64,000 nt of DNA, taken from positions 1-64,000 of the forward strand of contig JAIENY010000010.1 in assembly GCA_019750915.1 (NCBI GenBank), read 5' to 3'. A program made the position numbers and the translations under genes. A model generated the notes under the pieces. The model saw nothing but the letters and a program-made list of their open reading frames with translations, was not told the origin of the DNA and did no database searches. How positions within the stretch are numbered: the stretch's first letter is position 1; the number at the start of each line of letters is the position of its first letter. Of this stretch, positions 1 through 64,000 are shown one piece after another. This DNA comes from Xanthobacteraceae bacterium (GTDB lineage Bacteria > Pseudomonadota > Alphaproteobacteria > Rhizobiales > Xanthobacteraceae).

Positions 1-507
1 GGTTTCCAGCGTCAGCGTGCCCTCGCTGTCGCCGACGGCCGCCGCCACGAGAGTGACGTTGCGGAATTTCGAGGCCGCCTTGTTGAAGGCCAACCGTTCA
101 TTCGCGAGAGGATGCGGCTCGATCGCGACCACCGTGCCGTCGGGGCCCACATGGTGTGCGAGCGCAAGCCCGTAGATGCCGACATTGGCACCGACATCGA
201 TGAACGTGCCGCCTTGCGGGACATGCGCCCGCAGGAAATCGAGCTCGGCCTGATTGTAGTTGGGATTGAACAGCGCCCCGCGTTCGGTGCCGCTGTCCTG
301 GTGATAAAAGCGGAACGACGCGCCCTGATACGTCGCATCGATCGGTCCGGCCCCGAACAGGTTGACGAGGCGCGACATGGTCGGACGGAATGCGCCCCGT
401 TTCAGGCCCGAACGATGGGCTGCGCAAATCACCGCGCGCTGAAGCGCATTCGGCGCGCAGGCGCCGTAGGGCTTCTGACTTCCGCTTTGGCTTGGGAGCG
501 TGCTCAT
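1..507 (-). CDS. FkbM-family SAM-dependent methyltransferase (partial, runs off window start)
   Basis: Reverse-strand reading frame open from the ATG at 507 to the window edge (absent from the ORF track because its stop lies outside). Translation contains GGTFIDVGANVGIYGLALAHHVGPDGTVVAIEPHP, a SAM-binding FkbM-like motif. Confidence 0.85.
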   Translation of the reverse strand, partial: MSTLPSQSGSQKPYGACAPNALQRAVICAAHRSGLKRGAFRPTMSRLVNLFGAGPIDATYQGASFRFYHQDSGTERGALFNPNYNQAELDFLRAHVPQGGTFIDVGANVGIYGLALAHHVGPDGTVVAIEPHPLANERLAFNKAASKFRNVTLVAAAVGDSEGTLTLET

Positions 508-568
508 CCGCCCCTCTTGACGCAGGCCGCGCCGGGATTCAACCGTGACGTCAAGATTATTTATCGGC

Positions 569-1351
569 TCACACTTGCCGTTCGACCATCTTCAGCTTGA
601 GGTCGGCGATGGCCTTCGAGGGATTCAGTCCCTTCGGGCACGCCTTGGCGCAGTTCATGATGGTATGGCAGCGGTAGAGCCGGAACGGATCTTCCAGATT
701 GTCCAGCCGCTCGCCGGTCGCCTCATCGCGCGAATCGTTGACCCAGCGGTCGGCCTGTAACAGCGCGGCCGGTCCCAGGAAGCGATCGCTGTTCCACCAG
801 TAGCTCGGGCAGGACGTCGAGCAGCAGGCGCACAGGATGCATTCGTAGAGCCCGTCGAGCTTGCTGCGTTCCTCCGGCGACTGCTTCCACTCCTTCGGCG
901 GCGTGGCGGTCGTGGTGTGCAGCCACGGTTCGATCGAGGCGTACTGCGCATAGAAGTTGGTCAGGTCTGGCACCAGATCCTTCACCACCGGCTGATGCGG
1001 CAGCGGTCGAATGGTGACCGGGCCACTTTCCACTTCGCTTGCCGCGCGCGTGCACGCCAGTGTGTTCTGGCCGTCGATATTCATCGCACAGGAGCCGCAG
1101 ACGCCTTCACGGCAGGAGCGGCGGAAGGTCAGGCTGGGGTCGATGTGATTTTTGATCCAGATCAGGGCGTCGAGGATCATCGGGCCGCAATCGGCGGTGT
1201 TGACCTGATAGGTATCCATCCTTGGGTTCTGCCCGTCGTCGGGCGACCAGCGGTAGATGTGATATTCGCGCGTCTCGCCGGCACCTTCAGGTTTCGGCCA
1301 AGTCTTGCCGGTGGTGAGTTGCGAGTTCTTCGGTAGCGCGAATTCGACCAT
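569..1351 (-). CDS. sdhB: Succinate dehydrogenase iron-sulfur subunit
   Basis: 260 aa; [15 protein letters not shown] and [17 protein letters not shown] Fe-S motifs; directly downstream of sdhA. Confidence 0.97.
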
Positions 1352-1375
1352 GATTATGACTTTCGCTTAGGTGTC

Positions 1376-3199
1376 TTAGTACACGCGCGCCTTTGGCGGG
1401 ATGTACTGGATGTCGTTGGTCATCGTGTAGCTGTGCACCGGACGGTAATCGATCGAGGTTGAGCCCTTGCGGTCGATATAGGCCAGCGTGTGCTTCATCC
1501 AGTTCTTGTCGTCGCGCTCGGAGAAGTCCTCGCGGGCGTGGGCGCCGCGGCTTTCGGTGCGGTTCGCAGCCGAATCCATCGTCACCACCGCCTGCACGAT
1601 GAGGTTGTCGAACTCGAGCGTCTCGACGAGATCGGAATTCCAGACCAGCGAACGATCGGACACGCGAATATCCGACACTCCGCCGTGCACCTTGTGAATC
1701 AGGTCCTGGCCCTCGTGAAGGACGTCGCCGGTGCGGAACACCGCGCAATTGTTCTGCATCACACGCTGCATGCTGTCGCGCAGTTGCGCGGTGGGCGTGC
1801 CGCCAGCGGCATAGCGGAAGTGATCGAGCCGCGAGAGCGCCTTTTCTGCGGAGTCGGCCGGCAGTTCCGGCTGTTTGCCGTTCGGCGTCAGCTTCTCGGC
1901 GCAGCGCAGCGCTGCCGCGCGGCCGAACACGACAAGATCGATCAGCGAATTCGAACCCAGACGATTGGCGCCGTGCACAGAGACGCAGGCGGCTTCGCCG
2001 ACCGCCATCAGGCCTTGCACCACCGCATTATCTTCGCCGTCCTTCTTCACCACCACTTCGCCGTGGAAATTGGTCGGGATGCCGCCCATGTTGTAATGTA
2101 CGGTCGGCAGCACAGGGATCGGCTCGCGGGTCACGTCGACGCCGGAGAAAATCCGGGCCGATTCTGAAATACCTGGCAGACGCTCATGCAGAACCTTCGG
2201 ATCGAGGTGGTCGAGATGAAGGAAGATGTGATCCTTCTTCTTGCCGACACCGCGACCCTCTCGGATTTCGATGGTCATCGCGCGCGAAACCACGTCACGC
2301 GAAGCGAGATCCTTGGCGGAGGGCGCGTAACGCTCCATGAAGCGTTCACCCTCGGAATTGACGAGATAACCGCCTTCGCCGCGCGCGCCCTCTGTAATCA
2401 GGCAGCCCGCCGGGAAAATGCCGGTCGGATGGAATTGCACGAATTCCATGTCCTGCAGCGGTAGCCCGGCGCGCAGCACCATGCCGCCGCCGTCGCCGGT
2501 GCAGGTGTGCGCCGAGGTGCAGGAGAGATAGGCGCGGCCATAGCCGCCGGTGGCGAGGATCGTGGTCTGGGCACGGAAGCGATGCAGCGTGCCGTCATCG
2601 AGCTTGAGCGCGATCACGCCGCGGCAGACGCCCTGATCGTCCATGATCAGATCGATGGCGAAGAATTCGATAAAAAACTCGGCGCGGTGACGCAGCGCCT
2701 GACCATACATCGTATGCAGCATGGCGTGTCCCGTGCGGTCCGCCGCCGCGCAGGTACGCTGGGCCGGGGCCTTGCCGTAATCCTTGGTCATGCCGCCGAA
2801 CGGGCGCTGATAGATCTTGCCGTCTTCGGTGCGCGAGAACGGTACGCCCCAGTGTTCGAGTTCGTACACGGCGGCAGGCGCGTTGCGCACCATGTATTCG
2901 ATGGAGTCCTGGTCGCCGAGCCAATCCGACCCCTTTACGGTGTCGTACATGTGCCAGCGCCAGTCGTCGGGATGCATATTGCCCAGCGAAGCGGAGATGC
3001 CGCCCTGCGCCGCGACGGTGTGCGAGCGGGTCGGGAAAACCTTGGTGATGCAGGCGGTGCGAAGTCCGGCTTCGGAACAGCCGACAACGGCGCGAAGTCC
3101 GGCACCGCCGGCACCCACCACGACAACGTCGTAGGTGTGATCTTCGATCGCGTAAGCAGGCGCCGCCGGGGCGGCTGCACTCTTGCCGTTCATTGCCAT
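1376..3199 (-). CDS. sdhA: Succinate dehydrogenase flavoprotein subunit
   Basis: 607 aa; [15 protein letters not shown] motif, [25 protein letters not shown]. Confidence 0.98.
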
Positions 3200-3201
3200 G
3201 C

Positions 3202-3615
3202 CTAACTCCCAACCGACAACTTGAAGATCGCAAAGATCGACGCAAGTCCGACGGCGAATGCGAAGAAATTGTTGGCGATGATCGCGATCAGTTTCAGACC
3301 CTCGCTATGCAGGTAGTCCTCGAGCACGACCTGCATGCCGATTTTCATGTGCAGGACGCCCGCGATGATGAAGAGGATCATCACGATGGCGACGAGCGGC
3401 GACCCCAGAAGCTGCACGGCCTGAGCCTGGTCGCGGCCGATCAGCATAATCATGATGATCGCGACCGGGATAAGCAGCAGCGCCATCGCCAACGCACTCA
3501 CGCGCTGGCGGAAGAAATCCGACGTGCCCGAATGGGCCGCGCCGAGACGGCGCACCCGTGCCAGCGGAGTGCGCATGGAGGCGGTTTTCTTTGCGGCGGT
3601 ATCGTGCGCGCTCAT
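3202..3615 (-). CDS. sdhD: Succinate dehydrogenase membrane anchor subunit
   Basis: Start taken as [10 protein letters not shown] at 3615; three predicted TM segments; [19 protein letters not shown] is characteristic of SdhD; position between sdhC and sdhA. Confidence 0.92.
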
Positions 3616-4007
3616 CGGGTTGCTCCGAGGGCAAAGACGCCGATCCACAATGCCAGCGTGATGACGAACCCGCCGATGACGGCGGCCCGTGTCAGCCATT
3701 CGCGTTCGCTTGGACCAAAACCGTGGCCCAGATCCCAGACGAGATAGCGCAGGCCGCTCAGGGCATGATGCATCAGCGCCCAGGTGAATCCGAATTCCAC
3801 GATCCGCCCGATCCAGCTGGTCGTAAAGGCCTGGAGGTAGGAGTAAGCGGCGGGGCCGGAAGCCGTGGCGATCAGCCACCATGCCAGCAGCAGCGTCCCT
3901 GCATAAAGGGCGGCCCCGGTGGCGCGATGGATGATCGACATGATCATCGTCAGCGTCCAGCGGTAGGTCATGAAAGGCGAAAGGGGTCGTTCAGTTTGTG
4001 AGGTCAT
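3612..4007 (-). CDS. sdhC: Succinate dehydrogenase cytochrome b556 subunit
   Basis: 131 aa; RPLSPFMTYRWTLTMIMSIIHRATG and HHALSGLRYLVWD motifs. Confidence 0.95.
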   Translation of the reverse strand: MTSQTERPLSPFMTYRWTLTMIMSIIHRATGAALYAGTLLLAWWLIATASGPAAYSYLQAFTTSWIGRIVEFGFTWALMHHALSGLRYLVWDLGHGFGPSEREWLTRAAVIGGFVITLALWIGVFALGATR

Positions 4008-4124
4008 CGGCAGCTTTTTTAACTGGGCGGCGAGGGAAGGTTGCCGCGGGTCCGACCGTTAGAGGTTTTCTATTTACGAAGCTCCATGAACGAGCGCAAC
4101 GCGAAACTAGTAGAATCGAAAATC

Positions 4125-4203
4125 ATGATTCATTTTTTCTAGTCGGCCTTTTTCAGGTATTTGGTATGCCAGAGGAAATTTTTCACTATAAAAAATGAAT
4201 CAT
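4125..4203. repeat. 14-bp perfect inverted repeat in the AT-rich region upstream of sdhC
   Basis: ATGATTCATTTTTT (4125-4138) and AAAAAATGAATCAT (4190-4203). Confidence 0.8.
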
Positions 4204-4309
4204 AAGTCATAATTAAGATGAAACATTCCGACACCTTTCGTGAGTTGTTGCGATGCACAATCGGCGTTAAACTGCTTCGAATCGCAGGTGGTCGAACGCA
4301 GGTGGTCGC

Positions 4310-4552
4310 ATGGGATTTCCAGCTTCCTTCAAGGACAAAACGCCGGTTCTCAATCCTCGCAAGCGTTTCGAGGAGGAGAGTGGAACGGGCCTCAACGCCG
4401 TCATGGCATTCTCGATCATCGGGCTCTTGCTCGCGGTGATCCTCACCAGCATACCGCTGATGCAGCACCTTGCATCAACGCAGTTTCTGCTGATCGCCAC
4501 GGTGGGCCCGGTGGCCGCATGGCTGGGTTTCACGCTCGGCAATCCTCACTGA
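4310..4552 (+). CDS. Small hypothetical membrane protein (80 aa)
   Basis: Two hydrophobic segments (AVMAFSIIGLLLAVILTSIPL; FLLIATVGPVAAWLGFTLG); intact small ORF between sdhC and matB. Confidence 0.5.
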   Translation: MGFPASFKDKTPVLNPRKRFEEESGTGLNAVMAFSIIGLLLAVILTSIPLMQHLASTQFLLIATVGPVAAWLGFTLGNPH

Positions 4553-4570
4553 CGCCTTACACGCCGCCGG

Positions 4571-6103
4571 TCAGCGGTTGGCCGCGTAAAGCGTGTTGTA
4601 GGTCTCGCGCAGGACATTTTTCTGCACCTTGCCCATGGTGTTGCGCGGCAGCGCGTCGACGAACAGGACGCGCTTGGGGAGCTTGAACTTGGCGAGCCGC
4701 CCGTCGAGTGCGCGCAGGACGCCGTCCTCGTTGAGCGCGGCGGTCTTGTCGGCAACCACAACGGCCGTCACACCCTCGCCGAAATCGGCGTGTGGTACGC
4801 CGATCACGGCCGTTTCGATCACGCCGGGAATGGCGTCGATCTCGCTCTCGACTTCCTTTGGGTAGACGTTGAACCCGCCCGAGATGACCAGATCCTTGCC
4901 GCGCCCGATGATGTGGACGTAGCCCTTCGGATCGATCTTGCCGAGGTCTCCGGTGATGAAGAAGCCATCGTCGCGGAATTCAGCCCTGGTTTTTTCCGGC
5001 ATCCGCCAATAGCCCTTGAACACGTTCGGGCCCTTCACCTCGATCATCCCGATCTCGTCGCTTGCCAGTTCGCGCCCGCTCTCCGGATCGGTGACGCGGA
5101 TCGACACGCCAGGCAGCGGATAGCCGACGGCGCCCGGCACGCGCTCGCCGTCATAAGGGTTCGAGGTGCTCATGTTGGTCTCGGTCATGCCGTAACGCTC
5201 AAGCACGGCATGACCGGTGCGTGCGGACCATTCGCGGTGGGTATCGGCCAGCAGGGGCGCTGAGCCGGAAATGAAAAGCCGCATGTGGCTTGTTGTTTCC
5301 TTCGACAGGCGCGGGTTCTGCAAAAGCCGCGTGTAGAACGTCGGCACCCCCATCAGCACTGTCGCGCGCGGCATCAGGTCGATGATGCGGTCGGTATCGA
5401 GCTTCTTGAGGAAGATCATCGAGGCGCGTGAGAACAGGCACACATTGATCGCCACGAACAGCCCATGGGTGTGGTAAATCGGAAGCGCGTGGATCAGTAC
5501 GTCGTCTTCGGTGAAACGCCAGAACTGCCTCAGGGTGAGCGCGTTTGACGCAAGGTTGTCGTGCGTCAGCATCGCGCCCTTCGATCGCCCGGTGGTACCG
5601 GAGGTGTACAGGATCGCTGCGAGGTCGTCGCCGCTGCGCGCGATGGTCGCAAACGCGGCAGAACACTTTGCCGTGCCCTCGCTGAGCGATCCGTGGCCAT
5701 CGGCGTCAAGCGTGTCGACCACGGCACCGACGGCGTGAGCGATCTTTCCGATTCCCTCCGCCTTGGAGGGATCACACACGATCAAGGACGGCTCGGCATC
5801 ACCGAAAAAATACTCAAGTTCATTGAGCGTGTAGGCGGTGTTGAGCGGCAGGAACACCGCGCCGGCGCGAACCGTCGCAAGATAGAGCACGAGAGCCTGA
5901 ACCGATTTCTCGACCTGGACCGCGACCCGGTCGCCCGGTTTGACGCCGCGCGCCAAAAGATGATTGGCGGTTTGTCCCGCAAGGTTCCTTAATTCGCCAT
6001 AGGAGAGACGGCGGCCGTCATCGGTCTCGACCGCGATACGCGCGGAATCGTCCGATGCGGGAAACAGGCGCGAGAATAAATTGGCGTCGTTCGAAATGGT
6101 CAT
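4571..6103 (-). CDS. matB: Malonyl-CoA synthetase (AMP-forming acyl-CoA ligase family)
   Basis: 510 aa from MTISNDANLFSRL; AILYTSGTTGRSKGAMLTH and ERYGMTETNMSTSNPY motifs. Track ORF extends upstream but homology-like sequence starts here. Confidence 0.88.
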   Translation of the reverse strand: MTISNDANLFSRLFPASDDSARIAVETDDGRRLSYGELRNLAGQTANHLLARGVKPGDRVAVQVEKSVQALVLYLATVRAGAVFLPLNTAYTLNELEYFFGDAEPSLIVCDPSKAEGIGKIAHAVGAVVDTLDADGHGSLSEGTAKCSAAFATIARSGDDLAAILYTSGTTGRSKGAMLTHDNLASNALTLRQFWRFTEDDVLIHALPIYHTHGLFVAINVCLFSRASMIFLKKLDTDRIIDLMPRATVLMGVPTFYTRLLQNPRLSKETTSHMRLFISGSAPLLADTHREWSARTGHAVLERYGMTETNMSTSNPYDGERVPGAVGYPLPGVSIRVTDPESGRELASDEIGMIEVKGPNVFKGYWRMPEKTRAEFRDDGFFITGDLGKIDPKGYVHIIGRGKDLVISGGFNVYPKEVESEIDAIPGVIETAVIGVPHADFGEGVTAVVVADKTAALNEDGVLRALDGRLAKFKLPKRVLFVDALPRNTMGKVQKNVLRETYNTLYAANR

Positions 6104-6343
6104 GGTGTCCAGCCGTTGATGAAAGCATCCCGGTTTAGCAAAGCGACAGCAGCGCGCAACAACGACCATGGTTGTGGGCGTACGTGAGGCGGATGGGAAA
6201 GTTTCACGCAATGCAAAAAATAAACTCCGAAACCCGGGCTGAGCGGTCGCCGTAGCTGGCGTATCGGCAGCGGTTGCCAACGCCGCGGCTGCGACCGGCG
6301 CAAAGAGCCGGCTCTGTGAAAAAGCCAACCAGGAGATACCAGA

Positions 6344-6925
6344 ATGTTCAATCGTATCACGCTGCTTTCCGCCGCCGCCGCTGTTGCGACGCTGGCTGTC
6401 ATGACAGCCGCCGTGCCGGCATCGGCGCAGGACAAGATGAAAAGCGAGATGTCCGGCGAGAAGACTGTCATGGTCGGCGGCGCCGCGATGTACCCGTCCA
6501 AGAATATCATCCAGAACGCCGTCAATTCGAAGGACCACACGACGCTCGTTGCTGCGGTGAAGGCCGCCGGCTTGGTCGACACGCTATCGGGCAAGGGACC
6601 GTTCACCGTCTTTGCTCCGACCAACGAGGCGTTTGCAAAACTGCCGGCGGGCACCGTCGACACGCTGCTGAAGCCCGAGAACAAGGCGATGCTCACCAAG
6701 ATTCTGACCTATCATGTCGTGCCGGGTAAGCTCGAGGCGGCGGACCTCACGGATGGCAAGGAGCTGAAGACAGTCGAAGGCGAGAATCTCACGGTGAAGC
6801 ATGCCGACGGGAAGGTCTGGATTATCGACGCCAAGGGCGGCAAGTCGATGGTGACGATCCCCAACGTCAATCAGTCGAACGGCGTCATCCACGTCGTGGA
6901 CACCGTTTTGCTGCCGTCCTCCTGA
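6344..6925 (+). CDS. Secreted fasciclin (FAS1)-domain protein
   Basis: Signal peptide; [42 protein letters not shown] and [16 protein letters not shown]1 boxes. Confidence 0.93.
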
Positions 6926-6932
6926 TCATTCG

Positions 6933-6967
6933 CAGGCAGGCCGGGAACGGCCTGCCTGTCTTTTTTT
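6933..6967 (+). terminator. Rho-independent terminator after FAS1 gene
   Basis: caggcaggcc-gggaac-ggcctgcctg hairpin followed by a T run. Confidence 0.85.
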
Positions 6968-7064
6968 GAATATTTTGTGATGCGAAGTGTTTGCTTCGCA
7001 GATGCGTAACAAATCCAATTTGGCTACGTTGAAGGCTACACAGTTCCGAGCACGGCAAAACAGC

Positions 7065-7709
7065 ATGTCCAGTCTTGTCACCGAAACCGGCCGCCCCCTT
7101 GCGGAAACCGCATCCCCGCCCCGGCGGGTGGTGCAGCCTGCGTGGGTACGGATCGTGCACTGGATCAATGCCATCGCGATGGTGATGATGGTGATGTCCG
7201 GCTGGCAGATCTATAACGCCGCGCCGCTTTTCAAAGCCTTGCACTTCTCTCGCTCCTACACGCTTGGCGGCTGGCTCGGCGGCGGACTGCAGTGGCATTT
7301 TGCCGCGATGTGGCTGCTGATGGTCAACGGCCTCGTCTATCTGGTGCTTGGTTTCGTCACGGGGCGTTTCCGCAGGAAGCTGCTGCCGCTCAGCGCCGGC
7401 GGCGTCCTGAACGACACCAGGGCCGCGCTGACCGGCCGTTTGTCTCACGCCGATTTGTCCGCCTACAATCAGGTGCAGAAGCTGTTGTATGCCGGGATCA
7501 TCGTGGTGGGCGTTGTGGTGGTGTTGTCCGGCCTGTCGATGTGGAAGCCGGTGCAATTCCATTATCTCGCCTCCCTGTTCGGCGGCTACGATACAGCGCG
7601 TTTCGTGCACTTCTTCTGTATGGCGGCTATTCTTGCTTTCCTCGTCATTCACGTCTTGCTTGCGTTGCTGGTACCGAAAACCCTGCGCGCTATGATTATC
7701 GGCCGCTAG
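7065..7709 (+). CDS. Cytochrome b561-type membrane subunit
   Basis: PAWVRIVHWINAIAMVMMVMSGWQIYNAAPLF, later HYLASLFGGYDTARFVHFFCMAAILAFLVIHV; four TM helices with paired His. Confidence 0.85.
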   Translation: MSSLVTETGRPLAETASPPRRVVQPAWVRIVHWINAIAMVMMVMSGWQIYNAAPLFKALHFSRSYTLGGWLGGGLQWHFAAMWLLMVNGLVYLVLGFVTGRFRRKLLPLSAGGVLNDTRAALTGRLSHADLSAYNQVQKLLYAGIIVVGVVVVLSGLSMWKPVQFHYLASLFGGYDTARFVHFFCMAAILAFLVIHVLLALLVPKTLRAMIIGR

Positions 7710-7721
7710 GAACGCTGCATC

Positions 7722-8507
7722 ATGGGTCGCAAAGGCAAACTGATCATTCCCGGCGTCGACAAGAAGCTTCTTGTCAAGGATGCGGTGAAACTGATGCCCG
7801 ATCTGACGCGGCGCCGTTTTATTGCCGGCGGCGCCAGTCTCGGTGCGTTGACGCTTTTGACCGGCTGCGACGTCTCCGACAGCGTCTCGGCCGAATCGTT
7901 GCTGGTCAAGATTTCGAAGTTCAACGACGCGGTGCAGTCGTGGATATTCAGCCCCACGACCCTGGCGCCGGAATATCCCGACAGCGCCATCACCCGGCCT
8001 TTTCCGTTCAATGCCTATTACGGGATCGACGATTCACCGCCGCTCAACGGCGAGGAATGGACGCTTGAAGTCAGCGGTCTGGTCGACAACAAAAAATCGT
8101 GGACCATCGACGAGCTTTATAAACTGCCGCAGCAGAAGCAGGTCACGCGCCATGTCTGTGTCGAGGGCTGGAGCGCGATCGGCAGCTGGACCGGCACGCC
8201 GCTGCGTTACTTCCTCCAACTGATCGGCGCCGATACACGCGCGAAATATTGCTGGTTCCAGTGTGCCGATTACGACGGCTATAACTCGCCGCTCGACATG
8301 GAGACCGCGCTGCATCCGCAAACCATCATGGCCTTCAAGTTCGACGACAGGATTTTGCCGCGGGCGTACGGCTATCCGATGAAGATCCGTGTGCCGACCA
8401 AGCTCGGATTCAAGAATCCGAAATATGTGATCTCGATGGAAGTTACCAACGAGTACAAAGGCGGCTACTGGGAAGACCAAGGCTACAATTCGTTCAGCGG
8501 TCTTTGA
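7722..8507 (+). CDS. Molybdopterin-dependent oxidoreductase (sulfite oxidase/YedY fold), Tat-exported
   Basis: 261 aa; TRRRFIAGGASLGALTLLTGC Tat/lipobox-like signal; RHVCVEGWSAIGSWTGTPLRYFL Mo-ligand Cys motif. Confidence 0.9.
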   Translation: MGRKGKLIIPGVDKKLLVKDAVKLMPDLTRRRFIAGGASLGALTLLTGCDVSDSVSAESLLVKISKFNDAVQSWIFSPTTLAPEYPDSAITRPFPFNAYYGIDDSPPLNGEEWTLEVSGLVDNKKSWTIDELYKLPQQKQVTRHVCVEGWSAIGSWTGTPLRYFLQLIGADTRAKYCWFQCADYDGYNSPLDMETALHPQTIMAFKFDDRILPRAYGYPMKIRVPTKLGFKNPKYVISMEVTNEYKGGYWEDQGYNSFSGL

Positions 8508-8543
8508 TCAGTAAAATCAAGCGATCTTCACAGATTGCCGACG

Positions 8544-9734
8544 TCAGGCGGACGGGGTGGCTACCGGACGCTGGAAGGCGCCGACGGCCGCCCCGAGCAC
8601 GAGCGCGGCCGCCGACACGATCAGGGCCGAAGACAATGATCCGGTGATGTCGGTGATCGCCCCTGTCACGAGGGGGCCGACGATCTGTCCTGCGCTGAAC
8701 ACCACGGTGATGATTGCGATCACGCCCGGCCATGCGGCTGGCGGATAATTCAGTCGCGCGAAGGCGGTGGTTGCAATCGTCGTCGCCATGAAGGTGTTTC
8801 CGAACAACAGAGCGGACATCGCATAAAGCAGCGGTGATGTGCCAAGGAGCGCCAGGCTGGCGCCCAGCGCGGTGAGGCTGAGCATCAGCGCCATGGCGAA
8901 GCCGCTTCGTCCGCGCGCCATCAGACGCCTCCAGACAAACGGCGCGCTGATTCCGCCACAACCGATCAGGCACCAGAACAAACTCTGCGCCTCCGTGCTG
9001 CCGCCGCCGTCACGGATGTAGGCGATCATGAATGTCATGTAGGCAATGTATCCGGCGCCGAACAGAAAATATCCCGCGAGGTAAGGCAGGATCGGCACGA
9101 GTGAAACCGAGGCGGTGTGTTCCGCAGCCTCCGACACCGGCGTATCGATATTTGTTCGAAACAGCGGAACGGACATTGCGATGGAAATCACTGTTAGCGT
9201 GGCCCAGACAATCCACCATGAGCCCGCGCCGTATGTTTCGAGGATAAAGGGAGAGATCAACCCGGAAATAAAGATGCCGAGCGCCGGGCCGATATAGAAC
9301 AGGCCGATCAGCAGCGAGGAGCGCGAGGGGTTTGCCTGCGCCACGGCCGCCGCCAGGGCGCCGCCGCAAACCAGCGACATGCCGCCGCCGATGCCCGAGA
9401 TCAGGCGGGCAGAACCAAACGGCACGATTTGTCCCGAGAGCGCGCAAAGCGCCAGCGACAGAATACACAGCAGCGCACCAAGCCAGACCGTTCTGGTCAG
9501 ACCGATTCGCCGCGCCAAAGGCGCCGCCAGCAGCGCGCCCGCCAGATAACCCACCGCATTGATCGTGTTCATCGTTCCGGCGGTTGCGTAGGACCAGCCC
9601 AGCGATTCGCGCATGTCGGGCAGGACCAGCGCATAAGCAAAGCGGCCCATTCCGATCCCGATGGAGGGAGCGACGGACAGCGCGAGAATAGACCAGGCGG
9701 GATGCCGGACCGGCGAAGGGTGAGGCTCAGACAT
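8544..9734 (-). CDS. YbfB/YjiJ-type MFS transporter
   Basis: About 12 TM helices; GIGMGRFAYALVLPDMRESLGWSYATAGTMNTINAVGYLAGAL; likely start MSEPHPSPVRH at 9734. Confidence 0.85.
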   Translation of the reverse strand: MSEPHPSPVRHPAWSILALSVAPSIGIGMGRFAYALVLPDMRESLGWSYATAGTMNTINAVGYLAGALLAAPLARRIGLTRTVWLGALLCILSLALCALSGQIVPFGSARLISGIGGGMSLVCGGALAAAVAQANPSRSSLLIGLFYIGPALGIFISGLISPFILETYGAGSWWIVWATLTVISIAMSVPLFRTNIDTPVSEAAEHTASVSLVPILPYLAGYFLFGAGYIAYMTFMIAYIRDGGGSTEAQSLFWCLIGCGGISAPFVWRRLMARGRSGFAMALMLSLTALGASLALLGTSPLLYAMSALLFGNTFMATTIATTAFARLNYPPAAWPGVIAIITVVFSAGQIVGPLVTGAITDITGSLSSALIVSAAALVLGAAVGAFQRPVATPSA

Positions 9735-9863
9735 GCAAACCGTTAGGGGCGCTCTGCAAAGCGGCGCGAGGGAGGGAATGCGGCTTGCCAAAAGTGCAGG
9801 GGCGCTCTAGCAAGTCCGCGTTTTCCATCCCTTACCGACAATCAGCGACAGGACAATCCAATT

Positions 9864-10976
9864 ATGGCTGCTCACAAACTATTGCTTCTTCCCGGCGATG
9901 GCATCGGCACCGAAGTCATGGCTGAGGTGCAGCGGCTGATTGACTGGTTGAACAAACAGGGCATTGCCAGCTTCGAAACCGAGACGGGTCTGGTGGGCGG
10001 CGCGGCCTATGATGCGGACAAGGTGGCGATCACAGACGCCACTGTCGCCAAGGCCAAGGCCGCCGATGCAATCATTCTGGGCGCCGTCGGCGGTCCGAAA
10101 TGGGCGGCGGTGCCTTATGATGCGCGTCCCGAAGCAGGTCTTCTGCGCCTGCGCAAGGATCTGGAACTGTTTGCCAACCTGCGGCCCGCGGTTTGCTATC
10201 CGGCACTCGCCGATGCCTCCAGCCTGAAGCGCGAGATTGTCGAGGGCCTCGACATCATGATCGTGCGCGAGCTGACCGGCGGCGTCTACTTCGGCGAGCC
10301 GAAGGAAATCACCGATCTTGGAGGCGGCCAGAAGCGCGCGGTCGATACCCAGGTCTATGAAACCTATGAGATCGAACGCATCGCTCGTGTCGCGTTCGAT
10401 CTCGCCCGCAAGCGCCGCAACAAAGTGACGTCGATGGAAAAGCGCAACGTCATGAAGAGCGGTCTGCTGTGGAACGAGGTCGTCACCCGCGTCCACGCCA
10501 ATGAGTACAAGGACGTCGAGCTCGAGCACCAGCTCGCGGACTCCGGCGGCATGCAGCTTGTGCGTTATCCCAAGCAGTTCGACGTCATCGTCACCGACAA
10601 CCTGTTCGGCGATATCCTCTCTGATATTGCTGCGATGCTCACCGGCTCGCTGGGTATGCTGCCGTCGGCTTCGCTCGGCGCGGTCGATCCGAAGACCGGA
10701 GCGCGCAAGGCGTTGTATGAGCCTGTGCATGGTTCGGCGCCGGATATTGCAGGCAAGGGGCTGGCCAATCCGGTGGCGATGCTGACCTCGTTTGGCATGG
10801 CGCTGCGCTATTCCTTCGACATGGGCGCTCTGGCCGACAAGCTCGACACGGCAATCGCGAACGTTCTCGCCAAGGGCATTCGCACCGGCGACATCAAGTC
10901 CGAAGGATCGAAAGTCGTCTCGACCTCGCAGATGGGCGAGGCGATCCTCAAGGAAGTCCAGGCGCTGCACGCCTGA
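9864..10976 (+). CDS. leuB: 3-isopropylmalate dehydrogenase
   Basis: 370 aa; [57 protein letters not shown]. Confidence 0.98.
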
Positions 10977-10996
10977 GGTTTCTCGGGACAGACATG

Positions 10997-11026
10997 AAAA
11001 ATGCCCGGCCAAGGCCGGGCATTTTT
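10997..11026 (+). terminator. Rho-independent terminator after leuB
   Basis: aaaaatgcccggcc-aa-ggccgggcattttt, perfect stem with T run. Confidence 0.88.
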
Positions 11027-11075
11027 GTTTGGAGCGAGTTCGACGCCGAACCAGACAGAATCGGCGAACTCAAAA

Positions 11076-11450
11076 TCAGTAGAGCGGGAACGCCGTCGGG
11101 CCACCACCGAGGTCAAAATTGTCGCTCAGCGGATTGCGGCCCTGATTGAGGCGGTCAATGTTGCGGCCGTAGTGGTAACCCGGCGCATAGGCATAGTCGG
11201 TAAACTTGCGATCGCCGGGCAACACCTCCGTGCCGCCATCGAGCCACGAACGCCGGCTGATGAATACGCGGGTCCGTGGGCCCGCCTGATAGGAATAGTT
11301 CGCGCCGCGGCTGTCGGTCGCCACCTGCCGCTTCTTCGGCGCCGCCATTGCGTCCGTCGCGCCAAAGCCGCCAACCATAACGGTCAGCGCCAGTGCAGCC
11401 GCCAGAACGCTCGTGCGCAAACCCGTCACGCCGGAAATTTTCGAAGCCAT
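11076..11450 (-). CDS. Small exported hypothetical protein
   Basis: 124 aa from MASKISGVTGLRTSVLAAALALTVMVGGFGATDAMAA (signal peptide). Confidence 0.7.
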   Translation of the reverse strand: MASKISGVTGLRTSVLAAALALTVMVGGFGATDAMAAPKKRQVATDSRGANYSYQAGPRTRVFISRRSWLDGGTEVLPGDRKFTDYAYAPGYHYGRNIDRLNQGRNPLSDNFDLGGGPTAFPLY

Positions 11451-11779
11451 CGTGTCCTCACGGAATCCAAGATTTCGCCACTTTACCCGTTCCGCCATCG
11501 TCGCCACAAGGCAATTTGCGCCACACTCGACGATATAAGTCGGCGGCTGGTCGAAATGTTTCAAAAATGCCAAAGATTTACCCGCCAAGAGCTGAACGGT
11601 CCGGGACGGGGACCGAGAGCCCGATCGGCCTTATTCGCGCGCGGCACTGGAATGGCGGCCGCGACGCGTTATCTGATGATTGGGCCCGCCGCACTGGGCG
11701 GCGTTGAATTTATGACATTTTTCGCCTAGAAGCGCGGCTTCGCCGCTGAAAACTGCGGCGTATTTTCTGGAGAGCTAAA

Positions 11780-12814
11780 ATGGGTTTCAAGGTGGCGTGC
11801 GTGGGAGCGACCGGCAATGTAGGCCGGGAAATGCTTAACATTCTCGATGAACGCTCCTTTCCGGCTGACGAAGTGGTGGCGCTTGCCTCCCGCCGCAGCC
11901 TGGGCGTCGAAGTGTCCTATGGCGACCGCACCCTGAAAGTCAAAGCGCTCGAAAACTACGATTTCAGCGATGTCGATATCTGCCTGATGTCGGCCGGCGG
12001 CGAGGTCTCAAAGGAATGGTCTCCGAAGATCGCCGCGCAGGGCGCCGTGGTGATCGATAATTCATCCGCATGGCGCATGGATCCGGACGTGCCGTTGATT
12101 GTGCCGGAAGTGAATGCCGAGGCGGCAGCCGGCTACACCAAGAAGAACATCATCGCCAATCCAAATTGCTCGACCGCGCAACTCGTGGTCGCGCTCAAGC
12201 CGTTGCACGATGCGGCGATCATCAAGCGCGTCGTGGTCTCGACCTATCAATCGGTGTCGGGGGCCGGCAAGGATGCGATGGACGAACTGTTTTCGCAGAC
12301 CAAGGCCGTTTACACGAACGCCGAACTCGTGAACAAGAAGTTTCCCAAGCGCATCGCCTTCAACGTCATTCCTCAAATCGACGTCTTCATGGAAGACGGC
12401 TATACCAAGGAGGAATGGAAGATGATGATGGAGACCAAAAAGATTCTCGATCCCAAGATCAAGCTCACGGCGACCTGCGTGCGCGTGCCGGTGTTCATCG
12501 GCCACTCCGAGGCGGTGAATGTCGAGTTCGAGAATCCGATCTCGGTTGAAGAGGCCCGCAGCATCCTGCGTCAGGCACCCGGCTGTCTGGTCATCGACAA
12601 GCATGAGCCGGGCGGCTACGTGACGCCCTATGAATCCGCGGGTGAAGACGCGACCTACATCAGCCGCATCCGCGAGGATGCAACGGTGGAGAACGGCCTG
12701 ACGTTCTGGTGTGTGTCCGATAACCTTCGCAAGGGCGCGGCATTGAACGCGATCCAGATCGCCGAAGTGCTGATCAACCGCAAGCTGTTGCAGCCGAAGA
12801 AAAAAGCGGCCTGA
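11780..12814 (+). CDS. asd: Aspartate-semialdehyde dehydrogenase
   Basis: 344 aa; VGATGNVGREML, NPNCSTAQLVVALKPLHDAA catalytic Cys motif. Confidence 0.97.
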   Translation: MGFKVACVGATGNVGREMLNILDERSFPADEVVALASRRSLGVEVSYGDRTLKVKALENYDFSDVDICLMSAGGEVSKEWSPKIAAQGAVVIDNSSAWRMDPDVPLIVPEVNAEAAAGYTKKNIIANPNCSTAQLVVALKPLHDAAIIKRVVVSTYQSVSGAGKDAMDELFSQTKAVYTNAELVNKKFPKRIAFNVIPQIDVFMEDGYTKEEWKMMMETKKILDPKIKLTATCVRVPVFIGHSEAVNVEFENPISVEEARSILRQAPGCLVIDKHEPGGYVTPYESAGEDATYISRIREDATVENGLTFWCVSDNLRKGAALNAIQIAEVLINRKLLQPKKKAA

Positions 12815-12837
12815 GCGGCCCTGCGAAGGAAACGGAC

Positions 12838-13413
12838 GTGATGACGAAAAAGCCCGCGCCATCACAGCAACCCGCAAGCTACCCGAAGCGGATCGAACTG
12901 ATGTTCGAGTCGGTTCTATTCAACAGCCGCTGGCTGATGGCGCCGTTCTATCTCGGTCTTGTCATCAGCCTGGCGGTGCTGCTGCTGAAGTTCGTCGCGA
13001 TTCTGATCGAGTTCATTCTGCACGCGTACGGCGCGAAGGAATCCGACATCATTCTCGGCGTGCTGTCGCTGATCGACATCGCCCTGACCGGGAATTTGAT
13101 CCTGATCGTGGTGTTCTCGGGCTACGAGAATTTCGTGTCACGCATTCACACCGAAGGCCATCCCGACTGGCCGGAGTGGATGGCGAAGATAGACTTCGCC
13201 GGTCTGAAACAGAAACTGATGGCCTCGATTGTCGCGATCTCGGCGATTCAGGTGCTTAAGGCGTTCATGAACATCGACGGCGGTTACGACAACCAGAAGC
13301 TCGGCTGGCTGGTCGGCATCCATCTGGTGTTCGTGGCGTCGGCGTTCGTACTGGCGCTGTCGGACAGGATTTCCGACGACAAGCATGACGGACGTCATTC
13401 CGACGAGGACTAG
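12838..13413 (+). CDS. YqhA/UPF0114 family membrane protein
   Basis: FESVLFNSRWLMAPFYLGL, GYENFVSRI, SIVAISAIQVLKAFM. Confidence 0.88.
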   Translation: MMTKKPAPSQQPASYPKRIELMFESVLFNSRWLMAPFYLGLVISLAVLLLKFVAILIEFILHAYGAKESDIILGVLSLIDIALTGNLILIVVFSGYENFVSRIHTEGHPDWPEWMAKIDFAGLKQKLMASIVAISAIQVLKAFMNIDGGYDNQKLGWLVGIHLVFVASAFVLALSDRISDDKHDGRHSDED

Positions 13414-14054
13414 GCCTCGTCGGTGGCGTTGACGAATTTGCCGGTGGCCTTGTCGAGGACCGACAGCGAGCCGTGCGACACGCCGAAATAGGCACCGTGC
13501 AGTTGCAGCTTGCCGCGCTCAGCGAGAATTTTCACGCAAGGGAACGTCATCAGATTGTCGAGGCTTTGCAGCACCGCGCGCTTTTCCAGCCGGGTGATGA
13601 AATCATGCTCGCCCTCACCCGGCTTGCGCACGGTCTCGTCTCGCGTCGCTTCGAGAATCGACATCCATTTGCCGATAAAGTCGCCGGGCGACAACGGCTC
13701 GGTGTCCTGTACGAGAGCCTTGATGCCGCCGCACTGGGCGTGGCCGAGCACCACGATGTTTTTCACCCGCAGTACCTGCACGGCGAATTCGAGCGCGGCG
13801 GATACGCCGTGCGCCGCGCCGTCCGGTGCATAGGGCGGAACCAGATTGGCGACATTTCGAACAACGAATAATTCGCCCGGTCCCGCATCGAAAATCACCT
13901 CGGGTGAAACGCGCGAGTCGCAGCAGCCGATGACCATGGTTTCAGGCGACTGCCCGCGCTCGGACAGTTCACGGTAGCGGGTCTGCTCCGTCGGGAGCCG
14001 TTGCTGACGAAACGCGAGATATCCAGATAGCAGACGATCGGGGAAGGTTTTCAT
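13410..14054 (-). CDS. Beta-class carbonic anhydrase
   Basis: CCDSRVSPE and GHAQCGGIKAL zinc-ligand motifs; start MKTFPDRLLSG at 14054. Confidence 0.95.
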   Translation of the reverse strand: MKTFPDRLLSGYLAFRQQRLPTEQTRYRELSERGQSPETMVIGCCDSRVSPEVIFDAGPGELFVVRNVANLVPPYAPDGAAHGVSAALEFAVQVLRVKNIVVLGHAQCGGIKALVQDTEPLSPGDFIGKWMSILEATRDETVRKPGEGEHDFITRLEKRAVLQSLDNLMTFPCVKILAERGKLQLHGAYFGVSHGSLSVLDKATGKFVNATDEA

Positions 14055-14172
14055 TTTGGCCCTTGGGCGGATGCGACCAAAGATGGATAACCATCTCCGG
14101 CTGCTCCGACAAGACTTTCGGGGACAATACCGGGATGCTATCGGCATCTCCAAACCGTTCTGGAGGACTCGA

Positions 14173-15054
14173 ATGATCCGCCCGCGCCGCAGCGTCCTGT
14201 TCATGCCCGGATCGAACACGCGCGCGATGGAAAAGGCGCGGGGTCTGGCGGCGGACGGGCTCATCTTTGACCTCGAAGATTCAGTGGCGCCGGACGCCAA
14301 ACCTGCGGCGCGTGAACGGATCGCGCAGGCGCTTGCGGTGGCGAACTTTGGCAAGCGCGAGCGAATTATCCGCACCAACCCTATCGGCTCACCATTCTGG
14401 GCCGACGACAGCGCCATGGCCGCGAAGGCCGAACCCGACGCCATTCTGGTCCCGAAGGTTTCGGGACCGGAGGATATTGTCGCGATTGGACAGCGTCTGA
14501 ACAATCTTGGCGCCAATCCGGCGATCAAGGTCTGGGTGATGATCGAAGCGCCGTTGGCGCTGCTCCAGATCGGGAAAATCGCTGCCTGCGCGCAGGATAA
14601 GACCACGCGCCTTGATGCCTTTGTGCTCGGTCCCAATGACATATCGCTGGAAACGCGGATCCGCATGAAGCCTGGCCGCGCGGAAATGATCCCGCTATTC
14701 CTGGATTGTGTGATTGCGGCGCGAAGCTACGGAGTCGAGATTCTGGACGGTCCCTATAGCGATTTCAGCGACAACGACGGTCTCGCGCATGAATGCGCGC
14801 AGGCGCGCGATCTCGGCTTTGACGGCAAGACGCTGATCCATCCCGGTCAGATCGATGTCGCGAACGCAGCCTTTACGCCGTCCCCGGAAGAACTCGCCTA
14901 TGCAAGAAGGATCGTTGCCGCATTCGCGTTAAGGGAAAACGCAGCGAAAGGCGCGATCAACCTTGACGGCCGCATGGTGGAGCGGCTGCACGCGGAAATG
15001 GCGCGGAGGACGATCGCGATGATCGACGCCATCGCGGCGCTGCATTCGGCCTGA
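14173..15054 (+). CDS. HpcH/HpaI aldolase/citrate lyase beta-like (CitE family) protein
   Basis: RPRRSVLFMPGSNTRAMEKARGLAADGLIFDLEDSVAPDAK; GFDGKTLIHPGQIDVAN. Confidence 0.9.
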   Translation: MIRPRRSVLFMPGSNTRAMEKARGLAADGLIFDLEDSVAPDAKPAARERIAQALAVANFGKRERIIRTNPIGSPFWADDSAMAAKAEPDAILVPKVSGPEDIVAIGQRLNNLGANPAIKVWVMIEAPLALLQIGKIAACAQDKTTRLDAFVLGPNDISLETRIRMKPGRAEMIPLFLDCVIAARSYGVEILDGPYSDFSDNDGLAHECAQARDLGFDGKTLIHPGQIDVANAAFTPSPEELAYARRIVAAFALRENAAKGAINLDGRMVERLHAEMARRTIAMIDAIAALHSA

Positions 15055-15058
15055 ACCG

Positions 15059-15664
15059 TTACAGCCAGGGACGCTCGACCTTTTCCTTCGCTTCGAACGT
15101 ATCGATCGAGGACTTCTTCTGCATCGTCAGTCCGATATCGTCGAGCCCGTTGAGCAGACAATGCTTGCGGAACGGATCGATGTCGAACTTGATCTTGCCG
15201 CCGTCCGGTCCCCGGATTTCCTGATTCTCGAGGTCGATGGTCAGCGTTGCGTTGGCGCCGCGTTCGGCGTCGTCGAACAGCTTGTCGAGCTGCTCGTGTG
15301 TGACGCGGATCGGCAGCAGGCCGTTCTTGAAACAGTTGTTGTAAAAAATATCGCCGAACGAAGTCGAGATCACGCAACGGATGCCGAAATCGTGCAGCGC
15401 CCACGGTGCGTGCTCGCGGCTCGAACCGCAACCGAAATTGTCGCCCGCGACCAGAATGCTGGCCTGACGGTAGGCTGGCTTGTTCAGTACGAAGTCGGGA
15501 TTTTCGCTTCCGTCATCATTGTAGCGCTGTTCAGAAAACAATCCTTTGCCGAGCCCGGTGCGCTTGATCGTCTTCAGATATTGCTTAGGGATGATCATGT
15601 CGGTATCGACATTGATGATCTTCAAGGGAGCCGCAACACTGTTTAGAACGATGAATTTTTCCAT
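15059..15664 (-). CDS. leuD: 3-isopropylmalate dehydratase small subunit
   Basis: 201 aa from [50 protein letters not shown]. Confidence 0.97.
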
Positions 15665-15855
15665 AGCCAATTGTTCCGGTTGCCTGAATTCCGGGGGTGG
15701 TCGCACAGCGACCGGATTTGGAACGGTTCTTATAACGATTGGGGCGACTTCGCAAAGGCCTATCCGACGCATAGCCGAATGCGTCCCTCGCGGTGGTTGA
15801 CGTCTTTCCTCCAATCGGAGACACATTGGGTCTCCGAAGCGCGGGGAGGCTGGTC

Positions 15856-16173
15856 ATGGGGAAGTTAACACCGGTTTTGGTCGGAACCGTTTTTACGGTT
15901 TGTGTCGCGGCGGGCACCCCCGCGGCGGCGGCACCTGCTGCGGATAGTTTATATCAAGGCGACGTGGCGGTGAAATCCAAGGGCCTGTCGGCCGAGGAGT
16001 TTTCATCGCAAAGCCGCAAGGTCCTGCATCGGGCGCCCCGCCGGGTGCGAATCTATGCGCCGCGCGGGCCTGGTCCGAACTCGGTTCGCATCTGCTCGTC
16101 GTATTATGAGTATGAACATCGCGTCAGTGGTACCGTGATCGTGCCGCGCGAGAGCTGTCACTGGAGCGGCTAG
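15856..16173 (+). CDS. Small exported hypothetical protein
   Basis: Signal-peptide-like start MGKLTPVLVGTVFTVCVAAGTPAAAA; 105 aa. Confidence 0.6.
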   Translation: MGKLTPVLVGTVFTVCVAAGTPAAAAPAADSLYQGDVAVKSKGLSAEEFSSQSRKVLHRAPRRVRIYAPRGPGPNSVRICSSYYEYEHRVSGTVIVPRESCHWSG

Positions 16174-16359
16174 CGCACCGTTCAGTTTGTTTTTTGCAAA
16201 ACGTGTTCAGGTTTCATCGTGCGGTAAAAATAATAACCTGCGCGGCGCATTTCCCGTTCAGATGCGGTTCATGGCGATCGCTCATCCTATGGTGCAGTCC
16301 AACTCCGCGGAACACTCATGTCCCAAGTGAGTTGGGGCGTCACACCACAAGGGAGAGTT

Positions 16360-16575
16360 ATGACGATGAAGAAATTTCTGGGGCTTCTTGCCGTCGCAGG
16401 CCTGATGTTCGTTTTCACGCCGTCGCAACAGGCGGATGCGATGTCACTCGCCAACCCCGGCGCCGCAACTGCCGCGAAGCAGGCTCATGCAGGCCTCACG
16501 ACCGAAGTTCATTGGCGTCGCCATGGATATCGCCGCCATTGGCGTCGCCATCACTGGCATCGCCGCCATTGGTGA
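16360..16575 (+). CDS. Small exported His/Arg/Trp-rich protein
   Basis: MTMKKFLGLLAVAGLMFVFTPSQQADA signal peptide, C-terminus HWRRHGYRRHWRRHHWHRRHW. Confidence 0.65.
   Translation: MTMKKFLGLLAVAGLMFVFTPSQQADAMSLANPGAATAAKQAHAGLTTEVHWRRHGYRRHWRRHHWHRRHW
16510..16572 (+). repeat. Imperfect tandem repeat (27 and 30-nt units) encoding the His/Arg-rich tail
   Basis: cattggcgtcgccatggatatcgccgc / cattggcgtcgccatcactggcatcgccgc / cattgg. Confidence 0.8.
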
Positions 16576-16618
16576 GGCGTTCAGCATTATCGTTAATGCT
16601 TTGCTTAACCACTTCGAA

Positions 16619-16646
16619 CAGGTCCGGCTCCGCCGGGCCTGTTTTT
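16619..16646 (+). terminator. Rho-independent terminator
   Basis: caggtccggc-tcc-gccgggcctg then ttttt (one G-T pair). Confidence 0.75.
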
Positions 16647-16726
16647 GTTGATGCTGGCAGCATAGCTGAGAGCGTGCGCGATCGCTCGCGCTCAATTTGG
16701 GAGTTCAATTCGCAGGAGGACTTTCG

Positions 16727-17170
16727 ATGAGAAGGATTCTTGGTGCGGCGTTTGTATTTCTTGCCCTGACGGTGTCGGGGTTAAGTTCGATAGCTCCGGT
16801 GCAAGCCCGACCACGGGCTCAGGTGAGCTCGACAGATCGAATTGATCTGCGTCCGACCGATATTAGTGCGCGACGTTATCACCCTCACCGGAACCATCAC
16901 GTCTATGGGCCATACTATCAGCCTCACTGGCGCTGGGGCCGGCCCTATTACTATCGCCCCTATTATGCGCGCTCTTATTACCAGCCTTATGGCGGTCCGT
17001 ATTACGGCTCCTACGGCCTGGGCTTCGGTTATTACGGCGGAGGAGCGCGCTACTATACTTGGGCACCCCGCTATTATGGATGGGGTCCGCGTTACGCCGG
17101 GTGTTGCGGCTGGGGCTGGGGCGGTCCGCGCTTCTACGGGCCTGGCTTCGGAGTAGGTTTCGGCTTCTGA
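16727..17170 (+). CDS. Exported Gly/Tyr-rich low-complexity protein
   Basis: MRRILGAAFVFLALTVSGLSSIAPVQA signal peptide then Y/G/P/R-rich tail (YYGGGARYYTWAPRYYGWGPRY). Confidence 0.65.
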   Translation: MRRILGAAFVFLALTVSGLSSIAPVQARPRAQVSSTDRIDLRPTDISARRYHPHRNHHVYGPYYQPHWRWGRPYYYRPYYARSYYQPYGGPYYGSYGLGFGYYGGGARYYTWAPRYYGWGPRYAGCCGWGWGGPRFYGPGFGVGFGF

Positions 17171-17178
17171 GTCGAATG

Positions 17179-17212
17179 AAAAAAACAGGCGCCGCGAGGC
17201 GCCTGTTTTTTC
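17179..17212. terminator. Bidirectional terminator between Gly/Tyr-rich gene and leuC
   Basis: aaaaacaggcgcc-gcga-ggcgcctgttttt with A and T tracts on both sides. Confidence 0.88.
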
Positions 17213-17231
17213 TCGATGATCGCCTGCGGTG

Positions 17232-18644
17232 TCAGGCCGCTTTCCACTCGCGGATGTCGACGAAGTGACCAGCGACGGCTGCCGCTGCCGCCATCGCGGG
17301 CGACACCAGATGCGTACGGCCCTTGTGGCCCTGACGGCCCTCGAAGTTGCGGTTCGAAGTCGAAGCGCAGCGCTCCTCCGGGGACAGCTTGTCCGGGTTC
17401 ATCGCCAGGCACATCGAGCAGCCCGGTTCACGCCATTCAAAGCCGGCCTTGATGAAGATTTTGTCGAGACCTTCCGCTTCAGCCTGTTCCTTCACGAGTC
17501 CGGAGCCCGGCACGACCATTGCCTTGACGTTGCCGTTGACGGTGTGGCCGTTCAACACGCTCGCCGCAGCGCGCAAATCCTCGATGCGGCCATTGGTGCA
17601 CGAGCCGATGAAGATACGGTCGAGCTTGATGTCGGTGATTTTTGTGCCAGCCTTGAGGCCCATATAAGCCAGTGCGCGCTCCTTCGACAGCCGCTTGGCC
17701 TCATCCTCGATCTTTGCAGGATCGGGGACAGCGCCCGAGACGGCGACGACGTCCTCGGGCGAGGTGCCCCAGGTGACGATCGGCGGCAGGTTTGCGGCAT
17801 CAAGCCTGATCTCCGCATCGAAATGCGCGTTGTCGTCGCTGCGCAACGTATCCCAGTAACGAACCGCCTTGTCCCAGTTCTCGCCCTTCGGCGCGAGCGG
17901 GCGACCTTTCAGGAAAGCGTAGGCCTTCTCGTCGGGCGCGACGATGCCGGCGCGAGCGCCGCCTTCGATCGACATGTTGCAGACCGTCATGCGGCCTTCC
18001 ATCGTGAGCGAGCGGATCGCCTCGCCGGCGTATTCCAGAACGTAACCGGTTCCGCCTGCAGTGCCGATCTCACCGATGATGGCGAGGATGATGTCCTTTG
18101 CGGTCACGCCCTTCGGCAATTTGCCGTCGACGATCGCGCGCATGTTCTTGGCTTTCTTCTGGATCAGCGTTTGGGTCGCCAGCACATGCTCGACCTCGGA
18201 GGTGCCGATGCCGTGCGCGAGCGCACCGAACGCGCCATGCGTCGAGGTGTGGCTGTCGCCGCAAACGATGGTTGTCCCGGGCAGCGTGAATCCCTGTTCC
18301 GGACCGATCACGTGGACGATGCCTTGCCTCTTGTCGAATTCGTTGAAGTAGGACACCCCGAATTCAAGGGCATTCCGCGCCAGCGCGGCGATCTGATCGG
18401 CGCTTTCCGGGTCGGGATTGGGCTTCGAGCGGTCGGTGGTCGGGACATTGTGGTCGACCACGGCCAGCGTCTTCTCCGGGGAGTGAACCTTGCGGCCCGC
18501 AACGCGAAGACCCTCGAAGGCCTGCGGCGACGTCACTTCGTGAACGAGATGCCGGTCAATATAGAGCAGGCAGGTGCCATCGGATTGCTCGTCAACCAGG
18601 TGATCGTTCCAGATCTTGTCGTACAGGGTCGTCGGTTTGGCCAT
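17232..18644 (-). CDS. leuC: 3-isopropylmalate dehydratase large subunit
   Basis: 470 aa; [60 protein letters not shown]. Confidence 0.98.
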
Positions 18645-18772
18645 GTTCGTGTTTCGCTTTTTGTGGTGTTAACGGCGCTTTCAAATAGGCACCTGTTCCA
18701 GCGGGCTTTTTACTCGCATTGGAACGCATGGGAAAGTATTCTCGCCATATAAGAACTGCATAGAGGTACTCA

Positions 18773-19228
18773 ATGTCTGCACGGCCACCGGTCGCGCCCT
18801 ACCTGACAGCTTCGCCGGCAGCCGGGGCCATTGCCTTCTATGCCGCCGCTTTTGACGCGAAGCAGAAAGCCCTGATGCCGGCGTTGGATGGCATGCGGAT
18901 CATGCATTGCGAGCTGGAGATCAACGGCGGCACGGTGTTTCTCGCAGACGCGTTCCCTGAGTTCGGTACGGCGCGGACCCCGATGCCCGGCGAACCCGTT
19001 ACGATGTCGGTCAGCCTTGAGTTCAATACGTCCGAGAAGGTCGACGAGGTGTTCGCCCGCGCCACGAAGCTTGGCGCCAAGGGCGAACTGACGCCGACGC
19101 ATTCGTTCTGGGGCACACGCACGGCGATCGTGCGCGATCCGTTCGGCCATCGCTGGATCATGAATGGGCCGCTGTCGTCATCGCGGAAAGCCGACTCATC
19201 GTCGAGCGGGGCGAGTTCGGACAAATAA
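18773..19228 (+). CDS. VOC/glyoxalase-like (PhnB type) protein
   Basis: PYLTASPAAGAIAFYAAAFDAKQ ... WGTRTAIVRDPFGHRWIMN. Confidence 0.85.
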   Translation: MSARPPVAPYLTASPAAGAIAFYAAAFDAKQKALMPALDGMRIMHCELEINGGTVFLADAFPEFGTARTPMPGEPVTMSVSLEFNTSEKVDEVFARATKLGAKGELTPTHSFWGTRTAIVRDPFGHRWIMNGPLSSSRKADSSSSGASSDK

Positions 19229-19255
19229 AAAAGCGCGGTCAAACCGCGCTTTTTT
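19227..19255. terminator. Bidirectional terminator between VOC gene and rplS
   Basis: aaaaaagcgcggt-caa-accgcgctttttt. Confidence 0.88.
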
Positions 19256-19275
19256 AAATTGAGATCTGACGCCGA

Positions 19276-19659
19276 TTACTCGGCGGGGGCGGCCTGCCGC
19301 TGATCCTGCTTCTCGGCGATACGGGCAGACTTGCCGCGCAGGCCACGCAGATAATACAGCTTGGCGCGTCGCACCTTGCCGCGGCGCACAACCTTGATCG
19401 AGTCGATCATCGGCGAATAGATCGGGAAGACGCGCTCGACGCCCTCGCCGTAGGAAATCTTGCGCACGGTGAAGCTCTCGTTGAGTCCGCCGCCATGACG
19501 GCCGATCACGACGCCTTCATAGGCCTGCACGCGAGTACGGTCGCCTTCCTTGACCTTCACGTTGACGGTCACGGTGTCGCCCGGTCCGAAGTCCGGAATG
19601 GTCTTGCCGGCGGCAAGCTTGTCGAGCTGTTCTTTTTCGAGCTCTTGAATAAGGTCCAT
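19276..19659 (-). CDS. rplS: 50S ribosomal protein L19
   Basis: [58 protein letters not shown]; start [11 protein letters not shown] at 19659. Confidence 0.98.
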
Positions 19660-19763
19660 CGGTAAAACTCCATCGGGCGGCGCGCCCGGATAGGGCTGCG
19701 CGGAAATTCGTATCCAGCAGATGCACGGATTGCGCGGTGCTATACGCCAAACCGGAAGGGTTG

Positions 19764-20483
19764 TCACCCATCCGTCGTGTTTTTTGGCCTCATGGAGGCG
19801 ATTTTAGCGGTCCAGAGGTCCGGGCGGCGGCTCCGGGTCAATTCCTCGGCCTGTCCCCGGCGCCAGGCAGCGATTTTGGCGTGATCGCCGGAGGTCAGAA
19901 CCTGCGGAATAGGCCGGCCCTCGAACTCCTGCGGACGGGTATATTGGGGGTACTCCAGAAGCCCTTCCGAGAAGCTCTCCTCGGTTCCCGAGGCCAATTT
20001 GCCCATCACGCCCGGCAAAAGGCGAATACAGGTGTCGATCAGGACCATAGCGGCCAGTTCCCCACCCGACAGCACATAGTCCCCGATCGAAACCTCCTCG
20101 AGCCCGCGCGCCTCAATCACCCGCTGGTCGACCCCCTCAAACCGCCCGCACAGCAACACGGCGCCGGGGCCCTGAGCCAGTTCGGTCACGCGGGATTGGG
20201 TCAATGGCCGACCGCGCGGGCTCATCAACAAACGCGGGCGATCCTTTGCCGGGTCGGCTGCGTCAATCGCGGCAGCTAGAATATCGGCTCGCAGCACCAT
20301 GCCGGGTCCACCACCCGCCGGGGTGTCGTCGACGCTGCGGTGTTTGTCGGTTGCCGAATCGCGGATGTCGCGGACATCGAGCATCCAGATCTGCGCGTCG
20401 AGCGCGCGTCCCGCGAGGCTGACCCCGAGCGGCCCCGGAAACATCTCCGGAAACAGGGTGAGGACGCTCGCGTGCCACGTCAT
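19764..20483 (-). CDS. trmD: tRNA (guanine-N1)-methyltransferase
   Basis: 239 aa; [50 protein letters not shown]. Confidence 0.97.
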
Positions 20484-21022
20484 GGCGCGTGATCCTCAGC
20501 GCCGTCGGGCGTGTCGCCTTCGATCTCGTTCGGCAGTTCGATCACGACGTGACCGGCCGCGACATCGACGGTCGGCACCACGGCATTGGTAAACGGCAGG
20601 AGCAGCGTCGGTCCGCTCGATGGCGCGACCTCGATGATGTCGCCTGCGCCGAAATTGTGGATCGCGCTCACCATGCCGATCTGCCGGCCTGAGGAATCGA
20701 TCGCGCGCAGTCCGATCAGATCTGCATGGTAGTATTCGCCGTCATCGGTGCCGGGCAGTTGATTGCGTGCGATGTAGAGCTCAACGCCGTTGATGCGTTC
20801 GGCATCATTGCGTGTGGCGATGTCTTTCAGGGTGGCAACCAGATGATCCTTCGCCATCCGCGCACGCAGCACCTCAAACTGCCGCGCGCCGTCCTTTGTC
20901 GTGAGCGGGCCGTAATCCAGAACCGCGAGCGGGTCTTCGGTAAACGGCCACAGCTTCACTTCGCCGCGCACACCGTGCGCGGCGCCGATCTTCGCAACGC
21001 AGATCAGCGCTGCCTTGTTCAC
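20480..21022 (-). CDS. rimM: Ribosome maturation factor RimM
   Basis: [22 protein letters not shown]; position between rpsP and trmD. Confidence 0.95.
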
Positions 21023-21028
21023 GCGCGA

Positions 21029-21352
21029 TTAAGCGGCTTTCTCGCCGGCCTTGCGCTCCTTGCGCGGCACGGCCTTCTCAGGGTTGTTGCGCGGAGTGCG
21101 CTTGGCGACGCCAGCCGCGTCGAGGAAACGCATCACGCGATCCGACGGCTGCGCGCCCTTGGCCATCCAGGCCTTGACCTTTTCCATGTCGAGCTTGAGG
21201 CGAGCTTCGTTGTCCTTCGGCAGCAGCGGATTGAAGTGACCCAGACGCTCGATGAAGCGGCCGTCACGTGGAAAGCGCGAGTCGGCGACGACCACGTGAT
21301 AGACCGGACGTTTCTTGGTGCCGGCGCGGGCGAGGCGAATAACGACTGACAT
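21029..21352 (-). CDS. rpsP: 30S ribosomal protein S16
   Basis: [43 protein letters not shown]. Confidence 0.98.
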
Positions 21353-21388
21353 TTGTGTTCTCCTTAAATTGAATGTTGGTTGATGCGA

Positions 21389-22912
21389 TTATTTCTTCTT
21401 GCCCAGTCCCGGAAATCCTCCGAGGCCGGGCAATGTCGGTTTTCCAAGCCCCGGAAGGCCCGGCATGTCTTTCGGCAGTGACGGCATTCCCTGCGGCAAT
21501 CCACCGGGCATTTTTTCCGCCATCTGCTTGATCTGTTCCGGCGATGGCATGCCGCCGCCAATTCCCATCATGTTGGCGAGGCCCGCCATCGGGCCGCGCT
21601 TGCCAGCACCTGCATTTTTGCCCATCGCCTTCATCATGTCGGCCATGTTCCGGTGCATTTTCAGAAGCTTGTTGAGTTCTTCGACCCTTAGTCCGGCCCC
21701 CGTTGCGATACGCTTCTTGCGGCTCGCCTTGAGGATGTCGGGGTTCTTGCGTTCCTCGCGCGTCATCGAATCGATCAGCGCCATCTGACGCTTCAGGACT
21801 TTTTCGTCGAGGTTTGCGGCGGCCAGCTGGTTTTTCATCTTGGCCACGCCGGGAAGCATGCCCATCAGCCCGCCGATGCCGCCCATGTTCTGCATCTGCG
21901 ACAACTGTTCGCGCAGATCGGCAAGGTCGAACTTGCCCTTGCGCATTTTCTCCGCGGTGCGGGCTGCCTTCTCCGCGTCGATATTGGCGGCGGCTTTTTC
22001 GACCAGGGATACGATGTCGCCCATGCCGAGAATGCGGCTAGCGATGCGCGAAGGGAAAAAATCCTCCAGTGCATCTGTCTTTTCGCCGGTGCCCATCAGC
22101 TTGATCGGCTTGCCGGTTACGGCGCGCATCGACAGCGCGGCGCCGCCGCGGCCATCGCCGTCCACCCGCGTCAGGACGATGCCCGTGAGCCCAACCCGTT
22201 CGTCGAATGCGCGGGCGAGGTTGACCGCGTCCTGACCGGTCAGGGAGTCGGCAACCAGCAATACTTCGTGCGGGCTCGCAGCGGCCTTCACGCTGGCGGC
22301 TTCCTGCATCATCTCTTCATCGAGCGTGGTTCGTCCGGCGGTATCGAGCAGGACGATATCGTAACCACCGAGCTTTGCCGCCTGCAACGCGCGGATCGCG
22401 ATCTGTTGCGGCTGCTGGTTTGCGACGACAGGCAGCGTCTCGATGGAGAGATCGCGGCCAAGCACAGCAAGCTGTTCTTGCGCGGCCGGACGATAGACGT
22501 CGAGCGACGCCATCAGCACTTTCTTCTTGTCGCGCTGGGTCAGGCGGCGGGCGAGTTTCGCTGTGGTTGTCGTTTTGCCCGAGCCTTGCAGGCCGACCAT
22601 CATGATCGCGACTGGCGCAGGCGCGTTGAGATCGATGCCCTGTCCGTCGGAGCCGAGCGTCGCCACCAGTTCGTCGTGAACGATCTTCACGACCATCTGG
22701 CCGGGGGTCACCGATTTAACGACGGTGGCGCCGATGGCCTGCTCGCGGACCTTGTCGATGAACGAGCGCACAACATCGAGTGCGACGTCCGCCTCGAGCA
22801 GCGCACGGCGCACTTCGCGCATGGCGGCATCGACATCGGCCTCCGACAGCGCGCCGCGCCGCGTCAGCTTGTCGAGAATGCCTCCCAGTCGTTCCGACAG
22901 ATTGTCGAACAT
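21389..22912 (-). CDS. ffh: Signal recognition particle protein
   Basis: GLQGSGKTTTTAKLARRL, DTAGRTTLDEEMM, Met-rich M domain; start MFDNLSERLGG at 22912. Confidence 0.97.
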   Translation of the reverse strand: MFDNLSERLGGILDKLTRRGALSEADVDAAMREVRRALLEADVALDVVRSFIDKVREQAIGATVVKSVTPGQMVVKIVHDELVATLGSDGQGIDLNAPAPVAIMMVGLQGSGKTTTTAKLARRLTQRDKKKVLMASLDVYRPAAQEQLAVLGRDLSIETLPVVANQQPQQIAIRALQAAKLGGYDIVLLDTAGRTTLDEEMMQEAASVKAAASPHEVLLVADSLTGQDAVNLARAFDERVGLTGIVLTRVDGDGRGGAALSMRAVTGKPIKLMGTGEKTDALEDFFPSRIASRILGMGDIVSLVEKAAANIDAEKAARTAEKMRKGKFDLADLREQLSQMQNMGGIGGLMGMLPGVAKMKNQLAAANLDEKVLKRQMALIDSMTREERKNPDILKASRKKRIATGAGLRVEELNKLLKMHRNMADMMKAMGKNAGAGKRGPMAGLANMMGIGGGMPSPEQIKQMAEKMPGGLPQGMPSLPKDMPGLPGLGKPTLPGLGGFPGLGKKK

Positions 22913-23179
22913 CCGCGCTCTACCCGTTTTCTCCGCGAGGAGATTAAAATCCAAACACGTTTGCGCCCGAGGGCGCACAGCGCTGTCGGGCGTTAACCTC
23001 CGGCGTCTCGCACCGGTCGGCAGGTCGAAAAGAAAATCTTTCCGAAAGTTGCGGCGGTTAAACCCCGCTGACCGGCCAAAGTCAAGAAAATACCGGAAGC
23101 CATTGAATTGTATGACTAAAACCCCTTAGTCGCGCAACTGTCACTTGCTTGCCCCGCTATTTGGGGCCTATCAGGCCTT

Positions 23180-24238
23180 ATGAAAATCTCGCGCCGCGGC
23201 TTTTTTGGTTTTTTGGCTGGCTTTGCAGCCATCGGCACGGGCCTTTCCTCGTGGGCATCCAGCATGAAAATTTACGACGGTCCTGTGTCCGATCATTTCG
23301 ACGGGGCGCATTTCTTCGATCCGCATGGCGCAGAACCACGACCCGTCACCGATCTTGTTCGCTGGCGGCTCACTCGAAATCCCGCGCAATGGCCCTCCCA
23401 CGCGCCGAGTGGATTTTCGGACGAGCCACCTTCAAGCGTGGCTGGAACTCAAGTCCGCTTCTCGTATGTGGGCCACGCCAGCTGGCTGATCCAAACAGCG
23501 GGTCTGAACATCCTCATCGATCCGATCTGGTCGGAGCGCTGCTCGCCGGTATCATTCGCCGGACCCAAACGGGTCAACGCGCCGGGCATCGCGTTCGAGA
23601 AGTTGCCGCCGATCGATGTCGTGCTGGTGACTCATGGACATTACGATCACCTTGATATGGCGACGCTGTCAAAGCTCGCGGCAAAGTTTTCGCCGCGGGT
23701 CATCACACCTCTCGGCAATGACGTCACGATGAAAACCGGGGACGCGGCAATCCGTGCCGAGGCTTTCGACTGGCACCAGCGTGTCGAGATCGGTAATGGC
23801 GTCGCGGTCTATCTGGCGCCGACGCGGCACTGGAGCGCTCGCGGTTTGTTCGATCGCAACAAGGTGCTGTGGGCGAGTTTCGTGATCGAGACGCCCGCGG
23901 GAAAAATTTATGCGGTGGGCGATTCCGGCTATGGCGACGGCGGTCATTTTCGCAGGGTCCGCGAGGCATACGGTGCGTTGCGCGTTGCTTTGTTGCCGAT
24001 CGGCGCTTACGAACCTCGCTGGTTCATGCGCGACATGCATATGAATCCATCGGACGCAGTGAAAGCGTTGGCCGATTGCGGTGCCGAGATGGCACTGGCG
24101 CATCATCATGGCACCTTTCAGCTCACCGACGAGGCGATCGACGCTCCTGCCAACGAACTGGTGCGGGCGCGCGAAGCTGCAAAGCTGCCGCCCGAGAAAT
24201 TCGTTGCACTGAAACCCGGCCAGACCTTCGAGCTTTGA
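23180..24238 (+). CDS. Tat-exported metallo-beta-lactamase-fold hydrolase
   Basis: SRRGFFGFLAGFAAIG Tat-like signal; VTHGHYDHLD zinc motif; GDSGYGDGGHF; MHMNPSDAVKAL. Confidence 0.9.
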   Translation: MKISRRGFFGFLAGFAAIGTGLSSWASSMKIYDGPVSDHFDGAHFFDPHGAEPRPVTDLVRWRLTRNPAQWPSHAPSGFSDEPPSSVAGTQVRFSYVGHASWLIQTAGLNILIDPIWSERCSPVSFAGPKRVNAPGIAFEKLPPIDVVLVTHGHYDHLDMATLSKLAAKFSPRVITPLGNDVTMKTGDAAIRAEAFDWHQRVEIGNGVAVYLAPTRHWSARGLFDRNKVLWASFVIETPAGKIYAVGDSGYGDGGHFRRVREAYGALRVALLPIGAYEPRWFMRDMHMNPSDAVKALADCGAEMALAHHHGTFQLTDEAIDAPANELVRAREAAKLPPEKFVALKPGQTFEL

Positions 24239-24256
24239 GGGCTGCGGCTCCACGCA

Positions 24257-24961
24257 TCAAGGCGTTTTCGGCTTTAGCTCGTAAGTCACGTTGACGCTGA
24301 CGCGGAGCGTGTCTTCTCCCGGTGCGATGGGCGCAGGCGCGGCTGCGGCGCGCATGGCCATTTTGCGGAAGATTGCCGGTGGCGCTGCGCCATCCTCGGA
24401 AATACTGAGCGGCAACCCGAGCGTCATGCCAGCCGCCTGCGCATAGATCTCGGCCTTGCGGTGGGCGTCGTCCATTGCCTTCGTGCGGGCGTCATCGAGC
24501 AGTTTCGATGTTTGTGAAACCGCGAAACTCACGCCATCGATGTCGTTCGCGCCGGCGCCCACCAGGGCGTCGATGGTGTTGGCCACCATTCCAACGTCGC
24601 GCAGTTTGACAGTGACGCGATTGGAGGCGCGATAGCCGACGATCTGCTGCTGGCCGCCGGAATTGGCATTACGGTTTTCGAATAGCGGCTGCAGCGAAAG
24701 CTGTGAGGTCTGAAGGTCTTTCTGATCGACGCCTGCCCCCTTCAATGCGAGCAGAACATCGCCCATGGCTTTGTTGTTGACCTCGCTCGCCTGTTTCGCG
24801 GTTTTGCCCTGAGAGGTGACGCCGGCGGAAATCTCGGCGCGGTCGGGCGCGACCGCGATCGTTGCTTCGCCTGAAACCGACACCGAGGGAGGATCGGTGT
24901 CAGCCATTGCGGGATTCAAAGCCATGGCGACAAGCATGGCGGCAGCGACGTAACGCATCAT
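24257..24961 (-). CDS. SIMPL domain-containing exported protein
   Basis: 234 aa; PPSVSVSGEATIAVAPDRAEISAGVTSQGKTAKQASEVNNKAM. Confidence 0.88.
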   Translation of the reverse strand: MMRYVAAAMLVAMALNPAMADTDPPSVSVSGEATIAVAPDRAEISAGVTSQGKTAKQASEVNNKAMGDVLLALKGAGVDQKDLQTSQLSLQPLFENRNANSGGQQQIVGYRASNRVTVKLRDVGMVANTIDALVGAGANDIDGVSFAVSQTSKLLDDARTKAMDDAHRKAEIYAQAAGMTLGLPLSISEDGAAPPAIFRKMAMRAAAAPAPIAPGEDTLRVSVNVTYELKPKTP

Positions 24962-24971
24962 GATCGGCCTC

Positions 24972-25781
24972 TTACTTTAACGGCACGAAGACATTGATGA
25001 CGAGCTTGTCCTCTTCAACCTTGAGCGGATCAGTGACGTATTCCTCGATGAACATGTCCCTCGCTTCGAGCTTCTTGTCGTCGAGATAGTTGGTGATCGC
25101 CTCGTAGGTGTTGTCCATGTTGTCGTAGGAGCCATGGTGGACGAACTTCAGCATCTTGCCCTCAGGCGATTGCGTGATGACCATGTCCTTCGTAAGATTT
25201 TTTGGATCCTGATCGACCGGGATTTCTGCCTGAAACGTGAAACCGGCGTCATCGGTCGAGGTATAGACGATCAGGATGGGGCCGGCGGGGGCAATCTTCT
25301 GCTTGGCAAGCAGGTTGGTCAGCGTTTTGATCGACTCCGTCAACGTCTCGAAGGCGGTGTCCCAGACGGCTTTGCTCTTTAGCGCCAGAACCTTTTTTCC
25401 GGTCAACGTGACTTCGTCCCCGAAAGGCTCTGCGGCCTCGGTCTTGAGCGGCGGGCTTGCTGCCGGCGTTTCGGCAGCCGGCGGGATCGCCGGTGGTGCT
25501 TCTGCCGGGGTGGAAGTTGCGGGGGGTGTAGCCGGGGGGGCGGGCGTAGCCTGGGAAGCTCCGGGTGACGGCGGCGTCACGGGTGCAGGCGTCGCCGGTT
25601 CAGATGCCACAGGCGCGGGCGTCGCCGCGGCCGGAGGCGCCGCCGTTGTTGCAGACTTGTCAGAAACGGCCGGTGGCGTTGGTGCGGGAGATTGAGCGAA
25701 AGCGGGTGGGGCTGCCATCAATGTCGCCGCAAGGGCCAACACAACCGGCGAAACGGGCCGGGACATTCCAGGCAGGGTCAT
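24972..25781 (-). CDS. Exported protein, Pro/Ala-rich N-half plus GyrI-like/effector-binding C-terminal domain
   Basis: 269 aa; signal peptide, Pro/Ala linker, C-terminal GPILIVYTSTDDAGFTFQAEIPV...LKFVHHGSYDNMDNTYEAITNYLDDKKLEARDMFIEEYVTDP. Confidence 0.7.
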   Translation of the reverse strand: MTLPGMSRPVSPVVLALAATLMAAPPAFAQSPAPTPPAVSDKSATTAAPPAAATPAPVASEPATPAPVTPPSPGASQATPAPPATPPATSTPAEAPPAIPPAAETPAASPPLKTEAAEPFGDEVTLTGKKVLALKSKAVWDTAFETLTESIKTLTNLLAKQKIAPAGPILIVYTSTDDAGFTFQAEIPVDQDPKNLTKDMVITQSPEGKMLKFVHHGSYDNMDNTYEAITNYLDDKKLEARDMFIEEYVTDPLKVEEDKLVINVFVPLK

Positions 25782-25933
25782 TCAAATCTCCATTGGGTCC
25801 GAACATCGGGAATGCAGCGTAGCATGGGCAAAAATCCTCGTCTCATGACAGATAAGAGAGCGGGTGATGTCGCTGCCCGGTGCTTTTCCGGCTGGTCATT
25901 TGCGGAATCTTCGCCATATAAGGCGCTGGGATT

Positions 25934-26812
25934 ATGACCATGAGCGCGCTCGGCAACCACAATTTCGCGAAAATGAACGGGATCGGCAACGAGATCGTCG
26001 TGGTCGATCTGCGTGACTCGGGTGCAGGCGTCAGCACCGCCGAGGCGCGGGCGATCGCCGCGACGAATGGCGTGCCGTACGATCAGCTCATGGTCCTGCA
26101 GAAGCCGCGTCTGCCCGGGACCAGCGCCTTTATCCGTATCTACAACAATGACGGGTCCGAAGCGGGCGCATGCGGCAACGGGATGCGCTGTGTCGCCGAG
26201 CGCGTGTTTTCCGCGAGCGGCGAGCACGCGGCGACGTTCGAAACCAGGGCTGGGCTCCTCAACTGCTGGCAGGGGCCCGAGCCGGGACTTTATACGGTGG
26301 ATATGGGCGTGCCGAAGTTCGGCTGGCAGGACATTCCGCTGGCCGAGGAATTCCGCGACACCCGCTACATCGAATTGCAGATCGGGCCGATCGACGCGCC
26401 GGTGCTGCACTCACCGTCCGTCGTCAGCATGGGAAATCCGCACGCGATCTTCTGGGTCGAGGATATTGAGGCCTACGACCTCGCGCGCTTCGGGCCGTTG
26501 CTGGAAAATCACCCGATCTTCCCCGAACGCGCCAACATTACGCTCGCGCACATTGTCGATCGCGATCACATCGAGATGCGCACCTGGGAGCGCGGTGCGG
26601 GCTTGACCAAGGCCTGCGGCTCGGCAGCCTGCGCCACCGCGGTCGCCGCGGCGCGTCTCCGCCGGACCGCGCGCGTCGTTCGTATGACGCTGCCGGGCGG
26701 CGAGCTCACCATCGATTGGCGCGAGAGCGACGATCATGTGCTGATGACCGGTCCCGCGGTGCTGGAATATGAAGGCCGCTTCGATCCGGCGTTGTTCGCA
26801 AACGTCGCCTGA
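25934..26812 (+). CDS. dapF: Diaminopimelate epimerase
   Basis: [45 protein letters not shown]. Confidence 0.97.
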
Positions 26813-26814
26813 CC

Positions 26815-28113
26815 ATGGCGGTCGAGGTCATCACCTTCGGATGCCGCCTCAACGGCTTTGAGTCGGAAGTCATCAGCCGCGAGGCTTCCCTCGCCGGGAT
26901 TTCGGACACGTTCGTCGTCAACACCTGCGCGGTCACCAATGAGGCTGTGGCGCAGGCACGTCAGGCAATCCGCAAACTTCGGCGCGACAATCCGGAACGG
27001 CGCATCATCGTGACCGGCTGCGCAGCGCAGACCCAGCCGCAGATGTTTGCTGAAATGCCGGAAGTCGATCGGGTGCTTGGCAACGATGAAAAGATGCGCG
27101 CGACGGCTTGGGCTGCGACACAGACCTTGTTTGAGACCTCGCGGTTCGACCTGTCGCGCGAACAGAAGGTTGCAGTCGCAGACATCATGGCCGTGCGTGA
27201 GATGGCGCCGCATATGCTGGAGGGATTCCGCAATGGGCTGCCGCGCGTGTTTGTCCAGGTACAGAACGGATGCGACCATCGCTGCACGTTCTGCATCATT
27301 CCTTATGGACGTGGTAACTCGCGCTCCGTCGCGATGGGCGCGGTGGTCGATCAGGTGCGTGCACTGGTCGAGGCCGGGCATGTAGAGATCGTTCTCACGG
27401 GTGTCGATATTACGAGCTATGGCACCGATCTTCCCGGTGCGCCGAAACTCGGAGCGTTGATCAAGCAGATCCTCAAGCATGTCCCGGAACTGAAACGGCT
27501 GCGGTTGTCCTCAATCGATTCCATTGAGGCCGATGGTGATCTGCTCGACGCGATCGCGACTGACGAACGGCTGATGCCGCATCTGCATCTATCGCTGCAA
27601 TCGGGTGACGACCTGATCCTTAAGCGAATGAAGCGCAGGCATTCGCGCGTAGACGCGATTGCATTCTGTGCGCAGGTGCGTCGCCTGCGGCCGGATGTAG
27701 TGTTCGGCGCCGACATCATAGCCGGCTTCCCTACCGAAACCGACGAAATGTTCGAGCGCTCGCGCTCCCTGATCGAGGAATGCGATCTCACCTTCCTGCA
27801 CGTGTTTCCTTATTCGCCGCGGCCCGGCACGCCGGCTGCGAAGATGCCGCAAGTCGATGGCCGCCTGATCAAGGAGCGCGCCAAGCGTCTGCGCGGCACA
27901 GGAGAGGCCGCGCTAGCGCGCGCGCTTGCGCGTGAGGTCGGCGCGACGCGTCAGGTCCTGGTGGAGAGCGAAACGCAAGGCCGCACTGTGCACTTTTTTC
28001 CGGTCGAGGTTCGCGATGGCAGAGCGGGCGAAGTCCGCTCTCTTGTGATCGGCGGGTATCGCGATGGCCGATTACAATCCGCGGCCGCCGGGCGGGGGTT
28101 GGCCGCGTCCTGA
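26815..28113 (+). CDS. mtaB: tRNA (t6A37) methylthiotransferase MtaB
   Basis: ITFGCRLNGFESEVI, VNTCAVTNEAVAQARQ, QNGCDHRCTFCIIPYGRGNSRS radical-SAM motif. Confidence 0.95.
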   Translation: MAVEVITFGCRLNGFESEVISREASLAGISDTFVVNTCAVTNEAVAQARQAIRKLRRDNPERRIIVTGCAAQTQPQMFAEMPEVDRVLGNDEKMRATAWAATQTLFETSRFDLSREQKVAVADIMAVREMAPHMLEGFRNGLPRVFVQVQNGCDHRCTFCIIPYGRGNSRSVAMGAVVDQVRALVEAGHVEIVLTGVDITSYGTDLPGAPKLGALIKQILKHVPELKRLRLSSIDSIEADGDLLDAIATDERLMPHLHLSLQSGDDLILKRMKRRHSRVDAIAFCAQVRRLRPDVVFGADIIAGFPTETDEMFERSRSLIEECDLTFLHVFPYSPRPGTPAAKMPQVDGRLIKERAKRLRGTGEAALARALAREVGATRQVLVESETQGRTVHFFPVEVRDGRAGEVRSLVIGGYRDGRLQSAAAGRGLAAS

Positions 28114-28863
28114 TCACTTCAGAAGATGGGCGATCAGCGGAGCAGCCAGCACGTTCAGCAGGCCGACCAGCACCATCACAAGTCCGGCGATGGCGCCTTC
28201 CTCATCGCCGATTTCACGGGCGCGTGCGGTGCCAGCGCCATGGGCTCCGATCCCGAACAGCGCGCCGCGCGACAGTGACGAGATGAGCGGAAAACGGAAA
28301 AGAATCAAATCACCAAGAGCCGCGCCGGCAATGCCGGTGATCACCACGAAGACCGCGGTCAGATCGGGAATGCCGCCGATTTCCCCGGAGACCTCCATTG
28401 CGAATGGTGTGCTGATCGATCGCGGCAGCAGGCTCAGGCGCAGTGTGCCGTCCAGTCCGACCAGCGAGGCCATGCCCCAGCTTGTCACGATGGATGTGAC
28501 GCTCCCCACAATCATGCCGATCAAAAGAACGGGCCACTGATTGCGGATCAGCTCGCGCTGTTCATAAATCGGGATTGCGAATGCGACCGTCACCGGGCCG
28601 AGCAGCAACAGCAGCCATTTGGTGCCGCGGATGTAATCGCCATAGGACGCATGCAGCGAGAGCACCACGATGCCGATCAGAATCGGTGTCACGGCAAGCG
28701 GCGATAGCCACCACTGCGGCCACGTCCTGTAGATCCTCTTGGAGAGCCAGTAGAAAGCAATCGTGATGGTGGACCAGAGAAGAACCTGGAGGCTGGTCTC
28801 AACGAGAGCGTGATGCGACGGGGACACGGGCGAGCCTCCAGCGGTAGCATCGGTCGACCGCAA
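28114..28863 (-). CDS. lrgB: LrgB/YohK family membrane protein
   Basis: SLLPRSISTPFAMEVSGEIGGIPDLTAVFVVITGIAGA; ALFGIGAHGAGTARAREIGDEEGAIAGLVMVL. True start may be an internal GTG. Confidence 0.88.
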   Translation of the reverse strand: MRSTDATAGGSPVSPSHHALVETSLQVLLWSTITIAFYWLSKRIYRTWPQWWLSPLAVTPILIGIVVLSLHASYGDYIRGTKWLLLLLGPVTVAFAIPIYEQRELIRNQWPVLLIGMIVGSVTSIVTSWGMASLVGLDGTLRLSLLPRSISTPFAMEVSGEIGGIPDLTAVFVVITGIAGAALGDLILFRFPLISSLSRGALFGIGAHGAGTARAREIGDEEGAIAGLVMVLVGLLNVLAAPLIAHLLK

Positions 28864-29212
28864 AAACGGTGACGACCATCACGGCCGTGGTGCTTGTGAG
28901 GATCACGGCGAGGATTTTCAGGCCGGTGAGGCCGAGGAATTCCTGATGGTTGAGAACCACCAGCACAGCAGGAACGAAAAACAGCAGCATATCGGCCAGC
29001 AGCAGTTTGGCGCCGCGCTGGACTGTTGAGAGCTTCATCCGGCGAGTGGCGAGCAGAACGATCAGCAGTGCAAGCCCAATCAGGGCTCCGGGAAAGGGCA
29101 GATGGGCGATGCGGACGGCCGCCTCGCCTAGCAGCCAGAACGCGATCACGATTCCGGCCTGCAGAATCGCGCTGTGGCGGACAAATCGGGCGGTTCTGAC
29201 CTGGGGGCTCAT
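28799..29212 (-). CDS. lrgA: LrgA/CidA family membrane protein
   Basis: GIVIAFWLLGEAAVRIAHLPFPGALIGLALLIVLL; LLLADMLLFFVPAVLVVLNH; start MSPQVRTARF at 29212. Confidence 0.87.
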   Translation of the reverse strand: MSPQVRTARFVRHSAILQAGIVIAFWLLGEAAVRIAHLPFPGALIGLALLIVLLATRRMKLSTVQRGAKLLLADMLLFFVPAVLVVLNHQEFLGLTGLKILAVILTSTTAVMVVTVFAVDRCYRWRLARVPVASRSR

Positions 29213-29292
29213 GGTGTGCTCGCGGCGGTTTCGATCAGCCCAATATATATTGCATAGCAACATGATGAAAATGAATTGATTTCATACATATA

Positions 29293-29307
29293 ATTCTATT
29301 ATGGAAT
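29293..29307. promoter_or_regulatory. Candidate LysR-type (T-N11-A) operator between lrgA and LysR gene
   Basis: ATTC-N7-GAAT dyad in an AT-rich divergent intergenic region. Confidence 0.45.
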
Positions 29308-29311
29308 AATA

Positions 29312-30193
29312 ATGGAATTCCGGCCGCTGCGTGCTTTTGTGGAGGTTGTCCGCCAAGGAGGGTTTTCCCAGGCGGCCAAGACAGTGTTTGCGACCCAGTC
29401 CACCATCAGCAAGGCGGTGAAGCAGCTTGAGGATGAAGTCGGAACGCCGCTTCTGGATCGCATTGGACATCGCAGTGTGCTGACCGCCGCGGGCGAGGTC
29501 GTATACCGGCGCGGCGTGAAACTGCTGGCTGATCGTGACGATCTGCTCACCGAACTCAACGAAATTCGCGGCCTCAAGCGTGGGACATTGCGGCTCGGCT
29601 TGCCGCCCGTCGGAAGCAGTACCTTGTTCGCGCCGTTGTTCGCGATCTATCGCCAACGCTATCCGGGAATCGAAGTGAAACTCGTTGAACACGGCAGCGC
29701 GCAACTGACCGAAAGCCTGCGTGCGGGCGAGATCGACTTTGCGGGCGCCTTGCTGCCGACTTCGGAAGATTTCGAGTGGCAGATGGTGAGCAGTGATCCG
29801 CTGATGGCGTTGCTGCCTCCGAATCATCCGCTGCGGGGAAGAGACACGGTCACGCTCAGCGACATCAAGGATACGCCCTTTATCCTTTTCGACAGCGGCT
29901 TCTCCCTGCATCACATCATTCTGGACGCAAGCCGCAAGGCCGGCATCGAGCCCAGCATTGCGGTCTTCAGTACGCAGATCGATTTCATGGTGCGGCTGGT
30001 TGCCGCGGGCCTCGGGATCACGTTTCTTCCGCGAATGATCGCAATTCAGCGCCCCGAACCTGCCGTGGGGTATGTTCTGCTCGATGAGCCGGACACCGAA
30101 TGGATCATGGCCATGGCTTGGCGCCGGGGCGCGTACCTGTCAGGGGCCGCTAAGGCGTGGCTGGAATTGGTCCGCGAGGTTCATCATAGCTGA
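29312..30193 (+). CDS. LysR-family transcriptional regulator
   Basis: N-terminal HTH FVEVVRQGGFSQAAKTVFATQSTISKAVKQLEDEVGTPLLDR. Confidence 0.92.
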   Translation: MEFRPLRAFVEVVRQGGFSQAAKTVFATQSTISKAVKQLEDEVGTPLLDRIGHRSVLTAAGEVVYRRGVKLLADRDDLLTELNEIRGLKRGTLRLGLPPVGSSTLFAPLFAIYRQRYPGIEVKLVEHGSAQLTESLRAGEIDFAGALLPTSEDFEWQMVSSDPLMALLPPNHPLRGRDTVTLSDIKDTPFILFDSGFSLHHIILDASRKAGIEPSIAVFSTQIDFMVRLVAAGLGITFLPRMIAIQRPEPAVGYVLLDEPDTEWIMAMAWRRGAYLSGAAKAWLELVREVHHS

Positions 30194-30941
30194 CACCGGA
30201 TGCGCCGCCCGCGTTTGCCGCGAGTGGCTCCATCGTTGAAGACCAGCCGCACGCCGCCAGTCGCTGATGCAGATGCATCGGCGCGGGCGCCGTGACACGG
30301 ACCGGCGGTTTGTTCTTCGAGAGAGGAACGACGATCTCGCGCGAATGAAGATGCAGACTCGGTTCGCCAAAGCGCGGACCGCTGCCGTAGATGTTGTCTC
30401 CGACAATCGGAAAGCCCATCGCCGCGCAATGCACGCGCAATTGATGCGTGCGTCCGGTGACCGGTTCGAGCGCCAGCCATGTCAGGTCATCGCCGTTTTT
30501 CTGGCTGCGTCCCATCACTTTCCAGCGTGACAGCGAGGGGAGGCCATTCGGGTCGGGCTTCTGCCACCAGCCGCGTTCGGCATCGAGCCGGCCAATCGGA
30601 ATATTGATTTCGCCCTCGTCATCCGTCGGGCCGCCCTCGACCACGGCCCAGTAGGTCTTCCCGATTTTGCCGTGCTTGAACAGCAGACCGAGCGAAGCTG
30701 TTGCCTTGCGGTGGCGACCGAGCACCAGGCAACCGGAGGTGTCGCGGTCGAGCCTATGGGCCAACACCGGCGGGCGCGGCAGGCCGTAGCGCAGGGCGTC
30801 GAACGAAGCCTCGAGATTGGGCCCCCCTTTCGGGCCGCGATGCACCGCAATGCCCGCGGGCTTGTCGATCACCAGCATCAGGCCGTCGCGGTGAAGCACG
30901 CTTGCCTGAATCTCGTCTGGTGTCGGCTGCGGAGTGTCCAT
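30150..30941 (-). CDS. RluA-family pseudouridine synthase
   Basis: LAHRLDRDTSGCLVLGRHRKA, EPVTGRTHQLRVHCAAMGFPIVGDNIYG. Confidence 0.93.
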   Translation of the reverse strand: MDTPQPTPDEIQASVLHRDGLMLVIDKPAGIAVHRGPKGGPNLEASFDALRYGLPRPPVLAHRLDRDTSGCLVLGRHRKATASLGLLFKHGKIGKTYWAVVEGGPTDDEGEINIPIGRLDAERGWWQKPDPNGLPSLSRWKVMGRSQKNGDDLTWLALEPVTGRTHQLRVHCAAMGFPIVGDNIYGSGPRFGEPSLHLHSREIVVPLSKNKPPVRVTAPAPMHLHQRLAACGWSSTMEPLAANAGGASGVSYDEPRGPIPATP

Positions 30942-31010
30942 GTCCCGGATTGGCTTTTGTTTCGTGTCCGAACCGGGTAACACACGGCTTCCTCAGTCCA
31001 CAATCGACAT

Positions 31011-31958
31011 ATGACCGAAAACACGCAGGAACAGACCAAATTGAGCTGGTGGCGGCGATTGTCCGCAGGGCTTAAGCGCACGTCGAGTTCAATCGGCACC
31101 GCGCTCGCCGATCTGGTCACCAAGCGCAAGCTCGATCGAGCGATGGTCGATGACATCGAGGATGTGCTGCTGCGCGCGGATCTTGGAACCGAGGTCGCCT
31201 CGCGCATTGCCGCAAAGGTCGGCGAGGGCCGGTTTGACAAGGCTGTGTCAGCCGAAGACGTGCAGACGGTTGTTGCCGCTGAAGTCGGCAAGGTCCTGTC
31301 GGTCGTTGCCAAGCCTCTGGTGATCGATGAGGAACAAAAGCCGTTCGTCATTCTCGTGGTCGGCGTCAACGGATCGGGCAAGACCACGACCATTGGCAAG
31401 CTTGCGGCGAAGTTCACCGGCGAAGGCCGCAAGGTCATGATGGCGGCGGGCGACACATTCCGTGCAGCGGCGATTGAACAACTCAAGGTCTGGGGCGAGC
31501 GCAGCAACGTACCCGTGGTCGCGCGTGCGCAGGGATCGGACTCGGCGAGCCTGGCGTTTGAGGCTTATAGCGCAGCGAAAGCGGATAATCGTGATGTGCT
31601 GCTGATCGACACCGCAGGACGCCTGCAAAACAAGGCAGAGCTGATGGTCGAACTTGAAAAAGTCGCTCGCGTCATCAAGAAGGTCGATACCAGCGCGCCA
31701 CATGCGGTGCTGCTCGTGCTTGACGCGACAGTCGGCCAGAACGCTTTGTCACAGGTCGATGCATTCCAGAAGACTGCGGGCGTCACGGGTCTTGTGATGA
31801 CAAAGCTCGACGGTACCGCGCGGGGCGGCATTCTCGTCGCTCTCGCCGAGCGATATAAACTTCCGGTGCACTTCATCGGTGTCGGCGAAGGAATCGATGA
31901 CCTCGCGCCGTTTGCTGCGGACGATTTTGCGCGGGCGATAGCCGGACAGGACGCATGA
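31011..31958 (+). CDS. ftsY: Signal recognition particle receptor FtsY
   Basis: [44 protein letters not shown]. Confidence 0.97.
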
Positions 31959-32554
31959 CAAAAAACCAACCACATCCGCTGTTCAAGCTTGCCACCGAAC
32001 TCGGTCCGCTGATCGTGTTCTTCGTGGCAAACGCCAAGTTCAATTTATTCGTGGCGACCGGCGCGTTCATGGCTGCAATCGTTGCTGCGATTATCGCTTC
32101 CTACGTCGTTACGCGACACGTGCCGCTGATGGCCATCGTCACCGCGGTGATCGTTTTGGTTTTCGGCGGCCTCACGCTGTTTCTCCACGATGAGACTTTC
32201 ATCAAGGTCAAACCGACGATTGTGTATGGCCTGTTCGCGCTGACGCTCGGGATTGGGCTTCTGCTTGGCCGCTCATTCATCGCCGTAATGTTCGATCAGG
32301 TGTTCAACCTCACGCCTGAGGGTTGGCGCCGTCTGACATTACGATGGTCGCTGTTTTTCCTTTTCATGGCCGTGCTGAATGAAATCGTCTGGCGGACTCA
32401 AACGACGGATGTCTGGGTCAGTTTCAAGGCGTTTGGCGTTCTGCCGATCACCGCGATCTTCGCCGCCTGCCAGATGCCCCTGATCAAGCGTTTCCATATC
32501 GAAGAGGCGACGGCCGAGGCTTCGGACAGCGAGCGCGGCATCACCGGATCATAA
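31955..32554 (+). CDS. yciB: Inner-membrane septation protein A family (YciB/IspZ)
   Basis: [42 protein letters not shown]. Confidence 0.93.
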
Positions 32555-32645
32555 GCCCATCAGTCTAAACCGGGGTTCCACTGGTTCCGATCGTGCGGTA
32601 ACGGCAAAATACGCCCCTGGCCGCGATGGATTTTGCCACAAACTT

Positions 32646-34625
32646 TTGCGATATTGCGGCCCTCGCGACAGACAATTGGGGGCGCAAGTGGTTCCATCCA
32701 GCCGGCTTCCTGTATTGAAACGAATCCTGCCAGTCGCGGGTGCGATCGTCGCTCTTGGCCTTTCACCGCTGGGCGCGAAAGCGCAAACAGTCGCCAGCAC
32801 GTGTGACGACGCCGACATCGCGGTGTTGTCCTCGCCGGCATCTCCATGGAAAGGTGCGCCGCTTCGCGTGGTCGTCACTTCCGAGAAGCCGCTCGATGGT
32901 GGGTTGTCGCTGATCGGACCTGATGGAGAGGTTGCGGCGACGTCGCACACCACGCAAGGCGGCCCGCCCTATTTCTGGTTTGCCGAGGTCAAATCTCCGG
33001 GCGCGGGCACATGGCATGCTTCGTTGACGCGCAGTCGTGCCGCCGCGGGATGCACGACGATGACGCGGGATATTGCTGTGCGCGACATTGAGCCGCCACG
33101 GCCGACATCCGTGGCGGGAAGCGTCTGGCCGGTGCGCCGGGCGTGGGATCGCAAGACGGAAGATCTGTATTCGGCATGGATCGAAAAGCTGTTCGATGCG
33201 CCGCTGGACTCTCCGCCATCCTGGCCGGCGTTACATGTGATTTTGCGCGATCCGCAGCGTAACCTGTTGTTCAATTATCTGGGCCTCAGGGAAGACGAGA
33301 TGAACGTCGTCTTGAAGCCAGACTGCGCGGACATGCCATATTTCCTGCGCGCTTATTTTGCGTTCAAGTTGGGTTTGCCATTCGGTTATTCGAAATGCAC
33401 GCGCGGCGGCGGGGGCGCGGCTCCGCGATGCCCGCAATGGTTCAACATCGAAAATCCGGATACGACGGCGCGCGTACCGAAGGCGCAGCAGATCGAAAGC
33501 TCAAACGGACAGTTGCCGGTCACGCCGGTATCGGTCGAGCCTGCACCAAAGCGCCTCGGGCTTGCTGCCTCGTTTGCGCAATACATTCCAATTATCGGCG
33601 ATGCGGTGCACTCCGGATCGGGACGTACGCTCGCGACCGACAGCAACGCGGATTACTATCCGGTGCCTCTGACGCAGGATGCGTTGCGGCCCGGCACCAT
33701 CTATGCGGACCCTTACGGTCATGTGCTGATGTTGACCAAGCGTGTGGCGCAGACTGGCACAAGCGCGGGCGTTTTCCTGGCCGCGGACGCCCAGCCGGAC
33801 GGCACGGTGGCGATCAAGCGGTTCTGGCGCGGCAATTTCCTGTTTGCGCAGGACCCCGCCCTTGGCGGTCCCGGTTTCAAGCATTTCCGGCCAATTGTGC
33901 GTGACAGCGGCGGCGCCTTGAGGCGATTGACTAACGACGAGATCGCAAAGAATCCGCAATACGCGAACTACTCACCCGAACAGTCGAAGCTGAGTGTCGA
34001 GGCGTTTTACGATCGCATGGACGATGTGATGTCACCAGAGCCGCTCGACCCATCGAGCGCGATGAAAGAGGTGATCACCGCCCTCGACGAGCAGGTGCAG
34101 GCACGCGTGACTTCGGTTGAAAACGGCCGGAAATTCCTGAACAGCGGCAAGGGCGAGGCGGCGATGCCGAAAGGGCCCGCGATCTTCGAGACCACGGGAG
34201 CTTGGGAGGACTTTGCGACTCCGTCTCGCGATCTGCGACTGCTGATCGCCATCGATGTTGTACGCGGCTTTCCGGACCGCGTCGCCCGACGCTCAGATCG
34301 GTACGCAATGCCGGCGACAAGAAGCACGGCCGACGTAAAAGCCGATCTTCAGAACGAACTGGCTTCCGAGCTGGCGACGCGGAAGATCACCTATACCCGC
34401 AGCGACGGATCGCCCTGGACCGTGCCGTTGAAGGATATCGTCGATCGCGTGTCTGCGCTCGAGATGGCCTACAACGTCAACGATTGCGTGGAATTGCGCT
34501 GGGGCGCTGCCGAGAAGAGCGACGAAGCAGCGACCTGCAAGAAGCATGCACCCGCAGCACAACGCGCTGATATGTTGAAATATCGCGAATGGTTCCACGA
34601 TCGGCGTCGGCCGCCGCGTGCCTGA
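32646..34625 (+). CDS. Exported hypothetical protein, possible NlpC/P60-like (papain-fold) domain
   Basis: Up to 659 aa; signal-peptide-like LKRILPVAGAIVALGLSPLGAKA, likely GTG start at 32688; DCADMPYFLRAYFAFKLGLPFGY and later GTIYADPYGHVLMLTKRV. Confidence 0.6.
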   Translation: MRYCGPRDRQLGAQVVPSSRLPVLKRILPVAGAIVALGLSPLGAKAQTVASTCDDADIAVLSSPASPWKGAPLRVVVTSEKPLDGGLSLIGPDGEVAATSHTTQGGPPYFWFAEVKSPGAGTWHASLTRSRAAAGCTTMTRDIAVRDIEPPRPTSVAGSVWPVRRAWDRKTEDLYSAWIEKLFDAPLDSPPSWPALHVILRDPQRNLLFNYLGLREDEMNVVLKPDCADMPYFLRAYFAFKLGLPFGYSKCTRGGGGAAPRCPQWFNIENPDTTARVPKAQQIESSNGQLPVTPVSVEPAPKRLGLAASFAQYIPIIGDAVHSGSGRTLATDSNADYYPVPLTQDALRPGTIYADPYGHVLMLTKRVAQTGTSAGVFLAADAQPDGTVAIKRFWRGNFLFAQDPALGGPGFKHFRPIVRDSGGALRRLTNDEIAKNPQYANYSPEQSKLSVEAFYDRMDDVMSPEPLDPSSAMKEVITALDEQVQARVTSVENGRKFLNSGKGEAAMPKGPAIFETTGAWEDFATPSRDLRLLIAIDVVRGFPDRVARRSDRYAMPATRSTADVKADLQNELASELATRKITYTRSDGSPWTVPLKDIVDRVSALEMAYNVNDCVELRWGAAEKSDEAATCKKHAPAAQRADMLKYREWFHDRRRPPRA

Positions 34626-34671
34626 TTGTTTTTGAATCCAGCTGCCTTAAATGCTCATTCAGGCGCGGCCT

Positions 34672-36327
34672 TCAACTGCGCTTTGCGACGCGCTCTCCAA
34701 GACGCGCGGCGAGACGTGACAACGCCGGGGAATGGTCATTGCGCTCCAGCATGACCTGGATCAGGGTATAGCTTTGTAGGTTGGTCCCGGCTCGCTCCAG
34801 CGCCGCGGCCATCTCCGTCTCGGTTCCGACTTTGATCCCCAGGCCTGCGCCAAGAACCAAGGGGATTTCTGCAAAATTCCAACGGTGAACATCGTTAAAT
34901 GCGCCGTCGAGCATCGGCCGTTCGGTGCCGTAGCCGTCATTGTCGAGGACGATGACGATTGGATTCATGCCGTAGCGCGCGATCGTCGATAACTCCATTC
35001 CTGTCATCTGGAATGCGCCGTCGCCGACCAGCACGAGCGGGCGCAGGTTTGGAGCCGCTGCCGCCATCCCGATCGCCGCGGGTATCGCAAAGCCGAGCGA
35101 GCAGTAATAGGCCGGAGCAAGGAAATGGGTGCCGTCGTGAATGTAGAGATCACCGGCGCCGAACAGCGCATCTCCGGGATCGGCAATGACGACCATATCC
35201 TCCCGGAGAAATGCATTGATCTGATGAAACAGCGCGGCCACCGTCATCGGGCGTTCGCCTGCGGCAAACGGGCCCGGGTGTTTTAGATGTTCGAAATCAG
35301 CGGGCCGTCGTATGGTCCAGCTGTGCTCCGAGAGCGCCTGCATAAAGTCTTCCATCAGAACGCCGTCGTAACTGCGGAAGCCGACGCTGACGCGGTCCTT
35401 GCCGGCATAGATGCTTGAGCTCCGATCGATGTGAGCGGTGTAAATGCCAAGGTTGATGTCGGTCAGCATGGCGCCGAGCAGAATCACGCAATCACTCTGC
35501 TCGACATAGTCGCGCACCGCGTCGGATCCCATGGCGCCCTCGTAAAGGCCAAGATAGAGGAGGTCCGATTCGGCGAAGACCGATTTTCCGCCGAGCGTTG
35601 CGGCAACGGGGATGCCGGTTGCATGTGCGAATTTGGCGAGGGCGTGTTGCAAGCCAAAGCGATGGATTTCCAGTCCAGCGAGAATGACCGGGCGCTTCGC
35701 GGAGCCAATCTTTTCGACCGCTTCCGCTATGGCAAAGCGAAGCACCTCCGCATCGCTTGTCTCCGCGGGTAGAACGTACTCGCGCCCAGGCAGAAGTTCG
35801 ACCGAAACCATGTCGCGCGGCAATTCGATGTAAACGGGGCGGCTGTGTCTGCGGGCGAGCTTGAGTGCACGGTCAATCTCGCTTGCCGCTGTGGCGGGAT
35901 TATCCAGAACCACGGTCGCGACTGTCAGCTCGCTGAAAACCTTACGCTGGCTGTCGAAGTCCCGCACGGTGTGATGGATCATTGACCCGTGCACCCGTTC
36001 GCCAATACCGGGGGCGCCGCTGACGACCACGACCGGCGACCATTCTGCGAAAGCCTGCGCCACTGCGTTGACGACCTTGAGGCCGCCGACCGCATAGGTG
36101 ATGCAGACAACGCCCAGACCGCGCAGTCTGGCGTAAGCGTCCGCCGCAAATCCCGCGCCCTGTTCGTCGCAGGTGTTGATGATCTTGAGGGGGCTGTCTT
36201 CCAGCTTCTTGAACAGGCCGAGGACAAAATCGCCCGGCACACCGAAAACGTGGCCGACATCCTCTTCATGGAGTCGCCGAATGAGATAGTCGCCGATCGT
36301 TTCGCCGGTCATGCCCTCATCCCGCAT
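34672..36327 (-). CDS. Thiamine-diphosphate-dependent 2-keto-acid decarboxylase (indolepyruvate/phenylpyruvate/pyruvate decarboxylase-like)
   Basis: YLIRRLHEEDVGHVFGVPGDFVLGLFKKLE; HHTVRDFD; GDGAFQMTGMELSTIARYGMNPIVIVLDNDGYGTERPM. Confidence 0.88.
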   Translation of the reverse strand: MRDEGMTGETIGDYLIRRLHEEDVGHVFGVPGDFVLGLFKKLEDSPLKIINTCDEQGAGFAADAYARLRGLGVVCITYAVGGLKVVNAVAQAFAEWSPVVVVSGAPGIGERVHGSMIHHTVRDFDSQRKVFSELTVATVVLDNPATAASEIDRALKLARRHSRPVYIELPRDMVSVELLPGREYVLPAETSDAEVLRFAIAEAVEKIGSAKRPVILAGLEIHRFGLQHALAKFAHATGIPVAATLGGKSVFAESDLLYLGLYEGAMGSDAVRDYVEQSDCVILLGAMLTDINLGIYTAHIDRSSSIYAGKDRVSVGFRSYDGVLMEDFMQALSEHSWTIRRPADFEHLKHPGPFAAGERPMTVAALFHQINAFLREDMVVIADPGDALFGAGDLYIHDGTHFLAPAYYCSLGFAIPAAIGMAAAAPNLRPLVLVGDGAFQMTGMELSTIARYGMNPIVIVLDNDGYGTERPMLDGAFNDVHRWNFAEIPLVLGAGLGIKVGTETEMAAALERAGTNLQSYTLIQVMLERNDHSPALSRLAARLGERVAKRS

Positions 36328-36583
36328 CGACGCCGTCTGGTTACGAACAACATACATCAGGACGACGGGCAATCGAGCCAAAACAGCAGACAATGGCCCC
36401 ATGTGGCAGCGGCTGATGGTGTCTGTCGCCGCTGCTGTCCGGTCAAGTCCGACGTGGCGTCCATACGATCTCGAACCGAAAACGACGTATTGAATGAGCC
36501 GCGAGTGTCCGGCGAGGAGCGCCGTTCACAAGGATTCAATCAATACGCCGCCCTGGATCAGGCTGCCTGCGAAAAGGATGAAC

Positions 36584-37072
36584 TCAGTCTTCCTTGAAGC
36601 CGTATTCGGCATTGTTGCCGGTCGCGCCATAATACTTGTAGGGCAGGAACTTGCCCGACATCGTGATCTTGACGCGGTCGCCCTTCGGGTTGGCCAGCCG
36701 TTCCATCGCCATATCGAAATCGATCGCCGACATGATGCCGTCGCCGAATTCTTCTTCGATCAGCGCTTTCCATGCCGGTCCGTTGACCATCACCAGCTCG
36801 TAAAGCCGATAGATCAGCGGGTCGGTCGGAGGCATGGTCACGCCCTCGCCGCGCATCGGAATCTCGTTGATCATCGCTTGTTCTGTCTTCGACAATCCGA
36901 ACAGCTTGGCGGCGTTCTCGGCCTGCGGCTTGGTCAGCTTCATCTGGCCGAGAATCGCGCCGACGATCAGCACCTCCGAGTGGCCGCCGATTTCCTGGCA
37001 GATATATTTCCAGCTCCAGCCTTTCTCGCGCTTGATATCGAGCAGCTTCTCGGTGAGGTCGGTTCGTTTCAT
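36584..37072 (-). CDS. cynS: Cyanate hydratase (cyanase)
   Basis: KREKGWSWKYICQEIGGHSEVLIVGAILGQMKL; PTDPLIYRLYELVMVNGPAWKALIEEEFGDGIMSAIDFDM; KYYGATGNNAEYGFKED. Confidence 0.97.
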   Translation of the reverse strand: MKRTDLTEKLLDIKREKGWSWKYICQEIGGHSEVLIVGAILGQMKLTKPQAENAAKLFGLSKTEQAMINEIPMRGEGVTMPPTDPLIYRLYELVMVNGPAWKALIEEEFGDGIMSAIDFDMAMERLANPKGDRVKITMSGKFLPYKYYGATGNNAEYGFKED

Positions 37073-37092
37073 ATCTAAACTCCGTTTCTTGG

Positions 37093-38004
37093 TTATTTGA
37101 GGTGACTCTGGATGGTGACAGGACGTTTTGCCTCGCCTGATGAGGACGATACGATCACAGGTTCATTGATGCCCGGCCGTACCACAGGAACCTTCTTCGG
37201 ATCGCGGGACGGATCGGAGAACGTTTTGCTGCGGGTGACGAGGAAGTCGATGATGTGATTGCGCGTTGCGTAATAAAGGGGATGCCGGTGAAGGTCGATT
37301 CGCACCCGGTCCTTCGGAAGAGGGTTCTCGATGACTTCGGCAAGAACGGCTTTCGGACCGTTCGTCATGAGGAAAATCTTATCCGCAAGATAGATCGCTT
37401 CATCCACGTCATGAGTGATCATAAACGTCGTCTGGCCGCTCTCCACGCAGATGCGGCGAACCTCGTCCTGAAGGGTCCCGCGCGTCAACGCATCAAGTGC
37501 GGAAAACGGCTCGTCCATCAGGAGAATCTTCGGCGAAATCGACAGCGCGCGGGCGATTCCAACGCGCTGTTTCATGCCGCCCGACAGCTGCGAGGGATGT
37601 TTGGCTTCCGAGCCGGTCAGGCCCACGAGGTCGATGAATTGCTGCGCGTGGGCCCTTATCTCGGCCCGGCTCCATTTCGGCCATTTCGATGCCACGGCGT
37701 AGCAGACGTTGCCCATCACGGTGCGCCAGGGAAGCAGCGCATGACTCTGGAAGATCACTGCTCTGTCGAGGCTGGTGCCGTCAATGGCTTGTCCATCGAC
37801 GATCACGGCGCCCTCGCTTGGCATATCGAGGCCGGCGAGGATGTTCAATACGGTCGTCTTGCCGCAACCGGAGTGACCGATGATGCATCCGAATTCGCCG
37901 CGCTCAAGCGACATCCACAGATGCTCGAATACCGTCGCGGTCTCCGATTTGCCGGGGACGGGATAACGGCGCGCGATGTCTTCAATCGAAATAAAACCGG
38001 ACAT
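37093..38004 (-). CDS. ABC transporter ATP-binding protein, nitrate/cyanate (NrtD/CynD) type
   Basis: [44 protein letters not shown]; start [16 protein letters not shown] at 38004. Confidence 0.93.
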
Positions 38005-38009
38005 GGCAC

Positions 38010-38846
38010 CTACTCCGGAAATGTGACCAGCCGCGTGCACCGCGCCAGGATCTGATCGAAGATCATGCCGATCAGGCCGATCAGAAGGATCGCGATGATC
38101 ACGTTGGTGATGGAGAGGTTATTCCACTCGTTCCAAACGAAATATCCGATGCCTGTGCCGCCGACCAGCATCTCGGCCGCGACGATGACCAGCCAGGCAA
38201 TGCCGATCGAGATTCGCATGCCGGTGAGGATCGTCGGAGCAGCGGCGGGCAGAATGATCGTAAATGCGCGGCGGACCGGACCGACTTCAAGGGTGCGTGC
38301 GACGTTGATCCATTCCTTGCGGACCGAGGAAACGCCGAAGGCGGTGTTGATCAGCATCGGCCACACCGCGCAAATGAAGATCACGAAAATCGCCGACGTA
38401 TTGGAGTCCTTGATGGTGTAGAGCGCCAGCGGCATCCAGGCCAGCGGAGAGATCGGCTTGAGAATCTGGATGAACGGATCGAACGCCATGCTGAGTAGCG
38501 GGGACATGCCGATCAGAAATCCGAGCGGGATCGCGACCAGCACGGCGATCGAATAGCCGAGCAGTACGCGCGCAATCGAATATCCGAGCTGAATCCCAAG
38601 CCCCTTGTCGTTCGGTCCCTTGTCGTAGAACGGATTTCTGACCTGCTCCCAGAGCTTCGCGCCGACATCGAGCGGCCCCGGCATTGCAGAGGTGCCCTGC
38701 GTGGCCGTTGTGCCCAGCAGCTTGGCGTATTCGGGATCGAGATTCGCGATCTTGCCACTGGGACGCGTGGCAAGCTGCCACGCCCCAAGAAACGCAACCA
38801 GAATCAGAACCGACACGACGGCAGCGCGAAGTCGGAGGGATGCCAC
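38010..38846 (-). CDS. ABC transporter permease, nitrate/cyanate (NrtB) type
   Basis: [50 protein letters not shown]-like loop. Confidence 0.93.
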
Positions 38847-38850
38847 GGCG

Positions 38851-40233
38851 TCAGCTCGCCTTCCTGATCTTGAAGCTGTTCAGGTATTCGTCCGGCTTTG
38901 ACGGGTCGAATGTCTTGCCCATGACAACGAACGATTTTGTCGTCGCAGCGGGTGGGGTGAGTCCGACGTCCTTCATCAGCCTTGCGGTGTCGGTTGCGAG
39001 GAACACTTCCTGCGCGACCTTGTCGTAGTCCACATCGCCCTTGATCTGTCCCCAGCGCTTCATCTGCGTCAGGATCCAAACCGCGAAGGACTGCCATGGG
39101 AACGGATCGAAATCGACACGCTCGGGCTGTTTGACGATGGAGCCTAGACCATCTGCGAAGGTGCCGGTCAGAATTTGTTCCAGCACGATCGGCGGCTGAT
39201 TCAGGTAGTTCGCCGGAGCGATGGCCTCGGCGATCTGCTTGCGGTTTTCCGCCTTGTGCGCGAACGCGGTCGCATCAATGATCGATTTCAGTAACGCCCC
39301 GTATGTATTGGGCATCGTGGTGACGAATTCCTTCGATGCGGCGAACGCGCAGCACGGGTGGCCTTCCCAGATATCCTTCGACAGGATGTGGATGAAGCCC
39401 ACATTGTCATAGACCGCGCGCTGGTTCATCGGATCGGGGCCCAAGAAGCCATCGATGTTGTCTGCGCGCAGGTTCGCAACCATTTCCGGCGGCGGCACGG
39501 AGCGGATCTGCACGTCGGTATCCGGGTCGATGCCGTGCTCGGCAAGATAGTAACGCAGCAGATAATTGTGCATCGAATAATCGAACGGGACTGCGAACTT
39601 AAATCCCTTCCAGTTCTTCGGGTCGCGGTTGTCCTTGTGCTTGAGCGACAGCGTGATCGCCTGACCGTTAATGTTCTCCACTGCCGGCATGGTGTAGGGG
39701 ATCGGGTTGGAGCCGGCGCCAATCGTGAGTGCCAGCGGCATTGGCGAGAGCATGTGCGCCGCGTCGTATTCCTTGTTGATGGTTTTGTCGCGGATCACAG
39801 CCCATCCGGCCGTCTTGATGACCTCAACGTTAAGGCCATTCTTGGCGTAGAAGCCCATCGGATGGGCCATGATGATCGGCGTCGCGCAGGTAATTGGAAT
39901 GAAGCCGATCTTGAGATCGGTTTTTTCCAACGGAGCGCCCGCTGCAAATACGTCAGTGGCGGTTTTCAGCGGGAAGAATTGTGAGATCGCGGCCAGTGCG
40001 GCCGATGCGCCGACCGACTTCAAAAATGTGCGTCGCGCGACATCGTGCGGGAACATCGCGCGCATCACCGCGGACGCGACGACATTCTCATAAGTCGATT
40101 CAAGGTTGTCGGCGGGCGCACACTGGAGAGTCGCGGCGTCGCGATCGTGCTCGCCCTGCGAGGCGTGCCGGCCGCAATTGCAACCGGTCGTCAGTTCCGT
40201 TTTTGCGTTGAAAGGATCGTTGAATGTCGACAT
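38851..40233 (-). CDS. ABC transporter substrate-binding protein, NrtA/CmpA type (probable cyanate or related ligand)
   Basis: FIPITCATPIIMAHPMGFYAKNGLNVEVIKTAGWAVIRDK; internal Tat-like ARRTFLKSVGASAALAA; Cys/His-rich N-terminus CNCGRHASQGEHD. Confidence 0.93.
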   Translation of the reverse strand: MSTFNDPFNAKTELTTGCNCGRHASQGEHDRDAATLQCAPADNLESTYENVVASAVMRAMFPHDVARRTFLKSVGASAALAAISQFFPLKTATDVFAAGAPLEKTDLKIGFIPITCATPIIMAHPMGFYAKNGLNVEVIKTAGWAVIRDKTINKEYDAAHMLSPMPLALTIGAGSNPIPYTMPAVENINGQAITLSLKHKDNRDPKNWKGFKFAVPFDYSMHNYLLRYYLAEHGIDPDTDVQIRSVPPPEMVANLRADNIDGFLGPDPMNQRAVYDNVGFIHILSKDIWEGHPCCAFAASKEFVTTMPNTYGALLKSIIDATAFAHKAENRKQIAEAIAPANYLNQPPIVLEQILTGTFADGLGSIVKQPERVDFDPFPWQSFAVWILTQMKRWGQIKGDVDYDKVAQEVFLATDTARLMKDVGLTPPAATTKSFVVMGKTFDPSKPDEYLNSFKIRKAS

Positions 40234-40272
40234 CTGAAAGTCCCCACCTCAGGTTCGCCTGAGTTGGATTAC

Positions 40273-40287
40273 GCAAACGCTGTGCCA
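40273..40287 (-). promoter_or_regulatory. Sigma-54 (-24/-12) promoter for cyanate transporter operon
   Basis: Reverse strand TGGCAC-AGCGT-TTGC matches the TGGCAC-N5-TTGC consensus, about 40 bp upstream of the ABC substrate-binding protein start at 40233. Confidence 0.85.
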
Positions 40288-40341
40288 GCGCGCGTGTGGA
40301 ATAAACTCCCAAGACTTCAATGCGATAACGAATCAGTGCCC

Positions 40342-40395
40342 TTTACGAGATTTCGTGATATACGAAATCTCGTAAACAAAATTACGAAATATCGG
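40342..40395. promoter_or_regulatory. Operator/UAS: perfect 15-bp inverted repeat plus a third related box
   Basis: TTTACGAGATTTCGT-gatat-ACGAAATCTCGTAAA (40342-40376) and ACGAAATATCGg (40384-40395); each unit fits ACGA-N4-TCGT (last one 11/12-like). Confidence 0.85.
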
Positions 40396-40396
40396 G

Positions 40397-42301
40397 ATGC
40401 ATAGAGGGCAACACGTTTTCTCGGGCGAATCTGCCGCGGCGCGGGCGTTTGATTGCGCCGCTGACCCCATGCTGCTGCTTGATTTGAAGGAAGATCGCAT
40501 TGTCGACGCCAACGCTGCCGCCTGCGCCTTCCTCGGCTATGACAAAGATCTCCTGCTGGGATTGAAGATCACGACGCTTCATCCTGAACAGCTCCCGGGG
40601 ATCATTGTTTTCACTCAGGCTGTTTTGTCGCAGGGGTCTTACCGGACGCGGTCACTGACGCCGCGCCATGCAGCTGGCCAGGAGCTTCGTGTCGAGTACG
40701 CAGGCAGCATCGTGCCACAAGGAGAGGCGCCGCTCATCCTGCTGTCGATTTCCGATCTCGATGAACGCCAGCGCCGTGAGGTGGATGCCGCCGCCGCCGA
40801 CTACATGCGCGCGGGAATTGATGGCTGGAAACAGGCCGACCGCGTGTTCCAGGACATCGAGCGTGAGAACCAGCTGATCCTGAGCGCCGCCGGGGAGGGG
40901 ATCTACGGAGTGAACGCGGAGGGAAAAACCACGTTCTTCAATCCGGCCGCCGAAAGGATTCTGGGCTGGTCGGCCGTCGAGCTGGTCGGTCGCGACATCC
41001 ACTCCATCGTCCATCATACGCACCATGACGGACGCCATTATCAAAATGAGGATTGCCCCATCTACGCGGCATTTCGTGACGGTGCGATTCACAACGTGGT
41101 CGACGAGGTGTTCTGGCACAAAAACGGCACACCGATCTGGGTCGAATACACATCAACGCCGATCCGTGACCGCAATGTCGTCGTCGGCGCGGTCGTGGTG
41201 TTTCGTGACGTCAGTCAGCGCCGGGAAGCCGATGAGCAGCTTCGCATCGCCCTGACCGAGGTCGACCGGCTGAGGGAGCGGCTTGAACTTGAAAATGCGT
41301 ATCTGCAGGAAGAAATCAAAATCGAGACCAACGCGCGCGGCATCATCGGTCGTTCTGACGCGATTCAAAACATTCTGAGGCAAGTCAGTCTGGTTGCGCC
41401 CACCGATGCTTCGGTGCTGATCACTGGCGAATCAGGGACCGGCAAGGAGTTGATTGCCCGCGCCATCCACGAGGCCAGCAATCGTCAGGACCGGCCGTTG
41501 ATCCGCGTGAATTGCGCGGCGATTCCGCGCGAATTGTTCGAAAGCGAGTTCTTCGGTCATGCCAAGGGCGCGTTTACGGGCGCGTTGCGCGACCGTATCG
41601 GCAGGTTCGGACTTGCAAGCGGCGGTACGCTTTTTCTCGACGAGGTCGGTGAAATTCCTCTGGAGCTTCAGGGAAAGCTACTGCGCGTTTTGCAGGAGGG
41701 CCATTTTGAACGTGTGGGCGAGGAGCGGACCCGTTCGGTCGACGTGCGCGTGATCGCCGCGACCAACCGCGATCTGAAGCGCGAAGTTCAACAGGGGCGT
41801 TTTCGCGAAGACCTGTATTTTCGTCTCAATGTTTTTCCTATCGAGTCGATTCCGTTGCGCGATCGTCGCGAAGATATCCCTCTTCTGGCACAGCATTTTC
41901 TGATGGCTGACGGAAAAGCATCGAAGGCGAATCTGAGGCTGTTGGAATCTGATGTGCGAAAGCTGTCGCGCTACGACTGGCCCGGAAACGTTCGAGAACT
42001 GCAGAATGTTATCGAGCGCGCGAGCATTCTTTCGCGCAAGGGGCGGCTCTGGATCGATCTGCCGGATTCTCCTCTTCAATCGGTGCGGCCCGTGGAGACG
42101 CATCCGATGGCGCTCGCTCCGATCATGACTGACAGCGAGCTGCGCGCGCAGGAGAAAGCCAACATCCTTGCCGCGCTGAAAGCTGCAAACGGCAAGGTTT
42201 CGGGAGCTGGCGGCGCTGCCGAGTTGCTTGGGATCAAGCCCACCACGCTCGCCTCAAGAGTCAAGACGTTACGTATTGATGCCAAACGGATCAGCAGATG
42301 A
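40397..42301 (+). CDS. Sigma-54-dependent transcriptional activator with N-terminal PAS domains and C-terminal Fis HTH
   Basis: [24 protein letters not shown] loop ([13 protein letters not shown]), [14 protein letters not shown]-terminal Fis helix [21 protein letters not shown]. Confidence 0.96.
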
Positions 42302-42371
42302 TGACGATCGGGCGGGTCGTCGGTCAGTGTGAGGACGAAACGTGGGACGCGTCAAACTTCCGTGCGGTTGA

Positions 42372-43313
42372 TCAGAAGGGGTTGAGGTAGTTTGTAATCG
42401 CGATCTGGCGAAGCAGCACTTTCCGGATCACATGGGCGGCCTTGACGTGATCAGTGAAGATTGCGGCGGCTCCCACGCTCCCCGCCGGCAGACTTGCCGC
42501 AAAGGCTGCGTCATCCAATCGCACGCGGACAACGAATGGCCCGGCTTCGATGCTCTTCGGCGTCACCGCGGTGCCAGAGGTTTGTACCTGCCCTGCCGAG
42601 GTCGCTTGCAGAATCGCCTCCACCTTTCCCGCATACACTTCTCCCGGCTTGAATTTAAAGGTGACTTCGACAGGCTGCCCGGGCTTCAGATAACGCGCGT
42701 CAATCTGATTAATCTCGACGCCGATCATGGTATCGCTCGTATCGATAAATGCCATGACAGGTGCAAGCGGCAGGCTGGAAACGCGAGCTCCCTTTCGCAG
42801 TGCGAGATTTGTGACGTAGCCCCCCGTCGGGGCCCGCACCGTGGTCTTATCCAAATTCCACTTCGCGTTCTCAAGTTGCGCCTTGAGCTGGTCGACCTCT
42901 GATTGCCGTTGTTGAACGTCAAACGCACGGCCCGACTCCCGTTCGAGCAGCTGTGTCATCTGCGCGAGACGCAGATCGGCCAGCCTCAGCTGCGCTTCGA
43001 TCGCTTCGACCTGCGCGCGATACGGAACAGGATCGATCCGGAACAGCTCGTCACCCGCCTTCAACATTTTATTCGGTTCGACCGGAACCTCGACGACCTC
43101 ACCTGCGACATTCGGGACGATGGCAACAGATTGCCGGACCACCAGGGCCGGCCCCTGGGGCGCGCCCCAGCCCATCGGAATGAACAAGCCGAACATCAAA
43201 AGCACAAGGACGATGAGCGGTGACACTTTCCAAAACAGGGTGAAGCGCACGATGTGCAATTTTACCAGGACGAACAGAAGAACGAGATAGACGTTCAGGA
43301 TCGCGACGATCAT
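42372..43313 (-). CDS. HlyD/EmrA-type membrane fusion protein (YiaV-like)
   Basis: VAIVPNVAGEVVEVPVEPNKMLKAGDELFRIDPVPY; TVRAPTGGYVTNLALRKGARV. Confidence 0.9.
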   Translation of the reverse strand: MIVAILNVYLVLLFVLVKLHIVRFTLFWKVSPLIVLVLLMFGLFIPMGWGAPQGPALVVRQSVAIVPNVAGEVVEVPVEPNKMLKAGDELFRIDPVPYRAQVEAIEAQLRLADLRLAQMTQLLERESGRAFDVQQRQSEVDQLKAQLENAKWNLDKTTVRAPTGGYVTNLALRKGARVSSLPLAPVMAFIDTSDTMIGVEINQIDARYLKPGQPVEVTFKFKPGEVYAGKVEAILQATSAGQVQTSGTAVTPKSIEAGPFVVRVRLDDAAFAASLPAGSVGAAAIFTDHVKAAHVIRKVLLRQIAITNYLNPF

Positions 43314-43555
43314 GGCGAGGCCTCCGGCTTGCGCGCGGAAGGGGCATCGGCATAGGCCCAGATCAGTGCGAGCGGCCACAAGGCGAATCCGAAGATCAGT
43401 ATGACCCAGCCTGCGACAGTGACAGCCTCTGCCTGCGGATGATTGCGGCTTTTCGCGATGTGTCCGGGCAACCAGCCCATGATAAAGAACATCGCGAGGG
43501 CGCTTGCGACAAGAATCAGCAGGACGATCCATGCGAAAATATCGAGCACACTCAT
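43310..43555 (-). CDS. Small inner-membrane protein, DUF3302 (YiaW-like)
   Basis: 81 aa MSVLDIFAWIVLLILVASALAMFFIMGWLPGHIAKSRNHPQAEAV; overlaps the YiaV-like gene as in yiaWV pairs. Confidence 0.8.
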   Translation of the reverse strand: MSVLDIFAWIVLLILVASALAMFFIMGWLPGHIAKSRNHPQAEAVTVAGWVILIFGFALWPLALIWAYADAPSARKPEASP

Positions 43556-43733
43556 GCGGGCTCCCTGATGCTTCGATGTTCTTAGTTGTTCCGGCCGACA
43601 GTGCTCTCGCTGACAATTTGTGGTTCAGGAAGCTTCCATTTGCCGCTCAGATCTCCTCGCGCGGTAGAGCCGAGCAGCAAGGAAAGTAAATCGAAGGCGA
43701 TTCATTGTTGTCTGCTTGTTTCAAATCTGACTG

Positions 43734-44755
43734 TCATCGATCCGCAGGGAACACCTTCTTCCAGTCCTTCTTCATACCCACCACGGTCCATTTCCTTTGT
43801 GCTGCCTCATCGAGCGCCTTATCGAGCTTCCCGATGCTGGATTTGCGGTCATAAGCATATTCGCGCTCCTCATCCGTGTGGTGCACAAGGCCCATGAAGC
43901 GCGCGCCGCTGCCGGCGCGGTCCACTGCAGCATCTGCAGATCGCCGTCTGAATTTCCGAACACGAAAATCGGCCTGCGTCCGATGAATCGATTGATGCCG
44001 ATGGGTTTCCCCGGGCCGTCATCGATGAATTCGATCTTCGGAAGTTTCAAAAGTTCGGGCGTACCATCCGACTTTGTCTCGAGTTTCACGGCACCGGAGG
44101 AGCCAACGACCTGCTCCGGAGGAATGCCATAGACTTTCTCGACCCACGGCCGCATGAATTCAATGCCGCCGCCCGAAACGATAAACGTCTTGAAGCCATC
44201 GGCACGCAGAAAAGCCATCAATTCAAGCATCGGCTGGTAAACCAGATCGAGATAACGCCGCTGAAACCGAGGATGCCGGGCAGTTGCGATCCAGTCCGTT
44301 ACCTCGCTGGAAAAATCCGCCGTGCTCATGCCGGCATGTGTAGCCTCGATAATCTGAAGCACGCCTTTCTCGCCTGATGCCAAAGCGGATTTCGGGTTGT
44401 TCTCGATCACGCCCTTGAACGGTTGCGTTGTTTTCCAGGCCGGATGCTGCGGGGCCAGGGCTTTAATCCGGTCGAACGCAAAAGCCACCTGGAAGTAGAT
44501 CGGTTGCTCGCACCAGAGCGTCCCGTCGTTGTCGAACGTCGCGATGCGCTCCGCCGGCTGTACAAAATCAGGCGAACCCACAGAGGTGGTTCTTGCCACG
44601 AAATCGACGATCGACGACTTTACAGGGCCGTCATTCCACGATGGTAACGGATCGGCGGGTGTCTGGGCGTAGGAGGCGCACGCCAGCAATGTCGCGAATG
44701 CTGCGACGATGCCTCCTAGCATCCGGCATCGTTTGACTGAAGGGGTAGCTGCCAT
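43734..44755 (-). pseudogene. HAD-family exported phosphatase, frameshifted near 43910-43920
   Basis: N-terminal frame: ATFDNDGTLWCEQP...VFGNSDGDLQMLQWT; expected continuation AGSGARFMGLVHHTDEEREYAYDRKSSIGKLDKALDEA lies in the next frame. One missing nucleotide would restore a continuous protein. Confidence 0.8.
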
Positions 44756-44791
44756 ACGCGCGTGCTCCCGTCCTTAGATAATACCGGTCGT

Positions 44792-45007
44792 CTATTTTTT
44801 TCGTTCTTGAGCATGCCGTCGATCGCCTGAATGACTTTCTGCTCTCCCATCCTTGATGCGGTCGATGCGAGCGAAGTGCTTCGTGGCGAAGCCGTTGTAC
44901 CAGCCGCTATACCAGGCGGCTAAGTAGTCGGCGTCTTCCTGGAACGTGCCGGCAAGCTGCGCGCCCGGATTTGCGCCGGGCAGCCTTTGTCGATTATTGC
45001 AGCCCAC
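44792..45007 (-). pseudogene. Remnant of a small (HdeA-like?) protein gene
   Basis: AGTFQEDADYLAAWYSGWYNGFATKHFARIDRIKDG followed in another frame by EQKVIQAIDGMLKNEKN; no signal peptide and 5' end overlaps the sulfatase stop. Confidence 0.35.
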
Positions 45008-46808
45008 GTTGCTGGAGCTGCTGGTCGATCATTCGGTTCAGGCCGCCGCGTATGCGATCCAGGTCAAGATTCTTCTTGAAGGATTCCCTGCGCTTGATGC
45101 CGTCCATTTCGTCTTTAAGAATATTTGCCGGATTGAAACTGGGCGGGAAAGAGCGCGGCGGGAAGTCCTTGAACGTCGACGCGAACTGGAAGACGTCGTC
45201 CATGACGCCGTACATCTGACCAACATGGTCGAGATTCCAGTCCCAGAAAGTGTTCGATGTGATATCGGCGCGCTCGAACGGATCCTGATACAGATTGAAT
45301 ACTTTCTGCAGTCGGAGCGTCGTGAAAGGCTCAGCCCAGAGCCCCATTGTGCCCTGCATGCGCTGTTCAGAGAAAACGTATTTGTAGTCACCCTGACGGT
45401 AGGCCACGAGCAGGCCGTCATCGTTGGAGTAGAAAAACTTATCTCGCGCGCTCTTCGTGCCGTTGTTATTGGCCGCGCTGCCGCTGACGTTGCGCAGGAA
45501 ATTGGACTGGTCGTAGCCGTCGAGGTGAACTTTATAGTCGATGCCGTTGGCTGTATAGCCGGCCTTCAATTTGTTGACGATGTCCGGTTCGCCTCCAACG
45601 GCGCAGAGAGTTGGAATCCAGTCGTTATGACTCATGATCTCGTTCGTCACCGTACCGGGCTTGATGGCGCCGGGCCAACGGACCAGACAAGGTACCCGGA
45701 AAGCGCCCTCCCAGTTGGTGTTCTTCTCCGAACGAAACCACGTCATGGCGCCGTCTGGCCACGTGTTCATGTGGGGTCCGTTGTCGCTCGAATAAACGAC
45801 CAGGGTATCGTTGGCGATACCAAGATCATCGAGCGTTTTCAGCAATGTTCCGATTGTGTCGTCGTGCTCCTGCATGCCGTCGATATACTGGCTGTCGCCA
45901 TGCTTGTAGCGACCGCGATGTTCGGCACGCACATGTGTCCGCAGATGCATACGCGTTGAGTTGAACCACACAAAAAATGGTTTGCCGGCGGCCTTCTGCC
46001 GCTTCATGTAGTCGATCGCTGCCGCCGAAGTCTCGTCGTCGATGGTTTCCATCCGCTTCTTGGTGAGCGGACCGGTATCCTCGATGGTTTGTTTGCCGAC
46101 CTTTCCGAAACGCGGATCGACCGTAGGATCGTCAACATTGGTCGCTTTGCATTTCAAAACCCCGCGAGGTCCAAATTTGGCCCGATAGGCTGGGTCCTTG
46201 GGATAATCCGGCAATTCGGGCTCTTCTTCAGCGTTGAGGTGATAGAGGTTCCCGAAAAACTCATCGAAACCATTCACGGTCGGCAGCGACTCGTTGCGAT
46301 CGCCGACATGGTTCTTGCCGAACTGGCCAGTCGCGTAGCCCAGATTTTTGAGCAGGCCCCCGACGGAAGGATCGAGCTGGCTCATGCCCATCGGCGCGCC
46401 GGGAAAGCCGACTTTGCTCAGGCCGCTTCGCATGATGTGCTGACCAGTCAGGAACGCCGAGCGTCCCGCGGTGCACGATTGCTCGCCGTAGTAATGTTGG
46501 AATTTAATGCCTTCCCGCGCGATGCGGTCGATGTTCGGCGTCTCGTAGCCCATCAGGCCGCCGGAATACGCGCTGATGTTCGCGATGCCAATATCGTCTC
46601 CCCAGATCACGAGGATATTTGGCTTTTTCCCCGAGGGCGTGGTCGCTGGCGTTTGGGCCTGCGCAACCTGCACTCGCCCGCCTGAACCTAACGCGGATGC
46701 TGCAACGAGCGTGGTGCCGCCGAGAAGAATGTTGCGGCGGCTTATGGTCTGGTTCTTTTCGGCTTCTTTAACAGGCGCAGCATCGATGCTCACAATCTTG
46801 GTCATCAC
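44994..46808 (-). CDS. Arylsulfatase (alkaline phosphatase superfamily), Tat-type signal
   Basis: ISRRNILLGGTTLVAASALG; PNILVIWGDDIGIANISAYSGG; QSCTAGRSAFLTGQ formylglycine-type site; VVYSSDNGPHMNTWPDG. Confidence 0.94.
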   Translation of the reverse strand: MMTKIVSIDAAPVKEAEKNQTISRRNILLGGTTLVAASALGSGGRVQVAQAQTPATTPSGKKPNILVIWGDDIGIANISAYSGGLMGYETPNIDRIAREGIKFQHYYGEQSCTAGRSAFLTGQHIMRSGLSKVGFPGAPMGMSQLDPSVGGLLKNLGYATGQFGKNHVGDRNESLPTVNGFDEFFGNLYHLNAEEEPELPDYPKDPAYRAKFGPRGVLKCKATNVDDPTVDPRFGKVGKQTIEDTGPLTKKRMETIDDETSAAAIDYMKRQKAAGKPFFVWFNSTRMHLRTHVRAEHRGRYKHGDSQYIDGMQEHDDTIGTLLKTLDDLGIANDTLVVYSSDNGPHMNTWPDGAMTWFRSEKNTNWEGAFRVPCLVRWPGAIKPGTVTNEIMSHNDWIPTLCAVGGEPDIVNKLKAGYTANGIDYKVHLDGYDQSNFLRNVSGSAANNNGTKSARDKFFYSNDDGLLVAYRQGDYKYVFSEQRMQGTMGLWAEPFTTLRLQKVFNLYQDPFERADITSNTFWDWNLDHVGQMYGVMDDVFQFASTFKDFPPRSFPPSFNPANILKDEMDGIKRRESFKKNLDLDRIRGGLNRMIDQQLQQRGLQ

Positions 46809-46832
46809 TTTCTCCCTGCAATATGAAGTCCT

Positions 46833-47789
46833 TCAGAGCCTCTCCCTCAACACACACCGAAAGCCGACATGGCTCGTCGAAGTGTCGACGGCTTCGGCGT
46901 GACGCGCAGCCGGCCGGTAGCGGCGGCAATAGTTCGGCGCACACAAATGCGAGCCGCCTTTCAAAACCTTTCGCGGGATTCTGATCCTGGGGAGTGCCGG
47001 ATCGAAGCTGTCCTCCTCCCGGGGGCCGCGCGGATTTTGCGGGATGCAGCAGGCTTTCGGCGCGTCGGCGTCATGGCGCGGAACGAACCAGTCGCTGGTC
47101 CATTCCCACACATTGCCGATCATGTCGTGCAGCCCATATCCGTTCGGCGGAAACGCCATTACCGGGGACGTGCGTGAGTAACCATCAAGGCTGAGATTCT
47201 CGATCGGAAAATTGCCTTGCCAAGTGTTGGCCATATGCTTGCCGCCGGGCACCAGTTCCTCGCCCCACGCGTATTCGGCACCGTCAAGTCCGCCTCGTGC
47301 CGCATATTCCCATTCGGCCTCGGTCGGAAGATCTTTCCCGACCCACCGCGCGTAAGCGCGCGCGTCTTCATAGGCGACATGAACGACCGGGTGATTGTCC
47401 AGTGTGTTGATATTACTCTTAGGTCCGTATGGGCGGCGCCAGTTCGCACCTTCCACGAAACTCCACCACTGCCCCCAGTCGCGCAGATCCGTGACGCGCT
47501 GCGGCGGCGAGAACACCAGCGAACCCGCATAAAGCATATGAGGAAGCGCGCCGGGATAGTCCTTCGCATCGGGGACTTTCTCGGCAACCGTGACGTGGCC
47601 TGTTTCCTTGACGAATGCCTTGAACTGCCGATTGGTGACCGGCGTTCTGTCGATCAAGAAGGTATCGACACGCACGCGGTGAACCGGTGCTTCCTCCGCG
47701 TAATGCTTGTCAGATCCCATGCGGAAGGTGCCGCCGGGGAGTTCCACCATCTTGCTGGTGTCGATCGCAATTGAGCCGGCAACGTTCAT
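46833..47789 (-). CDS. Formylglycine-generating enzyme (SUMF1/FGE family)
   Basis: GGTFRMGSDKHYAEEAPVHRVRVDTFLIDRTPVTNRQF; LPTEAEWEYAARGGL; IGNVWEWTSDWF; KGGSHLCAPNYCRRYRPAARH with catalytic Cys pair. Confidence 0.95.
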   Translation of the reverse strand: MNVAGSIAIDTSKMVELPGGTFRMGSDKHYAEEAPVHRVRVDTFLIDRTPVTNRQFKAFVKETGHVTVAEKVPDAKDYPGALPHMLYAGSLVFSPPQRVTDLRDWGQWWSFVEGANWRRPYGPKSNINTLDNHPVVHVAYEDARAYARWVGKDLPTEAEWEYAARGGLDGAEYAWGEELVPGGKHMANTWQGNFPIENLSLDGYSRTSPVMAFPPNGYGLHDMIGNVWEWTSDWFVPRHDADAPKACCIPQNPRGPREEDSFDPALPRIRIPRKVLKGGSHLCAPNYCRRYRPAARHAEAVDTSTSHVGFRCVLRERL

Positions 47790-48610
47790 GGCGTCTTCGC
47801 TCCGTGCCGTAGCGCATTGATCAAGACGGCGTTGCTGCCGTTGGCTTGCAAAGTCATCCTCGCCGTCGAAATTCCGGTGTATGGGGCACTGCCGGTTTTT
47901 ACGGCCGGCCGATTGCAGGTTCGCGCTTGCTGAACGAAGTTTCTCCGGGGGTGAGGCCTGCGACCGTTGACGGACCACAGCGGACAGGTTCGTGCAAAAT
48001 TATTCAGAACGCCGCTGCAGTGAGCGACCTGCCGGATGTCGCGGTGAGGCGGGACATGAGATAAAATGAGAAGGGCGACTGTTCGGAATTTGAATTCAAC
48101 GGTCTTGAAACGCACATGCGGCATGAGCTCACTCCGAGTGAACCGTCGCCCCCAGCGACACTTCACTCATCGATCCCCGCTTTTTCAAAACAGCACCAGG
48201 CATTCAATCGTAGCTGACGCGAAATCAATTCGGTCGTTCTGGAACGATGTCACACGCGCCGTAAGCGCAAAATACTATAAATTTTTCGAGGAATTTCGCC
48301 GCATCGTCACCTTCCTTCACGGGCAAGCCCAAACCACGAGATGGTCGAAGTCGAAGAACGTAAAAGCAGCTTCAATGACCAAAGCCTATGCTCGGCCTCT
48401 CGGCGTGGCAAGCTCATTTGTATTCGCACTGCGGCATGAGGAGTTTGACTTCCTGAACTCCCTAAAAACTTCTTCAAACGCGACTGTTGCCGATTTTACA
48501 TTGTGCGGAATTGTCGCGGCCCGCAGTATGCGGAGATTGCTGAGAATCGTTTTGCCTTTTTTGAAAGGGGGATAGATCAAAAAATTAAAGCCGCCTGGCG
48601 GGGGACAGCC

Positions 48611-49621
48611 ATGACGCAATCCTTGAGAAAATTGTACCGCGTGATCGGGCTCGTCATGGGCCTGACATGGGCAAGTACGGCCGTCGATCCTGCTAAGGCC
48701 GACGAAGGTGGCATCAGCTTCTGGCTGCCAGGTATCAACGGCAGTTTGGCCTCCGCGCCTGCAGTGCCGGGATGGTCTTGGGTTACGCTCTATTATCACA
48801 CATCGGTTGGAGCCGGTGGCAGCAAGGATTTCACACGTGGTGCCGTTGTTGTCGCTGGCCTTAAGGGGCAGGGTGACCTCGCCCTCTACGGCCCCACTTA
48901 CACCTTTGCGACCCCGTTTCTGGGTGCACAAGCTGCAGTCAGTCTTCTGGGAGTCGCTGGCCGAAATCAGGCGTCGATCGATGCTACGTTGACCGGGCCA
49001 TTGGGCAATACAATTTCCGGATCGAGGACGGATGCACTCACCAGCGTCGGCGATGTCATTCCGCAGTTTACGTTGAAGTGGAATCAGGGCGTCAACAATT
49101 TCATGTGGTACGGCTCCGGCGATGCCCCGGTCGGTGATTATCAGAAACGGCGCCTTGCGAATCTCGGTATCGGGCACGGCGCTATCGATAGCGGGTTCGG
49201 CTACACCTATTTCAATCCGCAAACCGGAAATGAATTTTCCGCGACACTCGGCGCGACGTACAATTTCAAAAATACAGCGACACAATATCAAAACGGCATT
49301 GATCTTCATCTCGATCTTGGCGCGTCGCATTTCATTACCAAGCAATGGATGGTTGGCTTGGTGGGGTACTATTTTCAGCAACTCACAGGTGACAGCGGCT
49401 CGGGCGCACTGCTGGGCTCTTTTAAGTCGCGCGTTGCGGGCGCCGGTCCCCAAATCGGTGTTCTGTTTCCCGTCAGCGGAATGAAGGGATACATCAACCT
49501 AAAGGGTTACAAGGAGTTTGCTTCCGAAAACCGGCCGGAAGGATGGAATGTATGGCTGACATTCCAGCTCTCGCCTGCTGCGCCGGAGACAGCAGTCAAG
49601 CCGCTCGTGACCAAGAATTAG
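48611..49621 (+). CDS. Outer-membrane protein, phenol-degradation MetA-pathway/transporter-like family
   Basis: 336 aa; DEGGISFWLPGINGSLASAPAVPGW start, beta-barrel-like alternation, QNGIDLHLDLGASHFITKQWMVGLVGYYFQQLTGDSG. Confidence 0.8.
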   Translation: MTQSLRKLYRVIGLVMGLTWASTAVDPAKADEGGISFWLPGINGSLASAPAVPGWSWVTLYYHTSVGAGGSKDFTRGAVVVAGLKGQGDLALYGPTYTFATPFLGAQAAVSLLGVAGRNQASIDATLTGPLGNTISGSRTDALTSVGDVIPQFTLKWNQGVNNFMWYGSGDAPVGDYQKRRLANLGIGHGAIDSGFGYTYFNPQTGNEFSATLGATYNFKNTATQYQNGIDLHLDLGASHFITKQWMVGLVGYYFQQLTGDSGSGALLGSFKSRVAGAGPQIGVLFPVSGMKGYINLKGYKEFASENRPEGWNVWLTFQLSPAAPETAVKPLVTKN

Positions 49622-49856
49622 CGATGCACACTGGCCTCATCATGCAGCCGCGCACGTAACTGTCTCGCTCGGCCACTTGCACGTTGACGAGATGTCCAGA
49701 AAGCGGAGGCGGGCTCAAGCGGCCATCATCCAACAAACGTGGGGAATGATGAGACGCGTTACATTCGCCACTTCGACGGAAACTCCGTGGCCGTGGAAGC
49801 TGGGCCTTCACCGATGGTGACGGCTCCAGCGAAATAGCCCTGCGTGACTTTTTTCC

Positions 49857-50585
49857 CTACGCGCCGGTGTTGAGGCGCGAAGTATCGATGTTGAACTTCT
49901 TTGCCCATTCAATTGCGGTTTTCGTCCGCCGTGCCGTAATTTCCTCTACCGATGCCTTTGCTGCGGTGTAGACCGAAACCGGGGCCGATGCTGGCGTCCC
50001 GCTGTCGAACGGTGGTTCTGGCGCGTACTCCATATAAAGCTGAATCGACTTTGCAGTGTCCTCACCGCGGAGGTCCGCCGCCACGCGTAACGCGCCGTCA
50101 ATCCCGGCCGTGACGCCGGCGGCGAACACCATATTGCCGTCAACGACAACACGTTCCTGAACCGGGATTGCGCCGAAGTACTGCAATAAGTGAAACGATG
50201 CCCAATGCGTGGTCGCCCGCCGGCCTTTCAAAAGCCCGGCTGCACCGCAGATCAGAGCACCCGTGCAAACCGAGAACACGACAAGCGCATTCTCCGCCTG
50301 TTCGCGGACCCAACCCAAGATCTCCTCGTCATTCATCACGGCTTCCTGACCAAAGCCGCCAGGGACATGCAACACATCGAGCGCCGGCGCCTCGCTCAAT
50401 GTTGCGTCGGCGCTGAGTTTCAGATTGCGAATATCGCGCACCGGTTCCGTCGTTTTGCCATAAATCCGATAGGTCGAGTTCGGAAGGCGCGACAGCACCT
50501 CGAACGGTCCGGTCAGATCAATCTGATCCAGGCCGTCGAACAATAGCGAGCCGACCTGCAAATGCTTGTCCGCGGGCACCACCAT
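49857..50585 (-). CDS. DJ-1/PfpI superfamily protein (isonitrile hydratase-like)
   Basis: LLFDGLDQIDLTGPFEVLSRLP; LVVFSVCTGALICGAAGLLKGRRATTHWAS nucleophile-elbow Cys. Confidence 0.85.
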   Translation of the reverse strand: MVVPADKHLQVGSLLFDGLDQIDLTGPFEVLSRLPNSTYRIYGKTTEPVRDIRNLKLSADATLSEAPALDVLHVPGGFGQEAVMNDEEILGWVREQAENALVVFSVCTGALICGAAGLLKGRRATTHWASFHLLQYFGAIPVQERVVVDGNMVFAAGVTAGIDGALRVAADLRGEDTAKSIQLYMEYAPEPPFDSGTPASAPVSVYTAAKASVEEITARRTKTAIEWAKKFNIDTSRLNTGA

Positions 50586-50614
50586 GCTCAGTTCTCCCTC
50601 GTTCGGGCCGCGGA

Positions 50615-51700
50615 CTACTCCGCGTGAAGTCCGATGCCCGATAGATCGTCGACATCCCTTGCATCAGCATAACCGTTCAATCCGGATGGCGCTTTTGTAA
50701 CTGCGCCATCGCCGGCGAGGTGCTCGACAAAATGCGCAGGTTCCTGCGGCGTGCGATTGACTGTGACATCGAAAATGTCGAAGCGATTATAATATCCGAC
50801 GACGTCGTGGAATTGCTTCGGTTCGACGCCCTTCGCGGTGTCAATATCAGCATACAGGATGCCTTCGTGCTCAGACAGAACCTCGCCGACGATGTTGCAT
50901 GACGGGTCCAGCACCAGCGAAACGCCCCGTGGCGAACCGTCGATGATATCGAGACTTGCGCGGTTCACGTTACCCAGCGCCTCGCGCATTGCCGCGTCGA
51001 CAAATCCCGATGCCACGATATTGAACACCTTGGCTTCGAAGGCGTGTGCTCCGGCCCGGATTTCAATGGCGCGGCGAAGATCATACGCACCTTCTTCGGA
51101 GGGTGGCCGGGTCGGCCAGATGGGAGGATAGGAAGAGATATGCACCTGCTCGCCCTGCGCCATCAGCGCGTAGCGGGACAAAGGATTGGTGTTCTCACCA
51201 CAAATCAACATGCCGAGCTTGCCAAGACGTGTCTGAGACACCCGCAGGCCGCGAGCATCGCCATTCGCCCAGATCAGCTTCTCGTAGAATGTCGGCACGA
51301 GCTTGCGGTGATGATTGAGGATCGATCCGTCATCGCCGATCAGGAGATTGGAGTTCCAAATGCAGCCGACACTGGCGTCGGTCCCCTCCGTGAACCCGAG
51401 CGAGACGAATACGCCTTGCCGCCGCGCCGCCATGCGGATGGAGCGGATGGCGGGATCGTATATCTTCTGAGCTTCTGCAACCAGCGCGCGGAAGAAGCCG
51501 TGGTTATAAATCGGGGCCTGCAGGGCGGCCCAGATCGGAAAACCCGGCAGGAACGATTCAGGGAATACGACAAGCTCCGCACCGCCGCGCGCAGCTTCGG
51601 CGATCAAATCGCAGGCTTTTTCCGCGGTCTTCTCGGCATCAAGAAAAACCGATGATGTGTGACACGCGGCAGCTTTGAAGGCGGGGTACTGAATCGTCAT
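50615..51700 (-). CDS. Nitrilase (carbon-nitrogen hydrolase superfamily)
   Basis: Catalytic Glu VVFPESFLPGFP, Lys HHRKLVPTFYEK, Cys GMLICGENTNPLSRYAL. Confidence 0.93.
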   Translation of the reverse strand: MTIQYPAFKAAACHTSSVFLDAEKTAEKACDLIAEAARGGAELVVFPESFLPGFPIWAALQAPIYNHGFFRALVAEAQKIYDPAIRSIRMAARRQGVFVSLGFTEGTDASVGCIWNSNLLIGDDGSILNHHRKLVPTFYEKLIWANGDARGLRVSQTRLGKLGMLICGENTNPLSRYALMAQGEQVHISSYPPIWPTRPPSEEGAYDLRRAIEIRAGAHAFEAKVFNIVASGFVDAAMREALGNVNRASLDIIDGSPRGVSLVLDPSCNIVGEVLSEHEGILYADIDTAKGVEPKQFHDVVGYYNRFDIFDVTVNRTPQEPAHFVEHLAGDGAVTKAPSGLNGYADARDVDDLSGIGLHAE

Positions 51701-51946
51701 GATGTGACCTACGGCTGTGGCAGAGACGCCCTGCGATTTTTCCTACTGTCCTCCACGCGCCATTTCTGGAGAAGCGCAGAATTGCGCAAGGGCATCTGCA
51801 TCTTCGCCAACGCGGTATTGATGTTCGATTAGGCAGAATGCCTCCAGTTAAAGCATGCCTTTTCCGCAAACCCTCTTGCACGTTTTCTCGCTGGCAATCG
51901 CTGGCAAGTGTTGCGAGCCTCGTACTCTGCTGATGGACGGAGACAG

Positions 51947-52801
51947 ATGGATATCGTTGTTGCGCTGACGATCAACGGTCTGGTGTGGGGGCTTATTGTT
52001 GCACTCATCGCCCTCGGCCTGTCGATAATTTTCGGATTGCTCGACATCGTCAACGTCGCGCACGGCGACTTTTTCATGGTTGGGACCGTTTTGGCGCTGG
52101 TGATCACCGGCGTGACCGGCTTCTGGATCGCGCTCGTTCTTGTCCCGCTATTGGGGTTGGTCCTCGGGCTGGTCATAGAGCGTATCGTCATTCGCCCCAC
52201 CATCAACATGGCGTCGCTGACCATTGTCACCACGTTCGGCCTGTCGATGATCCTGCAGGAAATCGTCCGTGCGACCTTCGGTGCGCAGGCCCGCCGGATG
52301 GCGCCGCCTATTCAGGGCACGATCCCGTTGTTCGGACTTGAGTATGACATTTACCGGTTGTTTGCCGCGGCGTTCGCCGCGCTTTGCATCGCGGCATTCT
52401 TTCTGTTCCTGTCACGCACGCGGCTGGGCACTTGGATTCGCGCGGTGCGGCAGGATCGCGAAACGGCGACCGCGCTGGGCATTCCCGTGACGCGCGTCTG
52501 TGCCCTCACATTTGGGCTCGGAACCGCCATGGCGCTTCTGGGCGGCGCAATCGCGGCGCCAATCACCACTGTCGAATTCAGGACCGGCGTCGATATTCTC
52601 CCGGTCAGCTTCATGGCCGTTATTATCGGCGGCCTCGGTAATCTGAAGGGCACCGTCGCCGCCGCAGTGCTGTTAGCGGTGCTTGAGGGCATGATTTCCA
52701 GTCTTGCCGATCCGACACTGGCTCGGATCACTTCACTTGCGATCATGTGCGCCGTGCTGCTGGTCAAGCCGAGTGGCCTGTTTGCCGGAGCGACGCGATG
52801 A
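51947..52801 (+). CDS. livH: Branched-chain amino acid-type ABC transporter permease (LivH)
   Basis: ALGLSIIFGLLDIVNVAHGDFFMVG; VRQDRETATALGIPV; NLKGTVAAAVLLAVLEG. Confidence 0.92.
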   Translation: MDIVVALTINGLVWGLIVALIALGLSIIFGLLDIVNVAHGDFFMVGTVLALVITGVTGFWIALVLVPLLGLVLGLVIERIVIRPTINMASLTIVTTFGLSMILQEIVRATFGAQARRMAPPIQGTIPLFGLEYDIYRLFAAAFAALCIAAFFLFLSRTRLGTWIRAVRQDRETATALGIPVTRVCALTFGLGTAMALLGGAIAAPITTVEFRTGVDILPVSFMAVIIGGLGNLKGTVAAAVLLAVLEGMISSLADPTLARITSLAIMCAVLLVKPSGLFAGATR

Positions 52802-53814
52802 CCGCCGGAAAATTCAAATGGGCTGGAGTTGCCGCAACCGCCATCATCCTGGGGCTTGCGCCGTTCTGGATGAAGTATGTCGGAAGCCCATTCTGGATCG
52901 ACGTGATATCTGAAATCCTGATCTGGTCTCTGCTCGCGGCGAGCGTCAACCTTCTGCTCGGTTATGTCGGTCTGCTGTCGTTCGGGCAGGCACTCTATTT
53001 TGGCTTCGGGATGTATGGTGTCGCGATCGGCATCACCCAGTTCGGTCTTGGGCTTTGGCCCGCGCTGCTTCTCGGCATTCTTGCCTCGGGATTGATGTCG
53101 GCGATTGCAGGGGCCTTCGCGGTACGGCTGTCGTGGCACTATTTCGCAATCATCACCGTCGTCTTCTCGCTGATTTTCTATTTCGCGGCGATGTCCGCCA
53201 AGACCATCACCGGCGGCGATGACGGCCTGTCGTTCAGCACGCCGGTGCTCTGGAAAGCTGCCGGATTGACGCTTTCCAACAAGACGACGCAGTTCTACTT
53301 CATCTACACGATCTGTCTGCTTTGCTACGCGGCAATGGCCTTTCTTGCCGCGAGTCCGCTCGGGATGCGCTTTATCGCCGTGCGGGACAACGAGAAGCGA
53401 GCCTCGCTGATCGGAATCAATGTCTACCTGACGCGCTGGATCGCATTCGTGCTTGCCGGTCTTCTTGCCGGAACCGGCGGCGCGCTGTTCGCGCTGTTCG
53501 GGCGATATGCGTCGGCGTCGTATATGTTCTATCACGTATCAGGCGAAGCTGTGGTGTGGGCCATTGTCGGCGGACTGGGAACGTTAATGGGGCCGGTAGT
53601 CGGTACCGCTCTCCTTATCCTGTTCCGGGAAATCGTCTCAGGCTATTGGGACAACTATCTGATCGCTGTCGGCGTGCTGGTTATTCTGGTCGTCATGCTC
53701 GCTCCGCGCGGCATCGTCGGCACTTTTGATGGGCTTTTAAATAGGGCGAAGCCGAACGAGAGTGCGCCGGAAGATGTCATTGAGGCTCTTTCCGAGATGG
53801 AGAGGTCGCAATGA
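52798..53814 (+). CDS. livM: Branched-chain amino acid-type ABC transporter permease (LivM)
   Basis: NLLLGYVGLLSFGQALYFGFGMYG; AVRDNEKRASLIGINVYLTRW. Confidence 0.92.
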   Translation: MTAGKFKWAGVAATAIILGLAPFWMKYVGSPFWIDVISEILIWSLLAASVNLLLGYVGLLSFGQALYFGFGMYGVAIGITQFGLGLWPALLLGILASGLMSAIAGAFAVRLSWHYFAIITVVFSLIFYFAAMSAKTITGGDDGLSFSTPVLWKAAGLTLSNKTTQFYFIYTICLLCYAAMAFLAASPLGMRFIAVRDNEKRASLIGINVYLTRWIAFVLAGLLAGTGGALFALFGRYASASYMFYHVSGEAVVWAIVGGLGTLMGPVVGTALLILFREIVSGYWDNYLIAVGVLVILVVMLAPRGIVGTFDGLLNRAKPNESAPEDVIEALSEMERSQ

Positions 53815-54563
53815 CCGCGATCCTTTCCGTTCAGAACCTTACCAAGCGCTTCGGTGGTCTGGCCGCGGTCGACAATATCAGCGTCGATTTCCCGAAAGAC
53901 GTCCTCAATTCCGTGATCGGTCCCAATGGGGCCGGGAAGACCACGTTATTCAATCTGATCACCGGCATGATTCCGGCGACTTCCGGCCGAGTGCTGTTTG
54001 ACGGCACGGATTTGGTCGGCAAGTCGCCGCACGCGATCGTGTCGCGCGGCCTGTCCCGTACCCTCCAGATCAAGAGCGTGTTCGGCGGCATGAGCGTGAT
54101 GGACAACATCCGGATCGCCGTCTTCGCCCATCAAGGCATCTCCAATCCGCTGCGCTCGATCCACGGCTATCCCGCCGTTGCACGGCGTGTCGATGAAATT
54201 CTCGAAGACACTGGTCTTCATCGGCTCGCCCGCGCCAACGCCGGATCGCTGTCCTATGGCGACGTGGCGCTGCTCGAAATTGCTCTGGCGCTTGCAAACA
54301 AACCGCGCCTGCTTCTGCTCGATGAGCCGATCTGCGGCATGAGCCCAAGCGAGACCGAGCGCACTGTCGGTCACATCGTCCGCCTTGCCAAGACCACCAA
54401 TGTCATCCTGATCGAACATGACATGGAGGTTGTGTTCGCGATTTCCGATCTCATCACGGTGATGGCGCAGGGTCAGATCCTGATGCAAGGCGCACCCGAC
54501 GCTGTGTCGAAAGACAACCGCGTCCAGGATGTTTATCTCGGCGTGCCGGAGGACATGGAATGA
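53811..54563 (+). CDS. livG: ABC transporter ATP-binding protein (LivG)
   Basis: IGPNGAGKTTLFNLITGMIP; SYGDVALLEIALALANKPRLLLLDEPICGMSP. Confidence 0.93.
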   Translation: MTAILSVQNLTKRFGGLAAVDNISVDFPKDVLNSVIGPNGAGKTTLFNLITGMIPATSGRVLFDGTDLVGKSPHAIVSRGLSRTLQIKSVFGGMSVMDNIRIAVFAHQGISNPLRSIHGYPAVARRVDEILEDTGLHRLARANAGSLSYGDVALLEIALALANKPRLLLLDEPICGMSPSETERTVGHIVRLAKTTNVILIEHDMEVVFAISDLITVMAQGQILMQGAPDAVSKDNRVQDVYLGVPEDME

Positions 54564-55267
54564 GACCGGTGCTGGAAGTCTCCGATCTCAAGGCCAGTAT
54601 CGGGCACGTTCCGGTTTTGCGCGGCGTCAATCTGCGTGTCCAACCCGGCGAGACGGTCGCGCTGCTTGGTCGCAACGGCGTTGGGAAAACGTCAACACTG
54701 CGGGCGATCCTGGGTCTGTTGCCGCGCGCGGGAGGTCTGGTGCGTTTCAACGACACGGACCTCACGGCGCTACCGGCCTATCGGGTATCGGAGCAGGGCA
54801 TCGGGTACGTTCCGCAGGGGCGCGGCATCTTCGCGAGCCTGACGGTCGAGGAAAACCTGTTTCTCGGATTGCGCCGCCGCCCTGATTCTGGGCTCATCGA
54901 TTACGTCTACACCCGGTTTCCGCGCCTTCACGAGCGTCGTCACCAGAGCGCTGGAACGCTCTCGGGTGGCGAACAGCAGATTCTGGCGTTGGGCCGATGC
55001 CTGTTGCGTTCGCCGAAATTGATTCTGCTCGACGAGCCGACCGAGGGCATCATGCCGAAGCTGGTCAACGAAATTCGCCGCGAGATTTCCAACATCGCCA
55101 AAAGCGGCGTCGCCGTCCTTCTCATCGAGCAGAACTTTCGCACCGCGCTCAAGCTCGCGGGCCGAATCTATCTCATGGAAAAGGGCGCCGTGGTTCACGA
55201 GGCAACGCCCGAACATCTGTCTGCCGACCCGTCCACCGTCCATCGCTATCTCGGCGTTTCGCTGTGA
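54560..55267 (+). CDS. livF: ABC transporter ATP-binding protein (LivF)
   Basis: LGRNGVGKTSTLRAILGLLP; LSGGEQQILALGRCLLRSPKLILLDEPTEGIMP. Confidence 0.93.
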   Translation: MRPVLEVSDLKASIGHVPVLRGVNLRVQPGETVALLGRNGVGKTSTLRAILGLLPRAGGLVRFNDTDLTALPAYRVSEQGIGYVPQGRGIFASLTVEENLFLGLRRRPDSGLIDYVYTRFPRLHERRHQSAGTLSGGEQQILALGRCLLRSPKLILLDEPTEGIMPKLVNEIRREISNIAKSGVAVLLIEQNFRTALKLAGRIYLMEKGAVVHEATPEHLSADPSTVHRYLGVSL

Positions 55268-55291
55268 TGGCAAAGCATATGGAGCTTTGAC

Positions 55292-56569
55292 ATGAAGACA
55301 TATCGCCCAAACCGTAGAAGTTTTCTATCGCATGCTCTTGCCGGTGGCGTGGCCGCCGGTACCTCATACCTCGGCATCTCGGTTCGTGCCCATGCAGCGA
55401 GTGGCCCGATCATTCTCGGCAGCCATGTCGAACTGACGGGTGGATTTTCCTCCTGGGGTTACTGGCACGACAAGGCCGCAAAGACTGCGGTTCAGATCGT
55501 CAACGAGCAGGGCGGCATCGCCGGACGCAAGGTTGAGCTTGTCACGGAGGACACCGAGTCCAATCCGGCCACCGGTTCGCGAAAGCTGCGTTCACTGATC
55601 GAGCGCAGCGGAGCGAATTTCATTCTTGGTTCCGTTCACTCCGGCGTCATGCTGGCGGCTGTTCCGGTCGCCACTGAATTGAAAACCGTCTACTTCTCAT
55701 GTGGTGAAGCGACCGAAGCGACAGGCTCGAAAGGCACTCGCTATTCGTTCCGCACCGGCACTGACACATACGGGTTGGCGGCGGCCGGTGCGCCATGGGC
55801 ATTCGCGAATCTCGGCAAGAACTGGACCATGATTTCGCCCGACTACGCCTGGGGGCACAGCCACTACCAAGAGCACAAGGCGATAATCGAGAAGCTCGGC
55901 GGCAAGGTGAATGAGCCGATCTTCGTGCCGCTCGATGCCAAGGACATGGTGCCTTATCTGGCAAAGATTCCGCGGGACACCGAAGTTTTATTCTCTGTCT
56001 TTTTCGGCGCCCAGTCTGTTGCGTTCTACACTCAGGCCAAATCAATGGGCCTGGAAAAGACCATGAAGATGTATTCGATCTGCGGCACGATGGAAGCGAT
56101 CGCGCCGGCCGATCTTCAGGGCGCAGGCGAGGGTGTCTACATCGTGGAAAACTTCCCTCGAATGCTCGAATTCAAGGACGACGACTTTCACCGCGAGCAC
56201 AACAAGCGCATCGGAATCGACGATGTCGATGCACGCGAAACCAATTCCCAGCGTGTGATGGCAAAGAGCCACGCCTGGCAATCGTGGGAAAACGTCTTCG
56301 CACTCAAACAGGCAATCGAAACGTCCGGCTGGAAGTCGAAGGACGACGACAAGGGCGTTATCGAGGCTCTCGAAGGCATGACGATTGCAAACTCGCTCGG
56401 CCACCCTCAGGGCGCGAAGTTGCTGCGCAAGGAGGATCACTCCGGCATCATCGACTGCTATATCTCGCACGTCGAAAACGGAAAGTTCGTCGTGAAGAAG
56501 AAGGTCACGAAGGAAGAGCTGATAAAGGCGCTTCCTCCACGGGTCGATTTCTCGACCCAGGCGATCTGA
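55292..56569 (+). CDS. Liv-type ABC transporter substrate-binding protein, Tat-type signal
   Basis: NRRSFLSHALAGGVAAGTSYLG; PIILGSHVELTGGFSSWGYWHDKAAKTAVQIVNEQGGIAGRKVELVTEDTESNP. Confidence 0.92.
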   Translation: MKTYRPNRRSFLSHALAGGVAAGTSYLGISVRAHAASGPIILGSHVELTGGFSSWGYWHDKAAKTAVQIVNEQGGIAGRKVELVTEDTESNPATGSRKLRSLIERSGANFILGSVHSGVMLAAVPVATELKTVYFSCGEATEATGSKGTRYSFRTGTDTYGLAAAGAPWAFANLGKNWTMISPDYAWGHSHYQEHKAIIEKLGGKVNEPIFVPLDAKDMVPYLAKIPRDTEVLFSVFFGAQSVAFYTQAKSMGLEKTMKMYSICGTMEAIAPADLQGAGEGVYIVENFPRMLEFKDDDFHREHNKRIGIDDVDARETNSQRVMAKSHAWQSWENVFALKQAIETSGWKSKDDDKGVIEALEGMTIANSLGHPQGAKLLRKEDHSGIIDCYISHVENGKFVVKKKVTKEELIKALPPRVDFSTQAI

Positions 56570-56608
56570 TTTTCCGGCGCGACGACGCGGCGCCCCCTCG
56601 CCGCGTCG

Positions 56609-57502
56609 TCACATCAGGTTCAGGTAATCCCGGTCGCGGATGAAAATCTCGGTGAGATGGCGTGTGACGTGGCGAACGCGTGCCAGAAATTCCAGATCCT
56701 CGTGAACGGAAAGATAAACATCGCGGTAGACGGGAATTTCATCCGCCAGCACCGGTATCAGTTTCGGATTGCGCTTGGCGGAAAACAGGGGCAACAGACC
56801 AAGACCGATTCCAGCTGCGATTGCATTCTGCTGTGCGTGCATACTCGATGAGCGGAACGCGATGTTCATCGGCTCAATTACGTCCAGCAGCCAACGTACG
56901 GGCTGGATAGCGATCAAGTCCTCGACATAGTCGACAAAGGTGTGTGACGGCAGCTCGGAGCGGTCCTTCGGCAACCCGTGCCGGCTGATGTATTCGGGGC
57001 TTGCATAAAGCGCGAGGCGGAACGATCCGGCCTTCTTCACGACGAGGCGCTGTCCGGACGGTGGGACAAAGCTGATGAAAATATCCGCCTCGCGCTTGGT
57101 CAGACTGACGAGGTGACGTTCGGTCACGAGTTCGACTTGGATCCCCGGCTCACGTTCGGCCAGTTGCGCGAACCGCTCCGCCAGAAAGAAAGCGCCAATG
57201 CCCTCCATGGTGACGACGCGCACGCGGCCATTGGCCGCCATGCCTTCGGCGCCTAACGTTTGAGGGATGTTGCCAACCTCCTGTTCGATGCGTTCGGCGA
57301 CTGCGAACAGACGATGTCCCTGCTCAGTCAGAACGAACCCATCAGGTTTTCTGTCAAACAGTTTGACGGACAGGTCTTTCTCGAGTTCGGCGATGCGACG
57401 GCTGACTGTTGTGTGGTCGACGCGAAGACGCCGCGCGGCCGGGGCGAGGCGGGCCTGCCGGGCCAATTCCAGAAAGAAGGTGAGGTCGTTCCAATTGAAC
57501 AT
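56609..57502 (-). CDS. LysR-family transcriptional regulator
   Basis: N-terminal HTH FFLELARQARLAPAARRLRVDHTTVSRRIAELEKDLSVKLFDR. Confidence 0.92.
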   Translation of the reverse strand: MFNWNDLTFFLELARQARLAPAARRLRVDHTTVSRRIAELEKDLSVKLFDRKPDGFVLTEQGHRLFAVAERIEQEVGNIPQTLGAEGMAANGRVRVVTMEGIGAFFLAERFAQLAEREPGIQVELVTERHLVSLTKREADIFISFVPPSGQRLVVKKAGSFRLALYASPEYISRHGLPKDRSELPSHTFVDYVEDLIAIQPVRWLLDVIEPMNIAFRSSSMHAQQNAIAAGIGLGLLPLFSAKRNPKLIPVLADEIPVYRDVYLSVHEDLEFLARVRHVTRHLTEIFIRDRDYLNLM

Positions 57503-57720
57503 CAGTCTCCTTCTCCAAGGACAGAAATTTGCACTTAAAAGCCCCCAATTTTCTAGCTTGAATGCATTGCGCTTGAGTGTTCCGCAACCATTGCCTTTCG
57601 GAATGATGCGTCTCGCCAGCTTCAGAAAACGGTAAAGTATATTTCCGGACCAAAGCAGACAAAAGACCGGTATGTGATCGCATCACTGGGCTTATAATTG
57701 ATCTTCCTCAATCAGACCTG

Positions 57721-58033
57721 ATGGAGGATCAAATGTCATCATTGAAATCGCTAAACGTCACCACACTGCCGAAGACGGATTCCAATCCAACAATCGAGCG
57801 TCGTAACCGTGCGATCACTCGCTTGAAGAGCAGAAACTGTTGCCTTCAAACCCGAATTACGTTCGAAAAATGCGATCGTTTATCAAGGTGGATGGCGTAA
57901 GGCGGCCATAGCATTGTCATCATCGGACAAGCTGCCAGCTGTGATTGATACGTTGATCACCGCAACTCGAAACGGCGAATTGGACGCCCAGCTGGCGCAG
58001 GCCGCTCGTCAACCAAAAGTAAAGAAGCGTTGA
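57721..58033 (+). pseudogene. Decayed small gene (DUF6641-like by recall): frameshift plus internal deletion
   Basis: MSSLKSLNVTTLPKTDSNPTIERRNRAITRL, then in +1 frame EEQKLLPSNPNYVRKMRSFIKVDGVRRP, then in another frame KAAIALSSSDKLPAVIDTLITATRNGELDAQLAQAARQPKVKKR-stop. Confidence 0.6.
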
Positions 58034-58188
58034 GAGGATTTGGAAGGGTGGCCTAACCGCCGCCCTTCCAGTCAATCCTATTTTTGCGTCCGCAAGATGA
58101 TTCAAGTCAGAGCCGATTAAATAGCTCGAGTTCTCCGATTGACGCGCAATACTTCAGCTATAACTCAGCGGCGAGCACAACGGCCGAT

Positions 58189-59856
58189 TTATGCAGCCCT
58201 TACGCTGGAGAGGAAACGCTGGACTTCGATTTTGAGACGATTGCTTTCGCCAGAAAGAATCTGCGCCGACGACAGAACTTGACTCGAGGCCGAACCTGTT
58301 TCTGTGGCTCCCCTATTTACCTCTCCAATACTGTTGGCAACTTCTGACGTTCCCACAGCCGCTTGCTGAACATTACGGGAAATTTCTTGAGTCGCCATTC
58401 CCTGCTCCTCGACGGCGGCAGCAATTGTTGTGGTGATTTGAGAAATCTCGGCAATCGTTATGCCAATTTCTTTAATCGACTGCACGGATTCACCGGTAGC
58501 CTTCTGTATCGAGTTGATTTGTTCAGTAATCTCTTGAGTCGCTTTTGCGGTCTGCGCGGCCAAATCCTTGACCTCTGCGGCGACTACCGCAAATCCACGG
58601 CCCGCCTCACCAGCACGAGCAGCTTCGATTGTGGCATTCAGAGCCAAAAGATTAGTTTGACCGGCAATGGCCTGAATAAGGGCGCTGACATCACCGATTC
58701 GGTTCGTTGCGTTCGTCAGCAATGCAATACGTTGATCCGTGACGTTGGCCTGAGCCACGGCGCTGGCCGCGATTTTTGAAGACGCCTCAACCTGCCGTCC
58801 GATCTCACGTACCGAAGATGCCATTTCTTCAGTCGCTGATGCAACAGATTGAACATTGGCCGACGCCTGCTCGGAAGCAGAAGCCACCGTGATCGACATC
58901 TGCTGTGTCATGCCGGCGGTACCGGTAAGAGCATGAGCGGATGCCTCTAACTCCGTCGAAGCAGACGAAACCATCTCTACGATTTCACTCACAGTGGTTT
59001 CAAAAGTATCCGCCAGCTTGTACATATCGGCCTTACGCTGAGCCGCTCGTCGCTCTTCTTCAAGCTGTGCGGTGGCCTGTTTGTCCAACGCCTCCTGCGC
59101 TGCATTTTGGCGGATAATACCAATGGTCGTCGCCATATCCCCGATCTCGTCCTTTCGTTTGATCCCGGGAATGTCAATGTTGAGATTGCCGCCAGCCATT
59201 TCACCCATGGCTTGATTGAGTCGATGCAAGGGCCCCGTGATGCGCCAGATGACGAGAAACATTGCAAAGCAACCGACCGCTATGACGGCTATCATCGTGA
59301 CAATAGTCAGAAAACGAGCTTTTTCGAATATAGCGCGAGCGGAAGTTGTGGCTTCGTCAGCACCTTGCTGGTTGAAAGCAACGTCTGAATCCAGATCATC
59401 CATTGCTTCACGGAAGTTCTTGGTAACTCTTCCCCCAAGCAGATCGCCCGTTTGAGCGCGAGAGTCGCTTATGAGTTGCTGCTGAACCTGCGTATATATT
59501 GCCCATTTATCCTGGAATCTTTTCCAGAGACCTCGTTCCTCGGGACCGGTAATCAGCCCTTCGTAGGCCTTCGCCTGGCGAGCCAAGTCCTGATTGCGCA
59601 AATCCATTTCGGCTTTTAGTTTATCTTTCTCACTCGCTTCTCCATTGATGACGCGTAAAGCATCTACTCGATATCGCAATGTCAAATATTTTATCGTTCC
59701 CAGTGTCTTGACTGATGGAAGCCAGTTTTTGGCGACGTCCTCCGTGCTGGCATTAATTTCCTGAACCTTGGATATAGCCATCCATCCTTGGCCTACTGAC
59801 ATCATGATCAGAAGACAGACAATCGAGATAAGGCAAAGCTTTAGGGTAATGCGCAT
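58189..59856 (-). CDS. Methyl-accepting chemotaxis protein
   Basis: 555 aa; N-terminal TM and four-helix sensor, HAMP ([20 protein letters not shown]), signalling tip [36 protein letters not shown]. Confidence 0.95.
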
Positions 59857-60115
59857 GGAATTCTCGCCAGACTGAGGGCCCCACGGTCCGCATCAGCGGT
59901 CCGTCGGTGACAAGAGTTGCGGCGCAAAAATTAAAACTTGGATAACCAAAACCCAAAACAACACAAAATGACCACGACAATTTCTAAACGAAAGACAGTT
60001 TGTGATCATTCATCCTTGAACGCGATTGTTTGCCTCAAGCAACGATTTTTATTAAGGCAGACGCGATAAAGAGATTTAAAATAACGATTATATATCAATT
60101 ATTTACGCAATAATC

Positions 60116-60205
60116 TGGCGGAGAGGGGGGGATTCGAACCCCCGATAGGCTTGCACCTATGCCGCATTTCGAGTGCGGTACAATCAACCACTCTGCCACC
60201 TCTCC
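60116..60205 (-). tRNA. tRNA-Ser (anticodon CGA), encoded CCA
   Basis: Reverse strand GGAGAGGTGGCAGAGTGGTTGATTGTACCGCACTCGAAATGCGGCATAGGTGCAAGCCTATCGGGGGTTCGAATCCCCCCCTCTCCGCCA; 7-bp acceptor stem, CTCGAAA anticodon loop, long variable arm. Confidence 0.96.
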
Positions 60206-60408
60206 GGGCGACGAACGGCGGTTAGCCGTCGGGTCGGGCGACTTTTAGGCGAGGTCACGCCGGGAGACAAGGCATCCCATGCAGATGAAGGCCAACTTGT
60301 TTGGAAAACAGATAAAAAATTCTGGAATGTGACGCCCGGCGGGCTCGCGGCAGGGCTCGGTCGTTCCCGTTTCGGGGCAATTCCTCGTGGTTATCCAAAT
60401 TTTGTGGC

Positions 60409-61020
60409 CTATTCGGGGGTGCTTGCGGCTTTCGAAGGCCCGTTCAGGGCTCGCTCGATCTGCGGCTTCAGCACTATGTCAAGATTGGCCTGGGTGATGG
60501 GGCCGATCAGCTTGAAGGCAATGAGGCCGTTGCGGCCGACCACAAACGTTTCCGGTACGCCGTAAACGCCCCATTCGATGGCAGCGCGGCCGTTGCCGTC
60601 GACGCCGACCGCGGAAAACGGGTTGCCGTAACGCCCGAGAAATCGCCGCGCATTGTCAGGCGTGTCCTTGTAGTTGATCCCGACGATCTGAATGCGAGGA
60701 TCCTGCGACAGGTGATGCAGCAGCGGCGCTTCATCATGGCAAGGCACGCACCACGATGCCCACACGTTCACGATCGTGACCTTGTTTTGGAACTGCGCCG
60801 GATCAAGCCCGGGCACGGCGCGCCCGTCGGCGGTTAGTCCTTCGAGCGAAGGCAGCGCCGTTTGCGGCGCCGGCTTGCCGATCAAAGCCGAGGGAATTCG
60901 AGAGGGATCGTTATCGCCAAGCCGAAACCAGAACAGGACTGCGAGGATTCCGAACGCAAGCAAAGGGAGTGAGACGAGCCATGATCGCCGCCGTGCGGCG
61001 GGTTTTTCCGGCGTCGTCAT
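60409..61020 (-). CDS. ccmG: Thiol:disulfide interchange protein CcmG/DsbE
   Basis: VNVWASWCVPCHDEAPLLHHL; VGVDGNGRAAIEWGVYGVPETFVV. Confidence 0.95.
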   Translation of the reverse strand: MTTPEKPAARRRSWLVSLPLLAFGILAVLFWFRLGDNDPSRIPSALIGKPAPQTALPSLEGLTADGRAVPGLDPAQFQNKVTIVNVWASWCVPCHDEAPLLHHLSQDPRIQIVGINYKDTPDNARRFLGRYGNPFSAVGVDGNGRAAIEWGVYGVPETFVVGRNGLIAFKLIGPITQANLDIVLKPQIERALNGPSKAASTPE

Positions 61021-61202
61021 GAGAGCCCGTTTCCCGTTAGATCGGAACGCCGCGTCACGCCGCGCGCTTCGAGGTCTCGCAACGCCGTGCGCTGACGCCG
61101 GTAGTCGATGATGATGCTTGCGATAAGCCCAAGCACCACGATGACCACGAGGCCGTAGGACGTCAAAATAAAGTCGGCGTATTTTCCGAAAATCGCTGTC
61201 AT
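61017..61202 (-). CDS. ccmD: Heme exporter protein CcmD
   Basis: 61 aa MTAIFGKYADFILTSYGLVVIVVLGLIASIIIDYRRQRTAL; between ccmC and ccmG. Confidence 0.9.
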   Translation of the reverse strand: MTAIFGKYADFILTSYGLVVIVVLGLIASIIIDYRRQRTALRDLEARGVTRRSDLTGNGLS

Positions 61203-61927
61203 GACGCAGGCCGGGCCGCCTGCATGATCTGAAGCGTCCGCACTCTGCGCTTGAGGATCTCGTTGCGGATCGCCGCCAGATGAAGCGTCACGAACAGAAG
61301 CGTAAAGCCTGCCGCCATGGTGAGTAACGGAATCAGGAAAGCGCGGTCGAGCGTTGGGCCGTCCATGCGAAAAACGGACTCGCCCTGATGAAGCGTGTTC
61401 CACCAATCGACGGAAAACTTGATGATCGGGATGTTGATCGCGCCGACCAGCGTCAGCACAGCAGCGGCCCGTGCGGCCCGCGAGGGGTCCTCAACAGCCC
61501 GCCACAGCGCGATCAGGCCCAGATACATCAGGAACAGGATCAGGACCGACGTCAGTCGCGCGTCCCACTGCCAATACGTTCCCCACATCGGGCGGCCCCA
61601 GAGCGAGCCGGTCGTGAGCGCAAGAAAAGTGAAGCAGGCGCCGATCGGCGCGGCGGCTTTTTGCGCGACATCAGCAAGCGGATGCCGCCACACCAGTGTG
61701 CCGAGCGCGGCGATGCTCATCACCCCCCAGACCATCATCGACAGCCAAGCGTTCGGCACATGAATGAACATGATCTTGACCGTCGCGCCTTGCTGATAGT
61801 CATCCGGTGCCGTCCACGACAGATACAAACCGGCGACCAGCAACAGTGCCGTCATGATCGTGAGCCAGGGAAGTGTCCTGTTCACGAAACCGAGAAAACG
61901 GGTCGGGTTGGCGAGATCGCTCAGCAT
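61199..61927 (-). CDS. ccmC: Heme exporter protein CcmC
   Basis: HVPNAWLSMMVWGVMSIAALGTLVWRHPLAD; GSLWGRPMWGTYWQWDARLTSVLILFLMYLGL tryptophan-rich motif. Confidence 0.97.
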   Translation of the reverse strand: MLSDLANPTRFLGFVNRTLPWLTIMTALLLVAGLYLSWTAPDDYQQGATVKIMFIHVPNAWLSMMVWGVMSIAALGTLVWRHPLADVAQKAAAPIGACFTFLALTTGSLWGRPMWGTYWQWDARLTSVLILFLMYLGLIALWRAVEDPSRAARAAAVLTLVGAINIPIIKFSVDWWNTLHQGESVFRMDGPTLDRAFLIPLLTMAAGFTLLFVTLHLAAIRNEILKRRVRTLQIMQAARPAS

Positions 61928-61984
61928 GGCGGCTTTTTACCGGCGCTCCGAAGGTGGCGCAATGAGGGCGATACACTCCGCATC

Positions 61985-62650
61985 TCAGTCGAGCCCCTGA
62001 CGCAGACTGGCCGCGGCCGCGATCGGGCCAATCACGAGGCTTATCAGTGAAAGCGCGCAAAGGATGGAGAAAGGCGCACCGAGTTCGCCGCGATCGATGG
62101 CGGCATTGGACGCGGCGACGCCGAAGATCAGGATCGGAATCGACAGCGGAAGAACCAGAACAGCCAGAAGAAGCCCTCCGCGCCGCATAGTGACAGCCAA
62201 TGCGGCTCCGATCATGCCGGTCAACGTCAACGCGGGCGTGCCCGCGAGGAGCGTCAGGGTGACATTGACTGTCGCTTGCGGCTCGAGGTTAAGGAGAATG
62301 CCCGCAAACGGCGTTGCCACGATCAGCGGCAGGCCTGCGGCGATCCAATGCGCGGCGGCCTTGGCGACGCAACTCAGTTCGAGAGGGACGCGGCCCATGA
62401 GAATGAGGTCGAGCGAGCCGTCATCCTGATCGGCTGTGAAGAGGCGGTCCAGTGTCAACAGGCTTGCGAGCAGGGCGCCCAGCCATAACACCGCGGGACC
62501 GATCCGTTTGAGGAGCGGAACGTCCGGTCCGATTGCGAACGGCATCAACACGACAACGCTGAGAAAAAACAGGACGCCGACGACAGCGCCGCCGCCGATC
62601 CGCCAGGCGATGCGCAGGTCGCGCCTGAGCAATGCTGCAAGCGGACTCAC
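61985..62650 (-). CDS. ccmB: Heme exporter protein CcmB
   Basis: [37 protein letters not shown]; gene order. Confidence 0.95.
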
Positions 62651-63252
62651 GCAGCCCCTCCCAAGCGGATTTCGTTTGTTGGAATGCCGATCGGGGCATG
62701 TGTCGCCGCGACGATGTGTCCGCCGCTCGCGAGATGGCTCTGCATGATGGCAGCGAAACTGATCTGGCCCGCCGAATCCAGCGCCGTCGTCGGCTCGTCA
62801 AGCAGCCAGACCGGCCGTTTGACTGCGAGCAGCCGGGCCATCGACAGCCGCCGCCGCTGCCCGGCCGACAAAAAGGCCGCGGGAAGATCGCCAATCGCGT
62901 CCAGTCCGACGGCCGCAAGGGCGGTCGTCATGTCGGCAACCTCGCCGCCGAGATAAGCCTGCCAGAAGGCCAGGTTTTCGCGGACACTCAGGGCGGCCTT
63001 GAGAGGATCGCGGTGGCCCAGATAATGAGCCTGTTCCTTCAGGGGCAATTCGGCGTTGCCGCCGTCGAACCGGATTGTCCCGGACTCCGCCGGCAGCAAC
63101 CCGGCGAGGATTCGCAAAAGGGACGATTTTCCTGCACCGTTCGGTCCGGTGACGGCCAGTGCGCCGCCCGCGGCCACTTCGAAATCGAGACCGGCGAAGA
63201 CCTCTCGGCTGCCGCGCACGCAGGTTACGTTCTGGCCGACAAGCCGCGTCAC
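62647..63252 (-). CDS. ccmA: Heme exporter ATP-binding protein CcmA
   Basis: [54 protein letters not shown] start at 63252. Confidence 0.95.
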
Positions 63253-63470
63253 CGGAGCGCGCCTCGACCCATCAGGTGAGACGTGTTTTCGGGGGCGGGG
63301 GTATCTGGCGTCCACATGCTGGAAGACCAATGTCGTGTGGCGAACAGTCTGGAAAGATTCTATAGAACCGGGTCAGGTGCAACACACAATGCCAGACGGC
63401 GCAAGGCGGAGCTTTGCGCGCATAATATTGTGTATTGCCAATTTGTTATCACATGAGTGGGGTCTGCCAT

Positions 63471-64000
63471 ATGCCTTCCCTTGATAGTTTCAAAAGCCAA
63501 AAAACCCTCAAGGTCGGAGGTAAGACCTACGTTTATTACAGCCTTCCGGCCGCGGAAAAGAATGGGCTGAAGGGAATCTCCCGGCTGCCTTACTCGATGA
63601 AGGTCCTCCTCGAAAACCTTCTGCGCAACGAAGACGGACGCAGCGTCAAAAAAGAAGATATCGTCGCTTTTTCGAAGTGGGCGCGGAAAAAGACCCTTCA
63701 GCATGAAATCGCCTTCCGTCCTGCGCGCGTGCTGATGCAGGATTTTACGGGTGTCCCCGCGGTGGTGGACCTTGCCGCCATGCGGAATGCAATGAAGGCG
63801 CTCGGCGGCGATGCCCAGAAGATCAATCCGCTGGTGCCGGTCGATCTTGTGATCGATCACTCGGTGATCGTGAACTTCTTCGGCGACAACAAGGCCTTCG
63901 GAAAGAACGTCGCCGAAGAGTACAAACAGAATCAGGAGCGCTACGAATTCCTGAAATGGGGACAGCAGGCGTTCTCGAATTTCTCCGTGGTGCCGCCAGG
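63471..64000 (+). CDS. acnA: Aconitate hydratase (partial, runs off window end)
   Basis: Open frame from ATG 63471: MPSLDSFKSQKTLKVGGKTYVYYSLPAAEKNGLKGISRLPYSMKVLLENLLRNEDG...QDFTGVPAVVDLAAMR...PVDLVIDHSVIV. Confidence 0.96.
   Translation, partial: MPSLDSFKSQKTLKVGGKTYVYYSLPAAEKNGLKGISRLPYSMKVLLENLLRNEDGRSVKKEDIVAFSKWARKKTLQHEIAFRPARVLMQDFTGVPAVVDLAAMRNAMKALGGDAQKINPLVPVDLVIDHSVIVNFFGDNKAFGKNVAEEYKQNQERYEFLKWGQQAFSNFSVVPP

Follow-up and report, generated by a model that had tools for sequence, protein, structure and literature searches.

We conclude from sequence comparison that positions 40273 to 40395 of the window (the whole 64,000-nucleotide stretch of DNA that was analysed) form a real and strongly conserved sigma-54 control region, which lies between cynF, the gene of a sigma-54 activator, and the divergent cynABDS genes. 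We put at about 85% the probability that this is a CynF-controlled cyn locus, in which CynF would bind a set of palindromic boxes, activate cynABDS via E-sigma54 and probably control its own gene; binding, looping, autoregulation and sensing by the PAS domains, perhaps of cyanate or nitrogen state, are the parts of this reading that we infer.

The four cynABDS genes are all on the reverse strand. CynA (38851–40233, with its ATG at 40233) is an NMT1-like ABC substrate-binding protein, CynB (38010–38846) an NrtB-like ABC permease, CynD (37093–38040, the longest open reading frame, whose real start is possibly internal) an NrtCD-like ABC ATP-binding protein, and CynS (36584–37072) a cyanase that matches PRK02866 and TIGR00673 above cut-off. 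A thiamine-pyrophosphate decarboxylase-like gene (34672–36402) follows cynS on the same strand, and none of the first 24 related loci that we inspected had a match to it.

In E. coli, the cyn genes are under the control of CynR, a protein of the LysR type, and in cyanobacteria they are under NtcA. These regulators resemble CynF in controlling a cyanase gene, but they belong to other families and no sigma-54 activator is involved. The sequence-only reading had regarded a dedicated sigma-54 cyanate activator as a different wiring, a claim to novelty that falls because CynF of Pseudomonas pseudoalcaligenes (oleovorans) CECT5344 is already published. According to that report (PMC6627978), cynF is divergent from cynABDS, which has a putative sigma-54 promoter in front of cynA; its product is a sigma-54 activator essential for cynABDS expression, and this expression is induced by cyanate and repressed by ammonium. 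The window locus shares the divergent activator, the cynABDS gene order and the putative promoter before cynA; it differs in being alphaproteobacterial. Activator boxes are not mentioned in the main text of PMC6627978. In the open-access literature that we searched, no CynF or NitA binding site is described, and we found neither binding nor footprint nor transcription-start data on a CynF. The activator as such is already known; its DNA recognition code, which our comparisons indicate is common to NitA, appears to be undescribed.

Promoter, boxes and activator

The −24/−12 element reported at 40273–40287 on the reverse strand, TGGCACAGCGTTTGC, was borne out, with 0 mismatches to TGGCAC-N5-TTGC. 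The cynA ATG follows ∼40 bp downstream, and the cynA transcription start is predicted near 40261. Across 110 orthologous arrays, the element is conserved with 0–2 mismatches; the best match had at most one mismatch in 105 of the 110, compared with 1/110 when spacers were shuffled. As exceptions that weigh against the CynF-controlled reading, two Rhodobacteraceae loci (L019 and L021) retain boxes 1 and 2 but show no recognisable sigma-54 site where one would be expected. An rpoN mutant of Bradyrhizobium sp. DOA9 expresses less cynS (PMC13207237), which would fit this reading if that cynS belongs to a CynF cluster.

Upstream of the promoter are three predicted CynF boxes: box 1, ACGAGATTTCGT (40345–40356), a 12-bp ACGA-N4-TCGT unit; box 2, ACGAAATCTCGT (40362–40373), 17 bp from box 1; and box 3, ACGAAATATCGG (40384–40395), 22 bp from box 2. 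The earlier statement that each unit can be written ACGA-N4-TCGT holds for boxes 1 and 2, but not for box 3, which ends in TCGG and thus carries one mismatch. Each 12-mer is a palindrome in its own right, with a consensus near T-ACGA-RATY-TCGT-A.

CynF is encoded on the forward strand (40397–42301) as a 634-aa protein of PAS-PAS-AAA+(GAFTGA)-HTH organization. Its GAFTGA loop is intact, as had been noticed from the sequence, and starts at residue 391, with PF00158 (sigma-54 interaction, AAA+) matched at E = 5e-74. The putative C-terminal Fis-type HTH gives an HTH_8 match (E = 9e-4) that is under the curated cut-off, and its recognition helix is conserved in orthologues. We regard the protein as an orthologue of Pseudomonas CynF: it is 57% identical to the activator encoded beside cynABDS in a Pseudomonas other than CECT5344, P. 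toyotomiensis (L012), and in our tree these two proteins fall within one clade, with NitA outside it. Among solved structures, the PAS domains had no match better than E = 6e-5, too weak for a ligand to be assigned. Shorter forms of CynF of ∼500–530 aa (L210, L212–L218 and L222–L229) have a single PAS, the N-terminal one being absent, and their loci keep the promoter and boxes 1 and 2; the first PAS is therefore not required for the arrangement.

At one cynF locus (L204, in genome G011), the boxes read ACAA-N4-TTGT and the recognition helix carries a Ser-to-Ala change (TTLAAR), while at L016 and L017 ATGA..TCAT-like boxes are found together with an NPTTL helix. These single cases are only suggestive of box divergence accompanying recognition-helix divergence.

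Conservation of the boxes and their association with the regulator

The pattern ACGAN4TCGT-N5-ACGAN4TCGT has exactly one occurrence in the 3.35-Mb assembly that contains the window. The exact two-box dyad is present in 66 of 297 genomes of the family, once in each and always at a cynF locus, which bears out the supposition that the boxes belong with this activator; a reversed control pattern was found in 0/297. A CynF orthologue was identified in 65 of these 66 genomes, and in the remaining one (G272) the cynF locus is cut by a contig end. Family-wide, 96/297 genomes have a CynF orthologue and 200/297 a cyanase, so that about half of the cyanase-bearing genomes have no CynF orthologue. We rejected a wider regulon within the window's own genome: the sole other dyad (G000:C39) has two mismatches, and the reversed control is equally frequent.

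A motif search beside orthologues, named in advance by the sequence-only reading as a point on which it could fail, found the dyad kept upstream of orthologous cyn loci, in 110 arrays from alpha- and gammaproteobacteria, an array being retained when its mismatches summed to ≤3. Boxes 1 and 2 are spaced by 17 in 106 arrays and by 18 in four, the second spacing is 21–23, and nearly all of the 110 loci have a cynA or cynS match on the cyn side. The array is absent from outgroup activators with other recognition helices, and one locus (L156) has the activator and promoter with no clear array. In some gammaproteobacteria (L231, L233, L152 and L015), cynF is divergent from cynS, which is followed by a formate/nitrite-family transporter-like gene, and there is no cynABD; this replacement suggests that the transporter-like gene may be another cyanate importer. 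A planctomycete activator (L023), with 55% identity over the AAA+ part, has ACGA-N4-TCGT-like units with 18 and 20 bp spacing before a different gene set.

NitA, the regulator of the Nit1C nitrilase/cyanide-assimilation cluster, is likewise a sigma-54 activator that is usually divergent from its target, and is of the Fis type to which CynF probably belongs too (PMC11049912). In our tree, the clade sister to CynF is that of the NitA-type regulators (L011, L154 and L016, with L014 next to L011), of which L011, L014 and L016 adjoin Nit1C genes. NitA and CynF have ACGA-N4-TCGT boxes in common; NitA differs in its target, nitBCDEFGH, and, in Pseudomonas, in usually having two boxes 22–23 bp apart at a longer promoter distance (about 115–117). 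The window cynF is linked to cynABDS and not to nitB–nitC, the linkage that marks a NitA gene.

A box pair with ≤2 mismatches was found at all 22 Pseudomonas/Acinetobacter nitB promoters analysed (19 from the genus of G482, plus L011, L014 and L016). In contrast, it was present at none of 15 nitB loci lacking a CynF-like gene in their 1.5-kb flanks, 14 of which have a sigma-54 site. The boxes therefore go with the regulator and not with the pathway, and we rejected the idea that they are a general feature of Nit1C. The Nit1C cluster of the window's own genome (G000:C84:62639–63115; L251 and L254) is one of these 15 loci: a perfect sigma-54 site stands before nitB, whereas boxes of the CynF type are absent and the 1.5-kb flanks contain no CynF-like gene.

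Roles of the boxes and alternative explanations

We propose that CynF, as a sigma-54 enhancer-binding protein, would bind the three palindromic boxes and, from boxes 1 and 2 at ∼90–106 bp upstream of the predicted cynA start, would loop onto E-sigma54 at the −24/−12 element, so that the cynABDS promoter would be opened when cyanate is present and ammonium absent. From box 3, at the cynF start codon, it would probably control expression of its own gene. A point against this proposal is that IHF sites, which might assist looping, and NtrC sites, a possible route for ammonium control, were matched in the intergenic region of the window only with at least three mismatches.

The distances between the sigma-54 element and box 1 cluster near 53, 61, 72–74, 83–86, 92–98, 106 and 115–117. 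Their phasing gives a resultant of 0.70–0.74 at a period of 10.7–11.0, a value that none of 5000 uniform draws attained at any clustering level, under a null that ignores phylogeny and shared ancestry; the signal persists when one value is taken per 70%-identity cluster (22 clusters). Because the distances step near one helical turn, they favour a role of the boxes in contacting promoter-bound polymerase. A second role is suggested at the other end of the array: in 80 of 97 loci, no more than 15 nt separate the end of box 3 from the earliest in-frame start of cynF, and in the window the gap to the start codon is 1 bp. In three genomes in which nitA is separated from nitB (by ∼11 kb in G890, ∼7.6 kb in G732 and ∼1.1 kb in G758), boxes stand before nitB, and a further set lies just a few bases upstream of the nitA start; this nitA set matches exactly in G890 and shows a single mismatch per box in G732 and G758. 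Together with the position of box 3, this supports an enhancer role at the target and an operator role at the regulator gene.

The position of box 3, and the boxes just before the start codon of relocated nitA genes, would also be accounted for if the boxes were an operator for cynF alone, and cynA were activated from a different site, by CynF or by some other protein. We consider this unlikely, because the boxes at nitB persist with nitA up to ∼11 kb away, the spacing between boxes and sigma-54 element shows helical phasing, and the one-PAS L222–L229 group has lost box 3 while retaining boxes 1 and 2. It is less probable still that the boxes bind a different protein, for example NtrC or another nitrogen regulator, and that CynF binds elsewhere. 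Nitrogen control must enter somewhere, given that the cyn genes are ammonium-repressed in a relative; nevertheless, every NtrC-like match in the intergenic region of the window has at least three mismatches, each dyad is the only one in its genome and lies at cynF, and Nit1C promoters without a CynF-like neighbour are also without boxes.

The perfect 15-bp inverted repeat with a 5-bp spacer that had been described does exist in the window: its arms, 40342–40356 and 40362–40376, are 100% complementary and 5 nt apart. It might be taken for a hairpin or attenuator within leader RNA, a reading to which we attach very little weight: the repeat is located upstream of the cynA promoter, conservation is that of individual palindromic boxes, and the N4 of box 1 shows no covariation with that of box 2. 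The two N4 parts are complementary at 1.95 of four positions on average, as against 1.97 ± 0.07 after shuffling, and perfectly so in 10/110 arrays. We therefore rejected the 15-bp repeat as a functional or conserved unit and regard it as arising incidentally from two palindromes whose centres match. Finally, although short motifs are common, chance repeats beside a chance −24/−12 match are already refuted by the 66 genomes with one dyad each, all beside cynF and none for the control, and by the ≤1-mismatch promoter element in 105/110 arrays against 1/110 shuffled.

A proposed recognition code common to CynF and NitA

The CynF-controlled reading supplies CynF, which until now has been known from mutants alone, with a DNA recognition code and a fixed promoter architecture; it also connects CynF with the cyanide-assimilation regulator NitA, and direct tests become simple. 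We suggest tentatively, as a possibility somewhat against the odds, that CynF and NitA descend from one activator for small cyano compounds and still read the same DNA code, with arrays acting as both target enhancer and regulator-gene operator, and that this would lead to cross-regulation between cyanate and cyanide/nitrile use. If so, cross-regulation would be expected in bacteria that have both CynF and NitA, such as P. pseudoalcaligenes CECT5344. Within the bacterial family of the window, the presence of the exact dyad in a genome marks CynF-controlled cyanate use with very high specificity.
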